A DNA stretch of 64,000 nucleotides from Halopelagius inordinatus (GTDB lineage Archaea > Halobacteriota > Halobacteria > Halobacteriales > Haloferacaceae). Position numbers and translations under genes: made by a program. The notes under the pieces were generated by a model, which saw only the letters and a program-made list of their open reading frames with translations, was not told where the DNA came from and ran no database searches. Positions within the stretch are counted from its first letter, which is position 1, and each line of letters opens with the position of its first letter. Positions 1 through 64,000 of the stretch are shown one piece after another. The stretch spans positions 434,001 through 498,000 of the forward strand of contig NZ_FOOQ01000001.1 in NCBI RefSeq assembly GCF_900113245.1. Direction: 5' to 3'.

Positions 1-206
1 GCGCTCGTCGCCAGTCCGGTCGCACCGCTCCAGTTTCGGTTTCGCGCGTGGTGGACGGCGGCCGTGTACTGGATGAGTCCGTGAAGCAGTCGTTCGTCCG
101 GCGTTCCGTCGTCCAATTCGAGCCACCGCGACTCCCACGCGTCGTGTGCGGCGTGGTGGTCGCCCGCGTTGAACACCGCCGCGCCGACCCGGAGCGCTCC
201 GTCCAT
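1..206 (-). CDS. DUF309-family protein, N-terminal part (runs off left edge)
   Basis: Reading leftwards from an ATG at 206, the frame stays open to the window edge for about 68 codons. The protein starts MDGALRVGAAVFNAG and contains HHAAHDAWESRW, the His-rich HxxHDxWE-type helix of the DUF309 family. These are small all-helical proteins of unknown biochemical role, common in archaea and cyanobacteria. The C-terminus lies outside the window, so the length cannot be judged. The opposite-strand reading of the same stretch has no recognisable features and is taken as a shadow. Confidence 0.75.
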   Translation of the reverse strand, partial: MDGALRVGAAVFNAGDHHAAHDAWESRWLELDDGTPDERLLHGLIQYTAAVHHARNRNWSGATGLATS

Positions 207-346
207 ATCTTCGACACGTCGTCCGCCTCGTAAATAGCCGACGCTCGTCCCAACGCATCGGTGATACGCTTATACGTATCGGATTCATAAGGCCCGTGAT
301 AGCACATGACTATAGTCGGAACCCCAACCGTCTCGGAGGGTGACAG

Positions 347-583
347 ATGAACCGGACGCGAGAACCCGTCTGCGTCACGTGCGGTTCTCAGTATTCGTTC
401 ACGAGTACGTACAAGGGTAACTACTGCCCGGACTGTCACGAGAAGTGGGTCGACTCGCCGACGGACGAGTCCCCCCGCGACCCGTCGCCGCGGCCACTCC
501 GAACGCGTCGCACTCCGTCTGTCCGCCCCATAGCGGAGAGCGACGACGAGACGGACGTCCCTTCGAGGTACGACGAGGAGTAG
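347..583 (+). CDS. small two-CxxC zinc-finger protein
   Basis: This 78-residue protein starts at an ATG preceded by GGAGGG (334-339), a good Shine-Dalgarno match. Residues 9-12 (CVTC) and 27-30 (CPDC) form a single treble-clef or zinc-ribbon knuckle. The rest is a polar, Pro/Arg/Asp-rich tail that is probably disordered. Haloarchaea encode many such zinc mini-proteins, some linked to regulation of stress or biofilm, but no specific role can be read here. It is monocistronic, with the tRNA-Arg repeat region downstream. Confidence 0.75.
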   Translation: MNRTREPVCVTCGSQYSFTSTYKGNYCPDCHEKWVDSPTDESPRDPSPRPLRTRRTPSVRPIAESDDETDVPSRYDEE

Positions 584-713
584 CCCCGGATACGGACCGG
601 TTCGATGCCCTCAGGGACGAAAACTCGCTGTCGGTGGTTTCTGTGGCCTTCGCTTCGTTCGGCAACGCTGAAACGACTCGTCGCTTCGCTCCTCACGTAA
701 CGTCTCGCAGAAA

Positions 714-800
714 CGTCCTGACGGAGTCCCACGCGAGCGAACGCGAGCGTGGGGCAAGTCAGGTCGCGAACGAAGTGAGCGTCCTGACGGAGATTTGAAC
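714..800. repeat. tRNA-Arg-linked 87-bp repeat, copy A
   Basis: The unit starts and ends with the 13-bp tRNA-Arg 3' end (CGTCCTGACGGAG). Between them lies a spacer with a CCCACGC...GCGTGGG hairpin and the string CGAACGAAGTGAGCG. Here the right-hand tRNA end is an orphan: after GATTTGAAC at 800 the sequence leaves the tRNA, so no full tRNA follows. The string CTCGCAGAAACGT just upstream is shared with copy B, so the true unit is slightly longer there. The 584-953 interval holds no supported gene. Confidence 0.85.
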
Positions 801-887
801 CCAGTCGCTCCCTGTTCAAATCTCCTTGGAGGAGTTTCGCGAGGCGCAGGCTCTTGGCTTCGCTCGTCGTGTAGCGCCTCGCAGAAA

Positions 888-974
888 CGTTCTGACGGAG
901 TCCCACGCGAGCGAACGCGAGCGTGGGGCAAGTCAGGTCACGAACGAAGTGAGCGTCCTGACGGAGATTTGAAC
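888..974. repeat. tRNA-Arg-linked 87-bp repeat, copy B
   Basis: This is nearly identical to copy A, with CGTTCTG for CGTCCTG at the left end and one base different in the spacer. It runs directly into the first complete tRNA-Arg. On the tRNA-sense strand the unit is the 3' flank of the tRNA and ends in a second copy of the tRNA 3' terminus. Confidence 0.85.
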
Positions 975-1026
975 TCCGGTCCCTGGCTCCGCAAGCCAAG
1001 AGGATAGTCCACTACCCTACCAGGAC
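954..1026 (-). tRNA. tRNA-Arg (anticodon GCG), copy 1
   Basis: The 73-nt gene folds into a full cloverleaf. The acceptor is GTCCTGG/TCAGGAC with discriminator G, the D stem GGGT/ATCC, and the anticodon loop TTGCGGA (anticodon GCG, reading CGC). The T arm is CGGAG-TTCAAAT-CTCCG. CCA is not encoded, as usual in archaea. A TTAAG element about 25 nt upstream on the minus strand (1051-1055) could be its TATA box. It is base-for-base identical to the copy at 1361-1433. Confidence 0.95.
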
Positions 1027-1148
1027 TCACTTCCGGATACTCCTCGTTTACTTAAGACGGTTACGATGTATGCGCAGAGAGCGACCACCCGCCGTCGATG
1101 GTGTCTCTGCTACTCGAACGTATCTCTGATTCCACTCGTCGCATAACC

Positions 1149-1180
1149 CCTCGTAGAAATGTCCCGACCGATGTTTGAAC
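1149..1180. repeat. decayed copy of the tRNA-Arg 3'-end repeat
   Basis: CCTCGTAGAAATG...GATGTTTGAAC matches the junction of the repeat (CCTCGCAGAAACG...GAGATTTGAAC) with several substitutions. It appears to be an older, mutated copy of the same tRNA-end unit. The rest of 1027-1294 holds nothing I can identify. Confidence 0.6.
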
Positions 1181-1294
1181 TCACCGAGACTCGCGTTACT
1201 CGTCTCGTCTGCCCAACTCTTCTCGGATGAGTCAACCTCCTCGGCAGAGGCGAGAGACACAGAGGTCTCTCGCCGTCTTGCCTCGGTAAAATAA

Positions 1295-1381
1295 CGTCCT
1301 GACGGAGTCCCACGCGAGCGAACGCGAGCGTGGGGCAAGTCAGGTCACGAACGAAGTGAGCGTCCTGACGGAGATTTGAAC
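1295..1381. repeat. tRNA-Arg-linked 87-bp repeat, copy C
   Basis: This third intact unit has the same order as the others: tRNA 3' end, hairpin, CGAACGAAGTGAGCG, tRNA 3' end. It runs into the second complete tRNA-Arg. The spacer is identical to copy B, so B plus its tRNA and C plus its tRNA look like one duplicated cassette. Confidence 0.85.
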
Positions 1382-1433
1382 TCCGGTCCCTGGCTCCGCA
1401 AGCCAAGAGGATAGTCCACTACCCTACCAGGAC
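1361..1433 (-). tRNA. tRNA-Arg (anticodon GCG), copy 2
   Basis: This is identical over all 73 nt to the copy at 954-1026, with the same cloverleaf and anticodon GCG. Its upstream flank differs from that of copy 1. A weak CTTGAAA element about 25-30 nt upstream (about 1457-1463) is the only promoter candidate, so its expression is less certain than that of copy 1. Confidence 0.95.
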
Positions 1434-1574
1434 TCACTCGTGGATTGGCTGTTCCCCTTGAAATGGCTTGCGATGCGGTCGGTCCCACGCGGTGTGACAC
1501 CTCGGTGCGCGGAAGGCGTCAACGACCGTTTGTGCTTACGGTACCGCTATCTCCTGATGGCGCGTCCGTGGTGT

Positions 1575-2087
1575 ATGAACCGCCGAACGATCCTCACCGG
1601 AACCGCCGCGCTCCTCCCACTCGCCCTCGCCGGGTGTGTCGGAGGCTCCGGAGGCTCCGGAGGGTCCGACGGAGAGACGGAGACGGAAACGGAAACCGGG
1701 GGACTGGGAACCGACGCGGCCGGCGGGACGGGAACGCACCCCCGCTTCACCGAGACGTCGCTCACCCGCCGCGACGAGTGTCCGTCGCCGGGCGAAGCGA
1801 GCGTCACGTTCGACGACGAGGGTGTGACGGCCACCGGCTGCATCGTCGGGAAGAACGGCTGTACGGTCCCGTCCTTAGAGGACGTCTCCTACGTCGGCGA
1901 AAAGGACTTGGTGACTCTCGTCGTCGCCGCGGTGGAGGAACGCGACGAGGACGAAGCGTGTACCGAGGCGCTGGTGAACCTCGGCTACGAGGCGCGCGTC
2001 GAACTCGACGGTACCGTCCCCGCCGCCGCCGCAGTCGTCCACGACGACGTGGACGGGCGGCGGGAGGTCACCCGCACCGAGCGCTGA
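1575..2087 (+). CDS. Tat-type lipoprotein of unknown function
   Basis: The ATG at 1575 is preferred over upstream in-frame starts because it begins MNRRTILTG, a twin-arginine signal, followed by the lipobox LALAGC. Cys21 would be lipidated and hold the protein on the outer face of the membrane. A Gly/Ser/Glu/Thr-rich linker follows (to about residue 60). Then comes a compact domain with four Cys (DEC, TGC, NGC, EAC), probably two disulfides. The protein is 170 residues long. No enzyme motif is visible; it resembles small haloarchaeal secreted proteins annotated only as hypothetical. Confidence 0.8.
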   Translation: MNRRTILTGTAALLPLALAGCVGGSGGSGGSDGETETETETGGLGTDAAGGTGTHPRFTETSLTRRDECPSPGEASVTFDDEGVTATGCIVGKNGCTVPSLEDVSYVGEKDLVTLVVAAVEERDEDEACTEALVNLGYEARVELDGTVPAAAAVVHDDVDGRREVTRTER

Positions 2088-2324
2088 CCGTCGCGTCGGG
2101 GGCGCCCCCGAGACGAGCCTTTTTGTGCGAACGGGCGACCACGCCCTCTCGTGTTCCGACGCGACGCCCTAACCGACAGACTGCGGAGGGGTACTCCCGC
2201 GAAGACAACGCTTAAGCGCTGGCCTACCTTGGACGAGCATAGGATTATGGCCGCTATCGCCCGAACCACGGGTTTCTCTCTTCGCAGCGTCGGACGCGGA
2301 CGACCGGACGGGGGTGTCGCGTAG
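2088..2324. other. intergenic region upstream of rpa
   Basis: This 237-bp stretch holds no supported gene. A CTTAAGCG element at 2211-2218 could be a TATA box for rpa, implying a leader of roughly 80 nt. Confidence 0.4.
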
Positions 2325-3767
2325 ATGGGGGTTATCGAAGACGTCTACGACGACCTCGAAACCGACGTCGCGTTCGAGAAGTTCGAAGCCGCGGTGGAGG
2401 ACAAAGTCGAACAGATGGGCGGACTCGCCGACGAGGAGACCGCAGCGATGCTCATCGCCCACGAACTCCGCGACGAGGAAGTCGAGGGAGTCGCCGATAT
2501 CGAACCCGGCATGGAGGACGTGAAGTTCCTCGCGAAGGTGATGAGCATCGGTGAACTCCGGACCTTCGAACGCGACGGCGAGGACGAGGACGGACGCGTC
2601 GCCAACGTCGAAGTCGCTGACGAGACGGGGCGCATCCGCATCTCGCTTTGGGACAACATGGCCGTCGGCGCCCTCGAAAGCCTCGAAGTGGGCGACGTGC
2701 TCCGCATCGCGGGCCGACCCAAAGAGGGGTACAACGGCGTCGAGGTCAGCGTCGACAAGGTCGAACCCGACCCGGACGCCGAGGTTGACGTACAGATGCA
2801 GGACACCTACCGCGTCGAGGACCTCTCGCTCGGTCTCTCGGACGTCAACCTGAAAGGCCGCGTCCTCAGCACGGACTCGGTGCGGACGTTCGACCGCGAC
2901 GACGGCACCGAGGGTCGCGTCGCCAACCTGACGCTGGGAGACCCCACGGGACGCATCCGCGTGACCCTCTGGGACGAGAAGGCCGACCTGACCGACGCGT
3001 TCGAACCGGACGACACCGTCGAAGTCGTCGACGGCTACGTCCGCGAACGCGACGGCTCTCTCGAACTCCACGTCGGCAACCGCGGCGCGGTGGAGGAACT
3101 CGACGAAGACGTGGAGTACGTCCCCGAGACGACGGACGTAGAGCGCCTCGAACTCGGCCAGACGGTCGATATCGCGGGCGGCGTCATCGAGACGGACCCG
3201 AAGCGTACGTTCGACCGCGACGACGGGTCCGAGGGACAGGTCCGCAACATCCGCGTGAAAGACGGCACCGGCGACATCCGCGTCGCGATGTGGGGCGAGA
3301 AGGCCGACACCGACGTCGACCTCGCGGACTACGTCGTCATCACGGACGTCGAGATAAAAGACGGCTGGCAGGAGGACCTCGAAGCATCCGCGGGATGGCG
3401 GTCGACGATCAGCGTGATGGACGAGGCTCCCGACGGCGCGAACGCCGGGGAGAGCGCCGACGACGCGCAGGCGCAGACGCAGTCGCAGGGACTCGGCGCG
3501 TTCGACGGCTCTGAATCCGGTGCGGCCTCGAACGGCGAGTCCGCGTCGTCCGACGCCGACTCTGACTCCGACCCCGACGACGGTGACGTCGAGGAGTTCA
3601 CGGGAACCGTCGTCCAAGCCGGTGACCCCGTCGTCCTCGACGACGGTACCGAGACGCGGAGCGTCGAGACGAACGAGTCGCTCCAACTCGGCGAGGAAGT
3701 CACGGTTCGCGGGGCCGTCCGCGAGGGCCGCATCGACGCCACCGAGGTAGCCTCGAAGAACCACTGA
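2325..3767 (+). CDS. rpa: replication protein A, four-OB-fold ssDNA-binding protein
   Basis: This 480-residue archaeal RPA coats single-stranded DNA in replication and repair. After an N-terminal helical segment (about 1-60), three homologous OB folds follow at about 65-165, 170-275 and 280-370. Their core motifs recur: RTFERDG...GRIRISLW, RTFDRDDG...GRIRVTLW and RTFDRDDG...GDIRVAMW. A low-complexity Ala/Ser/Gln/Asp linker (about 370-425) leads to a shorter C-terminal OB-like domain (EEFTGTVVQAG...). The layout matches the stand-alone RPA2-type protein of haloarchaea, with no zinc finger and no adjacent RPA-associated protein gene. The long antisense open frame opposite it is a GC-rich shadow. 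Confidence 0.9.
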   Translation: MGVIEDVYDDLETDVAFEKFEAAVEDKVEQMGGLADEETAAMLIAHELRDEEVEGVADIEPGMEDVKFLAKVMSIGELRTFERDGEDEDGRVANVEVADETGRIRISLWDNMAVGALESLEVGDVLRIAGRPKEGYNGVEVSVDKVEPDPDAEVDVQMQDTYRVEDLSLGLSDVNLKGRVLSTDSVRTFDRDDGTEGRVANLTLGDPTGRIRVTLWDEKADLTDAFEPDDTVEVVDGYVRERDGSLELHVGNRGAVEELDEDVEYVPETTDVERLELGQTVDIAGGVIETDPKRTFDRDDGSEGQVRNIRVKDGTGDIRVAMWGEKADTDVDLADYVVITDVEIKDGWQEDLEASAGWRSTISVMDEAPDGANAGESADDAQAQTQSQGLGAFDGSESGAASNGESASSDADSDSDPDDGDVEEFTGTVVQAGDPVVLDDGTETRSVETNESLQLGEEVTVRGAVREGRIDATEVASKNH

Positions 3768-3888
3768 CCCCGAGAACGCCCGCTCCGTTCGGCGACGCGG
3801 AACGGTGCGAAGCGTCGGCGACACGGGAGTTGCGCGTCCGAGACTCACGCAGAGACGCCGAGACGCGACGAGAGCCGTTACGGAAAGG

Positions 3889-3895
3889 ATTATAC
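3889..3895 (+). promoter_or_regulatory. TATA box of the histone gene
   Basis: ATTATAC preceded by the purine-rich CGGAAAGG (BRE-like) lies 25-31 nt before the histone ATG. This spacing predicts a leaderless or nearly leaderless transcript. Confidence 0.6.
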
Positions 3896-3919
3896 GCCGC
3901 ACGGACGGCATATGAGGGT

Positions 3920-4351
3920 ATGAGCGTCGAGTTACCGTTCGCCCCGGTCGACACGATTATCCGGCGCAACGCCGGCGAGCTCCGGGTCAGCGCCGACGCG
4001 TCCGAGGAACTCGCCCGGCGCATCCAGCGCCGCGGGTCAGACCTCGCGACCGACGCGGCCGAACGCGCCGCGGAGGATGGTCGAAAGACCCTGATGGCCG
4101 AGGACTTCGGCGTCGAACAGGTGGTCGAACGGGAGGAGCTCGAACTCCCCATCGCGCCCGTCGACCGCATCGCCCGACTCGACATCGACGACCGGTATCG
4201 TGTGTCGATGAGCGCGCGCATCGCGCTCGCCGACATCCTCGAAGACTACGCCGACAACGTCGCGAGCGCGGCCGCGAAACTCGCTCGTCACGCCGACCGG
4301 CGGACGATACAGGCCGAAGATATCGAGACGTACTTCGCCCTCTTCGAGTAG
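3920..4351 (+). CDS. hstA: archaeal doublet histone
   Basis: This 143-residue protein holds two histone folds in one chain. The first covers about residues 3-65 (LPFAPVDTIIRRNAG...) and the second about 73-140 (LPIAPVDRIARLDID...YRVSMSARIALADILEDY), ending in the QAEDIETYF helix. Each half has the paired (L)P(I/F)APVDxI start. Haloarchaeal histones are fused head-to-tail dimers of this kind, acidic and acting partly as global transcription regulators. The ATG at 3920 is chosen because it gives this canonical N-terminus and sits just behind a TATA box. The deacetylase-like gene starts 5 bp downstream, so the two are probably co-transcribed. Confidence 0.95.
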   Translation: MSVELPFAPVDTIIRRNAGELRVSADASEELARRIQRRGSDLATDAAERAAEDGRKTLMAEDFGVEQVVEREELELPIAPVDRIARLDIDDRYRVSMSARIALADILEDYADNVASAAAKLARHADRRTIQAEDIETYFALFE

Positions 4352-4355
4352 ACCG

Positions 4356-5375
4356 ATGCAGTTTGGATACAGCGAGACCTGTCTCGCGCACGACACCGGT
4401 CAACGGCATCCGGAGACGGCCGACCGACTCCGCGCCATCAGGCGCGCCCTCGCGAAGCGACACGGCGCCCAGTACGTCGACCCGACCCCGGCGACCGACG
4501 ACGACGTGGCGTCCGTCCACGAGACGGACTACGTCGCGGAGATTCGCGAGTTCTGCGAAGACGGCGGTGGAAACTGGGACCCCGACACCGTCGCCTCCGA
4601 GGAGACGTGGGACGCCGCCCTCGCGTCTGCGGGTATCGCACAATGGGCCGCACGAGAGGCGGTCGACGGCGCGGACGGCAGAGACACGGCGTTCTCTCTC
4701 GGGCGGCCGCCGGGACACCACGCCGTCGAAGACGACGCGATGGGATTTTGCTTCGTCAACAACGCCGCCGTCGCGGCGCAGACGGTACTCGACGACGACG
4801 AACTCGACGTCGAACGCGTGGCTATCTTCGATTGGGACGTCCACCACGGGAACGGCACGCAGGACATCTTCTACGACCGCGGCGACGTGTTCTACGCGTC
4901 GGCCCACGAGGGCGGCCTCTATCCCGGGACCGGAGAGATATCCGAGACGGGGTCCGGCGACGGAGAGAACGCAACGCTGAACGTCCCGCTCGCGGCGGGT
5001 GCGGGCGACGAGGACTACCTCCTCGTGTTGGACGACGTTCTGCGACCGGCGGTCGAACGGTTCGACCCGGACCTCCTCTTGGTCAGCGCGGGGTTCGACG
5101 CGCACCGGCACGACCCGATTTCTCGGATGCGCGTCTCGACGGAGGGGTACGCGCTGATGACGGACCGGGTCAGGAGCATCTGCGACGACGTTGGCGCGGG
5201 CCTCGCGTTCGTTCTAGAGGGCGGCTACGGGCTCGACACGCTCTCTGAGGGCGTCGCAATCGTCCACGAGACGTTCGACGGCCGGTCGCCGATGGAACCG
5301 GACGACGAGCCCAACGAGAAGACGGAGATGCTGGTCTCGGACGTGCGCGACGCTCACGGACTCGGTTCGAAGTAG
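4356..5375 (+). CDS. histone deacetylase / acetoin-utilisation family deacetylase
   Basis: This 339-residue zinc amidohydrolase of the class II HDAC/AcuC superfamily carries the complete active site. It has RPPGHHA (the charge-relay histidines), GFCFVNN, DWDVHHGNGTQ (Asp and His zinc ligands), SAGFDAH (zinc Asp) and EGGY with the transition-state Tyr. It should remove acetyl groups from lysine; substrates may be histone, other proteins or small amides. The start is 4 bp after the histone stop, a strong sign of co-expression. The 3' end overlaps the convergent cca gene by 22 bp. Confidence 0.93.
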   Translation: MQFGYSETCLAHDTGQRHPETADRLRAIRRALAKRHGAQYVDPTPATDDDVASVHETDYVAEIREFCEDGGGNWDPDTVASEETWDAALASAGIAQWAAREAVDGADGRDTAFSLGRPPGHHAVEDDAMGFCFVNNAAVAAQTVLDDDELDVERVAIFDWDVHHGNGTQDIFYDRGDVFYASAHEGGLYPGTGEISETGSGDGENATLNVPLAAGAGDEDYLLVLDDVLRPAVERFDPDLLLVSAGFDAHRHDPISRMRVSTEGYALMTDRVRSICDDVGAGLAFVLEGGYGLDTLSEGVAIVHETFDGRSPMEPDDEPNEKTEMLVSDVRDAHGLGSK

Positions 5376-6718
5376 CGGGCGAACTCGACGCCGAACGCGT
5401 CCGTCTCCGCCAGCGTCGCCACCTCCTCGCCGACGAGTACCTCGTAATCGTCTTCGAGCGCAGACTCCACGTGAGAGCCGAGTCCCACGTCGAAGAGGGC
5501 GTCGCTCCGGAGGTACGCCGCCGCTTCGGTGTACTCTCTGTCCCGTTCGACGACGTACCGGTCGCCGTCTAAGAACGGGCCGTAGTCGTCGCCGTCCGCG
5601 TAGGCGTCGTAGAACCCCTCAGCGTGGGCGCGGACGTGGACGGGCGGTCCCTCGTGACGAGTTATCGCCGGCAGCGTCGCGTGCGCTAGCTCGACCAAGA
5701 GGACCGCACGGTCGTCGGCGAACGCGGTCGCCCGAAGGGGGTCGAACCCGCGACGGTCGAGTTCCGACTGGACGCCCGAGAGCGACTTGCGAAGTTGCGG
5801 GTAGAGTTGGTCCTCGACGATGTCCGGCGCGTCGAACACGACGGCGACGGGCGTCGTCCCCCGTCGTTGGACGTGCGAACGCACGTCGGCGGGCGAGAGC
5901 GGGGTCGGATCCGGCGAGAAGAAGACGGACTCGTCTGGGTCGTCGAGGAAGGCCCGCGCGTGGTGTTGGAGTCTGGCGACGTTCTCCGCGGAGCAGACGG
6001 CCGCGACGTTCCGCGTCGGGTCGGTTGGGTCAACGACCACGAGCGGGTGGTCGAACGACCGCTGGCCGTGGTCTTCGGGGTCGAAGACGACCGGCGGATG
6101 CCAGTCCGCGGCGGCCCGAAGCAACGCCTCGAACCCGCCGTACTCTAAGACGAGAAGTTCCGTGAGGTAGCCCGAGAATCCGCGGGTCCTGAGGTCGCTT
6201 CCGTACGCGCCGATGCCCTTCAGGAAGCGTTTGAACACGCGCACGTCCGCGGCGAGTCCGCTGTCGATACGCTCGCGGAGGTAGGCGTTGTGGTGCGGCG
6301 TGCGGTCCACCGCAGACCGGAGCGACGACCCGTCTTCGACGTCGTAGCAGGGGACGAGGTCGATATCGAAGTCGCGGAACTCGCCGGTCACGTACGGATG
6401 TTCGGCGTACTCCTCGCGCCCGTCCGGAAGGACCGTCCGGCCGATTTCGAGACCGTACGACTCCAAGGACTCCCTATCGACGTCGGCCGGAAAGCGGACG
6501 AAGAGGTCGATATCTCGGTCCCCCGAGAGCCACGTCCCCCGGGCGGTCGACCCGACGCGTATCACGTCGGCTTCGACCGGGAGGTCTGCGAGCACGTCTT
6601 CGACGCGTTCGGAGAGCGCGGACGCCGTCTCGCGAAGTGCGGCCCGTTCGTCCTCTCCGGGGTCGATTCGCTCCCGGACGCGTTCGACGACGCGCGATAT
6701 CTCCTCGGAGTCGGCCAT
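5354..6718 (-). CDS. cca: class I (archaeal) CCA-adding tRNA nucleotidyltransferase
   Basis: This enzyme adds or repairs the CCA end of tRNAs, which none of the tRNA genes here encode. The 454-residue protein starts at MADSEEISRVVERV; an in-frame upstream extension is rejected as non-archaeal in character. The nucleotidyltransferase core has GSTARGTWLSGDRDIDLF (the GS and DxD motif), a third carboxylate in FRDFDIDLVPCY, and the archaeal central domain (RVFKRFLKGIGAYGSDLRTRGFSGYL). It lies next to tRNA-Asn and the CAU tRNA. Confidence 0.93.
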   Translation of the reverse strand: MADSEEISRVVERVRERIDPGEDERAALRETASALSERVEDVLADLPVEADVIRVGSTARGTWLSGDRDIDLFVRFPADVDRESLESYGLEIGRTVLPDGREEYAEHPYVTGEFRDFDIDLVPCYDVEDGSSLRSAVDRTPHHNAYLRERIDSGLAADVRVFKRFLKGIGAYGSDLRTRGFSGYLTELLVLEYGGFEALLRAAADWHPPVVFDPEDHGQRSFDHPLVVVDPTDPTRNVAAVCSAENVARLQHHARAFLDDPDESVFFSPDPTPLSPADVRSHVQRRGTTPVAVVFDAPDIVEDQLYPQLRKSLSGVQSELDRRGFDPLRATAFADDRAVLLVELAHATLPAITRHEGPPVHVRAHAEGFYDAYADGDDYGPFLDGDRYVVERDREYTEAAAYLRSDALFDVGLGSHVESALEDDYEVLVGEEVATLAETDAFGVEFARYFEPSP

Positions 6719-6860
6719 GTTCGTCCGGGCTTGACCGCGGGCGGGCGAAAGGGTGTCGGTGCGCTCGACGTCGGCCGCACGGTGACACGTCACAGTATCG
6801 GTCCAAAACGAAAGCCCTACAAACAACCTCGGTGTACGAGAGAGTGCAGAGAACGCCCGA

Positions 6861-6933
6861 GCCGTCGTAGCTCAGTTGGTAGAGCACCTCGCTGTTAACG
6901 AGGTGGTCCCAGGTTCGAGTCCTGGCGACGGCG
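6861..6933 (+). tRNA. tRNA-Asn (anticodon GTT)
   Basis: The acceptor is GCCGTCG/CGACGGC with discriminator G. The anticodon loop CTGTTAA gives GTT, and the T arm is CCAGG-TTCGAGT-CCTGG. The gene is 73 nt with no CCA and no intron. Confidence 0.95.
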
Positions 6934-7043
6934 CTTCCACCTCCTCTCGTCTCCGACCGCGGAGTCGCGACTCCGTTCGTCGGTCCGGCCGACGGACAAC
7001 GACAACGCTAAAGAGGCGCCCGGAGGAAGTGGTGAACGCACGA

Positions 7044-7118
7044 GGGCCCTTAGCTCAGCCTGGTTAGAGCGCTCGGCTCATAACCGAGTGGTCGATGGTT
7101 CGAATCCGTCAGGGCCCA
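7044..7118 (+). tRNA. tRNA with CAU anticodon (likely Ile2, possibly elongator Met)
   Basis: The acceptor is GGGCCCT/AGGGCCC with discriminator A. The anticodon stem and loop CTCGG-CTCATAA-CCGAG gives CAT. It lacks the GGG/CCC anticodon stem of initiator tRNA. The GGGCCCTTAGCTCAG 5' half resembles known tRNA-Ile2, whose C34 is modified (agmatidine in archaea) to read AUA. Elongator Met cannot be excluded from sequence alone. Its 3' half is the attachment site of the downstream island: the final 22 bp recur at 7200-7221, and 21 bp with one mismatch at 15369-15389. Confidence 0.9.
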
Positions 7119-7199
7119 TACGAGTGTCCGAGCGTCAGCGAGGACCGATTTTGTACCGCTGACGGTTCGCACCGAGGAGCGAACGAAGTGAGCGACTGT

Positions 7200-7221
7200 G
7201 GTTCGAATCCGTCAGGGCCCA
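7200..7221 (+). repeat. duplicate of tRNA(CAU) 3' end (att-like)
   Basis: GGTTCGAATCCGTCAGGGCC and the next two bases repeat the last 22 nt of the tRNA exactly, 82 bp downstream of it. The copy is preceded by the CGAACGAAGTGAGCG linker (7180-7194) that also occurs at the tRNA-Arg repeats. Confidence 0.85.
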
Positions 7222-7352
7222 TAGAAACGACGGAGGTTCGTCGAGAACCTCTATCGTCAATTCTGTGGCCTTCACTCGGAATTCGTGAGGAGACCCTCTG
7301 GAGCGTTCGGCACGTTCCTCTGTGCTCGTGGTCGCCGCAAGGTGACCAAAGA

Positions 7353-8201
7353 ATGTACGAGCTCAAACGAGACGACGTATTGGACGATTACAGGCGGTTT
7401 CTGAAAGTCGAGCGCGGACTGAGCGAGAAAACCATCCACCAGCACGCCACCATGCTGCAGGTGTTCCTCGACCGGTACGAGCAGATTCGTCCGGCACAGG
7501 AACTCGCCAAGGAGTTCCAAGAGCACCTGATGGACGAGGGGTACTCGAACAGCCACATCAACAACACGATGAAGGCGATCGAGTACTACTTCGACTCCCT
7601 GGGCCGAACTGACGAACTCCCCGCGTCCGAACGTCGAAGCCTCCCCCGCAAGCGAACGGAACCGAACCCGCTGAGCGAGGACGAAGTACGTGAAATTCTC
7701 GGCGCTGCGAAGACGTACCGAGACACGGCTATCCTCCGGGTACTGGTTTCCTCCGGAATCCGGAAGTCGGAACTCGCGAATCTCGACATCTCGGACGTAG
7801 ACCTCGAACGACGGCGGCTCACCATCCGGGAGGGCAAGGGGAACAAGGACCGAACGGCGATCGTTTCCTCGAAGTGCGCAGACGCGATCGAGACCTACCT
7901 CCTCCGGCGCGAAGACGTCGAATCAGACGCCCTATTCTTGTCCCGATACGGGAACCGGCTGACGCCGAACGGCGTGTATCAACTGGTCAAACGAACGGTG
8001 GCCAGTACCGACATCGAACGAAACGTAAAGGTCCACACCTTCCGGGCGACGTTCGCACAGCGACTCAAGGAGAACGGAGCCGACATCTACCGTATCAAGG
8101 AACTCCTCGGTCACGACGACATCCGCTCGACGATGATCTACCTGCGGATGGAGCCTGACGAGTTGGGACGCGAGCACGACAAGTACTACGTCGGCTACTA
8201 A
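7353..8201 (+). CDS. tyrosine recombinase / integrase
   Basis: This 282-residue site-specific recombinase is XerC/D-like in size. The N-terminal SAM-like core-binding domain covers about 1-90. In the catalytic domain I see the first Arg in SSGIRKSELANL, the Lys of the beta hairpin in REGKGNKDR, the HxxR box HTFRATFAQRL, LGHDD, and the nucleophile Tyr in STMIYLRM. The ATG at 7353 starts MYELKRDDVLDDYRRFL, a normal N-terminus; the longer in-frame extension crosses tRNA-derived DNA and is rejected. Its place next to the tRNA att site makes it the island integrase. Confidence 0.92.
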   Translation: MYELKRDDVLDDYRRFLKVERGLSEKTIHQHATMLQVFLDRYEQIRPAQELAKEFQEHLMDEGYSNSHINNTMKAIEYYFDSLGRTDELPASERRSLPRKRTEPNPLSEDEVREILGAAKTYRDTAILRVLVSSGIRKSELANLDISDVDLERRRLTIREGKGNKDRTAIVSSKCADAIETYLLRREDVESDALFLSRYGNRLTPNGVYQLVKRTVASTDIERNVKVHTFRATFAQRLKENGADIYRIKELLGHDDIRSTMIYLRMEPDELGREHDKYYVGY

Positions 8202-8440
8202 GTACTGTCCTTCTAGTCATTTTCTCTCGCGATTTTAACCCCACAGTACGGTATCCATACAATCCATCCCTTTCGCTCATCCCAGGCCCAAAAGGTGTCA
8301 AATCCTACTATTGATGTGAACTATTGAAGCTAATCTCTCAGGGAGCGTGTTATCTCTGTTTCCCAGGCGAATAACAGTCATATTACTGACAGATAGAAGA
8401 GAATATGTTAATTCATCTCCATTTTCAACAATAGAACGCC

Positions 8441-9298
8441 ATGGTAGACGACATGACATACACTGATATAATCAAGAGGTATACACATTACGTGAATAAC
8501 TTCAGTAATGAAGTAGGTACGTTTGGGGAAGAGCCAACTGCCGAGCGCTTACAGGAGAAAGGTAACTACTCTTTGATCGGTATCTCTACTCCTCTATCAA
8601 GGAAATGTCTCCTAGAAAACAATTCTGATAGTCCTGGCATTCGTGATCTCTCTACAGAGACTCTTTCGCTTTTAGCAGTTGCACTAACGCGTCTACTGAG
8701 AATACAGATAGCAGATGATCACATAGAATATTGGGATTATACTACTGAGAGAATATCTGAATGGGATAATTCGTCACGAATTCCCTCATTAGTTTTGAAT
8801 ATAAAATTGATAAACGACCTGAGAAGGATTAAGCAGACGGAGAATACCGAAAGGGATTCTGAAAGTTTAGAACGAGTAGTTCAATATGGGCCTACCGTAT
8901 CACTATATCTCGTGTATCCGACATTAGAGGGGTTAATCAAATACATCTGCCGAGAAGATATTGAGATGAATGGAGAAGTGAAGAAAGGAGGTAAGATCAG
9001 AAAATTAGGTCCAAAATCAGATCCAGAATATTATGAGGAAGAAAAGGTGAGTAGCATCGGGTCGTTACTATGGCATTTGGAAATGGAAGAAGGAGATGAT
9101 ATAGAAAGAACGGCATTAAAAGAGATGAGGAAGAAAATAGGTGAATTGTGGGATATAGATGAAGACTGTGTTTATGGATGGATTGGATCAAATCGAAATG
9201 AATCAGTACACGGTACAGAACGTCCCGGTACTGAATACAGTACAATGATGAACCTGATCTGTCTTGTTAGTTGGATTATTATCCAAAGGGAGACTTGA
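8441..9298 (+). CDS. AT-rich island gene with HEPN RX4H motif, unknown function
   Basis: I do not recognise the family. The 285-residue protein is mostly helical. It carries RNESVHG at residues 252-258, matching the RX4-6H signature of HEPN ribonuclease-fold domains, with Arg252 and His257 as candidate catalytic residues in the usual C-terminal position. A start at Met5 (MTYTD) is possible. Base composition is strikingly AT-rich with non-haloarchaeal codon use, next to an integrase, so recent transfer is likely. HEPN proteins often act as toxins or defence RNases, but no antitoxin or nucleotidyltransferase partner is visible beside it. Confidence 0.7.
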   Translation: MVDDMTYTDIIKRYTHYVNNFSNEVGTFGEEPTAERLQEKGNYSLIGISTPLSRKCLLENNSDSPGIRDLSTETLSLLAVALTRLLRIQIADDHIEYWDYTTERISEWDNSSRIPSLVLNIKLINDLRRIKQTENTERDSESLERVVQYGPTVSLYLVYPTLEGLIKYICREDIEMNGEVKKGGKIRKLGPKSDPEYYEEEKVSSIGSLLWHLEMEEGDDIERTALKEMRKKIGELWDIDEDCVYGWIGSNRNESVHGTERPGTEYSTMMNLICLVSWIIIQRET

Positions 9299-9813
9299 TT
9301 TCCTTTTGCTGATCGAACTTTTCGTTACCTGTCCGTTCAATTGAGTGTGTCTGATCCACCCCTTTGAGGTTCGGTGCGGCGTTGACGACCTTCGACCAGT
9401 TATCGCCTATCGGACCGTCAGTGGCGACCGCTGCTCCTGGACGATCAACCCGTATTGGTGAACCATCACGGCGAACTCGTCTACTTGTTAAGGCAGTTGT
9501 GCGGCACGGTGCCGTAGTCGTCGATCGTTCTCCTTGATAGTCACTGGCTAAGTAACATCATGAACGCCATGCACGAGCCCCCTCAGAAGTGATGCCGTAT
9601 TGATCAAAACTCCACTGTTTTGCGACCTGTCGATTTCCGCCGAGTACTCGTCGAAATCCGCCTTGAACACCACAAGGCATCGTACCGAATCCAGCAATTG
9701 ACACAACTGAGATTCTCGAAATAACCGTCGTAGGCGATCGTAAAAACACGAAGGGTGCCGCCGACGTCCGAGACGGAGCTACGTATTGAAAAGAGTAGTA
9801 GACGGGTAGTCGA
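9299..9813. other. non-coding or decayed stretch within the island
   Basis: No intact gene is supported in these 515 bp. Short protein-like pieces can be read on the minus strand, for example FAVMVHQYGLIVQEQ near 9450-9490 and QWSFDQYGITSEGARAW near 9570-9620, interrupted by stops and frame changes. This is consistent with one or more eroded genes that I cannot name. Confidence 0.4.
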
Positions 9814-12800
9814 TTAGGTGTCTACGACAGAACGCTGCTGTGCTGCGTAGAGGTGTCGAACTGCGCCGACGGTAAAGGCGAGTGCACCGAGGATCATCGG
9901 CGTGTCTCCGAGTGTTCGTGCCCACAGTAGTGTCTGGACGTGATCCTGTTCGTAGAACTCGAGGCTCCGAGCGACGGCATATCCATCCTGATAGGCGGTC
10001 TGTAGCTGCACGAATCCGATAGGGAGCAACGACGCGACGGACATGACGACGAGTCCAACGTTCGTCAGCCAGAACGTTCCGCGGAACCACGTCGGATCCC
10101 ACGCGGCTTCGGGCGTGACGACGCGCAGAATATACGTGCCGAGACCGAGCGCGAGTAGACCGAACGCGCCGAAAAGCGAGGTGTGAGCGTGTGCAACGGT
10201 CAGGTAGGTCCCGTGTTCGTAGTAGTTGATAAGCGGGAGGTTGATGAAGAAGCCGAGTACTCCACCGCCCACGAAGTTCCAAATGCTACTGCCGACGATG
10301 AACAAGAGCGGTATCGTGTAGGGGAACGCCTCGTCTTGAGCTTTCAGCGACCGATATTCGCCGAAGCTTCGATAGAGGACGAACACGAGCGGGACGAATT
10401 CGAGGGTCGAGAAGGTCGTTCCGAGCGGGACCCAGAAGTCGGGGAGACCAACCCACCAGTAGTGGTGAGAGACGCCGACGATTCCCGCCGCCATGATCGT
10501 GAACACCTCGAAGAAAATCGCTTTTTCTGCGTCAGCTCTCTCGAGGAGATCCATCGACACCAGTGCGACGGAAATCACGGCGGTAACGAAGAACTCGAAG
10601 ACGCCCTCGACCCACATGTGAACGACCCACCAGCGCCAAAACTCCGTGACCGCCATGTTCGTCTCGGGCGTGTAAAGCATGCTCGCGGCGAACATGAGCG
10701 CGATCGAGCCGCCAGCGTAGGTCATGAAGTGACCCAAGCCGGTCAGCGGTTCGTCCAGTTGGCGGACGCTACGGAGCACTAACCACGTCCAACCGGCGAA
10801 GGCGCCGAGCAGCCCGACCTTCCAGAGTCGGCCGACTTCGAGGTACTCGAGACCCTCAGAGCCGAGCAACCACCAGAGATCACCGTCCTCGGGCGAACCG
10901 AGTTTGCCGTGTGTTCCGAGCCAGACGCCCGTGAACGCGCCGACTGTCGCGAATACGAGCACGCCGAGTAGTGCAGTCGTACCTTCGGCCTGCCACGGCG
11001 GATCGCGATCGCTGAACAGTCCTGGCAGGAACAGCCCGCCCGCGAGCCACAGCGTCGTGATCCAGAGGATACCGAGGTTCACGTGCCAAGCACGACCGAG
11101 GGAGAACGGCACCAGCGAAACGATGTCGATTCCGAGTGCGTCCCCTATCCCGTAGAACCCGGTTCGTTCGACGTAGTAGTGGGCGAGCAGCGCACCGATC
11201 AGCGCTTGTGCGGCGAACAGCGCCCCTGCGACGGGGACGTACCACGCTGCAGCGTACTGGGTCGGTGTTATCGATACGTCATCGGGGGACGGGACGTCGA
11301 TAATCTCGGTCGTCGGTTCGGCGAAATCGAGCGAGTGGTACGCCCAGACGCCGGCGCCGCCGCCAGCGATGAGGAGGATGACGCTGATCGTGCTCCAGAC
11401 CAGTACCTGTCCGGTGGGTCGGTTCCCGGTTCCGGGCACGTACGGCCAGTCGTTCGTATAGGAGTGGTCCGAGCCGGGCCGGTTGGTGTGAGACATCCAC
11501 GCCGTCCAACACGCGAAATCAGCGATTCGTCTGGCGTGATCGGCCGATCTGACGAACTTCGACGGAATCCCTCGTTCGGGTGAGCCGCCGTAGTACCGGT
11601 CGACGTACTGGTCCCGAATACGGTGATGTGCATAGGCTTCGGCCGCTGAGTACTGGATAACGGGCCCCTCCGGAGCATCCGCGTCGAGTTCCCGTTCGAC
11701 GCGTTCTGCGATGACTGCCTGCTCGTCATCGTCGACTGCGTCGAACGAATCAGCACCTCGCTGACGAGCGTAATACTCACGCATGAACTCGGCTTTCAAC
11801 GCCAGCGCATCGGCGGTGAGGTCGACCCCGAAGTACGAGCCGTTACCGAGGATCGAGCCCAGGTTCATGAGCCCGTTTGCCTGAAACGCCTTCTTGCCGA
11901 GTTGCACTTGCTCGTCCGTGACGATCAGATCCCCGTCCGGTCCGCGAATCTCGTCGGGAATCGGTGGTGCGCGCTCGTGGGATACCCACGCTCCGAGGCC
12001 CATCGCGACGAGATTAGCGACGAAGAGCGCGACGAGCGCCAGTGATCCGGTCGACTGTGGCCGGAGCGCCGCGAGATCGACACCTCCGTCGCCGTCTCCT
12101 GTTTCCAGTACCAGATTTGAGAGGAGTTCGAACAAGACGCGCTCTGGTGTTGCGGTTCCGGTACCTCCGTTAGTCAGACTCCCCGCCAGGGCCGAGAGCG
12201 TACGGGCGAGTGCACCATCACCGACCACGTCGTCTGAGAGGAGCGCCGTTGCCGCAAGCGCCGTCGCAGCCGACGGTCGACCAGCCTTCCGGTCGGACAC
12301 TATCTCGGTCGCGTCGCTCGATCGGGTACCCGCGCTCTGTGAGCGCTCAGTTCCGGCCACGTCGCGCGACCGGTTATCGACTATCTGCGGTAGTTCCTGG
12401 GTCAGCGCTCGTTCGAGTTCGTGACCGACAGTCACGGCGTCCCGTTGGAGGGCATCTTCGAGAACGCGGTCGAGGGGTTGACCCGTCTCGATATTCAGTT
12501 CTGCACAGAGATGTGAGTACGCTTCCGTGAACCCGTGGTCGACTGTCTCCGACGCGTCTGACTCCGAGCACGCGTCCGACTCCGCCGATGGCCGTCTCGA
12601 ATCGTCGGCAACGAACTGCTCGAGTAGTTCGTCCGTACTCGCGGTAGTCTCTGAGGCCAACTGGTTTCGGAGCGCTGTCAGTGTCTCGTCGTCGAGACGG
12701 GCTGCATTCAGGTCGTACCGCCGCAGGAACGACTCGAACGAATCGTCGGTGTTTAGATTTAGGTCGGACTGTTCACGGAGTTCGTCGACGGTTCGGTCCA

Positions 12801-13071
12801 GAACTCGTTCACACAGTTCGTTGACGGCTCGCTCGACGAGTCGTTCGCTGATGCCAGTCTCAGTTTCGGCCTCAGATTGCGCTCGTAGTTCGTCTATACC
12901 CCGATCGATCGCGTCGGCGACTTGCTCACCAGCCGTACGACGGACTCGCGTCGAAAAGCCGTTGACCGTCTCTTTTCTTGCTTTGAGACGATCTGTCACG
13001 TAATCGGTCGGATCGTGTGTCTCTGTTCCGCCGGACGAATCGCCTGTTGACAGAACACTCGTTATATCCAT
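9814..13071 (-). CDS. norB: quinol-dependent NO reductase (qNOR) with a ~340-residue N-terminal extension
   Basis: The C-terminal ~745 residues form a complete single-subunit qNOR, reducing 2 NO to N2O with quinol electrons in the membrane. TM1 starts near residue 342. It is followed by the cytochrome-c-like periplasmic domain region (LGKKAFQANGLMNLGSILG), where no CxxCH is visible, as expected of qNOR. Ligand candidates are His663 (RAWHVN), His818 and Glu822 (VHMWVEGVFE), His869/870 (SHHYWWVG) and His961/963 (AHAHTS). The start MDITSVLSTG follows GGGAGAGATC. Before TM1 lie ~340 polar, mainly helical residues rich in DELREQ-like segments, which ordinary qNORs of ~750 residues lack. They have no motif I know. 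Confidence 0.92.
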   Translation of the reverse strand: MDITSVLSTGDSSGGTETHDPTDYVTDRLKARKETVNGFSTRVRRTAGEQVADAIDRGIDELRAQSEAETETGISERLVERAVNELCERVLDRTVDELREQSDLNLNTDDSFESFLRRYDLNAARLDDETLTALRNQLASETTASTDELLEQFVADDSRRPSAESDACSESDASETVDHGFTEAYSHLCAELNIETGQPLDRVLEDALQRDAVTVGHELERALTQELPQIVDNRSRDVAGTERSQSAGTRSSDATEIVSDRKAGRPSAATALAATALLSDDVVGDGALARTLSALAGSLTNGGTGTATPERVLFELLSNLVLETGDGDGGVDLAALRPQSTGSLALVALFVANLVAMGLGAWVSHERAPPIPDEIRGPDGDLIVTDEQVQLGKKAFQANGLMNLGSILGNGSYFGVDLTADALALKAEFMREYYARQRGADSFDAVDDDEQAVIAERVERELDADAPEGPVIQYSAAEAYAHHRIRDQYVDRYYGGSPERGIPSKFVRSADHARRIADFACWTAWMSHTNRPGSDHSYTNDWPYVPGTGNRPTGQVLVWSTISVILLIAGGGAGVWAYHSLDFAEPTTEIIDVPSPDDVSITPTQYAAAWYVPVAGALFAAQALIGALLAHYYVERTGFYGIGDALGIDIVSLVPFSLGRAWHVNLGILWITTLWLAGGLFLPGLFSDRDPPWQAEGTTALLGVLVFATVGAFTGVWLGTHGKLGSPEDGDLWWLLGSEGLEYLEVGRLWKVGLLGAFAGWTWLVLRSVRQLDEPLTGLGHFMTYAGGSIALMFAASMLYTPETNMAVTEFWRWWVVHMWVEGVFEFFVTAVISVALVSMDLLERADAEKAIFFEVFTIMAAGIVGVSHHYWWVGLPDFWVPLGTTFSTLEFVPLVFVLYRSFGEYRSLKAQDEAFPYTIPLLFIVGSSIWNFVGGGVLGFFINLPLINYYEHGTYLTVAHAHTSLFGAFGLLALGLGTYILRVVTPEAAWDPTWFRGTFWLTNVGLVVMSVASLLPIGFVQLQTAYQDGYAVARSLEFYEQDHVQTLLWARTLGDTPMILGALAFTVGAVRHLYAAQQRSVVDT

Positions 13072-13128
13072 GATCTCTCCCTGTGTCCTGGTAACTAGTC
13101 TCAAAACTGTCGGATAACGGTGTGCCCG

Positions 13129-13137
13129 ATATATGCA
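13129..13137 (-). promoter_or_regulatory. candidate TATA box for norB
   Basis: On the minus strand GCATATATC lies about 58-66 nt before the norB ATG, which predicts a leader of about 30-35 nt containing the GGGAGAG ribosome-binding site. No clear dyad operator is seen next to it. Confidence 0.45.
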
Positions 13138-13421
13138 AGTAAAGGCGGTCGATCGGGCAGTTACCGTCGATAGATCTGGCTTGGATGCTCACTATCGAGG
13201 AGACACGAGTCATCGAAGTCGGCGACGAGATCTGCTTGGAGGCTATTTATCGATGCAACTTTTGTACTGAACGGTTGTCGGTCTGCTGTACTGAGCGGTC
13301 GGGCCCAAAGGTGAGATACTCCTCGGGACCTCCATCGTCATCCGCACACGCCCTCCCACTAATGGGGCGTGAGCCATCAGAGACGGTGATACTGTCGATA
13401 GAAGACACCGGGGTGATCGTA
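13138..13421. other. island stretch without a supported gene
   Basis: Small open frames exist on both strands (for example 13247-13453 minus), but none has a recognisable domain or a convincing start. The region lies between norB and an integrase remnant and may be decayed sequence. Confidence 0.4.
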
Positions 13422-13474
13422 CGGATGGAACCTGACAGTTGGAACGCGAGCACGGCAAGTACTACGTGGGCTAC
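13422..13474 (+). pseudogene. remnant of a second integrase C-terminus
   Basis: These 53 bp match the 3' end of the intact integrase (8145-8198) at about 49 of 54 positions, with one deleted base that breaks the frame after RMEPD. The rest of that gene is gone. It marks an older or recombined copy of the same kind of element inside the island. Confidence 0.75.
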
Positions 13475-13538
13475 GGAGTCCCGCCGTTTCGGTCGGGTTT
13501 CTCGGGAATTTAGACTCCCCGCGCGCGGTTCTTGGAGG

Positions 13539-13853
13539 TCAATCTAACCGATGTCGCTCTCCTCGCCGCTCCCGTCGCACGATCCCGCCAGCGAACAGTC
13601 GGAGTTTGTCGACGGGGTCCGACTCCGTCTCGTACGTTTCGACTCGGAGGTCCCACCGCACCTTCGCCGATCGGATCATCGCGCTCGTGACGTCGTCTTC
13701 GTGAGCGAAGAGCAGCCGTTCGCCGTGCGTCTCCGAGAGCGCTTCGAGGATGCTTGCGGCCTCTTCTCCGACGCCGAAGTTGTGTCCGAGGAACGGTAGT
13801 ACGAACGCAGTCGCGTTGCTACGTCTCGTGTACTCGGTGCTCTGCGTGGCCCA
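13539..13853 (-). pseudogene. truncated DUF7509-like fragment
   Basis: A minus-strand frame open between stops, with no start codon, reads RSNATAFVLPFLGHNFGVGE, then HGERLLFAHEDDVTSAMIRS and a FAGGIVRRER tail. This resembles the C-terminal half of haloarchaeal DUF7509 proteins as I recall them. The N-terminal half is missing behind a stop, so the gene is probably dead. The family name is from memory and should be verified. Confidence 0.5.
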
Positions 13854-13991
13854 TCACGTGCCGCAGACGGTGGACGTCCGAGACAGTCCACGGAACGGTC
13901 GCCACTCGGTCGTTCTCACCGTACGAAATCGACTATCGACTACTGCACAACAGACTAGAGTTATCAGCATTAGTGAAAAACGTGGTGACAG

Positions 13992-14624
13992 ATGAACACC
14001 CAGATCACCTTCGTGCTCGACTCGTCGGGATCGATGAACTCGATCGCTGACGATACTAGAGGCGGTTTCAACGCGTTCCTCGACGATCAGCGCGGCGAGG
14101 CGGGCACGGCGACGGTCACGCTGTACGATTTCAATACGACCGTCGACCGGGTGTACGAGGGGTATCCCGTCACCGATGCCCCCGAACTCGACGACGAGAA
14201 CTACAAGCCGGGCGGACAGACGGCGTTGTACGACGCTATCGCCCGGGCCGTCGACGAGACTGCCAAGAACATCTCCGGGATCGACCCGGTCGAACGACCC
14301 GACAAGGTCATCATCGTGGTGCTGACCGACGGGAAGGAGAACGCCTCCGAGACGCCTCAGGAGGCCGTTCGCGGCCGCGTCGAACACCGCCAGGAGGCCG
14401 ACGATTGGGAGTTCTTGTTCATCGGCGCGAATCAGGACGCCGTGCTGACCGCCGAGAGAATGGGCATCGAACGGGAGAGGTCGCTGACCATGGCTCACGA
14501 CGGTGAAGGGACCAGAGACGCCTACCGGTCCACGTCCGAAACCATCAGCGAGGCCCGATCGAACGGTACTATGAGCGGATTCGACGAAGCGGACCGCCAG
14601 CGTCAGGAGCGACCCGGGAACTAA
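13992..14624 (+). CDS. stand-alone von Willebrand factor A domain protein
   Basis: This 210-residue protein is almost entirely one vWA domain with a complete metal-ion-dependent adhesion site: DSSGS (Asp10, Ser12, Ser14), Thr77 in GGQTALYD and Asp113 in LTDGKEN. It has no signal peptide or membrane segment, so it is cytoplasmic. vWA proteins commonly partner with MoxR-type AAA ATPases or act in phage- or tellurite-type stress systems, but no such partner lies nearby. GGTGAC just before the ATG serves as ribosome-binding site. It is the best-preserved gene in the right half of the island. Confidence 0.85.
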   Translation: MNTQITFVLDSSGSMNSIADDTRGGFNAFLDDQRGEAGTATVTLYDFNTTVDRVYEGYPVTDAPELDDENYKPGGQTALYDAIARAVDETAKNISGIDPVERPDKVIIVVLTDGKENASETPQEAVRGRVEHRQEADDWEFLFIGANQDAVLTAERMGIERERSLTMAHDGEGTRDAYRSTSETISEARSNGTMSGFDEADRQRQERPGN

Positions 14625-14723
14625 CGCCTACAGAGACCCCTTCAATCGCAGTTTTCCGTCTCGAAAGACAGATAAGAGAGTCGCAGGCTTCGATATCGGT
14701 AGTCTATCCTCGACTTCCTCTCT

Positions 14724-15206
14724 CTACGTTCCCCGTCGTCTCCAGGCCTGGACCACCTTCCAGAGGCTCCGGACACCGATTGCTGCGATGAACGAACCTA
14801 TCGCCGTGAAGGCTAATAGCTCCATTAAACCACCCAACGAGGGCCTCCCTCTCAACGTGGACGCTGTGAGGAGATTCCAGAGCCACACTCCGAATAGATA
14901 CGTCACGAAAACCCCGACCAACAGCAACACTACCCCCGAAACGACGTCCACGACCGGATCCGTACCGTCGGAATACCTCCCCACCGCGACGGTACCGACG
15001 ATTGCAAACACCAATCCGAACCCCGTCGCTGAGAGCGTCACATTCCGCAACGACTCGTCCGTCTGGCAGCGCTCCCGTACCACCTCTCCATCGACTCTCG
15101 TTTCCGTGCACGTCGTCGTGGGAACCATCGTGCTTCCTACGACTCCTGCGACGCCGACGAGGATTAGCGAGGTTGCAACTGCAGTTTTCACGGCCGAGGA
15201 CACCAT
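14724..15206 (-). CDS. small four-TM membrane protein, unknown function
   Basis: The 160-residue protein has predicted membrane segments near residues 7-27, 58-77, 87-112 and 126-146. A loop with two Cys (TTTC and ERC) between TM1 and TM2 is probably external and may form a disulfide. It ends in a short basic tail (WRRRGT). No family is recognised. It is the last gene before the right island boundary. Confidence 0.75.
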   Translation of the reverse strand: MVSSAVKTAVATSLILVGVAGVVGSTMVPTTTCTETRVDGEVVRERCQTDESLRNVTLSATGFGLVFAIVGTVAVGRYSDGTDPVVDVVSGVVLLLVGVFVTYLFGVWLWNLLTASTLRGRPSLGGLMELLAFTAIGSFIAAIGVRSLWKVVQAWRRRGT

Positions 15207-15298
15207 GTCCTACGATAGCACACTCTACGATCAAATAACCTCTCTCGGTACCCGTCGAGAAACCGAGGATGTCGCCGAACGTCCGCGCCGAGGATCGG

Positions 15299-15389
15299 TC
15301 TCACAACCGAGTGGTCGATGTGCGAACGAAGTGAGCGGGGAGTAGTCGGGGCGTCAGGTCCGACGTACGTTCGAATCCGTCAGGGCTCA
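15299..15389 (+). repeat. right-end tRNA(CAU) remnants (att-like)
   Basis: CTCACAACCGAGTGGTCGATG (15300-15320) copies the anticodon arm and variable part of the tRNA with one mismatch. After a 48-bp insert holding the CGAACGAAGTGAGCG linker (15323-15337), GTTCGAATCCGTCAGGGCTC (15369 on) copies the T arm and acceptor with one mismatch. Together they are a split, mutated 3' half of the tRNA at 7044-7118. Confidence 0.8.
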
Positions 15390-15447
15390 GACCGAGTGGG
15401 CGCCAGTTAGGCCGACCTACTTTGAGCCGTCGGGCGCTATATCCCCT

Positions 15448-16491
15448 ATGGGATCTTTTGAATCTACGGAGAGCGGTGACCCGGACGGAGACGAACTGTC
15501 GGGACCGATCGGCCGCGCTATCGAGTGGGTCAAGGTGGGCGGCGACCGGTTACTCCTCACGGTCGGAATCTCCGCACTGATATTCGCGTTTCTCCTCGTC
15601 CTCCACGCTCTCGGCGTCGTCGAGTTCAAGAACGCAAACTCGGTCACGCGGTTGGCGAGCGGGATGATCGCGGGGTCGTTCTCTCTCGTCACGCTCGTCG
15701 TCTCGGTCAACCAACTGATCCTCTCGCAGGAGTTCACCCCGGCGGGCGAGCACCGCGACCAGTTCGAGGGCGTGATGCAGTTCCGACGGGACATAGAGGA
15801 CCGAAGCCACGTACCGACCGCACCGGTAGAACCGGCGCGGATGATGACGGTGATCGCGGAGGCGATCGTCAGTCAGGCGGAGACGCTCGCCGACGCGGTC
15901 TCGGACCACCCGGACGAGGAGTTCGAGAGGCGAGTGACGGAGTACACAGAGCGTCTCGCCGAGAGGACCGAACGGTTCGACGAGCGGTTAGATCCCTCGA
16001 AGGTGGACGCGTTCGACGCACTCTCCGCGGCGGTGACGTACAACGACGGCTGGCAGATATCCGCCGTTCGCTCCCTTCGCAACGGCGCGCCGGAACTCAC
16101 AGCGGAGACGGAGAGGGAGTTCGACGAACTGGTAGACAGGTTGCGGTTGTTCAGCACCGCCCAGGAGCATTTCAAAACGGTCTATCTGCAACGCGAGCTC
16201 ACCCGGTTCTCGCAACTCACGATCTACTGCGGCGTTCCCGCGGTCGTGTCTGCGGCGCTTATCATCCTCGTCCACGGCGATATCGGCGGTGCGACGATCG
16301 AGATCGGATACGTGCCGTACGTGACGTCGTTTCTCGTGACGGTCGTACTCGTTCCGCTCGTCTTGCTCTCGGTGTACATCCTCCGAACGGCGACGATAAC
16401 TCGTCAAACCTCGACCACGGGTCCGCTGTTGTTGGAGGAACCGACCAGAGAACGACCGGGAGACGTGACCGCGAACGACGCGGACCGGTAG
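15448..16491 (+). CDS. four-TM membrane protein with cytoplasmic coiled domain, unknown function
   Basis: In this 347-residue protein, two hydrophobic helices lie near residues 35-57 and 68-92. A long charged helical region of about 150 residues (MMTVIAEAIVSQ...EREFDELVDRLRLFS) follows, then two more helices near 255-275 and 287-310. The arrangement recalls sensor-like or channel-like haloarchaeal membrane proteins, but I recognise no named family. It lies just outside the island boundary. Confidence 0.75.
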   Translation: MGSFESTESGDPDGDELSGPIGRAIEWVKVGGDRLLLTVGISALIFAFLLVLHALGVVEFKNANSVTRLASGMIAGSFSLVTLVVSVNQLILSQEFTPAGEHRDQFEGVMQFRRDIEDRSHVPTAPVEPARMMTVIAEAIVSQAETLADAVSDHPDEEFERRVTEYTERLAERTERFDERLDPSKVDAFDALSAAVTYNDGWQISAVRSLRNGAPELTAETEREFDELVDRLRLFSTAQEHFKTVYLQRELTRFSQLTIYCGVPAVVSAALIILVHGDIGGATIEIGYVPYVTSFLVTVVLVPLVLLSVYILRTATITRQTSTTGPLLLEEPTRERPGDVTANDADR

Positions 16492-16576
16492 CTCCGACGG
16501 AGGCTCTCACCCGCCGCCCTCGCCGCCCACTCGTCTGGCCGGTCGGCGGTTCCGGGTGCCGTCTACGGCTGAGGCC

Positions 16577-17635
16577 TCACTCCAACTCGAACGGAGGCAT
16601 GTCGAGAAACGCCTTCTCGTACCCCTCGTGTCGGCCGACTTGCGGCGGCACGTCCACGGAGACGTTCACCTCGTCGTCCGGCGCTAATCCCGCCACCGAC
16701 GCGCCGTAGTGAAATCCGAGTTCGGCGTCGAGACTCGGCGCCAACCGACCGCTGTACGTCTCGCCGTCCCCTACGTCCGCCGACAGCGCCATGCCCGGTA
16801 TCGTGAGACCGCTGTGCGGCGTGCGCGCGGAGACGGCGAGGTACGGGTCGTCACCGAACCGGTCGGCTTCGACGAGGCTCCCGACGAACGCCGCGTCACC
16901 GCTCGCCCCGCGTCCGAGCGGCGTCCCCGGCAGGGGGTCCGGCGCGGTTCCGGTCGGTATCGCCTCCATCCGCATCGGTTCCAGCGCACCGCGCGTTCCC
17001 TGCTTTTCTTCGAGGAGCCTGTAGGGGATGTCGTTCAACTCGCGCTCTTCGAACTCGAACTCGATGCTTCCGGACGCGCCGTCGCCGAACTTCCCGTCGA
17101 GAGACCCGTACCGGGCGATATCGGTACCGCCGACGCTCACCCGAATCTCGTAGGTCCCGTCGCCGTCGAGGGGGAAGTTCGCGCCGTAGTGAAAGCCCAT
17201 GCGCTGAGAGAGCATCGGATAGATGACCTCTTCGGACACCAAAGAGCCCTCGCGGACGATTTCGAGCGACAGACCGGCGTTCGGAACGACCGTTCCAGTC
17301 GCGGGGTCCCACGGCGTCGCCATCAGGTGGACGGCGTCGCTCGCCTCTACCGGCGTCTGCGTCGTCACGAACTCGCCGCCCTCGTTCTCGACGACCCAAA
17401 AGCGGTGAGGGTACGAGTACATCACTCCGACTCGCACGTCGTCTACGTCCGTCGTCCCGACCATCTCCATCCCCTCGACGTGCGTCGGGACGTACACCGC
17501 GTCGGGGCGGTTCTCGACGAGCGGCGGTTCGTCGCTCTGTGTCGTCTCGAAGAGGCTCGCCGCGCCGCCCAGACAGCCCGAGAGAGATCCGAGGGCGGCG
17601 GCACCGAACCCGCCGAGAACGCGGCGTCGCTGCAT
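16577..17635 (-). CDS. Tat lipoprotein, P19/Tp34-like candidate metal-binding protein
   Basis: The ATG at 17635 starts MQRRRVLGGFGAAALG, then the lipobox LSGC, giving a membrane-anchored extracellular protein of 352 residues. Two related halves each carry a GFHYGANF.../GFHYGASV... strand followed by a PLDGDGTYEIRV-type beta segment. This resembles the P19/Tp34 iron-binding fold (DGxHYGxN...GxYKV) known from bacterial ferrous-iron uptake. VGVMYSYPHRFWVVENEGGEF is also conserved-looking. The iron role is inference from this resemblance. It lies downstream of a large membrane protein and nikR on the same strand. Confidence 0.75.
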   Translation of the reverse strand: MQRRRVLGGFGAAALGSLSGCLGGAASLFETTQSDEPPLVENRPDAVYVPTHVEGMEMVGTTDVDDVRVGVMYSYPHRFWVVENEGGEFVTTQTPVEASDAVHLMATPWDPATGTVVPNAGLSLEIVREGSLVSEEVIYPMLSQRMGFHYGANFPLDGDGTYEIRVSVGGTDIARYGSLDGKFGDGASGSIEFEFEERELNDIPYRLLEEKQGTRGALEPMRMEAIPTGTAPDPLPGTPLGRGASGDAAFVGSLVEADRFGDDPYLAVSARTPHSGLTIPGMALSADVGDGETYSGRLAPSLDAELGFHYGASVAGLAPDDEVNVSVDVPPQVGRHEGYEKAFLDMPPFELE

Positions 17636-17772
17636 ACTCCGACTCGGAGATGCGGGTGCATACGGGTTCTGGTGCGGCCGTCGAACGAGAGCCTCGGGCG
17701 GGAACGCGGCGACCGGTCGCCGCGGCCACCGCGGGGGTCCGACGCTCGAACGGCGGCGGCCGGAACGCCGCC

Positions 17773-19254
17773 TCACCCCGCGACCGGAAGCGAGACGACC
17801 CAAAGCGACAGGGCGGTGTAGCCGACCATCAGAGCGACGAGCGGAGCCTGCGCGAGGACCGTCCACCGCTTCGTGAGCGCTCGTGTCTCCTCGAAGCGGT
17901 CGCCGGACGCGGGTCGGCGGGCCGTCAGGAGTCGCCTGACTGCGGCGACGGCGGCGACGACGGCGACGACGTGACCCGCGACGACGAACGCCACCTGCGA
18001 GAGCCAAAACAGCGGCACGGAGAGCCACCAGAGGGGGTCGAACGACTCGAACCCCGAGAGAGTCGGGAGGCGGCCGAGGTACGTCGCGACGAATCCGTAG
18101 TTGTGCGCGACTTCGTACGCCGCCGCGACGGGGAGAATCGTCCCGCCGAACGCGACTGTGGCCGCGTCGAGCCGTCCGCCGTCCGGTTCCGCGCCGGTCG
18201 CCGACACAGTCGCGTCGCGTCCGGACTGGCCCCGTGCGGCGCGCACGAGTCGCGCCACGGCGACGGCGACGGCGAGATACGCCACGAGAAATCCGAACAG
18301 TCCCGCCTCGTAGAGGACGACGCTCACCTCCGGACCGGCGCCGAACGCCTCTCGAACCCCGGCGTAGATGTCCCAGTAGACGGACGACTCGGCGAACCCG
18401 TCGAACGTCACCGTGTACACCATCGCCACGGCGAAGGCGGTCAGCGTCCGCGTCGATAGCGGCGTCGAACAGTCGCGCCACGGCGCGCGGAGTTCGGCGG
18501 TCCATCCCCCGTCGTCGCGAGTCGTCACGGAGAAGGGGGCCGACCGACCGAGGAGGCCGTACAGCACCTCGAAGACGTCGCCGCGTTCGAACCACTCGCG
18601 ACCGAAGAACAGAGCGCAGACGAGAGAGACAAGAGCGTAGACACCGACGACGACGGCAGTCGCCGTCGGACGTTGCGGGATACGCGTGAGATTCTCCGTG
18701 ATGCCGACGAGGACGAGGAACCACGCGAGTGCGGGCCAGTGACCCAACGTCTCCGGGTACGATCTGAGCCGTATCTCTCCGCCCGCGAGGTGACAGAGGG
18801 CGTCGTACAGCGTCCGCCACGGCGACAGCACTCGCCACGGACTGCCGGCGAGGACGGACGCCAGAGCGACGCCTTTCAGCCATACCACCCACGTGAAAAG
18901 CGTCGCGAAGTTCCGGGCGGCCGCCCGCGGCCCCGTGAGACCGGCGACCAACACCCAGACGAACGCGAGGAGAAACGCCGCCCGGGCCGCCAGACTCACC
19001 GACCGACCGACCGCACCCGGAACCTCGACGACCCGTCGTCGGACCGTCGGCGTCTCCGCTCCCGTCGCGAGGATAGCCGCGGTGACTCCCACCGCGACGG
19101 CGGCCCCTCCGGCGACGAATTCGACGGGAACCGGCGCGTCGAACCGCGAGGCGAACTGGTGTGCGGCGACGGGGCGGGCGGCCAACGAGACGAGGAGTGT
19201 GACGAACGCCGCCCGTCCGACCGTTCGTCGTCGCCTTCGTCTGCCCGTAGTCAT
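17773..19254 (-). CDS. polytopic membrane protein with N-terminal signal and AHQF motif
   Basis: This 493-residue protein starts MTTGRRRRRR, then a signal-like helix ending ARPVAAHQF, and has about 10-12 membrane helices. Blocks such as FTWVVWLKGVALASVLAGSPW, RVLSPWRTLYD and AYEVAHNYGFV resemble the large actinobacterial family often mislabelled fenitrothion hydrolase, a polytopic membrane protein of uncertain role. If the signal is cut after VAA, the mature protein would start with His, a possible copper- or metal-binding terminus; this is speculation. Its place between nikR and a candidate metal lipoprotein suggests metal handling. Confidence 0.75.
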   Translation of the reverse strand: MTTGRRRRRRTVGRAAFVTLLVSLAARPVAAHQFASRFDAPVPVEFVAGGAAVAVGVTAAILATGAETPTVRRRVVEVPGAVGRSVSLAARAAFLLAFVWVLVAGLTGPRAAARNFATLFTWVVWLKGVALASVLAGSPWRVLSPWRTLYDALCHLAGGEIRLRSYPETLGHWPALAWFLVLVGITENLTRIPQRPTATAVVVGVYALVSLVCALFFGREWFERGDVFEVLYGLLGRSAPFSVTTRDDGGWTAELRAPWRDCSTPLSTRTLTAFAVAMVYTVTFDGFAESSVYWDIYAGVREAFGAGPEVSVVLYEAGLFGFLVAYLAVAVAVARLVRAARGQSGRDATVSATGAEPDGGRLDAATVAFGGTILPVAAAYEVAHNYGFVATYLGRLPTLSGFESFDPLWWLSVPLFWLSQVAFVVAGHVVAVVAAVAAVRRLLTARRPASGDRFEETRALTKRWTVLAQAPLVALMVGYTALSLWVVSLPVAG

Positions 19255-19334
19255 ACGGGGCTCGTTGCCGTGCGAGTCACAAAACGGAGTCGGTCCGGCG
19301 TCGCCCTTCGCGGTGGACACCACCGCGTCCCGCG

Positions 19335-19760
19335 TTACGCCGTCGTGATGGCGGTGAAGTCGTCGACGGGCATCACGGAGTAATCGACGCTCAACGTGTC
19401 TTTCGTCGCGCGGATGCGCCCGACGAAGTTCGAGATATCTTCGAGTTCTCCTTCGAGGACGAAAAGCTCCATGCAGTAGTGGTTCCCCACGTGGTTGTGG
19501 AAGTTCGAGGCGACGAGGCCCTCGAACTCGTGGCGCAACTTCATCATCTTCTCCTCTACGGCCGTCGTCTCGAAGTCGAAGATGACCGTGACGACGGCCA
19601 TCAGTTTCCTGTCTTCGAGTCGCTTGTCCTCGAACTCGCCGAGGAGGTTTCGGGCCGCCTCGCGGACGACTTCGCTTCGTCCGGTGTAGCCGTGTTCGCC
19701 CGCGAAAGAGTCGATGCGCTCCAACAACTCCTCCGGCATGGAGACACTGACAACGGTCAT
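19335..19760 (-). CDS. nikR: NikR-type nickel-responsive regulator
   Basis: This 141-residue protein has the two NikR domains. Residues 1-45 form a ribbon-helix-helix ([20 protein letters not shown]...[10 protein letters not shown]). Residues 55-135 form an ACT-like nickel-binding domain. Ligand candidates are His in MKLRHEF and the cluster HNHVGNHYC (two His and Cys), as in the E. coli nickel site. It represses nickel transporters when nickel is bound. It is probably first in a run with the membrane protein (80-bp gap) and the lipoprotein. A palindrome over its own TATA box suggests autoregulation. Confidence 0.93.
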
Positions 19761-19779
19761 GTATTAATCCACGCCGCAT

Positions 19780-19796
19780 CCGGTATTAAATACTGG
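19780..19796 (-). promoter_or_regulatory. palindromic operator over the nikR TATA box
   Basis: CCAGTATTTAATACCGG is a 17-bp dyad with one mismatched pair. It contains TTTAATA, centred about 26 nt before the nikR ATG, exactly the TATA position of a leaderless gene. A repressor bound here would block TBP. Confidence 0.55.
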
Positions 19797-19912
19797 TATC
19801 GCCGTCCACGGACTCCGCGGCGGACGACGCGCCCCGTTCCGCGACTGCCTCTCGGCCGCCCTCCTCCGCGACCGTAGTTTATTATAGTATTCTAACTAAT
19901 CATATAGTAGAA

Positions 19913-20425
19913 ATGTCCATGGCAGCTGAAACGGCCGAAGACGAACTCGCCGAATCGAGCATCCACGAGGTGTTGAGCAACGACCGCCGTCGGATGGTTA
20001 TCGAACACCTCCAGCAGAGCGACGAACTCACCCTCCGCGAACTGTCGGAGCGAATCGCGGCGCAAGAGACGGGCGAGTCGCCGCCGCCGCGCAACATCCG
20101 CCAGAGCGCGTACGTCTCCTTACAGCAGACTCACATCCCCAAACTGGTCGGACTCGACATCGTAGAGTACGACGAACGCGAGAAACTGGTCGAACTGAAG
20201 CGGTCGGACAAAGTCGAGGTGTACATGGAAGTCGTCCCCGAGGGCGAGATAACGTGGAGCCAGTATTACGCCGGACTCGGCGCTCTCGGCGTGGTCGCGA
20301 CGGCGGCACCCGCCGCGGGCGTCCCCGGGTTCGCGTCGGTCGGCGGGGTTCCCATCGCCACCACGGTGTTCCTTCTCGTCCTCTGTTCTGCGCTCTACCA
20401 GCGGTATCGACAGGTACGAGACTGA
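19913..20425 (+). CDS. DUF7344-type winged-helix protein with two C-terminal TM helices
   Basis: Residues 15-105 form a haloarchaeal winged-helix domain (SSIHEVLSNDRRRMVIEHL, LTLRELSERIAAQE, SLQQTHIPKLVGLDIVEYD). Hydrophobic helices follow near 125-142 and 146-163. The pairing of a DNA-binding-like head with a membrane anchor is frequent in haloarchaea (DUF7344 as I recall) and suggests a membrane-tethered regulator. The target is unknown. The 170-residue frame starts at ATG 19913; Met3 is an alternative. Confidence 0.8.
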   Translation: MSMAAETAEDELAESSIHEVLSNDRRRMVIEHLQQSDELTLRELSERIAAQETGESPPPRNIRQSAYVSLQQTHIPKLVGLDIVEYDEREKLVELKRSDKVEVYMEVVPEGEITWSQYYAGLGALGVVATAAPAAGVPGFASVGGVPIATTVFLLVLCSALYQRYRQVRD

Positions 20426-20574
20426 GTCCGGTTTCGACGACGCCCGCCCACGTAGTTTTTTGACCGACACGGCCGACGAGAGTGTTCGTTCGCAATCGTA
20501 ACTGCACGTTCGTTTTCGACGCTCGGGAATCGGACGGGCGTTGAAGTGGGACCGACGCGAACCCCCGGACGACC

Positions 20575-21549
20575 ATGACGTACCAAGTCGTCGTCAGCGA
20601 CGTCCACATGATTCGTCCCGAGGCGATTCGGGACCACCTCGGTGACGCCGCGGAAGCGACGTTCGCGGAACTCGGCTCCGTCGAGGCCCTCGTAGCGGAG
20701 TGCGAGGCGGTCGATGCCGACGCGGCCATCACCGACGTCGCCACGCCGGTACCGGCGGCGGTGTTCGAGACACTCGACCTCTCGGTCGTCGCGCGTGCGG
20801 CCGTCGGGTTCGACAACATCGACGTTTCGGCGGCCGCCGACGCGGGTGTGACGGTCACTCACGTCCCCGGCTACTGCACCGACGAGGTGGCGACGCAGGC
20901 GCTTGCGCTCCTTCTCGCGTGCGTCCGGGCGGTTCGAGAGTACGACGAGTCTGTCAGACGCGGCGAGTGGGCCGCGTTCCCCTCGCGGAACCTCCACCGC
21001 CTCCGCGGACGAACGCTCGGGTTCGTCTCGTTCGGCGCCATCGGGCGGCGACTGGCCGAACTCACCTCGGGGTTCGGCGTGGACGCCGTCGCGTACGACC
21101 CGTACCTCGACGAGTCCGAGACGGAGGACGTCGGCGTCGATGTCGAACTCGTCGGGTTCGAGGAACTGTTAGAGCGGTCGGACTACGTCTCCGTCAACGC
21201 GCCCGCGACGCCGGAGACGCGCGGCATGTTCGACGCCGACGCGTTCTCGCGGATGCGAGCGGAGTCGATACTCGTCAACACCGGGCGGGGGGCCGTCGTA
21301 GACGAGGACGCTCTCGTTTCCGCACTCGACGCCGGCGAAATCGGTGCCGCGGGGTTAGACGTCTTCGAGTCGGAACCGCTCTCTCCGGAGTCGCCGCTGA
21401 CCGACCGCGAGGACGTGGTGCTGTCGCCGCACGCCGGATGGTACTCCGAGGAGTCAATCGAGGAACTCAACCGCCGAGTCGCATCGGACGTGCGGCGGGT
21501 CCTCCGCGGGGAGACGCCGGAGTCGCCCGTCGACCCCGAGTGGGCCTGA
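20575..21549 (+). CDS. D-2-hydroxyacid dehydrogenase, NAD-dependent
   Basis: The 324-residue protein has the family's discontinuous catalytic and Rossmann domains. A modified glycine loop GFVSFGAIGR (about residue 147) binds NAD. Catalytic residues are visible: Arg in NTGRGAVVDEDAL, Glu in the LDVFESEPL region, and His in LSPHAGWYSEES. CtBP- and SerA-like proteins share HAGWYS-type ends. The substrate cannot be read; it lacks the ACT domain of a classical SerA. It is monocistronic between a regulator and a convergent gene. Confidence 0.88.
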   Translation: MTYQVVVSDVHMIRPEAIRDHLGDAAEATFAELGSVEALVAECEAVDADAAITDVATPVPAAVFETLDLSVVARAAVGFDNIDVSAAADAGVTVTHVPGYCTDEVATQALALLLACVRAVREYDESVRRGEWAAFPSRNLHRLRGRTLGFVSFGAIGRRLAELTSGFGVDAVAYDPYLDESETEDVGVDVELVGFEELLERSDYVSVNAPATPETRGMFDADAFSRMRAESILVNTGRGAVVDEDALVSALDAGEIGAAGLDVFESEPLSPESPLTDREDVVLSPHAGWYSEESIEELNRRVASDVRRVLRGETPESPVDPEWA

Positions 21550-21564
21550 CGAGGGCGGTTCGAC

Positions 21565-22203
21565 TCAGGCGTACGTGTCTCGGACCGTCCGCGCGAGCAT
21601 CCCGTCGCGTCGGAACGCGATGTAGACGACGAGGAACGGTTCGTCGGCCGGTCGGAGCACGAACACCGCCCGCGGTTGTTCGCTCTCGGGGGCGCGACCC
21701 TCGTTTGCGCGCTCGACGAGGGGTTCCAACGGCGTGACGCCGCTTTTGAACTCCTCGAACAGGTCCCGCGCGCCCGTCTGTTTCGCGAAGACGTAGAGCG
21801 CGCCGTTCGGGTCGCCGTCCGTGTCTCTCGTCACGCGACTGTTCATCGCCTCGCCGTCGGCCTCCGCGGCCCACCACGTCTCCTTTGCCGCCTCGAACAT
21901 CCCGGTGACGCCGTCGAGAAACTCGAACGTCGTCTCTGCGACCACCTCGACGGACTCGAACCGCGGGTCGCCGTCCGTCCACGCGAGGTGGGCGTCCACG
22001 AGGTTCCCGGATTCGAGCGATTCGACCGTCTCCCCGAGGGTGCTGTCGTACCCCGTCGCCGCGACGTACGTCGGCCCGAACACCTCCTCGTCCTCGCCGT
22101 CAGCGTCGGCAGACTGCGTCTCGTCAACGTCTATCAGGAGAAGTTCGTTCGGGTCGCGCGGCCGCCCGAGCACGCGGTATCGACCCGTCGTCGTCAGGTC
22201 CAT
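21565..22203 (-). CDS. haloarchaeal conserved protein (DUF6663-like)
   Basis: This is a 212-residue acidic soluble protein starting MDLTTTGRYRVLGRPRD. It contains FEFLDGVTGMFEAAKETWWAAE and ends FRRDGMLARTVRDTYA. I associate this pattern with the haloarchaeal DUF6663 family, whose function is unknown. There are no catalytic motifs or membrane segments. It is convergent with the dehydrogenase, with a 15-bp gap. Confidence 0.75.
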   Translation of the reverse strand: MDLTTTGRYRVLGRPRDPNELLLIDVDETQSADADGEDEEVFGPTYVAATGYDSTLGETVESLESGNLVDAHLAWTDGDPRFESVEVVAETTFEFLDGVTGMFEAAKETWWAAEADGEAMNSRVTRDTDGDPNGALYVFAKQTGARDLFEEFKSGVTPLEPLVERANEGRAPESEQPRAVFVLRPADEPFLVVYIAFRRDGMLARTVRDTYA

Positions 22204-22502
22204 ACCCGACGGTTGCGGGCGGCGGTGAATAAGCCGGGCGATTCCGGCGGGAGAGAGAGCGGTGGACGGGCGAGTCCGCCACCGGAACGTGCGAGATGGG
22301 TGCCTCGACGATGGTTGCGCTGGCAGGCGTCCGAACCATCGGTTACCTGTCGGACGGCTACGGAGTTGAGCCCGCGGTCTTCATAGTTCGCGTGTTTATC
22401 TACCGTGCCGGTCCGCAGTCGCGCGAACCACCCGGTTTCGCGGCAGTAGCGGCGCGGACGCGTCCGAGCGAGTGCGTCGTTCGGCGGTGCGTTCGACCCG
22501 CG
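22204..22502. other. intergenic region, about 300 bp
   Basis: I see no supported gene, RNA or clear repeat between the DUF6663-like gene start and the nhaC stop. Confidence 0.4.
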
Positions 22503-23981
22503 TCAGTCGTCGGCGAGCGACTCGACTGCGCCTTTGATGCCCGCGTTCGTCTCCTCGCTCTGTTTCGTTATGCGCCACCCGGTGACGCCCATGATGAGGA
22601 GGATGGCGGGCGAGAGAAAGCCGAGGAAGTAGTACGGCGCGTATTCGAGCGTCGGCACCCCGAGCACCGTCGCCATGTACACCCCGCCCGCGTTCCACGG
22701 GACGAGAGCGCTCGTCGTCGTCCCGGCGGCTTCGACGGCCCGCGAGAGGTTCCGGCTGTCCAGGTCGAAGTCGTCGTACAGGCCGCGGAGACTCATCCCC
22801 GGGACGACGATAGACATGTACTGCTCGGCCGCGAGGACGTTCATCCCGAACGCCGACAGCGCCGTCCCCGCCGTGAGGCTCCCGACGCTTTTCATCGACT
22901 GCCCGAGTCTGTGGGCGATGACCGCGAGGACGCCCGTCCGTTCGAGGATACCGCCGAGTGCGAGTGCGGCGACGACGACGGTTATCGTCCACGACGACCC
23001 CGTGAGACCGCCGCTCGCCAAGAGGTCGTTGACGAGTTCGACGTCAGTCTCGACGCTCGTGCCCGACTGCGCGACTTCCATCGCGGCGACCAGACCCTCC
23101 GTCGAAACCGGACCCTGCACGAGAATCTGCGTCGCGATACCCGCAAAGACGCCGGACGTGATGGCCGGAAGCGCCGGATAGCCCCGGAGCGCCAGCGCGA
23201 ACGTCAGCACGAGTGGCGCGAACGTCACCGGCGAGACGACGTAGCTTCCGGAGATGGCAGACTGGATGGACTCCACCCGCCCCGGCGGGATAGCGCCCGT
23301 CGCCGTCAGTCCGAGGTAGGTGTACAGTCCGAGCGAGATAACGAGCGCCAGACCGGTTCCGACGCGCATCGTCCGAACGTGCGTCATCAGGTCGGTGTTG
23401 GTCACCGCCGCCGCGAGGTTCGTCGTGTCCGACAGCGGCGATATCTTGTCGCCGGTGTACGCGCCGGTGAGGACGGCACCCGCCGTCATCGGCTCGGGAA
23501 CGCCGAGTCCCGCGCCGATGCCGATGAACGCGACGCCGAGCGTCCCAGCCGTCGTCCACGAGGACCCGATGGCGAACGCAACGACTGCCGCCAGAAGCGT
23601 CGCCACCGGCAGAAACACCGTCGGCGTGAGAAGTTCCAACCCGTAGTAGATGAGCGTCGGGATGGTTCCCGCGCCCGTCCACGTCGAGATGAGCATGTAG
23701 ATGACGAAGATTATGAGAATAGCCTGCATCCCCATCAAGAGTCCGTCGGCGATGCCCTCGTACATCGACCGCCAGGACTGTCCGAGCCAGTACCGACCCA
23801 CGAGTCCGGTCAGCCCGATACCGAACAGAAGCGGTATCTGCGGGTCTAAGTCGAGCAGAATCGCGCCGACGCTCAGGAAAAACAACATCCCGAAGATGGG
23901 GACGAGCGCCTGCCCGAGCGTCGGTCGCTCGTCCTCGGGGATGTCGTCGTACGTCAGCGGTTCGAACGATAGAGTCGCCAT
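22503..23981 (-). CDS. nhaC: NhaC-family Na+/H+ antiporter
   Basis: The 492-residue membrane protein has about 11-12 helices and the NhaC signature GAYTGDKISPLSDTTNLA, with conserved Asp and Ser/Thr residues for cation exchange. Other conserved blocks are AIGSSWTTAGTLGVAFIGIG and VPWNAGGVYM. It should export sodium (or exchange malate/lactate in some relatives) at the expense of the proton gradient, fitting a salt-loving cell. The start at ATG 23981 is preceded by a divergent kinase gene. Confidence 0.92.
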   Translation of the reverse strand: MATLSFEPLTYDDIPEDERPTLGQALVPIFGMLFFLSVGAILLDLDPQIPLLFGIGLTGLVGRYWLGQSWRSMYEGIADGLLMGMQAILIIFVIYMLISTWTGAGTIPTLIYYGLELLTPTVFLPVATLLAAVVAFAIGSSWTTAGTLGVAFIGIGAGLGVPEPMTAGAVLTGAYTGDKISPLSDTTNLAAAVTNTDLMTHVRTMRVGTGLALVISLGLYTYLGLTATGAIPPGRVESIQSAISGSYVVSPVTFAPLVLTFALALRGYPALPAITSGVFAGIATQILVQGPVSTEGLVAAMEVAQSGTSVETDVELVNDLLASGGLTGSSWTITVVVAALALGGILERTGVLAVIAHRLGQSMKSVGSLTAGTALSAFGMNVLAAEQYMSIVVPGMSLRGLYDDFDLDSRNLSRAVEAAGTTTSALVPWNAGGVYMATVLGVPTLEYAPYYFLGFLSPAILLIMGVTGWRITKQSEETNAGIKGAVESLADD

Positions 23982-24125
23982 GTTCAGGACGGATATGCAC
24001 CTGGAGCATTTGTAATCGTCGGACTAATGCTTCCTGGGTATGTCATCTCGTGGCTCGGAGCGACGCTCTGCCGACCGACGGTGCGACGAAACCCTAATGC
24101 GATGGCGACGTGGAGATGGGGTAGG

Positions 24126-25310
24126 ATGGATACCAGTTCCCGACTGGCGGCGTACGGGCCGTCGATGCTCCGTTTGGTCGGGGCCGTACTCGTCTTCCTC
24201 CACGTCGTGCATCTCTTCGGGGACGTCCACGAGAGCGCGCACAGTCGCGCGTCGCTTCTGTTCACGACGCTCGGGCCACTCGCGACTGCGGTTCTCTTTT
24301 TGGCCGCGACGGGTTGGGTGCTCCGAACTGAGTTGGGACGTGACCGAGTCGAGACCCTCGTCCGCTGGACGTTCGTCGGTGTCACCGCCGTCGGTGGTCT
24401 CGGCGTCCTCACAGTCTTCTACCTGCGCGCGGAGGGACTCGACTTAGAGCAGTGGTGGTACCTCGTCGCCAACGCGGCCACCGGCGGCGCGTTCGTCGGC
24501 CTCCTCGTCGGCGTCTACGACGCCCGCGCCGCCCGAACCGCGGCCCGTCTCCGCTCGGAACGACGCCGCGCGGAGTGGCTGAGTCAACGCCTCCACGTCC
24601 TGAACCGAGTCCTCCGTCACGACCTGCGCAACGAACTGAACGTCGTCCACGGCTACGCCTCTCTCATCGCCGAGGGGGAGGGCGACGTTCGGAACCGCGC
24701 CGCCGTCATCGAACGAAAGTCCGAGGAGATTCTCCGATTGAGCGAGAAGGCCCGAGACTTAGAACGACTGCTCGCCGAGAGCGACGACGTCACGGCGGTG
24801 CAGTCTGACCTCGCGGCGGTCGTTCGCGAGAACCTCGACGCTCTCAGAACCGACCGCCCGGAGGTCGACGTCACCGTCGACGTACCGGACGAGGCGTCCG
24901 TCTCTTCGGTCCCCCTCCTCGACGCCGTGGTGGACGCCGTCGTCGAGAACGCCGTCGTCCACAACCCCTCGTCGGAACCGACCGTCTCGGTCGCCGTCCG
25001 CGTCAGTTCCGAGACGGTTCGCCTCCGCGTCGAAGACGACGGGCCGGGCATCCCCGAGGAGGAACTCGACGTGCTCGACGCGGGCGTCGAGACGCCGCTT
25101 CGACACTCCAGCGGCCTCGGCCTCTGGTTCGTCCAGTGGGCCGTTGCCGAGTCCGGCGGCCGACTCGAATTCGAGTCGCTGGCGGTCGGAACCGCCGTCC
25201 TCGTGACGCTTCCGAGAGCGGACGCGGCCGACGCCGCGGACTCGCCCGCGACGGCGACGCCGGACGACGAGGACCCGTTCTCCGCGTGGGGAACGAACCC
25301 GGGAATCTGA
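24126..25310 (+). CDS. membrane sensor histidine kinase
   Basis: The 394-residue protein (from MDTSSRLAAYG; MATWRWGRM at 24102 is an alternative start) has four predicted N-terminal helices (about residues 10-150) of 7TM/MASE-like sensor type. The kinase core follows. The H-box is VLRHDLRNELNVVHGYASLI with the phospho-His, the N-box is VVENAVVHN, and the G boxes are EDDGPGIPEEE and SGLGLWFVQW. No receiver gene is adjacent. The signal is unknown; many haloarchaeal kinases of this kind are orphans. Confidence 0.9.
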   Translation: MDTSSRLAAYGPSMLRLVGAVLVFLHVVHLFGDVHESAHSRASLLFTTLGPLATAVLFLAATGWVLRTELGRDRVETLVRWTFVGVTAVGGLGVLTVFYLRAEGLDLEQWWYLVANAATGGAFVGLLVGVYDARAARTAARLRSERRRAEWLSQRLHVLNRVLRHDLRNELNVVHGYASLIAEGEGDVRNRAAVIERKSEEILRLSEKARDLERLLAESDDVTAVQSDLAAVVRENLDALRTDRPEVDVTVDVPDEASVSSVPLLDAVVDAVVENAVVHNPSSEPTVSVAVRVSSETVRLRVEDDGPGIPEEELDVLDAGVETPLRHSSGLGLWFVQWAVAESGGRLEFESLAVGTAVLVTLPRADAADAADSPATATPDDEDPFSAWGTNPGI

Positions 25311-25315
25311 CCGCC

Positions 25316-26722
25316 CTAGTCGCGTATCTCCGCCGTCGCCGCGCGGAACAGTCCGTCGAGAATCTCGGGCGTCGTCGGGTGGTACGCCCTGTCGGGGAGC
25401 GTCCGAACGTCCATCCCGCGTTCGACGACCACCTGCATCGTCTTCGCCATCACGTCCGCGTGGTAGTGCAGTCCCTGATACCCGAGGACGGTTCCGTCCG
25501 TTGCCACGACGAGCGTCGCCCGTCCGCGCGGTACCGCCTTCGTCTTGAACACGCCGTCGTCGGACGCTTCTCGGTGTACTGCGACGTGGTCGAGGCCCGC
25601 CGCCGTCGCCGACGCCTCCGAGTGCCCCACGCGGGCGTACGGGTACACCCCCGCGCCCGAGAAGACGACGTGGTGGTGGACGTTCTCGTACGGTTCGAGC
25701 GTCCCCCCGCGAACGTCCGCGAGGATGTTCTCGGCGGCGAGGTAGCCGTGTTCCTTCGCGACGTGGAGGATGGGTTCTTTCCCGTTCGCGTCGCCGGGGA
25801 CGAACACGCGCGGGTCGTCCGCCGCGTGCATCGCGGCCGTCACCCACCCGGACTCCACCGACAGTCCCGCGCGTTCGAGTCCGAGTCCGCCGACGTTCGG
25901 TCGCCGTCCGGTGAAACAGAACAACCCCTCCGCGTCCACCGCCGACGGGTCGCCGTCCGGCCCCTCGACGTGTAATCGAACTCCCTCGTCGGTCGATTCG
26001 ACCCGTTTTTCGTACGTCTCGGTCAGCACGTCGACGCCGAACTCCTCGCGGTACAGCGAGAGTATCTCCTCGCCGAAGGCGGGGTCGGCCTCGTCTAGCG
26101 GCCGTTCGTCGTGTTCGACGACGGTCACGTCGACCCCCGCCTCCACGAGGTACGGGACGAGTTCCAGTCCGACGAAGCCGAAGCCCACCACGACGCCCGA
26201 GTCCGGCAGGTCAGTGGCGTCTAACACGTCCGCGCTGGTGTAGAAATCCGCCTCGCCCATGCCGGGGATGTCCGGAACGACGGGTTCAGAGCCAGTCGCG
26301 ACGACGACGTAGTCCGCCTCGATTCGGTCGTTGCCCACCCGGAGCGTCCGTTCACCGACGAACTCGGCGCGTTCGTGGCGGAACTCGACGCCGTCGCGTT
26401 CGGTCATCTCGTGAACCGCGCCGCGGCGGTGCGACGCGAAGTTCGAGACGTGTTCGTCTTTCGTCGCGACGATTCGTTCGAGGTCCATCTCCGGGGGGTC
26501 GCCGACGAGTCTGTCGTCGTGTCGAGCCTGATATCTGTGTTCGGCCGCCGAGAGCAGTTCTTTCGACGGCATACAGCCGCGGAGAATGCAGAGTCCGCCG
26601 CCCGGTTCGCCGTCGTCGACGAGCGTCAGGCGGTCGATTTCCTCGCCCACCGCGTCGAGCAGTCCCTCCGCGGCGGCGACGCCCGCGCTTCCGTACGCGC
26701 CTACGACGACTACGTGTGTCAT
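25316..26722 (-). CDS. FAD-dependent pyridine nucleotide-disulfide oxidoreductase
   Basis: The 468-residue protein starts MTHVVVVGAYGSAG, an FAD-binding Rossmann loop with a Tyr-Gly variation of GGGxxG. The redox disulfide is GGGLCILRGCMPSK (CX4C), typical of dihydrolipoamide or mercuric reductases. The second nucleotide-binding loop GFGFVGLEL and the C-terminal dimer domain with YHPTTPE (catalytic His-Glu region) are present. The substrate disulfide is unknown. The FAD and NAD loops differ from textbook versions but keep the essential glycines. Confidence 0.88.
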   Translation of the reverse strand: MTHVVVVGAYGSAGVAAAEGLLDAVGEEIDRLTLVDDGEPGGGLCILRGCMPSKELLSAAEHRYQARHDDRLVGDPPEMDLERIVATKDEHVSNFASHRRGAVHEMTERDGVEFRHERAEFVGERTLRVGNDRIEADYVVVATGSEPVVPDIPGMGEADFYTSADVLDATDLPDSGVVVGFGFVGLELVPYLVEAGVDVTVVEHDERPLDEADPAFGEEILSLYREEFGVDVLTETYEKRVESTDEGVRLHVEGPDGDPSAVDAEGLFCFTGRRPNVGGLGLERAGLSVESGWVTAAMHAADDPRVFVPGDANGKEPILHVAKEHGYLAAENILADVRGGTLEPYENVHHHVVFSGAGVYPYARVGHSEASATAAGLDHVAVHREASDDGVFKTKAVPRGRATLVVATDGTVLGYQGLHYHADVMAKTMQVVVERGMDVRTLPDRAYHPTTPEILDGLFRAATAEIRD

Positions 26723-26830
26723 ACAGACAGGGGGAAGCGCGGACAGATAGTGGTTCGGGGGCGTCCGTCGCACCCGACGGTCGAACCCCGCTCCGTTCTC
26801 GTGGGCACACCGCGTCGGCTCGAACGCGGT

Positions 26831-27790
26831 CTATCTGGAGATTCCGCCCGCGTCCCGTTCGACGACGGCGTCCACTTCCTCGGGCGTGACGACCGCGAGG
26901 TCACCGTCGACGGTGCGTTTCAGCGAGGCGGTCGCAGAGCCGTATTCGAGCGCCTCGCCCACGTTGCCGCCGTGGAGTCGCTTCGCGAGGAACCCGCCGA
27001 CGAAGGCGTCGCCCGTTCCGATCGCGTCCACGGTCTCCGCCCGATAGATATCCTGTTCGAACACCTCGCCCTCGTGGAGGGCCACGGAGCCGTTCTCGCC
27101 GCGCGTGATGACGACCGTCTCGAAGCCGAAGTCGGTGGCGAGTCCGTGCGCGAGTTCGGTCACGTCGCCCTCTCGGTCGAGAACCGACCGCACGTCGCGT
27201 TCGGCGGCGACGAGGAGGTCGATAGCGGGGAAAAGCGACTCGAACTCCTCGCGGGCGGCCTCGGGCGACCAGAGCTTCGACCGGTAGTTCAGGTCGAACA
27301 CCGTCGTCGTCTCGCCGTCCTGCGCCGCGGCCAAGACGCGTTCGGTCGTGGCCGCCAGCGTCTCCGAGAGCGCCGGGGTGATTCCGCTGGTGTAGAACAT
27401 CTCCGAGTTCCGAATCGCCCCGAGAGGGAGTTCCTCGGGCACCGTCGTCGTCACCGCGGCGTCTTTCCGGTCGTAGGTGACGTCGGTGCCGCGGGGTTCG
27501 GTCCCGTGTTCGAGATAGTAGGTACCGATGCGGGACTCCTCGGGGTCGTCCCAGACGATACCGGTTCGGACCCCGTGGCTCCGCAGTTCGGAGACGACGC
27601 GGCGGCCCAGAGGCGAGTCCGGCAGTTTCGAGAGCCACACCGAATCTATCCCTAAGCGCGCGGCGGCCACCGCGACGTTACTTTCGGCGCCACCGGCCTG
27701 TACGTCGAGTGTGCGGGTCCGTTCCAGTCGCTCGCCGTGCGGCGGCGACAACCGAAGCATCGTCTCCCCGAACGTGACGAGGTCGCTCAT
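26831..27790 (-). CDS. kdgK: PfkB-family sugar kinase, likely 2-keto-3-deoxygluconate kinase
   Basis: The 319-residue protein starts [17 protein letters not shown], typical of KDG kinases. It has the PfkB substrate signature [15 protein letters not shown] and the catalytic signature [13 protein letters not shown] with the base Asp. The family phosphorylates KDG to KDPG in the semi-phosphorylative Entner-Doudoroff pathway that haloarchaea use for glucose. A fructokinase role cannot be excluded by sequence alone. An in-frame extension upstream (MYRSDERWF) is less likely. Confidence 0.87.
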
Positions 27791-27851
27791 AAACCATCGT
27801 TCATCGGACCGGTACATAAGTTCGGGAGGTCCGTTCGACGGACCGAAGCGA

Positions 27852-30128
27852 CTATTCCGCGCGCCGCCCGCCGTGGCCAGGGTAATCCCGCTCGAACCGG
27901 TCTTCTATCTCGCCGCGGTCGAGTTCGATGACGACCGGACGTCCGTGCGGGCAGGCGTAGGGGTTCTCGCAGTCGTCGAGCGCGGAGAGCAGGTCCACCA
28001 CGGAGCCCTCGGTGAGCGAGGTGTTGCCCGTCACCGAGGGGTAACACGCCAGGTCCGCGAGCAGTTCGTCCGCGACGTTCGCCACCGTCTCGCGTCCGCC
28101 GTCGTCGCCCTCGGACACGAACGCGGTCAACGCGTCGCGGAGCAGTTCCGGGTCCAACGCCGACGCGAAGACGGCCGGGACGCTCCGAACCTCGACGGTT
28201 CGCTCGCCCGTCCGTTCGGCGCGAAAGCCGACGTCCGCGAGGGCGTCGCGGTACTCGGCGAACAGGGCCGCCTCCCGCGCGGTCAGTTCGAGTTCCACCG
28301 GGTTCGCGAGGGCCTGCGTCGCCACGTCGCCCGCCAGTTCCGCCCGCAGGCGTTCGTAGTTCACCCGTTCGTCCGCGGCGTGTTGGTCCACGAGGACGAG
28401 TCCGCTCGCCGTCTCGGCGACGATGTACGTCTCGTGGAGTTGCCCGAGGACGCGCATCGACGGGAGACTGTCGAACTCCGGTTCGAGGGCGGCGGCCTCG
28501 CCGTCTAAATCGCGTTGGACCGTCGGCCCCTCGACGCCGAGAGGCGGTCCGCCGGAACGCCGACGGTCGGACGCCGGAGACGGCGAGTCGGGCGACTTCT
28601 CGGCCCGCGGTGCGTCGGCGTTCGAGGGGTTCGTCCCCGTCGCGGACGACTCGGAGAGACCGGGCGACGCCGGTTCCGTCCGACTCGTCGCGTCGTCGCT
28701 CTCGGACCCCGACCCGGTCGAGACGGTCCACGCGTCGTCGGACCGCGTCTCGTCTGCGGTGTGGTCCGCCGACGCGGTCCGTCCGCCGTCTTCGGAGTCG
28801 GTGCCGGTGAGTCCGCTCTCGTCGGCGTCGGCGTCGTCACCCACGCCGGAATCGGACGCGACGCTCTCGAAAGCGGTCTGCGCCGAGTCGTCCGCCGCGT
28901 TCGCCCCGCGTTCTTCGGTCTCTCCTTCTGGCGCCGACCGACCGGACCCCTCCCCGAACGACCGCTTGCGGGACCGACTCGCTCGGCCGCCCGACGACTC
29001 CGGTTGTGGGCTGTGTCCCGCGCCGCCGGTCACCTCCTCCGTCGGCGACTCGGGGGCGACTGCCGTCTCGTCGGGAGCGGACCGTCCCCGCGGCGCGGAC
29101 GCTCTGACGAGTCCGTCCTCCAACAGCGCGGACCTCACCGCCTCCTCGACGGCGTCTTCGACCGCGCTCTCCTCGTGGAACCTGACCTCCATCTTTCGGG
29201 GGTGGACGTTCACGTCCACCGTGTCCGCGGGGAGGTCCACGAAAAGCACTGCGAAGGGGTAACGGTCCGACGCCAACTGCCCGCCGTAGGCCGCGAGGAC
29301 GGACTCTCGGAGGACGCGCGCGGTGACGTACCGCCCGTTGACGAACGTCGAGAGATACTCGCGGGTGCTTCGCGTCGTCTCGGGGTGACTGACAAGTCCG
29401 GAGACGGCGTCTATCGCCCCCGATTCGGGTTCGTGGTCGACCCGGACCATCGACTCCGCCACCTCGCGGCCGTAGACCGAGAGCACCGTCGATTCGAGAC
29501 TGCCGCGGCCCTCGGTGGCGAACACCTCCCTGTCGTCGTGTTCCAAGGAGATGGCCACGTCGGGGTTCGCCAACGCGTAGTGGGTGACGACGGTGTTCAC
29601 GTGGTCGAACTCCGTCGCCGTCGTTTTCAGGAATTTCCGCCGCGCGGGCGTGTTGTAGAACAAGTCCTCGACTTCGACGACGGTACCCTCCGGACATCCC
29701 GCCGGCCGAACCGCCGTCACCTCGCCGCCCTCGACGCGGAGTTCGGTCCCCGAGTCGCCGCCGCGCGGTTTCGTCCGGACGGTCGTCCGCGAGACGGCGC
29801 TTATCGTGTGGAGCGCCTCCCCCCGGAAACCGAGCGTTCCGACGCCGGACTCCAAGTCGTCGATACCGGCTATCTTGCTCGTGGTGTGTTCTTCGACGGC
29901 CAGTTCCACCTCGGATTCGGTCATCCCGCGCCCGTCGTCGCGGACGCGCACGCCCTCGGTTCCGCCGGTGTCCACCGCGACTGAGACGCGACTCGCGCCG
30001 GCGTCGAGGCTGTTCTCGACGAGTTCCTTCACGACCGAGGCCGGTCGCTCGACGACTTCTCCGGCCGCTATCTGTCGAACCGTCCGGTCGTCGAGGGCTC
30101 TGATGGCCGGGGTGTCTTCGTCGGTCAC
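27852..30128 (-). CDS. mutL: DNA mismatch repair endonuclease MutL
   Basis: The 758-residue MutL starts at a GTG whose last two bases lie in the TGA stop of the nudix gene (GTGA overlap), giving translational coupling. The N-terminal GHKL ATPase (about 1-320) shows [20 protein letters not shown] and GFRGEAL. A very long acidic, Ser/Glu/Asp/Ala-rich linker (about 345-545) is probably disordered. The C-terminal domain has the metal-binding endonuclease motif [12 protein letters not shown] (about 581, DQHAX2EX4E) and CPHGRP (about 726). It therefore nicks DNA itself, as in organisms lacking MutH. Confidence 0.95.
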
Positions 30129-30529
30129 CGGTCGTGTTCCTCCAGGGCGCGTCTCACTGCCTTCCCCTGCACGTCGCTGAGTCGCTTCGCCGCGGTGCGC
30201 GGCGACAGCCAATCGAAGTCGGTGTGCTCGTGGCTGAGAGACACCTCGTCCGCCGAGGTGAGACAGCGGTAGTAGACGCCGAACCGGCCGTTGTCGTCGT
30301 CGTTACGCCACGAGACGGCGTGAACCGGACGCCGAACGTCGACGTCGAGTCCGGTCTCCTCTCGGATCTCGCGGTGGACGCCCTCGGGGGCGTCCTCCTG
30401 TGCGCCGAGTCGGCCGCCGGGAAGTTCCCACCCCCCGTCGGTGGCGCGCTTGACGACGAGAACGTCGTCCTGCGGTCTGAACAGCACGCCGCGGAGACTC
30501 ACCGTGGCGCGAAGCGGTCGTTCGGTCAT
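30125..30529 (-). CDS. nudix hydrolase between mutS and mutL
   Basis: The 134-residue protein carries a perfect nudix box GX5EX7REUXEEXGU at about residues 39-61 (GRLGAQE...REIREETGL). Start and stop overlap mutS and mutL by 4 nt each (ATGA and GTGA), so all three are one translationally coupled operon. A MutT-like role, cleaning 8-oxo-dGTP or other damaged nucleotides, would fit the company, but the substrate is not readable from the box. Confidence 0.92.
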   Translation of the reverse strand: MTERPLRATVSLRGVLFRPQDDVLVVKRATDGGWELPGGRLGAQEDAPEGVHREIREETGLDVDVRRPVHAVSWRNDDDNGRFGVYYRCLTSADEVSLSHEHTDFDWLSPRTAAKRLSDVQGKAVRRALEEHDR

Positions 30530-33291
30530 CGCGCGTCACCGCCGAGTCTCTCCTGCCACTCCTGTACCCGTTGCATCAGTTCGAGCGGCGAGCGCTGATT
30601 CACGTCTGTCGATTCGAGTTCGTCGAGTATCTGCTCCATCTCGGGGTCCATGGTTCGTTCTCCGTGTTCCGCCGCCGCGGCGTTCGACTCCTCCGCACCG
30701 GACGCCGGGCCGCCGCCGGAACCGCGCTCCGACGGGGCGTGCGTCTCTCTGTCGCCGTTCGTCGCGGCGAACTGCCCCGACGAGAGGTCGAAGACGGCCT
30801 GCACGGCGTCTCCCCGGCCGTCGCCGCCTTTCGCCTCTATCGCTTTCTCCTCGCGCAACTTCGCCAACACATCGTCTGCGCGCCCCACGACCGGTTCCGG
30901 GACGCCCGCGAGTTCGGCGACGTGAATCCCGTACGAGCGGTCGGTCGGACCGTCTTCGACCGTCCGCAGGAACGTCACGTCTCCGTCGCGTTCCTCGGCG
31001 GCCACGTGGACGTTCGCCACGCGTTCGAGATGGTCGGCCAGTGATGTAAGTTCATGGTAGTGTGTGGCGAACAAGGTTTTGGCTCGAACCTCGTTGTGGA
31101 GATACTCCGTTGCCGCCCACGCGATGGAGATGCCGTCGTACGTCGCCGTCCCGCGCCCGACTTCGTCCAAGATGACGAGCGAATCCTCAGTCGCCGAGTG
31201 GAGGATGTTCGACAACTCCTGCATCTCCACCATGAACGTCGAGCGACCCTGCGCGAGTTCGTCCAGCGCGCCGACTCGGGTGTAGATGCCGTCCACGATG
31301 CCGATTTCGGCGGCGCTGGCGGGGACGAAGCTTCCGACTTGCGCCAACAGGACGATGAGCGCCACCTGTCGCATGTACGTGGACTTCCCCGACATGTTCG
31401 GCCCGGTGACGATGAGAAAGTCGCGTTCCTCGTCCGCGCGCCCGCTGGCGCGCTCTGGACTGGCGGCGGTAGCCGCCCCGCCCATCCGCAGGTCGTTCGG
31501 GACGAACTCGGTGGTCCGTTCGACGACGGGGTGGCGTCCGGCGTCGATGCGAATCGGACCGGACGGTTCGAGGGTCGGTCGCGTCCAGTCGTTTCCGGCG
31601 GCGTGGACGGCCAAGGACACAAGCGCGTCCACCTCAGCCAGCGCCCGCCCCACGTCTTGGAGGAGTTCCGCGCGGGCGGCGACACGTTCGCGCAACTCGC
31701 AGAAGAGGTCGTACTCCAAGTCGCCGCGCGTCTCTTCGAGGCGGAGTATCGTCCGCTCTTTCTCCTCTAACTCCTCGGTGACGAACCGTTTCGAGTTTTT
31801 CAGCGTCTTTATCTCGCGGTAGTGTTCCGGCACCCGGTCGGCGACGGACTTGCCGACTTGGATGTAGTAGCCGTCGGTCTTGTTCCGGTCGACCGTCACG
31901 TGCGAGAGGCCGTGCCGACGCTTCTCGCGTTCCGCGAGGCCGTCTATCCACTCTTTTGCGGACTCGTGGCGGTCGATGAGTTCGTCGAGTTCGTCGTCGT
32001 ACCCGCGCTCGAACAGACCGCCCTGCGTCACCGTCTTCGGCGGGTCCTCCGAGAGTGCGGCGTCGAGTTCGGAGCGCACGTCGACGGCCGCCTCCCGGTC
32101 CGGGCGAGCCACCACCTCCGCGAGAGGCGAGTCGGCGAGGCGACTCCCCTCTATCGCCTCCGCGAGTTCCGGCAGGACCGCGAGGGTGTCGCGGGCCGCC
32201 AACAGGTCAGACGCGCCGGCGCTCCCGGACGCCGCGCGGGCGGCGAGTCGTTCGAGGTCGTACGCCCCGTCGAGGGCGTCGCGGACGCGTTCCCGCGCCA
32301 ACGCCTCGGTGGCGAGCGTCTCCACGCAGTCGAGGCGACGGCCGAGTTCCGCCCTGTCGCGGCGGGGGCGCGTCACCCACTCTCGAAGGAGGCGTCCGCC
32401 CGGACTCGTCACGGTGTGGTCGATCGCGTCCACGAGCGTTCCCGAATGCTCGCCGTGCATCGTCTCCGTCAGTTCGAGGTTTCGCTGGGTCGTCGCGTCG
32501 AGTTCGAGGTGGTCGCGCGTCTCGTACGTCTGCAGGCGCGTCATCGACTGAAGGACGCCCGCGCCCGTCTCCGCTACGTACCGGAGGACGCCGCCCGCGG
32601 CCCGAACCGCGAGTTCGGACTCCAAGCCGACGCTTTCGAGCGTCTCTCGGCCGAACTGCTCGCGGACGGCGTGTTTCGCCCGCCCCGGCGCGAACGACTC
32701 CGCCTCGAACAGCGACAGAGAGGCGTCCGTCTCCTCCCGCAGGCGTCGGAGGAACTCGTCGTCGCTCCGAACCGTCGGTCCCGGCAGTATCTCGACGGGC
32801 GCGAACCGGTACAACTCCGAGTGGGCGGCGTCGGCGTCCGCCGCCTCCGTCACGAAGAACTGCCCGGTGGTCACGTCGGCGAACGCGAGGCCGACACCCT
32901 CCTCCGGGCCGGCCTCTCCGGCCACCACGGAGGCGATGTACCGCGCGTCGGCGTCCGTCGTCTCCAGTAGCGTTCCGGGGGTGACGACGCGCGTCACCTC
33001 GCGGTAGTGGCCGCCGCTTCCGTCTTCGAACTGGTCTGCGACGGCGACGCGGTAGCCGCGTTCGACCAGCGCTTTCAGATACGGTGTGAGGTCGTCGAGA
33101 GGGACCCCCGCCATCGGGTACGACGACCCGTGGGAGGACTTCTGTGACACTTTCAGGTCGAGTTCCTCGCCCACCAACTCGGCGTCGTCGGCGAAGAACT
33201 CGTAGAAGTCGCCGCACTGCATCGTCAGGATGTCCGCGTCCGTCTCGGACTTCAAAGAGAGAAACTCCCCGACGATTCCCTGCGAAGTCAT
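30526..33291 (-). CDS. mutS: DNA mismatch recognition protein MutS
   Basis: This is a 921-residue MutS1. The N-terminal mismatch-reading motif is GDFYEFF, with the Phe-x-Glu that stacks on the mismatch. Connector, lever and clamp domains follow. The ABC-type ATPase has Walker A GPNMSGKST at about 630, Walker B LVILDEVGRG at about 706 and the ATHYHEL switch. An acidic linker of about 50 residues precedes a C-terminal helical tail (ELMQRVQEWQERL). It is first in the mutS-nudix-mutL operon. Confidence 0.96.
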   Translation of the reverse strand: MTSQGIVGEFLSLKSETDADILTMQCGDFYEFFADDAELVGEELDLKVSQKSSHGSSYPMAGVPLDDLTPYLKALVERGYRVAVADQFEDGSGGHYREVTRVVTPGTLLETTDADARYIASVVAGEAGPEEGVGLAFADVTTGQFFVTEAADADAAHSELYRFAPVEILPGPTVRSDDEFLRRLREETDASLSLFEAESFAPGRAKHAVREQFGRETLESVGLESELAVRAAGGVLRYVAETGAGVLQSMTRLQTYETRDHLELDATTQRNLELTETMHGEHSGTLVDAIDHTVTSPGGRLLREWVTRPRRDRAELGRRLDCVETLATEALARERVRDALDGAYDLERLAARAASGSAGASDLLAARDTLAVLPELAEAIEGSRLADSPLAEVVARPDREAAVDVRSELDAALSEDPPKTVTQGGLFERGYDDELDELIDRHESAKEWIDGLAEREKRRHGLSHVTVDRNKTDGYYIQVGKSVADRVPEHYREIKTLKNSKRFVTEELEEKERTILRLEETRGDLEYDLFCELRERVAARAELLQDVGRALAEVDALVSLAVHAAGNDWTRPTLEPSGPIRIDAGRHPVVERTTEFVPNDLRMGGAATAASPERASGRADEERDFLIVTGPNMSGKSTYMRQVALIVLLAQVGSFVPASAAEIGIVDGIYTRVGALDELAQGRSTFMVEMQELSNILHSATEDSLVILDEVGRGTATYDGISIAWAATEYLHNEVRAKTLFATHYHELTSLADHLERVANVHVAAEERDGDVTFLRTVEDGPTDRSYGIHVAELAGVPEPVVGRADDVLAKLREEKAIEAKGGDGRGDAVQAVFDLSSGQFAATNGDRETHAPSERGSGGGPASGAEESNAAAAEHGERTMDPEMEQILDELESTDVNQRSPLELMQRVQEWQERLGGDAR

Positions 33292-33354
33292 ACTCGGAGG
33301 TGGGGGTTCGCGCGGATAAAACGCTGTGGTCCGCGAGGCGTCGCAGGCGGCCGG

Positions 33355-33876
33355 TCACGCCGGTCCGCGGTCGGCCGCCTCGTAGACGACTTCGGCGAGT
33401 CGGGGAAATCCGAGGGCGGTGCCGACGCCGACGCAGACGGCGAGAACCGGGGCGAGAACGGGAACTCCGACGGCGGACGCGACGGCGCCGCTTCCGTACG
33501 CCGCGAGGAGAAGCGCGCCGTTGAACGCGACTATCCGGAGGGCGACGAGGACCGGCGTCACCGCCACCCATCCCGGAACGTCCGTGAATGGCGGGTCTAC
33601 CCACCCGCCGCGAACGAACGTCGCGGCGGCGGTCACCGACATCCACCAGAAGAACGCACCGCTCTTGACGCCGAAGAACCGCAGGTCGGCGCTCACCAAC
33701 ACGAACAAAAGCGACGGGAGAACCGGAATCGACACGTCGGCGAACATCCGAACGACGTCGTCGAGATACCGACCGAGGGGGTCTTTCTCGACGGTGATGA
33801 GGCGACCGTGCCCCGCCCAACTCCGCCGGAGAGACGTGCGGGCCGGACGACTGTCCCGTGCGGGATGGTCTCGCAT
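33355..33876 (-). CDS. small polytopic membrane protein, unknown function
   Basis: This 173-residue protein starts at MRDHPARDSRPAR (ATG 33876). A basic cytoplasmic N-terminus and LITVEKDPLGRYLDDVVRMF come before about four hydrophobic helices between residues 45 and 165. I recognise no family. It lies upstream of mutS on the same strand with a 63-bp gap, so it could be read with the repair operon. Confidence 0.7.
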   Translation of the reverse strand: MRDHPARDSRPARTSLRRSWAGHGRLITVEKDPLGRYLDDVVRMFADVSIPVLPSLLFVLVSADLRFFGVKSGAFFWWMSVTAAATFVRGGWVDPPFTDVPGWVAVTPVLVALRIVAFNGALLLAAYGSGAVASAVGVPVLAPVLAVCVGVGTALGFPRLAEVVYEAADRGPA

Positions 33877-34183
33877 TTCACGACGTAGGTGGGGCGGCGG
33901 CACAAAGATTCCACCGCCTCGTCGCGCGCCGAGAGTTCCGAAGAGACCGTCCGAAACCGCCGCCCCCGCTTCGCCGTCGCCACCGTCAGTTATCACGCCT
34001 GATATCGAAATCGTGACAGATGGGCAACACTACCGTTCGGTCGAATCGGAAAATCGACCGACGGAAGCGGGGTTCTCCCGACATACTTCTTGACCAACAT
34101 ATTCAGCGCGGTTTAATTCGGATATATCGAGGTCGTTTTTATGGCTAAACGTTATCAACGATAGTACGTTCTGAGCCGACGAC

Positions 34184-35449
34184 GTGAAGCCAGATATCTC
34201 TACACAGTCTCGCGATACCGTGTCACGCCGACGCTTCCTCGCGGGGGGTGCCGGCGTTCTCGGGCTCGGTTCGCTCGGGGGCTGTCTCGGTTCGATTCAG
34301 GGGGACAGCCGGGAGCCGGTCGGGTTCGGGGTCGTCGCACCGCTTTCCGGGTCGCTCGAACGTATCGGGACTCACTGCAAGCGCGCAGTCGAACAGGCCG
34401 TAGACGACATCAACGACGCCGGGGGCGTCCTCGACCGGCCGGTCGAACTCGTCGCCGTGGACAGCGGTGCGAGCGTCGAGAGCGCCGTCTCGGCGTACGA
34501 GTCGATGCGCGACGAGGGCGTCGTCGGATTCGTCGGCGGCGTCATAAGCGACGTGTCGATAGCGCTCGCGCCGAAAGCCGCGGAGGACGGTCTCATGGAG
34601 GTCAGCCCCGCGAGCACCAGCCCCGCGTTGACCGGGGCCGGTGTGAACGGCGACCGGACCTTCTTCGGTCGGACCGTCCCGAGCGACCTGCTCCAATCTG
34701 TCGTCATGGCGAAAGTGTTCGACGACGCGCGGTACGCGGACGCCGACCGGGTTTCGTTCGTCTACATCGACAACTCCTACGGGTCGGGACTGACGGAGGC
34801 GCTTCGCGAGAACGTCTCCGCGTCCGTCGTCGCCGAAGTTCCCTACGACCCGGCCGCCGACGACTTCGCTCCCGTCGTCGAGGAGGCGTTCGCTGACGAC
34901 CCCGACGCGGTCGGATACATCAGCGTACCCGGACAGGAGAAGGAGGTCCTCGACGCCTACGCGGCGTCCGACCACGAGGCCCCGTGGGTGTTCTCCTCGG
35001 GCCTCGTCCCGGACAGCATCCCCTCGTTCTACGACGGGTTCTACAGCGCGTCACTGTCGTCGGTTCGGACGAACGGCTACCTCAGCCTGACGAAGAAGCT
35101 CTCGGAACTCGACCCCATCGCGCCGTACGCCGTCAACGGTTACGACGCGCTCGTTTTGATGGCCGCCGCGGCGGAACGCGCGGGCGAGGCCAGCGGCGAG
35201 GCCATCTCGGAGTCGATTCGCGAGGTGTCGGGCGGAACCGGGCACACCTTCTCGGTCGGCGAGTTCGACCGCGCCCGGACGCTTCTCTCCTCGGACCGCG
35301 AGGTCAACTATCAGGGCGCCGCGAGCGACGTGGACCTCAACGACCACCTCGAACCGCTCAGCCCATACGTCGTCGAACGGGTCGTAGACGGAGGAGTGAG
35401 ACAGCTCGAACTCCTACAGAAGGGGTATTTCGGGGGTGAGAGCCGATGA
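34184..35449 (+). CDS. type I ligand-binding lipoprotein (BasB-like, branched-chain amino acid class)
   Basis: The 421-residue protein (GTG start; GTG 34220 is an alternative) has a Tat motif SRRRFLAGG and lipobox LGGC. A LivJ-type binding fold follows: [49 protein letters not shown], then [18 protein letters not shown]. No ABC permease genes adjoin. Instead its stop overlaps the start of a chemotaxis transducer by 4 nt, the arrangement of Halobacterium BasB-BasT, which senses branched-chain and sulphur amino acids. A TATA-like GGATATATCG lies at 34117-34126. Confidence 0.87.
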
Positions 35450-37890
35450 GTGACGACCGCTCTCGGGGCGTCGTCGCCCGCGCTCTCGGTTCGGTCGAAC
35501 GCCTCCTCCCGAACGTGATTCGGAGACGGTACGCCGCGAAGTTCGGGCTCGTGCTCTTGATTATCGTGGTGCTCATCGCCGCGGCGGGGGCGTTCATCCA
35601 CCTCGACACGAAGTCGCTCGTCGAACGGCAGACCGAATCGCAGATTCGCGGCGTCGCGGACACCGAAGCCCGCGCCGTCGGCGAGTGGGTCTCGAAGAAG
35701 CGCTCTACGGCCTCTCTTCTCGCGGGGTCGCTCTCCGAACGCGCCGCGAACGCCTCGACCGCGGAGAGAGAGCGCTGGCTCGAACAGAAACTCATCGAGA
35801 TGCCGAGCGACGTGCGGGCGATTCACTACGTGGACGCCACCACCGGAACTGTCGCCGCCAGCACGACGGACAGTCTCGGCGGAACCGGACTCTCCGGACA
35901 CGACGCCCCGTGGGCGTCCGACGCCGGGTCGTATCTCGGAGCCTCCGGCACCACGGTGTCGAGTCCGTACTCGCTCGACGACGAACCGGTCGTCGCCTTC
36001 GTCGCTCCCGTGGCGGGGCAAGACGGGTTCGTCGTCCTGACCACGTCGCTTCGGGAGCGTTCCCACGGGTTCAAATCGTCTATCGCTACGGGCGACACCA
36101 AAGTCGTCGACGGCGAGGGCACCATCCTGATGGACGGCCGCAACCGGAACCTGCTCGATACGTACGCACCCATCGACGACGGCGAAGTGACCGCAATCGA
36201 GGCGGGTCTGGCGGGCGACAGCGGCTACCGTCTCGTCGGCGCGCGCACCGGGATGGAGTCCGGAGAGTACGCTATGGCGTACTCTCCTGTCGTCGGCACC
36301 GACTGGGTGCTGACCTACCACGTCCCGAAACAGCGCGCGTTCGCGCTCCAGTCGCAGGTGACGAACAACCTCGCTCTCCTCGTCGTGTTAGCGCTCGCCG
36401 CGCTTCTCCTCGTGGGGGCGACGCTCGGACGGGGAACCGCGAAGTCGCTCTCGACTATCGCAACCAGCGCGGACGCGATTGCGGACGGTGACCTGGACGT
36501 GGACGTCCCCGAGTCACACCGCATCGACGAGATGGGGCGTCTCTACGCCTCGTTCGACTCGATGAGCGACTACCTGAACACCGTCGCCGGACAGACCGAA
36601 GCGCTCGCCGAGAAGAACTTCGACGACCCCGTCTTAGACGAGGAGGTTCCGGGCACGTTCGGCGACTCGCTGGCCCGCACTCAGAGCGAACTCGAAGGCC
36701 TCATCACGGAACTCGAACGGAAGGCTGCGGAGTTCGGCGACGTGATGGCGGCGGCGTCCGACGGCGACCTGACCCGTCGGATGTCCGTCGACGGGAACAA
36801 CGAGTCGATGAACGGCGTCGCGCGCTCGTTCAACGAGATGATGATCGAACTCGAAGGCACCATCGCGGAGGTGTCCGAGTTCGCGGAGACGGTCGCCGCC
36901 GCGAGCCAACAGGTGACCGCAAGCGCCCAAGAGATAGAGCGCGCCAGCCAAGAGGTGAGCGAATCGACGCAGATGATGGCCGAGGGCGCTCACGAGCAAC
37001 AACAGCATCTCGAACAGACCGCCACGGAGACGAGCAACCTCTCTGCGACTATCGAGGAAGTCGCGTCGTCGGCGTCGGAACTGTCCGACACGGCGGACAA
37101 CACCGAGGAGGCCAGCGACGAGGGCCGCAAAGCGGCCGAGACGGCTCTCGACACGATGTCCGACATCGAGCGACAGACCGTCGAGACGGTCGAACACATA
37201 GAGGACCTCGAAGCGGACATGAGCCGCATCGGCGACATCGTCGAACTCATCACGAAGATCGCAGAGCAGACGAACATCCTCGCGTTGAACGCGAGCATCG
37301 AAGCCGCGCGGGCGGGCGAGGCGGGCGAGGGCTTCTCGGTCGTCGCGGACGAGGTCAAAGACCTCGCCGAGGAGACCAAAGAGTCCGCCCAAGAGATAGA
37401 AGAGACCATAGACACGGTCCAAGAGAAATCCTCCGAGGCCTTAGAGGAGGTCCACGGCGCGCGAGAGGCCGTAGACGAGGGCGTCGAGGCGGTCGAACAC
37501 GCCCACTCGTCTCTGGGCCACATCGTGACGAACGTCGAAGAGACGACGGAGGGCGTCGCGGAGATAAGCCGCACGACCGACGAACAGGCGGCCTCCACCG
37601 AGGAAGTCGCCTCGATGATGGACCGCGTGACCGACCTCAGCGACGAGGCGGCCGACCGCGCCGAGAACGTCGCCGCCGCCGCCCAACAGCAGTCGGCGTC
37701 GCTCTCGGAGGTGTCCGACGGGACGGAGCAACTCGCCTCCCAATCGGAGGACCTCATGTCTCTCGTCTCGCAGTTCACCGTGAGTCGCGAGGCGGCGACG
37801 AGCACGGAGTTAGGCGAGGGGTCGGCCGACCTCACCTCCGACTCCGCGGACGCGACCCGGACGCCGACCGTAACCGACGGCGGGGAGTAA
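35446..37890 (+). CDS. methyl-accepting chemotaxis transducer (BasT-like)
   Basis: The 814-residue transducer has TM1 near 32-52, an external Cache-type sensor region (about 55-305) and TM2 near 308-328. A HAMP domain (about 329-380) and a second HAMP-like segment follow. The MCP helical hairpin has its tip [19 protein letters not shown] near 606-626. The external part could bind the partner lipoprotein, its ligand, or both. Methylation-helix Glu/Gln pairs are frequent on both sides of the tip. The ATGA overlap with the binding protein implies fixed co-expression. Confidence 0.93.
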
Positions 37891-37970
37891 CCCGACCGCC
37901 CGACTCCGACGGAGCGACCGTCGGTCGGTCTCTCTCGCCGTTCTCTCCTCTTCTCTCGTCTCCCGTCCCG

Positions 37971-38897
37971 TCAGTCGGCGTCCTCCACGCGCCCGGTGTG
38001 ACGCTCGAACAGCCACTCTCTGGGGGCGAGGCGGCGGCGTTCCTCGGCGGTGGGGAACCGGTGTTCCGTCTGGCCGAAGTTGAGCAGGGTGACCAACACC
38101 ACCCCGCCGAGCGTGTTCCCCACGAGCACCGGGAGGGGGAACTCGACGAGTGCCGCGAGCAGTCTCGCTTCCCCCGCGAAAAACAGGTAGACCGTATCGG
38201 TGAAACTGACCACGATGTGGTTCAGCCCCGTCGCGGGGATGGTGAAGATGACGATGTAGACGAGAACGACGCGCGAGATGGAGTCGCGGACCGCGTGTTC
38301 GAGCCACACCATCCCGGCGACCAACCATCCCGCGAACACCCCCTTGATTACGAGGTCCCACCACGCCGTCTCGATGCCTTTGACGCCGATTCCGACCGCC
38401 GCGGTGGCGGCGGCCGGCGAGAACACGCCCGTGTTGGCCAACACGAACGCGCCGACGGCCCCGCCGGTGAGGTTCCCCGCGAGGACCGCGCCCCAGACGC
38501 GGAGAACGGACGGGATGCTCGTGACGCGGGTCAGAGCCAGCGTGACGGGCGTGAGCGTGTTCTCCGTGTAGAGTTGATACCGCCCGATGACGATGTAGAC
38601 GAACCCGACCGGGTAGAGAAGCGCCGCGAGAAATCCGGGGAGACCCTCCGTTGCTGCCGTCATCGACGCGTAGAAGAAGAACGTCAGCGTGATGGCGAAC
38701 CCCGCGGCGAGACCGCTGAGGTAGAGTCTCGACGTCGACGCGCCGACTTCCTCGTCGGCGGTGGCGACCACGCGTTGGAATATCTCGTCGGTCGAGAACC
38801 GGTCTCTGACGGCCCCGCCCGCCGCGGGGGCACCGCTTCGTGCCCGGTCGAACGTATCTCTGTCGCCGTCGTCGCGTCGCGGGTCTCCCGAACTCAT
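37971..38897 (-). CDS. formate/nitrite transporter (FNT) family channel
   Basis: In this 308-residue protein a hydrophilic N-terminus of about 55 residues precedes six predicted helices. FNT features include [20 protein letters not shown], the re-entrant region [27 protein letters not shown] and GLNHIVVSF with the central His. It is closest to YfdC-type FNT proteins by general pattern. It may move formate, nitrite or another small monovalent anion; the substrate is not determinable. It is divergent from the soluble transducer at 39105. Confidence 0.85.
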
Positions 38898-39104
38898 CGT
38901 ATCTCCACCAGAGGTGCTCTGCGTGCATCAAAACTGGCCTGCCGACCCTCCGTGGCGGTTTCGGACGGACGAATCTCACAGCCGATACCGAGAGCGGAAC
39001 CGAAGCTTCGTTCGGCTCCAGCGCGTCCCCTTCGGAAGACGGAGTTATCAATTTCGAAAAACAGCGCGATAGAGTTATCCGGGGGTCTGTGTGAACTATT
39101 CACG

Positions 39105-40799
39105 ATGCCAGACTCGTTGCTCTCTCGACTCGCCGCGGCACTGCCGTTCGGCGGCGAGCGAACCCGGGCGGATGGTGGTGTGGCCACCGGTGACGCACGG
39201 ACCGTGACGGGAGTTGCGCGTTCGCTCCCGCCGGCACGACTGCTCGACGGCGTGGGTTCGCCGGTGTTCGTCCTCGACGCGGACGGCCGAGTCGTCGCGT
39301 GGAACTGTCCCATCGAGGAACTGACGGGCGTCGCCGCCGAAGAGGCTCTCGGCTCCGAACACGCCAGCGAGGCGTTCTACCCCGACGGCCGCAGAGCGCA
39401 GACGCTCGCCGACAAGGTACTCGAAGCGCCGCGCGACGCCGAGGCCCAGTTCGGCGTCGACCCGGTCGAGGGGACGGTCGCCTTCGAGGACTCGAGTACG
39501 ATGACCACCGCCGACGGCGTCGAACGCCACATCCGGTTCGTCGCCCATCCGATATTCGACGGCGACGAACTCGTCGCGGTGATGGAGACGGTTCACGACC
39601 GGACCGACACCGTCGCGCGCGACAACGCCTCTCTCGCTCTCGTCCACGAACTGCTCGAAACCATCGGCTCTCTCGCCGACGGTGACCTCTCGGCGCGCGT
39701 CGACTACGAGGACGAACGCGGCGTCCTCGACGACGACGTTCTCGCAATCGTCCCCGAGTTCAACTCGATGGCGTCGCGGTTCGAACGACTCGCAGACGAG
39801 GTAGACGAGAAGGCCGCACGCCTCGGCGAGGCGATAGAACGCGCCGCAAACGCCGCGACGCGCATCGAGTCGCAGGTGAACGAACAGAGTACGCTCCTCG
39901 ACAAGGGAGCAGACGAGATGCAGGACCTCTCTGCGAGCATGGAAGAGATTGCGGCCACGTCCGACGAAGTCGCCACCGCGGCCGAACAGGCTCGGACCGC
40001 CGCAGAACACGGCCGCGAGGCGGGCGAGTCCGTCCGGACGGCGACGGACAACGTCATCTCCATCTCCGACGACCTACTGGAGAGCGTCACCGAACTCCAA
40101 GAGCGGATGGGCGCGATAGAGGAAGTCGTCGAGGTCATCGCGGAAGTCGCAGACCGGACGAACCTGCTCGCTCTCAACGCCAACATCGAGGCCGCGCGCG
40201 CGGGCGAGGCCGGCGAGGGGTTCTCCGTCGTCGCGGACGAGGTAAAACAACTCGCGAACCAGACGCACACGCACACAGAGGAGATAGCAGAGAGCATAGA
40301 AGAGATACAGGAACAGGCCGACGTGACCGTGGACGCCTCCGAGCAGTCTCACGAACAGGTGCAGGTCGCCTCCGGCGAGATAGAGGACGTACTCGGGTCG
40401 CTCGAAGAGATAGCCGACGCGGCCGACGCCGCCGCGAACGGCGTCGCCGAAGTCGCGCGCGCGACGGACAGCCAAGCCTCGAACATCGAGGGCGTCACGA
40501 CGACCATCCAGTCGGCGCAGACGCACGCCAACGACACCGAAGAGGCGTCCGCCGAAATCACGGGCGCGACGGCCGACCAGACGATGGCCCTCGACGAACT
40601 GACCGAACGGGTCGCTCGCCTCTACGGCAACGGCGAGGCGGAGTCGGCGGAGTTCGACGTCGACGTCGACTTAGACGGTCCGGACGCCGCCGACGCCGAC
40701 GGGTCGGCGGTCGAAACCCGCTCGGACGGGGGCCACGCGCCGGAAGACGGGGACGCGTCCCAGCCGAAATCCGACGGCGGGTTCGACTTCGACGCGTAG
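39105..40799 (+). CDS. soluble PAS-containing chemotaxis transducer
   Basis: The 564-residue protein has no membrane segments. A PAS domain (about 50-165: [25 protein letters not shown]...) leads into a HAMP-like stretch and the MCP signalling hairpin, with its tip [19 protein letters not shown] near 350-370. It is a cytoplasmic sensor of redox, energy state or an internal ligand, signalling to CheA. An acidic unstructured tail rich in Asp/Gly/Ser ends the protein. A much longer in-frame reading upstream is rejected because it runs antisense to the FNT gene. Confidence 0.92.
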
Positions 40800-40826
40800 A
40801 CGGTTTCGACCGCCGGTTCGCTTTTC

Positions 40827-41648
40827 TCACTCCGACGCGGCGGGACCCACCGTACAGCCGTCCGCGTACTCCACCTCTTCGACGGACTCTATCGGGTCGT
40901 CACCGCAGACGGGGCAGTCCGGGTTCTTTCGGTACGGAACCGTCTCGAACGTCGTGTCCATCGCGTCGTAAAAGAGGAGACGCCCGACGAGGGGTTCGCC
41001 CACGCCGAGGACGAGTTTGACGGCCTCCGTCGCTTGGAGACAGCCGACGGTTCCGGGGAGGACGCCGAGGACGCCCGTCGTCGCGCAGTCGGGAACTGTT
41101 CCCGGTTCGGGCGCTTCGGGGAACAGACACCGGTAACACGGGCCGTCGGAGGCGAGCGTCGTCACCTGCCCCTCGAACTTGTATATCGCCCCGTGGGCGA
41201 TGGGAATCTCTCTGAGACGACAGAAGTCGTTGAGGAGATAGCGCGTCGGGAAGTTGTCGGAGGCGTCCACCACCACGTCGTAGCCCGAGACGACGTCTTC
41301 GACGTTCGATTTGTCGAGTCGCGTCTCGTACGTCTCGACGGTCACGTCGGGGTTGAGTCTCGCGACGAAGTCGGCGGCGCTCTCGACTTTCGGCCTGCCC
41401 ACGTCGCCGTCGCCGTGGATGACCTGTCGCTGGAGGTTGCTCCGTTCGACCACGTCGTCGTCCACGACGCCGAGGGTGCCGACGCCCGCGCCTGCGAGAT
41501 ACTCGACGGCGGGCGACCCGAGTCCGCCCGCCCCGACGACGAGGACGCGCGCGTCGAGAAGTCGCTTTTGACCCTCCGGGCCGACTTCGTCCATGATGAT
41601 GTGCCGGGAGTATCTGTCCAACTGAGTCGAGTCCAAAGAGAGGGGCAT
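40827..41648 (-). CDS. ubaA: E1-like SAMP-activating enzyme UbaA
   Basis: The 273-residue MoeB/ThiF/E1 superfamily adenylyltransferase activates the C-terminal glycine of SAMPs. These ubiquitin-like proteins serve both protein conjugation and sulfur transfer for tRNA thiolation and molybdopterin. Visible are the ATP loop GAGGLGSPAVEYLAGAGVG, NLQRQ, the catalytic Cys in DCATTGVLGVLPG, and zinc knuckles CYRC and CPVC. There is no rhodanese domain, as in other haloarchaeal UbaA. NcsA, its tRNA-thiolation partner, is encoded at 55409. Confidence 0.92.
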   Translation of the reverse strand: MPLSLDSTQLDRYSRHIIMDEVGPEGQKRLLDARVLVVGAGGLGSPAVEYLAGAGVGTLGVVDDDVVERSNLQRQVIHGDGDVGRPKVESAADFVARLNPDVTVETYETRLDKSNVEDVVSGYDVVVDASDNFPTRYLLNDFCRLREIPIAHGAIYKFEGQVTTLASDGPCYRCLFPEAPEPGTVPDCATTGVLGVLPGTVGCLQATEAVKLVLGVGEPLVGRLLFYDAMDTTFETVPYRKNPDCPVCGDDPIESVEEVEYADGCTVGPAASE

Positions 41649-41814
41649 ACCCCTACGTCGGAAGCGGACCCGGATAACTCCTGCCCGCCGCAGTCGGGGC
41701 GGCCGCCGTCGTCTGCGAAACCGTTTCTGCGACCGATGTAGGCCCGATACCCTCCGCTCGTCGTGTTTCGACGGCCGTCGCCGCGTTTATCCACCCGCCG
41801 GACATGGTGCCCCC

Positions 41815-42645
41815 ATGACGATTCACGCCCCCACGGACGAGTCCGCCGGGCCCGGCGGCACGGACGCCGAACGGTGGTCGTATCTGCGACGCGCGGGCGC
41901 ACTTTTCGGGTTGGGTCTCGTCGGCGTCGCGTCGCTCGGCGCGACTGTCGCGCTGACGGGTGCTCTCCCTGCCGTCCCCGGATTTTCGACGCTCGCGGTG
42001 CTTTTGCTCTCGCTCCTGACGCCGACTGCGCTCCTCCTCGTCGGCGTTCTCGTGGGCACGCGGGCGGCCCCTCGGGTCGGGATTCGCTCGCTCGTCGTCG
42101 AACGAGTCGCCGACGGAACGCCGGTGCTCCCGGAACTCGGCGACGTCGCCGCCCGTGCCATCGGCGCGGGCGCGGCCGTCGGCCTCCTCCTCGCGTCGTT
42201 GGACGTCGTCTTCGCTCCCCTCGGCGCGACGCCCGCGGTGGCGCAGGGGCGTCCGACCCTCCTCGAAGTTCTCGCGTCGATTCCGGTCCGGTTTCTCTAC
42301 GGCGGTATCACGGAGGAACTCATCCTCCGGTGGGGCGTGTTGTCCGCCGTCGCGTGGGTGGGGTGGCGCGCCACCGGCGGCGTTCGCAGGCCCGGACCGA
42401 CGGTGATGTGGCCCGCAATCGGCATCACCGCCCTGCTCTTCGGCCTCGGGCATCTGCCCGCGATTTCGGGCGTCGGGTCGCTGACGATGTCCGCCGTCGC
42501 CCGGACGGTACTCTTGAACGCGCTGGGCGGCGTCGTCTACGGCTGGTTCGCGTGGCGATATCACCTCGAAGCCGCCATGCTCGCGCACGTCGGCACCCAC
42601 ATCGTCTTCGTCACGCTGTCGATACTTGTCGTCGCTCTCTCGTGA
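41815..42645 (+). CDS. CPBP-family intramembrane metalloprotease
   Basis: The 276-residue membrane protein has about eight helices. The C-terminal CPBP/Abi domain has the EExxxR motif in GGITEELILRWG, then His motifs LGHLPAIS and HVGTHIVF that with the Glu pair form the metal site. Homologues include CAAX prenyl proteases and bacteriocin-immunity proteins. The target here is unknown. It is divergent from ubaA. Confidence 0.88.
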   Translation: MTIHAPTDESAGPGGTDAERWSYLRRAGALFGLGLVGVASLGATVALTGALPAVPGFSTLAVLLLSLLTPTALLLVGVLVGTRAAPRVGIRSLVVERVADGTPVLPELGDVAARAIGAGAAVGLLLASLDVVFAPLGATPAVAQGRPTLLEVLASIPVRFLYGGITEELILRWGVLSAVAWVGWRATGGVRRPGPTVMWPAIGITALLFGLGHLPAISGVGSLTMSAVARTVLLNALGGVVYGWFAWRYHLEAAMLAHVGTHIVFVTLSILVVALS

Positions 42646-42723
42646 GGACGGGACGCCGAGTCGGCGGACCGGTCGCTGTTCGTTCTGTCTCGAAAGAAAA
42701 TCGGTTCGTGCGCGACGCGGGCG

Positions 42724-43314
42724 TTACTTGCCGCGGCGGCGGTTGCTGGCGACGCTCGGACGCGTGTGTTCCGAACCTTTCCCGCGCTTGCGGAGGCCGC
42801 GGTTCGACTTGCCCGAGTTGGTCAGACCGCGGAACGCGCGGCCCTTGTGGTCGTCGCTGCAGATCCAGTTGAGTTCGTCGTCGCTCTGGATGGCGGGGTG
42901 CTCGGGGTCCACGAGAATCACTTCGTGCCACTTCTGCGAGCCGTCTTCCCCGACCCAGTACGACGCGAGGACGCGCAGGTTCGGATACTTTCGGGAGGCG
43001 CGTTCCTCTGCGATGCGCTGGATGCTCTTGCGGCGACCGATGCGGTTGACGCCCTGACGCTTCGACCGGCGACCGGCCTTGTGGCGCTGTTTGCGGGCGT
43101 TACCCTTTCGGACGGAGACGCGAGCCACGACGATGCCCTGCTTTGCTTTGTACCCGAGTTCGCGGGCCTTGTCGAGGCGCGTCGGACGTTCGACGCGTTC
43201 TATCGCGCCCTGGTCTCGCCACTCTTGCTTTCGCTGCCACTGCAACTCGGCGAGTTTGCCGTCGCCGGGCTGCTTCCAGGCCTCCTTGATGTGAGAGTAG
43301 AAGCTTCGTGCCAT
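42724..43314 (-). CDS. rpl15e: 50S ribosomal protein L15e
   Basis: The 196-residue basic protein starts MARSFYSHIKEAWKQPG and contains VSVRKGNARKQRHKAGRRSK and LASYWVGEDGSQKWHEVIL, classic L15e segments binding 23S rRNA. The basic C-terminus (RGLRKRGKG...SNRRRGK) is typical. It is monocistronic. A TTAAAGG element (about 43435-43442) upstream may be the TATA box. Confidence 0.97.
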   Translation of the reverse strand: MARSFYSHIKEAWKQPGDGKLAELQWQRKQEWRDQGAIERVERPTRLDKARELGYKAKQGIVVARVSVRKGNARKQRHKAGRRSKRQGVNRIGRRKSIQRIAEERASRKYPNLRVLASYWVGEDGSQKWHEVILVDPEHPAIQSDDELNWICSDDHKGRAFRGLTNSGKSNRGLRKRGKGSEHTRPSVASNRRRGK

Positions 43315-43574
43315 ATGTTTCACCACGGGCGCTTGCGATTCGGAGGACGCTCCCTCCACATGTCGTCCCGTTTCCACGGGTGCCCGCTGGCGTGCCCGTC
43401 TGACCAGCGAGTTACAGACTCTTCCCTCGGTTCGCCTTTAACCACTTCGAATCCCCGGGTCCGTGCGTGTCAACGTCTCGCGAAAGACCCGACGAGAGAG
43501 CAGTCGCTCCGAACCGTCCGGAATCGGTCGTCCCGGTCGGTCGCGTACGCGCGAAGAAAGTATTGCATCGCGGT
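43315..43574. other. intergenic region upstream of rpl15e
   Basis: About 260 bp hold the presumed rpl15e promoter and no supported gene. Confidence 0.4.
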
Positions 43575-43715
43575 TCAGCCTTCCATCCCGCTGAACGAGA
43601 GTCCGCCCTCAATGTAGCGCTGGGCGAACAGATAGACGAGCATGATGGGTGCGGCGAACGTGAGCGCGAACGCCGAGAACGTCACCTGTGGCGTGTCGAG
43701 TACGACGGCGATGTC
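43575..43715 (-). pseudogene. C-terminal remnant of a MalG-type ABC sugar permease
   Basis: The minus-strand frame ends with VTFSAFALTFAAPIMLVYLF and QRYIEGGLSFSGMEG then stop, the typical last ~45 residues of carbohydrate ABC permeases. Upstream of about 43715 the frame no longer looks like a permease, and the opposite strand enters the region before the HTH_10 gene. No binding protein, ATPase or other permease remains nearby. This looks like the scar of a deleted transporter operon. Confidence 0.7.
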
Positions 43716-43864
43716 CGTCACCGGAACGCTCGTTCGTCGAGGATTTCGAGGCCGACAGCGTCGAACTGTCGCTTCTCTGGGCCCCACCCGTCGGTCGCCC
43801 CCGTCTCGGCGGGCGTCGATTCGTTTCCGTAGTCACTTGTACGTCGCAGTCGTTTCGTCTCGCC

Positions 43865-44548
43865 GTGAGCGGAATCCACGTCCGACTCGGAGTCGACGGT
43901 GTGAAGGGCTGTCCCGTCGCTGCGATGAGCGGGGATTTCGAGGTAGAGTCCGTCGTCACCGACCGACAGGCCGCCTCAGGCGGGGGTGCCGTCGTCGGCG
44001 AGGTGACGGTGAAACGCCCGCCCGAGGAGTTGTCGATTCCCGACGCGGCGGACGTCGTCTTCTCCGACGGGTCGCGGTCCGTACTCCGGTTCGAGGCGGA
44101 GGGCGAACACTGCCCGTGCGGGCGCGTCCCGGACCACGGATGTCCGGTCCGCGATATCGACGTCGTCGGCGGACGTGCGGCGGACCGCGAGACTGCGTCC
44201 GGCGACGCGGGCGGCGGAACGGTCGTCGTCTCGTTTCTCGTCTCCGAGATGGAGACGGTACGGCGAATCATCTCGGACCTGCAAGCGCGGTGCGACTCGG
44301 TTCGCATCCACCGCCTGATGCGATCCGACCCCGACGACTCGGGGTCGCTGCTGCTCGTGGACCGGTCGGCGTTCACCGACCGGCAGTACGAAGTTCTCCG
44401 AACCGCCCACGAGATGGGCTACTTCGAGCGACCGAAAGCCGCAAACTCCGCCGACGTCGCGTCCGCACTCGGTATCACCGCCTCCACATTTACCGAACAT
44501 CTCGCGGCCACGCAGTCGAAACTACTGGACCAGATTCTCTCCGTGTGA
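43865..44548 (+). CDS. HTH_10 (Bat/DmsR-type) transcription regulator
   Basis: The 227-residue protein (GTG 43865; ATG 43925 is an alternative) ends in the bacterio-opsin-activator HTH: FTDRQYEVLRTAHEMGYFERPK...ADVASALGITASTFTEHL. The N-terminal half is a sensor-like region containing the cluster HCPCGRVPDHGCPV (three Cys, two His), possibly a metal- or redox-sensing site. An additional Cys-Pro occurs near the start (GCPVA). Similar regulators control dmso, nitrate or bop genes. Divergent or downstream targets could include the globin gene 74 bp downstream. Confidence 0.82.
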   Translation: MSGIHVRLGVDGVKGCPVAAMSGDFEVESVVTDRQAASGGGAVVGEVTVKRPPEELSIPDAADVVFSDGSRSVLRFEAEGEHCPCGRVPDHGCPVRDIDVVGGRAADRETASGDAGGGTVVVSFLVSEMETVRRIISDLQARCDSVRIHRLMRSDPDDSGSLLLVDRSAFTDRQYEVLRTAHEMGYFERPKAANSADVASALGITASTFTEHLAATQSKLLDQILSV

Positions 44549-44587
44549 CCGCCGGGTTAAATAACGCCCCGCATATCAGGACCGAGG

Positions 44588-44592
44588 TTATA
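44588..44592 (+). promoter_or_regulatory. TATA element of the globin gene
   Basis: CGAGGTTATACC places TTATA 31-35 nt before the ATG at 44623, giving a leader of only a few nucleotides. Confidence 0.5.
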
Positions 44593-44622
44593 CCGACTCT
44601 CGGCTAAACACGGTTGAACTCG

Positions 44623-44982
44623 ATGTCTGAATCCGTATATCATCAGATCGGAGGTAGAGAGGCAGTGGAAGCGGTCGTGAACGACTTTTACGACCGAGTA
44701 CTGTCCGACGACCGACTCGAAGTCTACTTCGAGGGGATGGACATGCAGGAACTCCGGGCGCACCAAGTGCAGTTCATCAGTGCCGTCGCGGGCGGACCCG
44801 TCGACTACTCCGGTGCCAACATGCGCGAGGCGCACGACCACCTCGGCGTCACCGAGGAACACTTCGCCGTCGTCGCCGACTACCTCGAACGCGCACTTCG
44901 GGAGAACGGCGTCGGAGACGACAACGTGGATGCCATCATGTCCGAAGTCGCCGCGCTGAAAGACCCCATCATCGGGGCGTAG
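44623..44982 (+). CDS. group I truncated haemoglobin
   Basis: The 119-residue globin starts at MSESVYHQIGG. It shows the GG motif (QIGGREAVEAVV), FYDRVLSDDRL, YFEG, and MREAHDHLGVTEEHF with the proximal haem His. Truncated haemoglobins detoxify NO to nitrate or bind oxygen; with the qNOR on the nearby island the cell has two NO-removing candidates. The preceding in-frame TTG at 44614 is less likely than this ATG, given the TATA spacing. Confidence 0.9.
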   Translation: MSESVYHQIGGREAVEAVVNDFYDRVLSDDRLEVYFEGMDMQELRAHQVQFISAVAGGPVDYSGANMREAHDHLGVTEEHFAVVADYLERALRENGVGDDNVDAIMSEVAALKDPIIGA

Positions 44983-45028
44983 AGTCTACGCTATCTCCCG
45001 TTTCGAGCCGCTACCGCCGTCCCGCCGG

Positions 45029-46234
45029 TTACGGCTCCGCCGTCGCGTACGTCGCCGCGACGACGACGGACGCGGCGACGACCAACAGGGCACCGACGAC
45101 GACGAACGCGGACGGGGCCGACCAGACGTCGATGACGATACCGAGAAGCGTCGGGCTGACGACGGCACCCACCGACAGTCCGGTAAAGAAGAACCCGAAG
45201 CTCTTACCGACCGCGTCGGGGTCGGCGACGCTGTTTGCGAACTTGTCTCGCGACGGGAGCGCGAGGCCGAACAGAAACCCGGTCAGCGAAAGCGCCGCGA
45301 GAGCGACGGCGAAACTGGCGCTGGAGACGCCGAGTACGAGTACCCCGACTCCGGCGGCCGACAGGACGAACATCCCCACCACGACCCGCCGAAACGACGC
45401 CAGATCGGCGAGCGGTCCCCCGGCGACGACGCCGACGGCCGTACAGGCGAGGTGAACCGTCAACAGCGTGTTCGCCGTCGATTCGGAGAACCCGTACGCG
45501 TCGGCCGCGAGCACCGTGGTGAACGACTGCAGTCCGACGAGCGCCATCATGCTGATCAGGTAGAACACGAACACCAAAAGCAGGTCCGACTGTTTGACGA
45601 AGCCGACCATCTGGCGGAGCGTCTCCGACGCGGAGTCGCCCGGACGCTCCGCCACCTGGCGCGCGTGAACCGAGTCGGTCGTCAGAGCGATTCCCACAGC
45701 GACGACTGCTCCGACGACACCCGCGCCGACCAGAGCGTGGTTCCAACTGACCGCGAGTCCGACGTTCCCGACGACGAGCGGTGCCGCCGCGAAGCCGGCG
45801 TAACCGCCGAAGGTGTGGGCGCTGAACCCAATCCCCTCGTTGTCCGGCGTGGTTACGGCTCCGAGTAGCGCGTAGTCCGCCGGATGAAACACCGACTGCC
45901 CGATGCCGGAGGCGAACGCGAAGCCGAGAAGCGTCCAGTACGACGTCGCAAACCCCGACCCGCCGATACTGAGAGACGTGAGCGCGAGTCCCGAAACGAG
46001 CACCCACTTGGCTCCGATTCGGTCTACGACCTCGCCGAACGGCAGTTGGAGGAGAAGTTGCGGAACGTAGATAGCCGTCACGAGCAAGCCGAGTTGAGCG
46101 GTGGAGGCGTCGAACTCCGCCGCGAGTAGCGGAAACAAAGGCGGATAGGCCAGCAAGAAGACGTGCGAGAGAAAGTGCGCGACCGAAACGACGCCGACGA
46201 CGAACGTCGCGTCGTCCCGTCTGTAACGTCCCAT
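45029..46234 (-). CDS. major facilitator superfamily transporter
   Basis: This 401-residue protein has 12 predicted helices. The MFS signature in loop 2-3 reads FGEVVDRIGAKWVLVSGL and is echoed in the second half by GPLADLASFRRVVVG. The fold resembles fosmidomycin-resistance or nitrate-sugar type exporters, but the substrate cannot be assigned. Confidence 0.88.
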   Translation of the reverse strand: MGRYRRDDATFVVGVVSVAHFLSHVFLLAYPPLFPLLAAEFDASTAQLGLLVTAIYVPQLLLQLPFGEVVDRIGAKWVLVSGLALTSLSIGGSGFATSYWTLLGFAFASGIGQSVFHPADYALLGAVTTPDNEGIGFSAHTFGGYAGFAAAPLVVGNVGLAVSWNHALVGAGVVGAVVAVGIALTTDSVHARQVAERPGDSASETLRQMVGFVKQSDLLLVFVFYLISMMALVGLQSFTTVLAADAYGFSESTANTLLTVHLACTAVGVVAGGPLADLASFRRVVVGMFVLSAAGVGVLVLGVSSASFAVALAALSLTGFLFGLALPSRDKFANSVADPDAVGKSFGFFFTGLSVGAVVSPTLLGIVIDVWSAPSAFVVVGALLVVAASVVVAATYATAEP

Positions 46235-46465
46235 GCGTAGCGTACACGAGAGGCACAGTTAACGGCTACTCTGCTCGCCACACGTCGAGTCGAACGCCAC
46301 GGGGATTCGTCGTCGGTGAAATCCGTCCTCTCACGTCAGAACGCCCATTTCATATCGCGTCTATCGGTTTATCACCCCTCTTCCGAAACTATTCGCTTCT
46401 CGACACCGCTCGCACGCCCTGCGAACCGCTAGTATCGTTTTCGGCGTCGGCCCGTTAGAGACGCT
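46235..46465. other. divergent intergenic region
   Basis: About 230 bp lie between two divergent gene starts (MFS and prenyltransferase). Apart from promoters that must lie here, no clear site stands out. Confidence 0.35.
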
Positions 46466-47662
46466 ATGGCCATCGCACGCCACGGGACCGGGGCGAGAGC
46501 GGCATTCGCGGCCCTCGCCTCGCAGGTTCATCCGGTGTTCATGCTTCCGCCGATCGCGGCGTCGTGGTTCGGTGCCATCCTCGCGGGTGAGTTCGGACTC
46601 CTCGCGGGGGGTATCCACGCGGCGGCGACGTTTTTCGCCGTCTACACGGCGCACGTCAAGGATGGCTTCGTTGACTTCTACCGGCGAAACGAGGACGACG
46701 ACCACCCGATGAGTCGCCGCGGGTGCCACGTCGGGTTGGCGGGCGCGACGCTCGGATTCGCTCTCTGTACTGCCGCCCTCGTCTCTCTCGTCGACGTCGG
46801 CGTCCTCGCTCTCGTCGTCCCGACGTGGGTGCTCGGCTTCTTTCACGCCCCACAGCTAGACATGAACCCCGTGACGGCGACGATAGGCTACCCGCTCGGC
46901 ATCGCACTCAGTATCCTCGGCGGATACTACGTGCAGACGGGCGGCGTCGCGGCGACGCCACTCGCGTTCGCGGGGGTCTTTCTTCTCGTCCTCTCGGGCG
47001 TCAAGACCATCGACGACGCTCAAGACTACGAGTACGACCGCTCTATCGGTAAGCGAACCGTCGCCGTCGTCCTCGGATACGGGAACGCCTTCCGCCTCGC
47101 GGACGTTCTCGTCGGACTCGGACTGTTCGCCGTCGTCGCGGGTACGGTCACCGGTCTCTTTCCCGCGTTCGCTCCCGTCGCGGCACTCGCGTTCGCAGCC
47201 GTCGTGGTGGTCGCTCGGGGGGCGACGCCGCGACTCGCGACGATGCTTCTCGTCCGCGGGGCGTACGTCTTTCTCGCTCTCTTGGTCGTCGCCGTCGCCT
47301 ACCGCCCTCTCGCCGGCGTTCCGCTCCCCGATATCGGCGTCCTCGGCCCGTACACGTATCTCGCGACGGAGGTCCTGTTCGGGACGTTCGCAGCCGTTCT
47401 CCTCGCTCGGGCCGGGCGAGACGCTCTCCGCCGGACGGTCCGAACGGTCGCCGCCGTCTACCCCGTCGCGTACGTCTGGGACTGGTACACCCTCGAAGTC
47501 GGCGTCTTCGCCATTCCGTTGCGGACGGGCGTCGAACTGCTCGGAATCCCGCTCGAAGAGCACATCTTCATGGTCGTCGTCCCGGCGTTCGTCCTCGCGA
47601 TTCACGAGACGCTGGCGGCCAGAGACCCCCCGTCGGCCCGTTCGCCGGACTCCCCGGAGTAG
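46466..47662 (+). CDS. UbiA prenyltransferase fused to a lycopene-cyclase-type (CarR) domain
   Basis: In this 398-residue membrane protein, residues 1-285 form a UbiA-type fold with an acidic second motif KTIDDAQDYEYDRSIGKRT. The usual first Asp-rich motif is altered to FYRRNEDDDHPMS. Residues about 300-390 form a second membrane module ending DWYTLEVGVFAIPL and GIPLEEHIFMVVVP, the PLEE motif of heterodimeric/CarR-type lycopene cyclases. UbiA relatives act in haloarchaea as lycopene elongases for bacterioruberin. The fusion suggests a C50-carotenoid or related terpenoid step, but the reaction is not proven. Confidence 0.85.
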   Translation: MAIARHGTGARAAFAALASQVHPVFMLPPIAASWFGAILAGEFGLLAGGIHAAATFFAVYTAHVKDGFVDFYRRNEDDDHPMSRRGCHVGLAGATLGFALCTAALVSLVDVGVLALVVPTWVLGFFHAPQLDMNPVTATIGYPLGIALSILGGYYVQTGGVAATPLAFAGVFLLVLSGVKTIDDAQDYEYDRSIGKRTVAVVLGYGNAFRLADVLVGLGLFAVVAGTVTGLFPAFAPVAALAFAAVVVVARGATPRLATMLLVRGAYVFLALLVVAVAYRPLAGVPLPDIGVLGPYTYLATEVLFGTFAAVLLARAGRDALRRTVRTVAAVYPVAYVWDWYTLEVGVFAIPLRTGVELLGIPLEEHIFMVVVPAFVLAIHETLAARDPPSARSPDSPE

Positions 47663-47696
47663 CGGCGGGGTCGAGAAACAGCACAGAGAGCGGCGG

Positions 47697-48608
47697 TTAC
47701 TCGGGGTGGTTTCGGACCGTCTCGAACTCGTCGGCCGCGACGGCGTCCGCCACGCTCTCTACGTCCGTCGAATCCGGCATCGAAGCGGGGTACTTGCGCT
47801 CGAAGTAACCGAGGATGTTCTTCACGTCGCGCACGAGGAGTTCGCGGGCGTTGTCGTGGTCCGTCGAGACGGCCTGCGGCCAGTCGAAGACGGTGACGCC
47901 GTCTTCGGCGACGGCGACGTTGTACTCGCTCATGTCGGCGTGGACGTAGCCCGCGTCGTACGCGGAGGCCATCTCGTCGAGGATCAAGTCCAAGACGCCC
48001 ACCGCCTGTTCCTCTGCGAGTTTGGACTTGCCGAGTTCGACGCCCGCGAGTTTCTCCATCACGATGGCGTGGCGGTTCTGGCCGACGGGTCGCGGCACCG
48101 CGACGTCCGGATAGAGGTCTTCGAGCACCTCGTACTCGCGTTCTGCGGCCTTCCGGGCGGTGTAGAGCCACGAGACGTGCTGTCGGTCGGAGGTGTAGTC
48201 GCGTTCGCGCATCACCTCCCGGAAGTTCGTGTACCCCTCGCGGTGGAACTTCAGGGCCAACGGCTTGTACGACTGTACCTCCAACACGTCGCTTTCCTTG
48301 CCGACGCCGAGAGGCGCGCCGACGCCCTGTATCGTCTCTCGCTTCGAGAACGTCCGGAGCGCGAGCGCGTCGTATCCGGCGACCGAGAGCTTGTACCCTT
48401 CGTACTGGATGGTCTTTCGCTCTATCAGTTCTCTCGTCGCGCACCGGTCCAACCTGTAGTCGACGTTTTCGGGAGTGAGACCGGTGAGTTCGGGGAGTTT
48501 GCCGCGATTGACCCACTCGCTGAAGCGCATTCCCTGCTCGACGCCCGAGAGGAGGTAGAAGTCCTCGGGTTCGAGTTCGGCCATCACGCCCGCGACGTTC
48601 CGCACCAT
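47697..48608 (-). CDS. rio2: Rio2 atypical serine kinase
   Basis: The 303-residue kinase acts in maturation of the small ribosomal subunit. ATG 48608 gives the normal start MVRNVAGVMAELEPEDFYLL. The N-terminal winged helix (about 1-90) is followed by the RIO domain: P-loop GVGKESDVLEV, Lys in ALKFHREGY, catalytic loop HADMSEYNVAV, and metal-binding VFDWPQAV. An upstream in-frame ATG at 48674 adds 22 residues outside the family pattern. Confidence 0.93.
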   Translation of the reverse strand: MVRNVAGVMAELEPEDFYLLSGVEQGMRFSEWVNRGKLPELTGLTPENVDYRLDRCATRELIERKTIQYEGYKLSVAGYDALALRTFSKRETIQGVGAPLGVGKESDVLEVQSYKPLALKFHREGYTNFREVMRERDYTSDRQHVSWLYTARKAAEREYEVLEDLYPDVAVPRPVGQNRHAIVMEKLAGVELGKSKLAEEQAVGVLDLILDEMASAYDAGYVHADMSEYNVAVAEDGVTVFDWPQAVSTDHDNARELLVRDVKNILGYFERKYPASMPDSTDVESVADAVAADEFETVRNHPE

Positions 48609-48820
48609 GCCCGGACCGACGCCCGCGAGCCCTAAAAGGGACGCGAGTCGCCCCGCCCCGCTCGAATATATCACATATCGCGATACGAAACGGCACTCCG
48701 AGCAGAGAGTCAGCCTCCGAGTACTGTTTCGCGCGACTCCGGACGCGAAGCGTCCGCCCGAATATCAAAACGGGAGACTGTGCCGCGTAGTTTTATGTCC
48801 TCGCTCGAACACCGCCGACT

Positions 48821-49177
48821 ATGGTCGAGGGACTCCTCATCGGCGACGACCTCCTGAAAGCGAAAGTGAAAGGAGAGCGCGCGGGCGCGGAAGTCGCGGG
48901 GATGCGCTACGTGGGCTACGAGGTGGGCGTGACAGAACGGAGCGTCCACGTCTTGGGGAAACACTGTCGCGCCGACATCGCCGACGAGGACTATCGCTAC
49001 ATCGTCGTCCCCATGGACGCCATCACCGGCCTGAAGATGGTAGACCACACCGACCACGGCCAGACCATCGAACTCCAAACGGCCGACGAGGACGTCACCC
49101 TCCAAAGCGAGAAGCAGTCGACGCTCTCGAAGAACCTCGAACGGTTGTTCGTACTCGTCTGCCGACTGTTGGCGTGA
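48821..49177 (+). CDS. conserved small protein, unknown function
   Basis: The 118-residue soluble protein starts MVEGLLIGDDLLKAK. It is mostly beta-strand-like in the first 85 residues and ends in a hydrophobic amphipathic helix (LERLFVLVCRLLA). Coding character (acidic, third-position GC) and a clean intergenic start support a real gene. I recognise no family. Confidence 0.72.
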   Translation: MVEGLLIGDDLLKAKVKGERAGAEVAGMRYVGYEVGVTERSVHVLGKHCRADIADEDYRYIVVPMDAITGLKMVDHTDHGQTIELQTADEDVTLQSEKQSTLSKNLERLFVLVCRLLA

Positions 49178-49263
49178 GAACCGCCGCGTAATCGACGGAC
49201 CGCTCTCGGTCCCACCGAGAAGGCGACGAAACCGATTTCCGGCGGTCAGTCCTACTTCGGTGC

Positions 49264-50088
49264 ATGACCGACGATGCCCGCGGCCCGTTGGCGGACCGCG
49301 AGTGGCGACTGATACGCGAGGAGGCCCGCGACGGCCCGATGCAGATGGCTCTCGACGAAATCGCCGCCGAGACGGCGGCGGCGGGCGGTCCGCGGACCGT
49401 GCGCGTCTACCGGTGGGAGCCGAGTACGCTCTCTTTGGGCTATCACCAAGACCCGGATACCGTCGATTGGGACCACTGTGCGGACGCGGGCGTCTCCGTC
49501 ACTCGACGACAGACGGGCGGCGGCGGCATCTACCACGATTACGACGGCGACGTCTCGTACTCCATCGTCGCGCCGAAGTCGGAACTCCCGGGCGACCTGA
49601 TGGAGTCGTACCGCATCCTCTGTGACCCCGTCCTCGACGCGTTCGGACGCGCGGGCGTCGACGCCGACTTCGCCGAATCGGAGTCGCCCGAGATATGGTC
49701 GCCCGCCTGTTACCTACGGGCGCTTCACCCCGCCCACGACATCATCTCCGAGGGGCGGAAGATAAGCGGCAACGCCCAGTACCGCCGAAAGGACGCCGTC
49801 ATCCAGCACGGTTCGCTCACCTACTCGGCGGCCGCGGAGAGGCACCTCGACGTGTTCTCGGGCCACGACGTCTCGCCCGAGGCGTTCGGTGAACGCGTCG
49901 TCGGCGTCGACGAACTCTCGGACGCGACTCGCGTGGAGACGGTGGCGGCAGTCGAGTCCGCCCTCGCAGAGTGGGCGGACGCCGCGGAGGGGTCGTGGAC
50001 CGACGACGAACTCGAACGCGCGCGCGAACGCGTAGACGAGAAATACGGCGACGACGAGTGGATCAGACGCCGTCCGAAGGGCCGGTAA
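49264..50088 (+). CDS. lipoate-protein ligase A family protein
   Basis: This 274-residue BPL/LplA-fold protein transfers lipoate or octanoate to lysine of E2 or GcvH proteins. The lipoyl-binding signature RRQTGGGGIYHDYDGDVSYS and the catalytic Lys context GRKISGNAQYR are present. The bacterial-type C-terminal accessory domain is absent; archaea often use a separate LplB-like partner, which is not seen here. LipM-type octanoyltransferase is an alternative. Confidence 0.87.
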   Translation: MTDDARGPLADREWRLIREEARDGPMQMALDEIAAETAAAGGPRTVRVYRWEPSTLSLGYHQDPDTVDWDHCADAGVSVTRRQTGGGGIYHDYDGDVSYSIVAPKSELPGDLMESYRILCDPVLDAFGRAGVDADFAESESPEIWSPACYLRALHPAHDIISEGRKISGNAQYRRKDAVIQHGSLTYSAAAERHLDVFSGHDVSPEAFGERVVGVDELSDATRVETVAAVESALAEWADAAEGSWTDDELERARERVDEKYGDDEWIRRRPKGR

Positions 50089-50093
50089 AGCCC

Positions 50094-50624
50094 TCAGAAC
50101 CCGAACGTATCCGGTTCGTCCGCGCCGAGTTCGGCGACGACGGCGTCGTGTATCTCGCCGACGGGGGGCGTGTCGCGCGAGGGGTCCAACCAGTGGTCGC
50201 CCACCCAGCGATACCGGACGACGCCGTCGGTATCGACGAGAAAACAGGACCGCCTCGAACGCTTCGATAGTTTCAGAAACCGGTAGACGACGTCGAACGC
50301 GTCGGCGACGGCGAGGTCACGGTCCGAGAACAGCGGAAAGCTGAGGTCGAGTCGGTCGATGAACTGCTTGTGCAGGCGGGTCCCCGATTTGCTCACGCCG
50401 ACGACCTGTACGGTGTCGCCCGACGCGAACCAATCGAAGTCGCGGAAGGAACACCACTCTTCGATACAGTCGGGGCTGAAGTCCACCGTGTAGAAGCTGA
50501 GAAGCACCGGTCCGTCCGCCAGTAACTCCGAGAGCGACGTTTCGACTACGTTCCCGTCCGGCCGGACGAGTGGTGCGGTGAACTCCGGTGCCGACGCCCC
50601 GACGGCGAGTCCGTCCCCAGTCAT
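50094..50624 (-). CDS. peroxiredoxin (AhpC/TSA fold)
   Basis: The 176-residue thioredoxin-fold protein starts MTGDGLAVGASAPEFTAPL. The peroxidatic motif appears as YTVDFSPDCIEEWCSFRD, with Cys replacing the usual PxxxTxxC environment in part and a second Cys five residues on. The end DGVVRYRWVGDHW is typical of the family. It is convergent with the ligase gene, with a 5-bp gap. Confidence 0.82.
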   Translation of the reverse strand: MTGDGLAVGASAPEFTAPLVRPDGNVVETSLSELLADGPVLLSFYTVDFSPDCIEEWCSFRDFDWFASGDTVQVVGVSKSGTRLHKQFIDRLDLSFPLFSDRDLAVADAFDVVYRFLKLSKRSRRSCFLVDTDGVVRYRWVGDHWLDPSRDTPPVGEIHDAVVAELGADEPDTFGF

Positions 50625-50738
50625 ACCTCGTCTATACCGTATTCGGTGATAAAGCATCCCGTATAGGTCCCCACCGCTTCGCTCGCCGCGCTACCTCGCT
50701 CCGAAGTCCCTATAGGTATCTACTTCCTGCGGTCTGGC

Positions 50739-51608
50739 ATGCAAGTCGGCGCACACGTCTCGATGTCGAGTTCGAAAGTTTCGAGTGACGAGCAGACGCC
50801 ACCCCACGGAAACCTCGCGAACGCCGTCTTCCGACAGGTCGCCTTCGGCGGCACCTGCGGGCAGATATTCACCACCTCCCCGCAGGTGTGGCGCGACCCC
50901 GAGATAGGCGACGACGAGGCGGAACTGTTCCGAACGGAGACGGCCGACAAACTCGACGGCCCGTGGGTCATCCACTCGTCGTACCTCGTGAACCTCTGTA
51001 CGCCCAAAGACGGCCTCAGGGAGAAGTCGCTCGACTCGATGCAGACGGAGGTAGACACCGCCCACAGACTGGGAATCCCTTACGTCAACGTCCACCTCGG
51101 CGCGCACACCGGTGCGGGCGAACAGCAGGGACTCGACAACGCCGTGTCCGTCCTCGACGAACTCGACGTCCCCGACGACGTGACAGTCCTCATAGAGAGC
51201 GACGCGGGGAGCGGAACGAAGATGGGCGACGACTTCGAGCATCTGGCGTACGTCCTCGACGAGTCGAGCCAGGACCTCGAAATCTGTCTCGACACCGCCC
51301 ACGCCTTCGCCGCGGGGTACGACCTCTCGACGGCCGACAGCGTCGAAGAGACGGTCGAAGAACTCGCCGCCACCGTGGGTCTCGAACATCTGAAGTGCGT
51401 CCACCTGAACGACTCGAAACACGAGTGCGGGACGAACAAGGACGAACACGCCCACATCGGCGAGGGCTACATCGGCGAGGAAGGGATGGACGCGTTCGTC
51501 AACCACCCCGACCTCGCTGACGTCCCTCTCGTCTTGGAGACGCCGACGGAGGACGGCAGAGGGTTCGCGTGGAACATCGACCGGGTGAAAGAGATACGGG
51601 AGAACTGA
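50739..51608 (+). CDS. nfo: endonuclease IV (AP endonuclease)
   Basis: The 289-residue TIM-barrel enzyme cuts DNA 5' of abasic sites in base excision repair. Zinc-ligand motifs include [34 protein letters not shown] (Ala where many have Cys) and [21 protein letters not shown]. The start [11 protein letters not shown] is canonical. It stands alone, followed by a secreted EEP-fold gene. Confidence 0.95.
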
Positions 51609-51697
51609 CGGCGCGACCGACGAGGTGTGCGAATCTCCGACCTCTCTCCTCTCGGACCGAGAAGCTATTTCACCGATGACGGACAACCCCGTCTCGA

Positions 51698-53071
51698 ATG
51701 CATTCCGGGCCCTCTTCGACCACCCTCTCTCGGCGAACCGCCCTTCGCGTCGGCGCACTCACCGTCGCCGGTCTCTCCGCGACCGGCCTCGGGTCCCGTC
51801 GAACGCGCGCCCGCGGCGACGACTCCGAGGTGACCGTCGCCACCCGTAACCTCGGACTCGGAGCGAACCTCGCTTCGCTCTTTTTCGTCCGGTCGCCGGA
51901 CGAACTCGCCGAGACGGCCGGGCGGTTGTACCGCGACGTCCGAGACAGCGCGGTCGAACGCCGGATGGCGGCTATCGCGGCCGAACTCGCGGCGCACGAA
52001 CCCGACGTCGTCGGGGTGCAGGAGGCGGCCCTCGTGCGGACGGACGCGTCCGCCGAGGCGACGACGCTGGGGAAGACGAACGCCGAGAACGTCGCCGTCG
52101 ACTTCCTCGCGGAACTGACCGCGGCCCTCGCGGGCGAAGGAGTACCCTACGAGGTGGCGCAGGTGACGACGAACGCCGACGCCGAGTTCCCGGCGGCCAC
52201 CGAGGATGGCCGACTCGACGTTCGCTTGACCGACCGCGACGCCGTCCTCGTTCGCGAGGGGGCCGACGCGACAGTCGAATCGACATCGGAGACGGCCTTC
52301 GACACCGCCCTCGACATCCCCGTCGACGGCGACGTCTACCGGGTCAAGCGGGGGTACGGGACGGTTCGGGCGACGGTCCGCGGACGCGGCGTCTCGGTGG
52401 TGAACACGCACCTCGAATCGGCGTCCGAACGCGTCCGGAACGCGCAGGCGACCCAACTGGCGGATGCGCTCGGGTCTCTCGACGGCCCCCTCGTCGTCCT
52501 CGGCGACGCGAACGACGGCCCCGCGTTCGACGGCGGCGCGTACGAGACGCTGGCGGCCGACTTCACCGACGCGTGGGAGGCCGCCACCCCCGACGACCCG
52601 GGCTACACCTGCTGTCAGCGATCGACACTCGAAAACGAGGACTCGCGTCTCGACGAACGGGTGGACCTCGTCTTGGTCCGAGGCGGTCTGACGCCCACGT
52701 CGGCCGTCCGCGTCGGCGCGGCGCCGTCGGACCGCATCGACGCCGGAGACGGGCGGACCCTGTGGTCCTCCGACCACGCGGGCGTCGTCGCGACTCTCGC
52801 CCGGACCACAGAGAGTGCGGAGTCGGAGACGGCCGAGAGGCGGACGACGGCGGCGGACGGGAACGCGACGACGGGTCCGACGAACCGGACGGCGACGACC
52901 GACTCGACCGGTGAGACGGCGGACGACCGAACGCGGGAGGCGACCTCGAACGAGTCGCGACCCGGAACCGCGTCGGACGCCGAGACGCCTGGGTTCGGAC
53001 CGGTCGCGAGTCTCGCGGGACTTTTCTGTGGCGGCGCGGCACTCGCGCGACGGGCGCGACGCGACGACTGA
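51698..53071 (+). CDS. secreted endonuclease/exonuclease/phosphatase-fold protein with PGF-CTERM
   Basis: The 457-residue exoprotein has a Tat signal (SRRTALRVGALTVAG) and an EEP hydrolase domain (about 45-370). The domain has VTVATRNLGLG, the catalytic Glu in VVGVQEAAL, NTHLES, GDANDGP and the final SDHAGVVATL. A Thr/Ser/Asn/Asp-rich, glycosylation-prone stalk leads to the PGF-CTERM sorting end TPGFGPVASLAGLFCGGAAL then RR, processed by archaeosortase A to a lipid anchor. The substrate could be nucleic acid or phospho-ester nutrients; phosphate scavenging is a guess. Confidence 0.88.
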   Translation: MHSGPSSTTLSRRTALRVGALTVAGLSATGLGSRRTRARGDDSEVTVATRNLGLGANLASLFFVRSPDELAETAGRLYRDVRDSAVERRMAAIAAELAAHEPDVVGVQEAALVRTDASAEATTLGKTNAENVAVDFLAELTAALAGEGVPYEVAQVTTNADAEFPAATEDGRLDVRLTDRDAVLVREGADATVESTSETAFDTALDIPVDGDVYRVKRGYGTVRATVRGRGVSVVNTHLESASERVRNAQATQLADALGSLDGPLVVLGDANDGPAFDGGAYETLAADFTDAWEAATPDDPGYTCCQRSTLENEDSRLDERVDLVLVRGGLTPTSAVRVGAAPSDRIDAGDGRTLWSSDHAGVVATLARTTESAESETAERRTTAADGNATTGPTNRTATTDSTGETADDRTREATSNESRPGTASDAETPGFGPVASLAGLFCGGAALARRARRDD

Positions 53072-53129
53072 ACCGCCTCCCGCGGGGCGGACCGACTCTC
53101 TTTTGTCGCCGCCGCGGCTACCGACGCCC

Positions 53130-53939
53130 GTGCGGAAGTTCTCGAAAGCGTATCTGCGACGGACGCGAGAGGGGATGTGGGACGACTCCCGCGACGCCCT
53201 CTCTGATCTCTCTCTTTCCGACCGAACCCGCGTCTTAGACGCCGGGGCCGGGACGGGCGAACTCGCCCGCGTCCTCGACGAGGAGACGCCCGGGGAGGTG
53301 GTCTGTCTCGACGCGGACGCCGAACTCGCGCGCGTCGCACGCGAACGGACGGGGTTGCAGACGGTCACCGGCGACGCGACGCGACTCCCCTTCGCGGACG
53401 ATTCGTTCGACCTCGCGGTCTGTCAGGCGCTTTTGGTCAATCTCCCCGACCCCGCGGCGGCGGTATCCGAGTTCGCCCGCGTCTCTTCTGGCCTCGTCGC
53501 CGCCGTCGAACCCGACAACGCCGACGTGGGCGTCGATTCGACGGTGGCCGCCGAAGTCCCACTCGAACGCTCCGTCCGCGAGGCGTACATCGAGGGCGTC
53601 GCCACGAACGTGGCCCTCGGCGACCGGGTGACGGAACTGTTCTCTGCGACGGGCCTGCGCGACGTGCGGACGCGGCGCTACTACCACCAGAAGACGGTCG
53701 AACCGCCGTACGACGAACACCAACTCGAGAGTGCGGCACGGAAAGCGAGCGGCGCGGGCATCGACGCCCACGAAGCCGAACTCCGCCGCGTCCTCTCTGC
53801 GTCGGAGTACGACGCGCTTCGCCGCGACTGGCGGGAGATGGGGCGGGCTGTCGTCGAACAGATGCGCGAGGAACGCTACCGTCGCGCCGAAGTCGTCCCG
53901 TTCGACGTCACGGTCGGGCGCGTGCCCGACGCGAAGTGA
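53130..53939 (+). CDS. SAM-dependent class I methyltransferase
   Basis: The GTG at 53130 opens VRKFSKAYLRRTREGMWDDS, giving 269 residues. Rossmann motif I is VLDAGAGTGELARVL (about 36-50), followed by CLDADAELARVA and DDSFDLAVCQALLVNLPDP, typical of UbiE/COQ5-like enzymes. The substrate is unknown. An upstream in-frame reading overlaps the previous gene and is rejected. Confidence 0.88.
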   Translation: MRKFSKAYLRRTREGMWDDSRDALSDLSLSDRTRVLDAGAGTGELARVLDEETPGEVVCLDADAELARVARERTGLQTVTGDATRLPFADDSFDLAVCQALLVNLPDPAAAVSEFARVSSGLVAAVEPDNADVGVDSTVAAEVPLERSVREAYIEGVATNVALGDRVTELFSATGLRDVRTRRYYHQKTVEPPYDEHQLESAARKASGAGIDAHEAELRRVLSASEYDALRRDWREMGRAVVEQMREERYRRAEVVPFDVTVGRVPDAK

Positions 53940-54155
53940 CTACCCCAAAAACAGGTCCGCGAGGTTCCCGCTGGACCCGCGGCGGTAGAGTTCCGAGTAG
54001 CCGCAGTCCGCGCAGGAAACCACCGTGAAGCTCCGGTTCTGTACGTCGAACAGCTTCGAGAAACCGGTGCCGCTCGTCGCTATCGAGTCCATCTCGGTTT
54101 CGGTGCCGCCGCATTTCGGACAGCCTCTGTCGTCGTCGCGTTCTGGAGGGCTCAT
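53940..54155 (-). CDS. zinc-ribbon protein (DUF2082-like)
   Basis: The 71-residue protein has CPKCGGTE at the N-terminus and VVSCADCGYSELYRR near the C-terminus, the paired CxxC knuckles of nucleic-acid-binding zinc ribbons in which the second reads CxxCGYxE. A start at MSPPERDD (ATG 54155) is preferred. It abuts the methyltransferase stop on the opposite strand. Confidence 0.82.
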   Translation of the reverse strand: MSPPERDDDRGCPKCGGTETEMDSIATSGTGFSKLFDVQNRSFTVVSCADCGYSELYRRGSSGNLADLFLG

Positions 54156-54240
54156 ACACCGGAACGTTCCCACAGAGCGGTAAATATCTTCTCCGGCCCG
54201 CGGGAGAAGAACTACCTATCGGGGGTACAGAGGTTCACAC

Positions 54241-54471
54241 ATGGACGGTGGCCTGTTTCTCGTCTTCGTCCTCCTCTCTCTCGGCGGAACGGTCGCGCTC
54301 TACCACGCAATCGAGTCCGAGACGGCCGACCCGGAGGTGATGGACCGAAGAGAGGCGGAGTCTATCGCCCGCGAGGAGGCTCAACGCCGGGCGCGGCGAC
54401 TCGGACGCCGACGTGACGAACCGCGCTCGTCGGCTCGCCGGACGCAGTCCGGTGACCGCGACGACGAGTGA
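54241..54471 (+). CDS. small single-TM protein with basic tail
   Basis: This 76-residue protein has one N-terminal membrane helix (LFLVFVLLSLGGTVALYHAI) followed by a charged Arg/Glu-rich cytoplasmic helix (EEAQRRARRLGRRR). No family is recognised. The clean start and typical haloarchaeal composition make it plausible as a gene. Confidence 0.6.
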   Translation: MDGGLFLVFVLLSLGGTVALYHAIESETADPEVMDRREAESIAREEAQRRARRLGRRRDEPRSSARRTQSGDRDDE

Positions 54472-54503
54472 GCGTCCGCGTCGCCGACCGCCTCGTCCGC
54501 GGA

Positions 54504-55148
54504 TTAGACCACGTCGCCGCGAACCGTCGCGCCGGACTGGGAGACGCGGTAGTCTCGGACCGTCTCCGCCGCCTCGGCCGCCTCGTCCTCGTCGAGTCCG
54601 AGCATCTCCAACGACTCCGAAAGCGTCGGGAAGACGAGTTCGCCGCCGCGGAGTTTCTCCAAGGCGGCGTCGGAGCGCTGACCGTCGGCGTACAGGCAGA
54701 CGCCGCGCGGGTCGAGTATCTGTTCGTACGCGTCGCGGGCGACTGCGCCCTTCAATCGCTGTGTGACGTTGTCGTCGAAGGAGGCGTTACAGACTTCCAG
54801 ATGGACGGGTTCGTCGTCGTCCAACAGATGCGCGGCGAGGCATTTCTCCGGTGCGGCGTGTCCGTTCGCGTTCGCGCGGAGATGTTCGGGATACGCGTCC
54901 GCCCACTCGGCGGAGACGCTCTTGCCGACGCCTTTGACGCCGTGGGACTTCCGAAACTCCGCTTCGCGGTCCGAGTCGCCGCCGAAAAGCAGGTCCTTCG
55001 TCACGTAGACGTCGAGACGTTCGACGGGGTCGAGTCCGAGTGCCACGTCGCCGTACACCCACAGTTCGCGGACGGGAACCGGTGTCGGGCCGGACGTCAC
55101 CGCGTCGAGTATCTCCGCCACCCGGTCGAGGGCGCGCGTTCGCTCCAT
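54504..55148 (-). CDS. haloarchaeal conserved protein (DUF7095-like)
   Basis: In this 214-residue protein the blocks VPVRELWVYGDVALGLDPVERLDVYVTKDLLF, HAAPEKCLAAHLL and VFPTLSESLEMLGL fit the family I recall as DUF7095, widespread in haloarchaea and of unknown function. The YGDVALGLDPVERLDVYVT segment is faintly reminiscent of nucleotidyltransferase GSxxxGxxxxxSDxD patterns, but the acidic pair is not convincing. Confidence 0.75.
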   Translation of the reverse strand: MERTRALDRVAEILDAVTSGPTPVPVRELWVYGDVALGLDPVERLDVYVTKDLLFGGDSDREAEFRKSHGVKGVGKSVSAEWADAYPEHLRANANGHAAPEKCLAAHLLDDDEPVHLEVCNASFDDNVTQRLKGAVARDAYEQILDPRGVCLYADGQRSDAALEKLRGGELVFPTLSESLEMLGLDEDEAAEAAETVRDYRVSQSGATVRGDVV

Positions 55149-55408
55149 GCACGTTGGTCGACCCTTCGGCGGTGAATACGTTTCGCCGCCTTCGATCGAC
55201 CGATGGAGTTTTAAAACCCGTGCAGGGATATACCGATAGCATCCGAGAGGCGTTCGCTTCGGCCACTTCCCCTTTCCCCCCCTTCGTGGGCCGTCCGAGT
55301 CGCACTCGTCGGATGCTCACCCCCCCCCTTCCCACCCGTTTTCTCGCCGTCTCTTCTGTGATACCGGAGGCGAAACCGGTATCCTTCCCGACGGGTAAGC
55401 GACTGGTG

Positions 55409-56374
55409 ATGGAGTGCGACAAGTGCGACCGTGACGCGGTGATGCACGCGGCCTACTCTGGCGGACACCTGTGTGAGACGCACTTTTGCGCCTCGGTCGA
55501 TAAGCGCGTCCGCGGCCGTATCCGAAAGGACAGTCTCGTCCCGAGAGACGCCACCCCCGAGGACCCCGACACGTGGGTCATCGGCCTCTCGGGCGGGAAA
55601 GACAGCGTCGTGCTCACCCACATCTTAGACGAGACGTTCGGCCCCGACCCCCGCATCGAGATGGTGGCGCTGACCATCCACGAGGGCATCGAGGGCTACC
55701 GCGACGAGAGCGTCGACGCCTGCGTCGAACTCGCGGCGGACATCGAGATGCGACACGAACTCGTCACCTACGAGGAGGAGTTCGGCGTCCGCATGGACGA
55801 CGTGGTCGAAGACGACCCCGAGAACATGGCTCCCTGTGCGTACTGTGGCGTCTTCCGGCGGGACTTGCTCGAACGCTACGCCGACGAGTACGGCGCGGAC
55901 AAACTTCTCACCGGACACAACCTCGACGACGAAGCCGAAACCGCGCTGATGAACGTCCTCGAGGGCGACGTCGAACAGATGGCGCGACATTTCGACGCCA
56001 GTCTCGGCCGGTTCGAGGACCGAAACCGCTCTGCCGACTTCGTCCCGCGCGCGAAACCGCTTCGGGACATCCCCGAGAAGGAAGTCGCCCTCTACGCGCA
56101 CCTGAAAGACCTGCCCGCGCACATCACCGAGTGCCCTCACTCCTCCGAGGCGTTCCGCGGCGAGATTCAGGAGTTGATGCTCGAACTCGAAGATAACCAT
56201 CCGGGCACCCGCCACTCGATCATGTCCGGCTACGAGGAGATAGCGGAACTCGCCGCAGACAGATACCGCGGCGACGGCGAGGTGGACCTCGACGACTGCG
56301 ACCGGTGCGGGTCGAAGACGGCCCGCGACGTCTGCCGGAAGTGTCGCCTCTTGGAGTCGCTTCGGGCGGTGTAA
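55409..56374 (+). CDS. ncsA: tRNA 2-thiolation enzyme NcsA (TtuA/Ncs6 family)
   Basis: The 321-residue protein makes the 2-thiouridine at wobble position 34 using sulfur from SAMP2 activated by UbaA (40827-41648). An N-terminal zinc finger is visible (CDKC...HLCETHFC). The PP-loop is GLSGGKDSVVLTHI, catalytic/cluster Cys residues lie in MAPCAYCGVFRRD and HITECPHS, and GHNLDDEAET is present. A C-terminal zinc ribbon (CDRCGSKTARDVCRKC) follows. ATG 55409 is chosen; the long upstream frame is non-homologous. The preceding ~230 bp has C-rich tracts at 55271-55281 and 55321-55328. Confidence 0.94.
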   Translation: MECDKCDRDAVMHAAYSGGHLCETHFCASVDKRVRGRIRKDSLVPRDATPEDPDTWVIGLSGGKDSVVLTHILDETFGPDPRIEMVALTIHEGIEGYRDESVDACVELAADIEMRHELVTYEEEFGVRMDDVVEDDPENMAPCAYCGVFRRDLLERYADEYGADKLLTGHNLDDEAETALMNVLEGDVEQMARHFDASLGRFEDRNRSADFVPRAKPLRDIPEKEVALYAHLKDLPAHITECPHSSEAFRGEIQELMLELEDNHPGTRHSIMSGYEEIAELAADRYRGDGEVDLDDCDRCGSKTARDVCRKCRLLESLRAV

Positions 56375-56509
56375 GAGAGCGACTGCTCGGGGTTCGATTC
56401 GACGCCGCAAAATCGACCCGCGCGACCGAATCCGTCGCGCGGGCCGACGGACCGAAAACGGTGGCGAGGTGGACGACCGATGGAGACGGTGGCCGTGTTC
56501 TGAAGCCGA

Positions 56510-57712
56510 TTACCGGATGACGTCCAGTCCGTTGTTGGTGTCGGACTGGTCGCGTCCGCCGTCGGACTGCCACGACCCGCCGTTGCGAGACGTGCCGGAC
56601 GACGGGTTCGGGGCTTCGACGTTGTTGCTCGCGTCGAACTCCGAAGCCGATTCGATGCTCTGTCGGGATTTGTCGGCCTGTTTCTGCGTCGTCGGACCCA
56701 GAACCTGGGCCGACTGAACGCCGGTCATGATGGCCATGACGCGGACTTTGCCCTTGTACTCGTCTTGGATGCGAGCGCCCCAGATGACGTTCGCGGACGC
56801 TTCGAGGCGTTCCGTGATGTTGTTCGCGATTCCTTCGGCCTCTTTCAGGGTGAGGTCCGGACCGCCCGTGATGTGGACGAGGCCGCCGGATGCGCCTCGG
56901 TAGTCCACGTCGAGAAGCGGGTGGTTCATCGCGTCGTTGACGACCTCTTGGGTCTTGTTTTTGTCCTGCGTCTCGCCGACGAGCATCACCGCGACGCCGC
57001 CCTGGTTCATGATGGTGGACATGTCCGCGTAGTCCAGGTTGATGAGCGAGGGTTGAGTGATGGTCTCGGAGATGCCTTTGACCGTCTCCGCGATGATCTG
57101 GTCCATCACGGAGAACGCCTTCCCGATGGGGAGGTTGGGCACGTAGTCCAGCAGGCGGTTGTTGTCGAGGACGATGATGGAGTCCGCTTCGTTGCGGAGT
57201 TTCTCCAGTCCTTCCTCGGCTTTCACCGTGCGCGCACGCTCGACGTTGAACGGCGTCGAGACCATGCCCACGACGATGGCTCCCTGCTCTTTTGCTATCT
57301 TCGAGACGACGGGTGCCGCACCGGTCCCGGTGCCACCGCCCATACCGGCGGTGACGAACACGAGGTCTGCGTTGCCGAGAACCTCTTTTATCGTCCCTTG
57401 GGCCATCTCGGTGGCGCGCTCGCCCATCGAGGGGTCGCCGCCAGCGCCGAGGCCCTGCGTGAGGGATTTGCCGACCAGAATCTTCGTGTCGGCCTCTATC
57501 ATCTTGAGGTGCTGTTTGTCGGTGTTGATAGCCACCGTCTCGGCACCGTCTACGCCGATGTTGTAGAGTCGGTTTATCGTGTTGTTACCAGCGCCGCCGC
57601 AGCCGACGATGACGATTCGGGGGTCACCGAATCCGTCGTCATCGTCGGCCATGTCGGCGGCCTGTTTCTCTGCCTCGTCGCGTTCCATGGCCTCTCTGAC
57701 GATATCCTGCAT
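56510..57712 (-). CDS. ftsZ2: tubulin-like cell division protein FtsZ2
   Basis: The 400-residue GTPase acts in ring constriction in archaeal division. It starts [16 protein letters not shown] and has the GTP loops [17 protein letters not shown] and [14 protein letters not shown], the T7 synergy loop [12 protein letters not shown], and a Ser/Asn/Gly-rich C-terminal tail (about 350-400). Haloarchaea carry FtsZ1 and FtsZ2; the preceding cdrS gene identifies this as FtsZ2. The gap to the cdrS stop is 4 bp, so they form an operon. Confidence 0.95.
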
Positions 57713-57716
57713 CGTC

Positions 57717-57896
57717 TTACACCTTGGCCCAGGTTCGCTTGCCCGAGCGCTCGCGGTTCTCGGACTGCTGTTCGTTGAGCATCTCGCGAACCGCTGAACG
57801 GATGGCCTCACTCCGGTTCGGGAACTCCCCGGTTTCGACCATGCGCTCAACTTCCTCGATCTGCTGCTTCGGAATTCGTAGTGTCACACGCTCCAT
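57717..57896 (-). CDS. cdrS: ribbon-helix-helix regulator CdrS
   Basis: The 59-residue protein consists of one RHH domain: [20 protein letters not shown] then [18 protein letters not shown] and a short basic tail. In Halobacterium and Haloferax, CdrS is co-transcribed with ftsZ2 and controls division genes. It is preceded by a leader of about 120 nt containing GTAAGACG repeats. Confidence 0.92.
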
Positions 57897-57913
57897 ATTC
57901 TTACATTCCCCCG

Positions 57914-58067
57914 GTAAGACGGCGCGCACTCCTGTGCGAACGTCTTACACACCCGAAAACGCGGGACCGAGAGCCGTTCTCCCCACGAGGGCGGTGTGTA
58001 AGACGACCGTCTTACGCGAGAGTTACCACAGAGCGGTAACTTATAAATGTAACGGCGGGTGTAAGAC
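57914..58067 (-). promoter_or_regulatory. cdrS-ftsZ2 regulatory region with GTAAGACG repeats
   Basis: The 8-mer GTAAGACG or its complement occurs at 57914-57921, 57941-57948, 57998-58005 and 58008-58015. The last two form the perfect palindrome GTAAGACGACCGTCTTAC. A 7-base partial GTAAGAC is at 58061-58067. A TATA box (ATTTATAAG on the minus strand, 58040-58048) puts the transcription start near 58015-58020, right at the palindrome. RHH proteins typically bind such short dyads, so this is a likely CdrL/CdrS operator. Confidence 0.75.
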
Positions 58068-58106
58068 AAAGGGGTCGAAACGGCGTATACGGAGGGTTGA
58101 CGGAGG

Positions 58107-58664
58107 CTACGAGCGTTCGAGCACGTCAGCAGCGGATGTCCGGCGGCCGCACCCGGGGCAGAACGCCCAATCGGAGCGGAGTTCGTCCCCGCATTCGCAG
58201 AACACGCGGTGGTTGGCCTTCTCGCCGCAGTTGGGACAGTAGACGTGTTCGTCGGACACGCTCTCGCCGCACTTCTCGCAGGTGTTTGCGCCGTCTTCGG
58301 CGGCCGTCTCGGCGTCGTCGGTCTCTGTCTTACGTTTTTCGACCGATTCTGTCGTCTCCGCGCCGTTCACGCCGTCTTCGGTCGTCGTCACGCCCTCTAC
58401 CGTGAGGTTGACGTTGACGTCTCGCGGAGCGGCGGTCCGTCGGTCGAGGCGGTCTGCGAGGAGTTCGTCGACTCGTTCCGTGACTAGTTCGTCGACGCGG
58501 GCGGTGAGCGTCTCGTCTATCGGATCGGACGCGTCGGACGTGTCGCGTTCCGCGCGGTCGAGGTACGTGCGCAGTGCGTCGCGCATCACCTCGCTCTTCG
58601 AGGTCTCTCCCGCCTCGAGTCGCTCGACGAGGTCGTCGTCGGCGCGGAACGTTATCTTACTCAT
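58107..58664 (-). CDS. cdrL: CdrL: RHH regulator with C-terminal zinc ribbons
   Basis: The 185-residue protein has an N-terminal RHH (MSKITFRADDDLVERLEAGETSKSEVMRDALR), a low-complexity acidic middle with predicted coiled helices (about 50-120), and two zinc ribbons (CEKCGESVSDEHVYCPNCG and CECGDELRSDWAFCPGCG). This long partner of CdrS directly controls the cdrS-ftsZ2 operon in Halobacterium. It lies immediately upstream on the same strand, separated by the operator region. Confidence 0.9.
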   Translation of the reverse strand: MSKITFRADDDLVERLEAGETSKSEVMRDALRTYLDRAERDTSDASDPIDETLTARVDELVTERVDELLADRLDRRTAAPRDVNVNLTVEGVTTTEDGVNGAETTESVEKRKTETDDAETAAEDGANTCEKCGESVSDEHVYCPNCGEKANHRVFCECGDELRSDWAFCPGCGRRTSAADVLERS

Positions 58665-58768
58665 TCGTCACGTTTATTCTCCCGATAGTATTTCAATGTT
58701 CGGACGAATCGCCTCGAACGGGCGGAATTGATAATCCTTAAGAGCGACAGTCGGATAGACGAACGTGA

Positions 58769-58842
58769 CCGCTCTTAGCTCAGCCTGGTAGAGCAGCCGA
58801 CTGTAGATCGGCATGTCCCCCGTTCAATTCGGGGAGAGCGGA
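58769..58842 (+). tRNA. tRNA-Tyr (anticodon GTA)
   Basis: The acceptor is CCGCTCT/AGAGCGG with discriminator A. The anticodon stem-loop CCGA-CTGTAGA-TCGG gives GTA, and the T arm is CCCCG-TTCAATT-CGGGG. The C1-G72 pair is the archaeal Tyr identity element. Confidence 0.95.
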
Positions 58843-58873
58843 CTCGTTTTCGCGAAGGCTACCGGCTGAGAGC

Positions 58874-59218
58874 CTACGGGTTTCGGTCCTCGGCTTCGAT
58901 CAGTACGGCGTGTTCTACCTGTTCGATGCCGCCTTCGCGTCGAATCTGGACCGTCGTCCCCGGAAGCTCCTCGTCGTCGGAGCCGAACCCGTCCGGTATC
59001 GTCACCGCGGTGACGTCGTCGAGCGAGATTTCGCGTCGCTGTATCGGCGACCCCTCGAAGTCGACAGTCTCCCACGTGGCGGCGTCTACGTCGAGTTCTT
59101 CGCCGAAGTACTCTTTTGGCTCTCTATCGATGGAATCCGCCGTCTGGGACTCGCCGGTGGTCCGATTGTCGTCGAACTGGACCTCCTCGTGTTTGTACTG
59201 ATAGAGACTTACTAACAC
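58874..59218 (-). CDS. acidic small protein, unknown function
   Basis: The frame of 114 residues starts at GTG 59218 (VLVSLYQYKHEEVQFDD). It is strongly acidic and beta-rich, with ISLDDVTAVTIPDGFGSDDEE in the middle. No domain is recognised; composition supports a real haloarchaeal gene. Confidence 0.65.
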   Translation of the reverse strand: MLVSLYQYKHEEVQFDDNRTTGESQTADSIDREPKEYFGEELDVDAATWETVDFEGSPIQRREISLDDVTAVTIPDGFGSDDEELPGTTVQIRREGGIEQVEHAVLIEAEDRNP

Positions 59219-59366
59219 GCTCGTCGATACGGAGTCGAGCTACTACAGTTATTCTCACGCGTGCGAGTGATTGTATTCGTCTCAGAAACGTGTTCGAAAC
59301 GACAACGTGGAGGGTCGTTCGGTTCGAGGAGGGCGCTCTCTACGGACACCGTGTATCCGTGTTCGC

Positions 59367-60023
59367 TTACGGCTCTTGGTCGACGATGGTGGCCGTCAGG
59401 AGATTGCGGTAGCCGCGCTTGAGGCGCGCGGAAAACGAGGGACGGGAGATGCCGAGTTCCTCCGCGAGTTCTTCGAGGTTGGTCTCGCGGGGTTCGTCGT
59501 AGTAGCCCCTCTCGAACGCGAGTATCAACGCCTCGTACTGTCCTTCAGTCAGGTTGTACCCCCGACCGGTCGTCGTCTCGGTGAGTCGGTTGAGGCGAGC
59601 CAGAGTGACCGGTATCTCGTGGTCGTCGCAGTACGCTTGGAACTGCGAGAAAGACCGGACCGCCTCCGCGCGGAGTTCGAACGTCCACCCCGACTTCGAC
59701 CCACTCGCCGAGATGACGGTCACGTCTGCCGCGGCGACTGCGCCCATGATGCCCATGTACTCGGGGTTCCACTCCGCGCGGAACAGGCCCTTGTCGCCCA
59801 AATCCTCCATCAGCGTGACGGACCGTAGTTCGGTGAGGCCGTCGAACACAGACAGAACCTCCCGCATCTCGCCGTCCGCGTCGTGGACCCAAAAGAACGG
59901 CATGACGGTGTCTGCGTTCGGTACGACGCGGTCCAGTTCTAACCGGGCCTCCGGACGCGTCTCGAAGATGCGACCCAACGGGAACGCCGTGTCGGGGAGG
60001 ACAAACTCCGCGAGGGAGGTCAT
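59367..60023 (-). CDS. HTH_10 (Bat-type) transcription regulator
   Basis: The 218-residue protein has the bacterio-opsin-activator layout. Residues 1-150 form a GAF-HTH-associated sensor (MTSLAEFVLPDTAFPLGRIF...RLELDRVVP), and residues 155-212 the HTH_10 (LTEGQYEALILAFERGYYDEPRE...LAEELGISRPSFSARLKRG). Target genes are unknown; the divergent or neighbouring peroxiredoxin is a candidate. Confidence 0.9.
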   Translation of the reverse strand: MTSLAEFVLPDTAFPLGRIFETRPEARLELDRVVPNADTVMPFFWVHDADGEMREVLSVFDGLTELRSVTLMEDLGDKGLFRAEWNPEYMGIMGAVAAADVTVISASGSKSGWTFELRAEAVRSFSQFQAYCDDHEIPVTLARLNRLTETTTGRGYNLTEGQYEALILAFERGYYDEPRETNLEELAEELGISRPSFSARLKRGYRNLLTATIVDQEP

Positions 60024-60068
60024 AGCCGGACGTACGTGCTGGCAGGTGCTTAAATCGGGCGTCGAGAC

Positions 60069-60551
60069 TCAGCCCTCGAACGGGTCTTCGTAGCCGTTGC
60101 GGACGAAGTATCGAACCCAGTTCCCGTGGGTTCTGTCCGCGGGGTGGTCCGAGACGTGTTCGTACCGGACGGTGCCGTCCTCGTCTACGACGTACGTCGC
60201 GGCGACGCCGGTGAGTCCGTGACTCGTCTCTTCGGTACCGCTGTACCGGTCTGCGACGGACCCCTCGGGGTCCGCGAGCAGTTGAATGTCGAGGTCGAAC
60301 CGGTCTCGCATCTCCGTCACGTCGTCTATCGGGTCGGTCACGACGGGGACGACGTCGACGCCGTCGTTGAACCAGAGGTCGTACGACACCTCGCTGAACG
60401 TCTGGAGTTGCTCCGCGCAGAAACTACACCAGTGGCCGCGGTTGACGAGGACCACCGTCGGCCCGGAGTCGAGCGTCTCCGAGAGCGTCGTCTCGCCACC
60501 GGCGGTGTTCTCTAGGGTGAAGTCGGGCGCTTGCGTCTGTTCGAGGCTCAT
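60069..60551 (-). CDS. peroxiredoxin-like thioredoxin-fold protein
   Basis: This 160-residue protein starts MSLEQTQAPDFTLENTAGG. The redox centre is VNRGHWCSFCAEQLQTF, a CxxC in an AhpC/TSA context, as in the peroxiredoxin-like TlpA/Prx hybrids. FDLDIQLLADPEGSVADRY and AATYVVDEDGTVRYEH complete the fold. It has no signal peptide. It is divergent from the aldo/keto reductase. Confidence 0.82.
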   Translation of the reverse strand: MSLEQTQAPDFTLENTAGGETTLSETLDSGPTVVLVNRGHWCSFCAEQLQTFSEVSYDLWFNDGVDVVPVVTDPIDDVTEMRDRFDLDIQLLADPEGSVADRYSGTEETSHGLTGVAATYVVDEDGTVRYEHVSDHPADRTHGNWVRYFVRNGYEDPFEG

Positions 60552-60698
60552 CTGTCTTCGGCGACGGTCGCCGCCCGTATATCCCTCAGGCGGTCCGGCG
60601 CGTCGCGCGCACAACGCCGCAAGTCGGTCCCCGCGAGTTCGTCCGTCCGCCCTGCCGGGTGACCTACACTTACGGGACCGGGGTGACATCTCTCCGAC

Positions 60699-61688
60699 GT
60701 GAACCATCGACCACTCGGAACGACGGGGTACGACGTGACCGAGATAGGCCTCGGGACGTGGCAACTCGGGGGCGACTGGGGCGACGTGACAGACGAGGAG
60801 GGACGAGACGCCGTCCGCGCGGCGTTGGACGAGGGTATCGACTTCCTCGACACGGCGGACGTCTACGGCGACGGACGGAGCGAACGACTCGTCGGCGACG
60901 TCGTAGACGAGTACGACGCGTGGGACGACGTGACCGTCGCCACGAAGGCGGGCCGCCGCCTCGACCCGCACGAGGCCGACCGCTACACCGAGGAGAACCT
61001 CGAACGGTTCGTCGACCGGAGTCGCGAGAACCTCGGCGTCGATTCGTTGGACCTGCTTCAACTGCACTGCCCGCCGACCGAGACGTACTACCGCCCCGAG
61101 ACGTTCGACGCCCTCGCGAACCTGCGAGACGACGGGAAACTCTCTCACTTCGGCGTCAGCGTCGAGAGAGTCGAAGAGGGGTTGAAGGCCATCGAGTATC
61201 CGGGCGTCGAGACGGTGCAGATAATCTTCAACCCGTTCCGCCAGCGCCCAGCGAACGTGTTCTTCCGCGAGGCGAAGCGACGGAACGTCGGCGTCGTCGT
61301 CCGCGTCCCCCTCGCTTCGGGCCTCCTGACGGGCGCACTCTCGCGCGACACCGACTTCCCGGAGAGCGACCACCGCAACTACAACCGCGAGGGCGACGCC
61401 TTCGACGTGGGCGAGACGTTCGCGGGCGTCCCGTTCGAGGCGGGCCTGACGGCGGCCGACGAACTCGGCGCGGTGGTCCCCGAGGGGACGACGCTGGCGC
61501 AGTTCACGCTTCGGTGGATTCTGTCGTTCGACGCCGTCTCGACGGTCATCCCCGGGTCGCTGAACCCCGAACACATCGCCGACAACGTCGCCGCCGCGTC
61601 GCTCCCGCCCCTCTCGTCGGACCAATTCCAACGGGTCGCGTCCGTCTACGACGAACACGTCCGCGAACACGTCCACGACCGCTGGTGA
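60699..61688 (+). CDS. aldo/keto reductase
   Basis: This 329-residue TIM-barrel NADPH oxidoreductase starts at GTG 60699 (VNHRPLGTTGYDVTEIGLG). The catalytic tetrad is visible: Asp and Tyr in DTADVYGDG, Lys in VATKAGRR, and His in LLQLHCPP. It resembles YajO/L-glyceraldehyde-reductase-like enzymes. The substrate is undetermined. Confidence 0.9.
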   Translation: MNHRPLGTTGYDVTEIGLGTWQLGGDWGDVTDEEGRDAVRAALDEGIDFLDTADVYGDGRSERLVGDVVDEYDAWDDVTVATKAGRRLDPHEADRYTEENLERFVDRSRENLGVDSLDLLQLHCPPTETYYRPETFDALANLRDDGKLSHFGVSVERVEEGLKAIEYPGVETVQIIFNPFRQRPANVFFREAKRRNVGVVVRVPLASGLLTGALSRDTDFPESDHRNYNREGDAFDVGETFAGVPFEAGLTAADELGAVVPEGTTLAQFTLRWILSFDAVSTVIPGSLNPEHIADNVAAASLPPLSSDQFQRVASVYDEHVREHVHDRW

Positions 61689-61841
61689 CGGCGGCGACCG
61701 CGCGGAACCCCCGCGATTCGGAGCGGATTCGCTGGGTTCGCTGGATTCGCTCGCTGTCGTGTCGATTTCACGGACGTTATCGACCGGACGAATGACAGCC
61801 ACCAAACATCTATTTAGCCGGTCCGACTACCGACATCACAG

Positions 61842-62927
61842 ATGGACGACGACCGTTCTTTCACGACGCCGTTACAGATGGGTATCATCGGATTGGGATT
61901 CATCGGCACCACCGTCGGAGGCGAGTTCGACGCGCACCCGGACGTGTCTGTCACCGCACTCTGCGACGTAAACGAGTCCGCACGAACGCAGGGCGGAGAG
62001 ACGTTCCACGTCCCGGGGTCTTCGCAGTACGAGGACTACCGGACGATGTACGAGGAGGAGACGGACCTGGACGCGGTTCTCATCGGGACGCCGCACACCC
62101 TCCACTACGAGCAGGTGTCCGCCGCGTTCGACGCCGGACTCCACGTCTACTGCGACAAGCCGATGACGACGGACCTGGAGACGGCCCGGGAGTTGTACGA
62201 ACGGTCCCGAGAGAGCGAGGAGATGCTGATGGTCGGCTACCAGCGCCACCTCAACCCCTCGTTCCGGACGGCCAGAGAGCGCTGGGAGGGGACCGACCGT
62301 TCGCCGAACTGGCTCACGGCGGAGGTGACGCAAAACTGGGTCGACCGCTTCGAGGACACGTGGCGACAGAATCCCGACCTGAGCGGCGGCGGCTACCTCT
62401 ACGACACCGGGAGCCACCTGCTCGACGCCGTCCTGTGGACGACCGGACTGACGCCGACTGCCGTCTCCGCGGACATGCAGTTCATCGACGACGAACGCCG
62501 CGTCGACGGCGTCGGAAGTCTCCGCATCGAGTTCGAAGAGGGGGCAACGGCCACCGTCTCGGTCAACGGCGACGCCCCCGCGACGCGCGAACACATCCAC
62601 GTCTGGGACGACGAGGGAGCGGTCTATCTCGAAGGCCGCGAGTGGGAGCCTCGAAACCTGAAGACCATAGACCCCGACAGCACCGAACATCTCCCCTACG
62701 TCGACTTCGAGAAACAGCACAACCGCGCCTCGGACTTCCTGCGCGCCCTCCGCGAGGGGACGGACCCGCCCGCGACGGCCCACGACGGCCTGCGCGTCAC
62801 CGCGGTCACCGAGGCGGCGTACGAGTCCGCGCGCGCGGACGGCGAGTGGGTGGACGTCGACGTCGAATCCGTCGCCGAGGCGACGTCGGAGACGGCGTCG
62901 GCATCGACCGACGCGTCGGACGACTGA
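61842..62927 (+). CDS. Gfo/Idh/MocA-family oxidoreductase
   Basis: The 361-residue protein has an N-terminal Rossmann loop MGIIGLGFIGTTVGGEF, the CDKPM variant of the EKP motif with the catalytic Lys, and the C-terminal domain motif SGGGYLYDTGSHLLD. It acts on sugars, inositols or related polyols with NAD(P). The last ~30 residues are an acidic Ser/Thr/Ala tail. Confidence 0.9.
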   Translation: MDDDRSFTTPLQMGIIGLGFIGTTVGGEFDAHPDVSVTALCDVNESARTQGGETFHVPGSSQYEDYRTMYEEETDLDAVLIGTPHTLHYEQVSAAFDAGLHVYCDKPMTTDLETARELYERSRESEEMLMVGYQRHLNPSFRTARERWEGTDRSPNWLTAEVTQNWVDRFEDTWRQNPDLSGGGYLYDTGSHLLDAVLWTTGLTPTAVSADMQFIDDERRVDGVGSLRIEFEEGATATVSVNGDAPATREHIHVWDDEGAVYLEGREWEPRNLKTIDPDSTEHLPYVDFEKQHNRASDFLRALREGTDPPATAHDGLRVTAVTEAAYESARADGEWVDVDVESVAEATSETASASTDASDD

Positions 62928-63021
62928 GCGTCGCGGCCGGCGTCTGCGCTTCGACCGCTTCTTTCGACCTGTTCTCGACCGGGCCACAGCGGTCTTTGGC
63001 GTCGCGTGCCTCTCTCAGAAT

Positions 63022-63444
63022 ATGGCACCCGACGACCCGGACGACTTGGCGGAACGAGACATCCGAGACGCGAACGAACGCAGACACGAACGCACCGAAC
63101 ACGTCGAGAACATCCTCAAAGAGACGGACACCTCCCTGAACGACCACAAATACCCCGCGACCAGCGAAGAACTGTCGCGGGCCTACTCGGACCAACGGAG
63201 CGACCTGCCCAACGAGACGGAGTCGCTCGGAAGCGTGTTCGACCGCCTCGACGACGAGTACGACACGGCCGAAGAGGCGCGCGAGGCCGTCTACAACGAA
63301 CTGACGGGTGAGGCGATGTCCGACCGCACCCGCGAAGGCGGCGTCGATGCAGCAGAAGCCAACGACCAGCGAAACCTCGAAGAGATAGCGGACGTCGAAA
63401 GCGACCGCACGGACGCCGACGACGACGGAGCGGACGGTATCTGA
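63022..63444 (+). CDS. DUF5789-like acidic helical protein
   Basis: This 140-residue soluble protein has YPATSEELSRAYSDQRSDLP and LGSVFDRLDDEYDTAEEAREAV, the pattern I associate with haloarchaeal DUF5789 proteins of unknown function. It is very acidic with no membrane segments. Confidence 0.72.
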   Translation: MAPDDPDDLAERDIRDANERRHERTEHVENILKETDTSLNDHKYPATSEELSRAYSDQRSDLPNETESLGSVFDRLDDEYDTAEEAREAVYNELTGEAMSDRTREGGVDAAEANDQRNLEEIADVESDRTDADDDGADGI

Positions 63445-63545
63445 GGCGACTCGGCGCGACCCGTCTCTCGCACCGTCCCCCGCTTGCGCCGCCCGAACGT
63501 TTCCGCGTTTCGTAGCTATTTATCGCCCCGCGCCCAGGTGCGACT

Positions 63546-64000
63546 ATGGCGACTCGCCTTCCCGACTCCGAGTTCGAGACGCGTCTCGCGTTGGTCCGGG
63601 GCCGACTCGCGGACACGGACGCCGACGCGGGCGTGTGGTTCGACGCGACGAGCATCGAGTATCTGACCGGCTTTCACCACGTCCAGACGGAACGACCGGT
63701 CGTCCTCGCGGTGACCGAAGACCGCGTCGAGATCACCGTCCCCCGCCTCGAAGTCGACCGGGTGTCGGAGACGCCGACGATAGACGCGGTGCACCGCTAC
63801 TTCGACTACCCCGGCGGGAACCCCACCGAGACGGCGGCGGAGATGCTCCGCGAACTCGGCGCGGGACGCGTCGCCGCCGACGCGGACGGCGCGCCGGGCG
63901 TCATGGGCTTTCAGGGGCCGTCGCTGTCCGACTTTCTCGACGTAGAGACGCAACACTGGGTCGGTCGGATGCGGTGGGAGAAATCGGACGCCGAGATAGA
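63546..64000 (+). CDS. M24 family (Xaa-Pro) peptidase, N-terminal part
   Basis: The reading frame is open from ATG 63546 to the window edge, about 151 codons. It shows the creatinase-type N-terminal domain: VWFDATSIEYLTGFHHVQTERP, VLAVTEDRVEITVPRLEVDRV, and the linker WVGRMRWEKSDAEI before the metal-binding pita-bread domain, which lies outside the window. It is likely aminopeptidase P or prolidase. Confidence 0.87.
   Translation, partial: MATRLPDSEFETRLALVRGRLADTDADAGVWFDATSIEYLTGFHHVQTERPVVLAVTEDRVEITVPRLEVDRVSETPTIDAVHRYFDYPGGNPTETAAEMLRELGAGRVAADADGAPGVMGFQGPSLSDFLDVETQHWVGRMRWEKSDAEI

Follow-up and report, generated by a model that had tools for sequence, protein, structure and literature searches.

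A haloarchaeal clade of qNOR-type nitric oxide reductases carries an apparently undescribed helical N-terminal extension

The DNA analysed here (the window) is a stretch of 64,000 nucleotides from Halopelagius inordinatus (contig NZ_FOOQ01000001.1, positions 434,001 to 498,000), which contains a long qNOR (NorZ)-type gene within a mobile element (Table 1). The reading frame is uninterrupted, with zero stops over its 1085 codons, and encodes a qNOR module preceded by 342 additional residues, which we refer to as the extension. The best solved relative of residues 343-1076 is the Geobacillus qNOR 3ayf (E 4e-154), and inspection of the sequence located the haem b ligands (H631 and H963), the haem b3 ligand (H961) and the FeB ligands (H818, H869, H870 and E822), as well as E891. 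Together with the Pfam domains, this bears out a preliminary description of the DNA, which had called the catalytic module complete and had correctly set the extension at 12045-13071. The protein has the traits by which a qNOR (NorZ) is recognised, i.e., a COX1 fold with ligands for haem b and haem b3 and three His and one Glu for FeB, a cytochrome c-like domain without haem c fused between TM1 and TM2, and the residues of the 3ayf quinol site. The CxxCH haem c motif is absent from the window qNOR, and its residues H631, E635, F639 and D1056 align with H328, E332, F336 and D746 of 3ayf, which we take to be quinol-site positions. Judging from this residue conservation, the enzyme would draw electrons from the quinol pool and reduce NO to N2O, as do other qNORs. 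From TM1 on, the window protein resembles the qNORs of Geobacillus stearothermophilus (3ayf) and Neisseria in its haem b, haem b3 and FeB ligands and in a cytochrome c-like domain lacking haem c. However, the latter two start about 10-25 residues from TM1; the N terminus of the window protein does not lie directly before TM1, and its 342 additional residues are kept across a whole clade.

Table 1. Features of the long qNOR gene and of the mobile element around it (window positions)
Feature	Position	Strand	Details
tRNA-Met, integration site	7044..7118	plus	
tRNA-Met 3'-end repeat (att-like), first copy	7098..7121	plus	
att-like repeat, second copy	7201..7224	plus	96% identical
Tyrosine recombinase (integrase) of the element	7344..8201	plus	PF00589, E 2.6e-40
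Long qNOR (NorZ-type) gene	9814..13071	minus	1085 aa; ATG at 13071, stop at 9814
COX1-like catalytic domain	9904..11250	minus	residues 608-1056; Pfam COX1, ligands present
NorB cytochrome c-like domain without haem c motif	11440..11958	minus	residues 372-544; PF22085, E 5e-49
TM1 and start of canonical qNOR module	11959..12045	minus	residues 343-371; 3ayf alignment and hydropathy
N-terminal extension	12046..13071	minus	residues 1-342; all-helical (predicted), soluble
Conserved Ala/Leu-rich segment	12172..12279	minus	residues 265-300; not a TM helix
Second conserved extension block	12382..12534	minus	residues 180-230; LxRDAVxVGHALERxLxEELP
Most conserved extension block	12637..12759	minus	residues 105-145; FLRRYxLDxxRLDDxTLxxIR
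att-like repeat, third copy, far side of qNOR	15369..15392	plus	92% identical

The gene had been placed on a mobile island, and the comparison with another genome of the same genus agrees with this. In that genome, the slot between the tRNA-Met gene and a DUF7350 gene is filled with other genes, a predicted catalase-peroxidase (recognised by eye) among them, and holds no qNOR; an att-like stretch leads directly into sequence homologous to the window from 14716 onward. Therefore, about 7.2-14.7 kb of the window is inserted DNA, and no clean right-hand repeat was found at 14.7 kb. An integrase, direct repeats of the tRNA end and the absence of the insertion from the same site in a relative characterise an integrative element whose right end is approximate, and the tRNA-Met slot (7044-15392) is an integration hotspot. 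An AT-rich reading frame adjoining the integrase (8441-9298, plus strand, 285 aa, ~40% GC) has no Pfam match and is probably foreign cargo. Directly upstream of the qNOR gene, on the opposite strand and inside the inserted stretch, lies a VWA-domain frame (13992-14624, plus strand, 210 aa), and beside the element is the gene for a DUF7350/iron-transport-like lipoprotein (16580-17680, minus strand), the place of which is conserved in the same-genus genome.

We searched for the extension in 391 genomes sampled across the class, in 125 Natrialbaceae genomes and in the window's own genome. It is near-complete in about 26 genomes of the class-wide sample and in 23 of the Natrialbaceae, alongside a few decayed copies; outside this family, the carriers are Haladaptatus, Halalkalicoccus, Halococcaceae MAGs, Halogranum and Halegenticoccus. 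Across the 391 genomes, it always shares one frame with a qNOR, except in frameshifted or truncated cases, and the window's genome holds no second copy. Of the two forms in which the region had been envisaged in other haloarchaea, fused or as a free gene, the first was thus encountered, and no intact representative of the second was found in the 391 class-wide genomes, the 125 Natrialbaceae genomes or the window's own genome, all copies being fused or decayed. The long qNORs of Natrinema, Haloterrigena, Natronococcus, Haladaptatus, Halalkalicoccus, Halogranum and Halegenticoccus have the same fusion, start and conserved blocks as that of the window, and the extensions of other haloarchaea are 24-74% identical to it. 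In RefSeq, the long-qNOR orthologues inspected, including WP_015323333.1, bear the label 'cbb3-type cytochrome c oxidase subunit I'.

In a midpoint-rooted tree of the catalytic module alone, built without a bacterial outgroup, a single branch (SH-aLRT 100) splits the long qNORs (n = 34) from the short haloarchaeal ones (n = 63), and one change explains the distribution of the two forms. The extension is kept in every intact long-clade member of the tree; it is a constant part of the protein in one haloarchaeal qNOR clade, with at least 34 distinct sequences and a single origin on this tree. As had been proposed, the region matches no recognised family, but it is not a one-off. Short haloarchaeal qNORs (e.g., those of Haloferax and Haloarcula) are enzymes of the same type, ~52-57% identical to the window's in the module, but they lack the extension, form a separate clade and lie more often near genes of the cupredoxin family (NirK/halocyanin type). 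The two forms are separated by 48 positions, which show no clear clustering by eye. The window qNOR groups with G322 and Natrinema, both Natrialbaceae, rather than with its own family, which is what horizontal transfer would predict. Sister to the long clade are the qNORs L116 (G352) and L117 (G367), representing one other haloarchaeal family; they have long N-terminal regions with a RYxLxxxxLxxxT-like motif, so that the gain of the extension may slightly predate the long clade, and are otherwise too divergent there for confident alignment. The RYxL-type motif seems to recur several times in these two regions. An apparent reach of L028 to residue 160 was discarded as noise, the upstream part crossing a stop.

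Residues 1-342 have no Pfam or NCBIfam match above the curated cut-offs, and a PDB sequence search returned nothing convincing, in line with the earlier statement that no family is recognised; MreB-like_C and SMU1 came up in these searches with weak, inconsistent matches and were rejected. Over 34 sequences, M1, F115, Y119, L121, L126 and D211 are invariant and no Cys or His is conserved. The net charge is -35. The Ala/Leu-rich stretch noticed previously at 265-300 is real and conserved (A271 in >90%), but with a maximum 19-residue hydropathy of 1.14 it is not a membrane helix, and the extension has no TM segment. The DELREQ-like repeats of the preliminary description did not hold up. They come down to one weak pair (45-72 versus 81-108), equalled in score by 16 of 200 shuffles and absent from many relatives, and a profile-versus-profile comparison of the quarters of the extension gave no clear repeat (best probability 18%). 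The length differs by ~100 residues among long qNORs, residues 61-104 being absent in many of them.

AlphaFold2 predicts only helices for the window extension (21 sequences, mean pLDDT 59), matching its earlier portrayal as helix-rich, with long ones at 21-69 and 75-103. For the compact orthologue L084 (34 sequences), the mean pLDDT is 66, with values of 77-96 over residues 22-120, which correspond to the most conserved block and the helices before it; the block itself reaches 90-96. Comparison of these helical, low-confidence models with PDB folds gave a best Foldseek E of 1.8 and best VIA Z scores of 6.6 and 6.0. No PDB fold stands out, and the models, of modest confidence, give too little basis for declaring the fold new. 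The N terminus is cytoplasmic in known qNORs, and from the orientation of their TM1, the extension would be cytoplasmic too. In openly accessible papers (PMC8400030, PMC8301774), haloarchaeal NOR is treated as a single qNOR/NorZ class, and no mention of an N-terminal domain of this kind was found in openly accessible passages on haloarchaeal denitrification. Thus, the ~340 residues constitute an apparently undescribed helical domain.

Chance open frames are numerous in GC-rich genomes, and in RefSeq the Haladaptatus orthologue starts later, both of which would suit a protein beginning near TM1 behind a 5' leader or a fortuitous frame. Both the extension and its start Met are, however, common to 34 distinct long qNORs. 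In many relatives, an in-frame stop lies 1-5 codons upstream of this Met, which rules out a start further upstream, and the aligned relatives share no start codon in the stretch from the extension to TM1; the sole invariant internal candidate, M357, is inside TM1. Selection at the protein level acts over the whole extension: dN/dS is 0.45 (bootstrap CI 0.42-0.49) pooled over ten separate close pairs and 0.34 (0.24-0.46) between the window and its nearest relative, L089, with values of 0.34 for residues 105-145, 0.35 for residues 180-230 and 0.54-0.60 for the linkers; in one pair (L008/L010) it is near 1. The corresponding range for the catalytic part is 0.10-0.17. The extension is under purifying selection, evolving at about three times the rate of the enzyme, and the shared start, the lack of a conserved internal start and the dN/dS values together indicate that it is translated and selected as protein. 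RefSeq also annotates the N. occultus orthologue WP_015323333.1 as one full-length protein including the extension. A misread start is accordingly rejected as hardly credible, and the fusion is real, as first described. A few copies are damaged. In L113 (G327), the extension is frameshifted in its first half, and in L111 (G188), its first 168 residues are missing; in both, the enzyme frame stays open and the remaining sequence shares 92% identity with relatives. This speaks against a vital role of the extension: either its first half may be dispensable or the two genes are decaying. In L115 (G233), the first half is broken or missing and the whole gene has decayed.

The reading that we favour, at a probability of roughly one half, is that of a variant in qNOR domain architecture: a distinct haloarchaeal clade would have gained a soluble, all-helical domain once, in front of TM1, which would bind a different protein or self-associate in the cytoplasm. 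Binding would occur through the two helical blocks, tied to TM1 by the faster-evolving linkers, and would place or tune the enzyme for NO removal, serving cells without another NOR as well as cells that also have a short qNOR. The absence of a conserved partner gene, the faster evolution of the extension, the L008/L010 pair and the damaged first halves of L111 and L113 count against this reading. A narrower version, in which the extension only serves to form or stabilise dimers or higher-order oligomers of the qNOR as a coiled coil or helical bundle, without any other partner, strikes us as rather doubtful. qNORs do dimerise, the predicted helices are long, and the 17 long-qNOR loci have no conserved neighbour that could encode a partner; yet in known qNORs the dimer forms through TM helices, with no extension involved, and the long-helix part varies widely in length. 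Low pLDDT outside the two blocks, the dN/dS of up to 0.60 and the decayed or truncated first half in two genomes would fit a mostly disordered acidic tether or spacer that is tolerated rather than used. We consider this improbable given the invariant residues of the two blocks, their clade-wide dN/dS of ~0.34 and the retention of the extension throughout the intact long clade. A separate domain, sensory or catalytic, with a bound cofactor or ligand and control over the reductase would account for separate conserved blocks and a single fusion origin, but the absence of invariant Cys and His makes a haem, Fe-S or metal sensor unlikely, there is no known motif, and Pfam, NCBIfam and PDB yielded no ligand-binding family; its probability is very low.

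We infer the protein interaction, like the regulatory or docking function suggested earlier, and likewise a role in NO detoxification, on which the following genomic context bears. The only neighbour shared among long-qNOR loci is an iron-sulphur repair gene of the ric/YtfE type, located directly upstream of the qNOR at three Natronococcus-type loci as well as in N. occultus; it suggests a link with NO stress. Cupredoxin-family genes occur within 6 kb at 20 of 62 short-qNOR loci versus 1 of 17 long-qNOR loci. Eleven of the 23 Natrialbaceae carriers have no intact qNOR other than the long form, and five of the 23 have no NirK match at all; therefore, the long qNOR can occur by itself and has no fixed link to denitrification. 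Most genomes with a long qNOR also carry NirK, and an ordinary role in denitrification is thus equally possible. More tentatively, the extension may represent a new family of independently folding domains and couple NO reduction at the membrane to a cytoplasmic partner or regulator, which would make the long qNORs a second functional class in archaea beside the denitrification-linked short form; we regard this as possible rather than probable.

Haloarchaea thus have two separate qNOR clades, sometimes both in one genome, one of them with an extra domain and on mobile DNA. Telling the two apart would allow sharper predictions of how NO and N2O turn over in salt lakes, and with the long qNOR the gain of a soluble module by a haem-copper enzyme becomes open to testing. 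The genome of the window itself has both forms: its short qNOR (764 aa, L150:263-2557) is on contig C5, as is its NirK. This short qNOR gene adjoins a halocyanin-like gene (L150 and L155 on G000:C5).

Follow-up and report, generated by a model that had tools for sequence, protein, structure and literature searches.

Operators of ribbon-helix-helix (RHH) proteins such as Arc, MetJ, NikR and the omega repressor consist of short repeated words, bound by dimers about one helical turn apart. The repeats described here differ from these in that their spacing varies from 2 to 6, a copy lies across the TATA box, and the words are reused as RNA stems. The closest described systems are two haloarchaeal regulators of cell division. 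In Halobacterium salinarum, ChIP-seq of CdrL reproducibly detected binding only in the region preceding cdrS-ftsZ2, according to the accessible portion of PMC7439475, and our locus shares with that system the promoter region, the RHH regulator and the single target. No motif or RNA structure is given in that portion, and the word 'motif' is absent from the paper's text, whereas here we describe sites, their class-wide conservation and a leader fold. In Haloferax volcanii, the accessible portion of PMC8406309 reports 18 ChIP sites for CdrS. One of these belongs to ftsZ1 (at -50), and none to the cdrS promoter; a 5' UTR for cdrS is shown in Fig. 2 of the same paper. This regulon likewise involves a symmetric motif near division-gene promoters, but the form that we infer for it, GTCNGAC-N4-GTCNGAC, differs from the GTAAGAC found upstream of cdrS. 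In one library of open-access literature, no paper on a GTAAGAC motif in archaea appeared among the matches listed (by title and start of abstract), nothing on cdrS appeared among those listed for structured leaders, and CdrL together with Halobacterium appeared only in PMC7439475.

The window, i.e. the whole 64,000-nt stretch of Halopelagius inordinatus DNA analysed, carries cdrL, cdrS and ftsZ2 in this order on its minus strand (Table 1). The ftsZ2 start, placed via a conserved MQDIV behind the cdrS stop, lies 4 nt past that stop. A tRNA-Tyr gene (anticodon GTA; 58769-58843, plus strand) adjoins the 5' end of cdrL. Both CdrL and CdrS match Pfam RHH_1, in agreement with the original prediction that they are RHH proteins. 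That prediction had also counted four copies of GTAAGACG plus a GTAAGAC partial (58061-58067) between cdrL and cdrS, which exact matching confirmed. The window holds exactly 5 copies of GTAAGACG, all inside 303 bp, although the count alone is weak evidence, as 2.57 are expected and 5 were reached by 7 of 100 shuffles. Two of the copies make up GTAAGACGNNCGTCTTAC (O2-O3, 18 bp), which occurs once in the 3.53-Mb genome. It had been described as a perfect 18-bp palindrome; its 8-bp arms are indeed perfect, but the AC in the middle is not palindromic. Its first heptamer begins 32 nt downstream of the TATA box start, which places the pair, as proposed, at the predicted transcription start. An inverted repeat, GTTACC-N7-GGTAAC, lies between the TATA box and the start site (58022-58040) and is partly kept in close relatives. 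The fifth copy of GTAAGACG had been taken for a further site at the cdrS stop (57713-57720). It consists of the Val and stop codons GTG TAA followed by a non-conserved GACG: GTG TAA is kept in relatives while GACG varies, with GTGTAACGATG or similar in most of them. The original prediction had also suggested scanning the genome for sites near other division genes, and the scan found the exact palindrome only at cdrS.

Table 1. Features of the cdrL-cdrS-ftsZ2 locus, in window coordinates
Feature	Position	Strand	Description
cdrL	58107..58664	-	RHH domain, CdrL_M middle region, double zinc ribbon (Pfam RHH_1, CdrL_M, DZR)
O1	58061..58067	not assigned	GTCTTAC along operon strand; upstream of TATA; DNA level only
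TATA box of cdrS-ftsZ2 promoter	58041..58047	-	TTTATAA (sequence)
O2	58009..58015	-	GTAAGAC; palindrome arm 1 and 5' strand of predicted RNA stem P1
O3	57998..58004	-	GTCTTAC; palindrome arm 2 and 5' strand of predicted RNA stem P2
O4	57942..57948	-	GTAAGAC; 3' strand of predicted RNA stem P2
O5	57914..57920	-	GTCTTAC; 3' strand of predicted RNA stem P1; adjoins ribosome-binding site
GTAAGACG copies	57914-57921, 57941-57948, 57998-58005, 58008-58015, 57713-57720	+, -, +, -, -	exact matches in window
Predicted 5' leader of cdrS-ftsZ2 mRNA	57897..58017	-	predicted three-way junction; start inferred from TATA distance
P3 hairpin	57925..57938	-	predicted, between O4 and O5; in MFE and centroid
GGGGGAA	57906..57912	-	Shine-Dalgarno-like; directly behind P1; unpaired in MFE
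cdrS	57717..57896	-	59-aa RHH protein (Pfam RHH_1)
ftsZ2	56510..57712	-	Tubulin and FtsZ_C domains (Pfam) in enclosing frame 56510-57850

We surveyed 292 haloarchaeal genomes passing a completeness filter of 85%. GTAAGAC-N2-6-GTCTTAC was present in 286 of these, once per genome in 285 and twice in one, while the reversed pattern, which served as a control, occurred in only 4 of the 292; GTAAGACNNNNGTCTTAC was matched in 233. These palindrome counts, in the genome of the window and across the class, point to a single genomic target at cdrS-ftsZ2. Four of the six genomes without the pattern carry variants of it (G006/L016, G009/L034, G072/L103, G305/L257), and another of the six, G034, lies outside the set of loci read. 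We found cdrS in 291 genomes and CdrL in 281. The sixth genome without the pattern, G252, is the only one of the class in which neither was detected, possibly due to an assembly gap.

Of 195 haloarchaeal cdrS loci read, 173 had a distinct 200-nt upstream sequence and were kept. All 173 promoters contain the O2-O3 pair, 167 in strict form and 6 with one altered heptamer, so the repeats withstood the refutation test that the original prediction had set itself, conservation upstream of cdrS in relatives. What is conserved is the heptamer GTAAGAC, with a density of 4.36 per 200 nt in these promoters compared to 0.033 in dinucleotide shuffles; thus, as in known RHH operators, short repeated and inverted words are found at the promoter above chance. 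The two heptamers are separated by spacers of 4 (126 promoters), 5 (33), 2 (6), 3 (5) or 6 (3), and 167 of the 173 promoters have a TATA box whose start precedes O2 by 32 or 33 nt. Exact O4 is present in 113 promoters and exact O5 in 158. The strand of O4 and O5 is fixed across promoters, whereas that of O1 flips.

Being upstream of the TATA box, O1 is not part of the predicted transcript. We found it in 150 of the 173 promoters, as GTCTTAC (85), GTAAGAC (48), GTCATAC (15) or GTATGAC (2). The copy nearest O2 starts 51-53 nt away in 110 promoters, 61-65 nt in 37, 71 or 73 nt in two and 45 nt in one; distances of 54-60 nt were never found among these 150. Free orientation together with preferred distances would suit a symmetric DNA-binding dimer. 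We also considered exact helical phasing of O1 and rejected it, as the main distances lie 8-14 nt apart and are best fitted by a single period of 12 rather than 10.5. Our claim is therefore limited to two preferred distances and the gap that separates them.

Downstream of the start site, the heptamers O2-O5 are predicted to pair in RNA. The leader of the window (57894-58017, minus strand; ~120 nt predicted), folded with the ATG, has a minimum free energy (MFE) of -56.4 kcal/mol and a z score of -4.03, and its predicted stems are nested, P1 being O2:O5 and P2 being O3:O4 plus flanks. The P3 pairs are not conserved column by column among relatives. In 76 aligned leaders, the GG of the Shine-Dalgarno-like stretch is invariant and its GA nearly so. 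Such an arrangement resembles structured 5' leaders (riboswitches, leader-peptide-free attenuators) in having a multi-helix junction beside the ribosome-binding site and a possible alternative pairing, here among identical heptamers. Unlike those leaders, it has no Rfam match and no known ligand, and the same word occurs as DNA upstream of the TATA box. The Rfam search of 57500-58300 returned just sub-threshold matches to microRNA models, outside the leader.

Because the heptamers are nearly invariant, we tested their flanks for pairing. Across promoters with the sites concerned, pairing between the downstream flank of O2 and the upstream flank of O5 exceeds that with shuffled partners at +1 to +3 (z = 7.9, 6.5 and 4.9; n = 158), as does pairing between the O3 and O4 flanks at positions 1-4 (z = 2.6, 3.4, 6.2 and 3.2; n = 113). 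Flanks on the loop side of O2:O3 and of O4:O5 had no such excess across the promoters that carry these sites. An O4:O5 hairpin, suspected by eye to be the main fold, was discarded, since O2:O5 and O3:O4 are preferred in folding and supported by covariation. Exact copies of all four heptamers occur in 105 leaders, of which we took 76 non-redundant ones; as these were selected on exact heptamers, only their flanks and choice of partner are informative. In this set, covariation supports P1 at +2 and +3 (1 of 1000 shuffles each) and P2 at +1 to +5 (19, 3, 0, 19 and 8 of 1000), in tests that ignore phylogeny; P1 +1 gave no signal among the 76. At P2 +3 the pair types include C-G (21), A-T (10) and G-C (9). 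Among the slid-register controls, the only excess was that of P1 +1 shifted by one position (z = 3.0). Nested P1 and P2 are the predicted pairing in 75 of the 76 leaders, and O2:O3 plus O4:O5 in one. RNAalifold, applied to 38 Haloferacaceae leaders, returned P1 alone.

The held-out set comprised 46 non-redundant leaders in which O5 is exact but an exact O4 is missing. Relative to interval-shuffled sequences in which O2, O3 and O5 were kept, their predicted pairing probability is 0.89 versus 0.36 for P1 and 0.70 versus 0.21 for P2, with a mean z of -2.63; hence they, like the window leader, are predicted to be more stable than shuffles. P2 is often rebuilt from other sequence where exact O4 is missing (e.g. 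L026, L041, L090, L097, L122), and L111, one leader of this kind, favours an O2:O3 hairpin. Among one-mismatch O4 variants, a check for wobble bias gave 8 of 21, no clear sign of such a bias. A covariance model built from the 76 leaders was searched against 51 haloarchaeal loci outside the alignment, 20 loci from outside Halobacteria, 15 ftsZ1 loci and the window. It scored 96.2 bits on the window (57894-58018), whose sequence is part of the model's own alignment, and found 47 of the 51 haloarchaeal loci (E <= 1e-7), including eight without CdrL. The four of the 51 that it missed are L104 (E = 0.12), L105, L106 and L257, and in the last three the leader fold is absent. None of the 20 loci from outside the class was found. 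Some weak hits appeared on the opposite strand and at ftsZ1 (five loci, 23 bits at best), probably owing to the symmetry of the heptamers. In Hbt. salinarum, cdrS and ftsZ2 mRNA climbs over growth without matching ribosome occupancy, and post-transcriptional control of cdrS-ftsZ2 has been proposed from this comparison of RNA-seq and Ribo-seq (PMC8303175, accessible portion). The mismatch fits an RNA layer but is no proof of it.

In the ftsZ1 promoters of 15 Haloferacaceae genomes, we counted 28 copies of a sister motif, GTCNGAC, spread over 14 of the 15, and GTAAGAC in none; the known CdrS target ftsZ1 thus bears a motif other than that at cdrS. The genome of the window contains GTCNGAC-N4-GTCNGAC three times: at ftsZ1, at sepF (Pfam SepF) and at the 3' end of a DUF7553 gene (L004). 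The copies just upstream of sepF and ftsZ1 (L002 1501-1518, L006 1501-1518) are candidate CdrS sites. GTCNGAC, in the form GTCNGAC-N4-GTCNGAC, would be the CdrS motif. Given that the ftsZ1 and sepF promoters bear GTCNGAC, CdrS is unlikely to be the main reader of GTAAGAC. A CdrS-type GTCTGAC also occurs in some leaders between O4 and O5, within GCGTCTGACAGGGG (L045, L046, L049, L077, L081 and other f4 loci).

A sample of 110 genomes from the phylum gave a CdrS match at E <= 1e-5 in 57, of which 40 lie outside the class. We read 20 of these 40, every one a strong match (L237-L256), and ftsZ lies downstream of cdrS in all 20. Their cdrS-ftsZ promoters contain 45 copies of GTCNGAC (2.25 per region versus 0.017 expected), with at least one in each of the 20, and GTAAGAC is absent from all 20. 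The copies are spaced by multiples of 11 bp, and the arrays reach as far as the ribosome-binding site. Measuring from exact copies to near-exact ones gave 93 ordered distances within 7-49 bp, 88 of which equal 11, 22, 33 or 44. GTATGAC and GTCATAC heptamers occur in register within them. NikR is among the solved-structure matches of CdrS, and its half-site GTATGA resembles GTATGAC. Strand residues R3-T5-R7 of CdrS are identical in Halobacteria and non-Halobacteria, and CdrL has K3-T5-R7; from RHH structures, we take positions 3, 5 and 7 to be base contacts. No zinc-ribbon ORF adjoins cdrS at the 20 loci, and full CdrL was not found genome-wide in the 20 genomes, where the weak matches are mostly to the zinc ribbon. 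Outside the class, then, where CdrL is absent, GTAAGAC is absent too. Leaders of these non-Halobacteria have a mean z of -2.43 against dinucleotide shuffles, and of -1.34 when the heptamers are kept; they thus fold better than shuffles, less so with heptamers retained, and we do not take this to indicate an RNA shared with Halobacteria.

Within the class, the repeats are not confined to genomes with CdrL. Ten genomes that bear cdrS lack CdrL (G016, G060, G061, G065, G127, G164, G166, G207, G281, G302), the absence having been checked at the locus and, for seven, by a second genome-wide search. All ten retain O2/O3 and O5, so CdrL is not the only constraint on these sites. O1, on the other hand, is found in 4 of the 10 compared to 146 of 164 CdrL-adjacent promoters, and exact O4 in 1 of the 10 compared to 110 of 164 (Fisher P = 5e-4 in each case, ignoring phylogeny). 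Exact O4 is also missing in CdrL-bearing congeners of G166 and G302. According to the accessible portion of PMC7439475, all sequenced Halobacteria encode CdrL, a statement that the ten genomes contradict.

In our interpretation, the repeat cluster controls the cdrS-ftsZ2 operon in two layers, as DNA operator and as RNA leader, and we put the probability of this reading at roughly 0.6. At the DNA level, GTAAGAC at O1, upstream of the TATA box, and at O2/O3, at the start site, would serve as an operator for RHH dimers that flank the TATA box when bound and thereby gate initiation. CdrL is most likely the main reader and would contact the heptamers; CdrS is the probable ancestral reader and may still read the operator where CdrL is missing. 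The original prediction of a division-gene operator thus holds up with regard to conservation and the CdrL ChIP region (PMC7439475, accessible portion), and finds no support with regard to CdrS as a reader, given GTCNGAC at ftsZ1 and sepF and the CdrS ChIP sites of H. volcanii, which do not include the cdrS promoter. At the RNA level, the transcribed leader is predicted to fold such that P1 and P2 close a three-way junction, its 5' end pairing beside the ribosome-binding site. If this RNA folds and acts in cells, as we suppose from the predicted structures, it probably tunes translation or stability of the cdrS-ftsZ2 message, because the base of the junction directly adjoins the ribosome-binding site. 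One point against the two-layer model is the 2-6 range of O2-O3 spacers, which is unusual for a rigid dimer pair.

The heptamers are invariant in sequence beyond the needs of pairing, the same word stands at O1 yet outside the transcript, O2/O3 variants at five loci (L016, L034, L039, L156, L165) break pairing yet resemble O1 variants, and the 11-bp arrays of the non-Halobacteria suit DNA-bound dimers. Each of these observations could be accommodated by a pure RHH operator array for CdrL, and perhaps CdrS, in which RNA stems are a mere by-product of inverted heptamers. We regard this as unlikely, since the flanks outside the heptamers covary solely in the nested pairing, P2 is rebuilt where O4 is lost, and O4 and O5 hold their strand while O1 flips. 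The opposite view, that conservation of O2-O5 reflects a structured leader, to which a protein or the ribosome may bind, and that something unrelated binds O1, draws on the strong predicted fold of the window leader and on the CdrL-less genomes, with their transcribed O2/O3/O5 and scarce O1. It strikes us as distinctly improbable in light of the recurrence of the heptamer upstream of the TATA box in 150 of 173 promoters, the CdrL ChIP signal at the region (PMC7439475, accessible portion), the invariance in excess of pairing, and the early-branching-looking loci L105 and L106 (and L257), which have the O2/O3 pair without O5. The L105 and L106 arrangement suggests that the DNA layer came first.

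Another reading keeps the operator and changes its reader: GTAAGAC would be read mainly by CdrS, which would thus regulate its own promoter, just as it probably reads GTCNGAC at methanogen-type cdrS-ftsZ promoters. Wherever the operator was read cdrS is present, which is not the case for CdrL; GTATGAC and GTCATAC stand in register within the non-Halobacteria arrays; and R3-T5-R7, at the presumed base-contact positions, is unchanged in CdrS. Set against this are the GTCNGAC of 14 of 15 ftsZ1 promoters, none of which has GTAAGAC, and the lack of the cdrS promoter among the 18 CdrS ChIP sites of H. volcanii (PMC8406309, accessible portion), and we consider autoregulation of this kind quite unlikely. 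As for chance clustering without function, the raw number of GTAAGACG copies in the window is just modestly above expectation, but conservation of position and sequence across the class, with clean controls, refutes this idea, and its probability is negligible.

Returning to the two-layer reading, the data from outside the class suggest that operator specificity moved from GTCNGAC, the word of an ancestral CdrS array, to GTAAGAC in Halobacteria. A bolder scenario is possible and offered only tentatively. A methanogen-like CdrS operator of GTCNGAC words would have turned into GTAAGAC by one base per heptamer, and in most haloarchaea the copies would have become arranged as a switchable three-way junction, such that one word sets FtsZ2 dosage both at transcription, via CdrL or CdrS, and at translation. 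Being identical, the heptamers would permit two exclusive folds, an O2:O3 hairpin first and then O2:O5 with O3:O4.

Little is known about how archaea dose a tubulin-like division protein. The region described here offers a precise, single-copy, class-wide control element with defined bases for mutation. It supplies a candidate CdrL motif, of which we found none in print, and sets it apart from a distinct candidate CdrS motif at ftsZ1 and sepF. Comparison of methanogen-type archaea with haloarchaea makes a change in operator specificity traceable. The larger finding would be that the repeats also serve as predicted stems of a conserved mRNA leader, in an operon for archaeal cell division.
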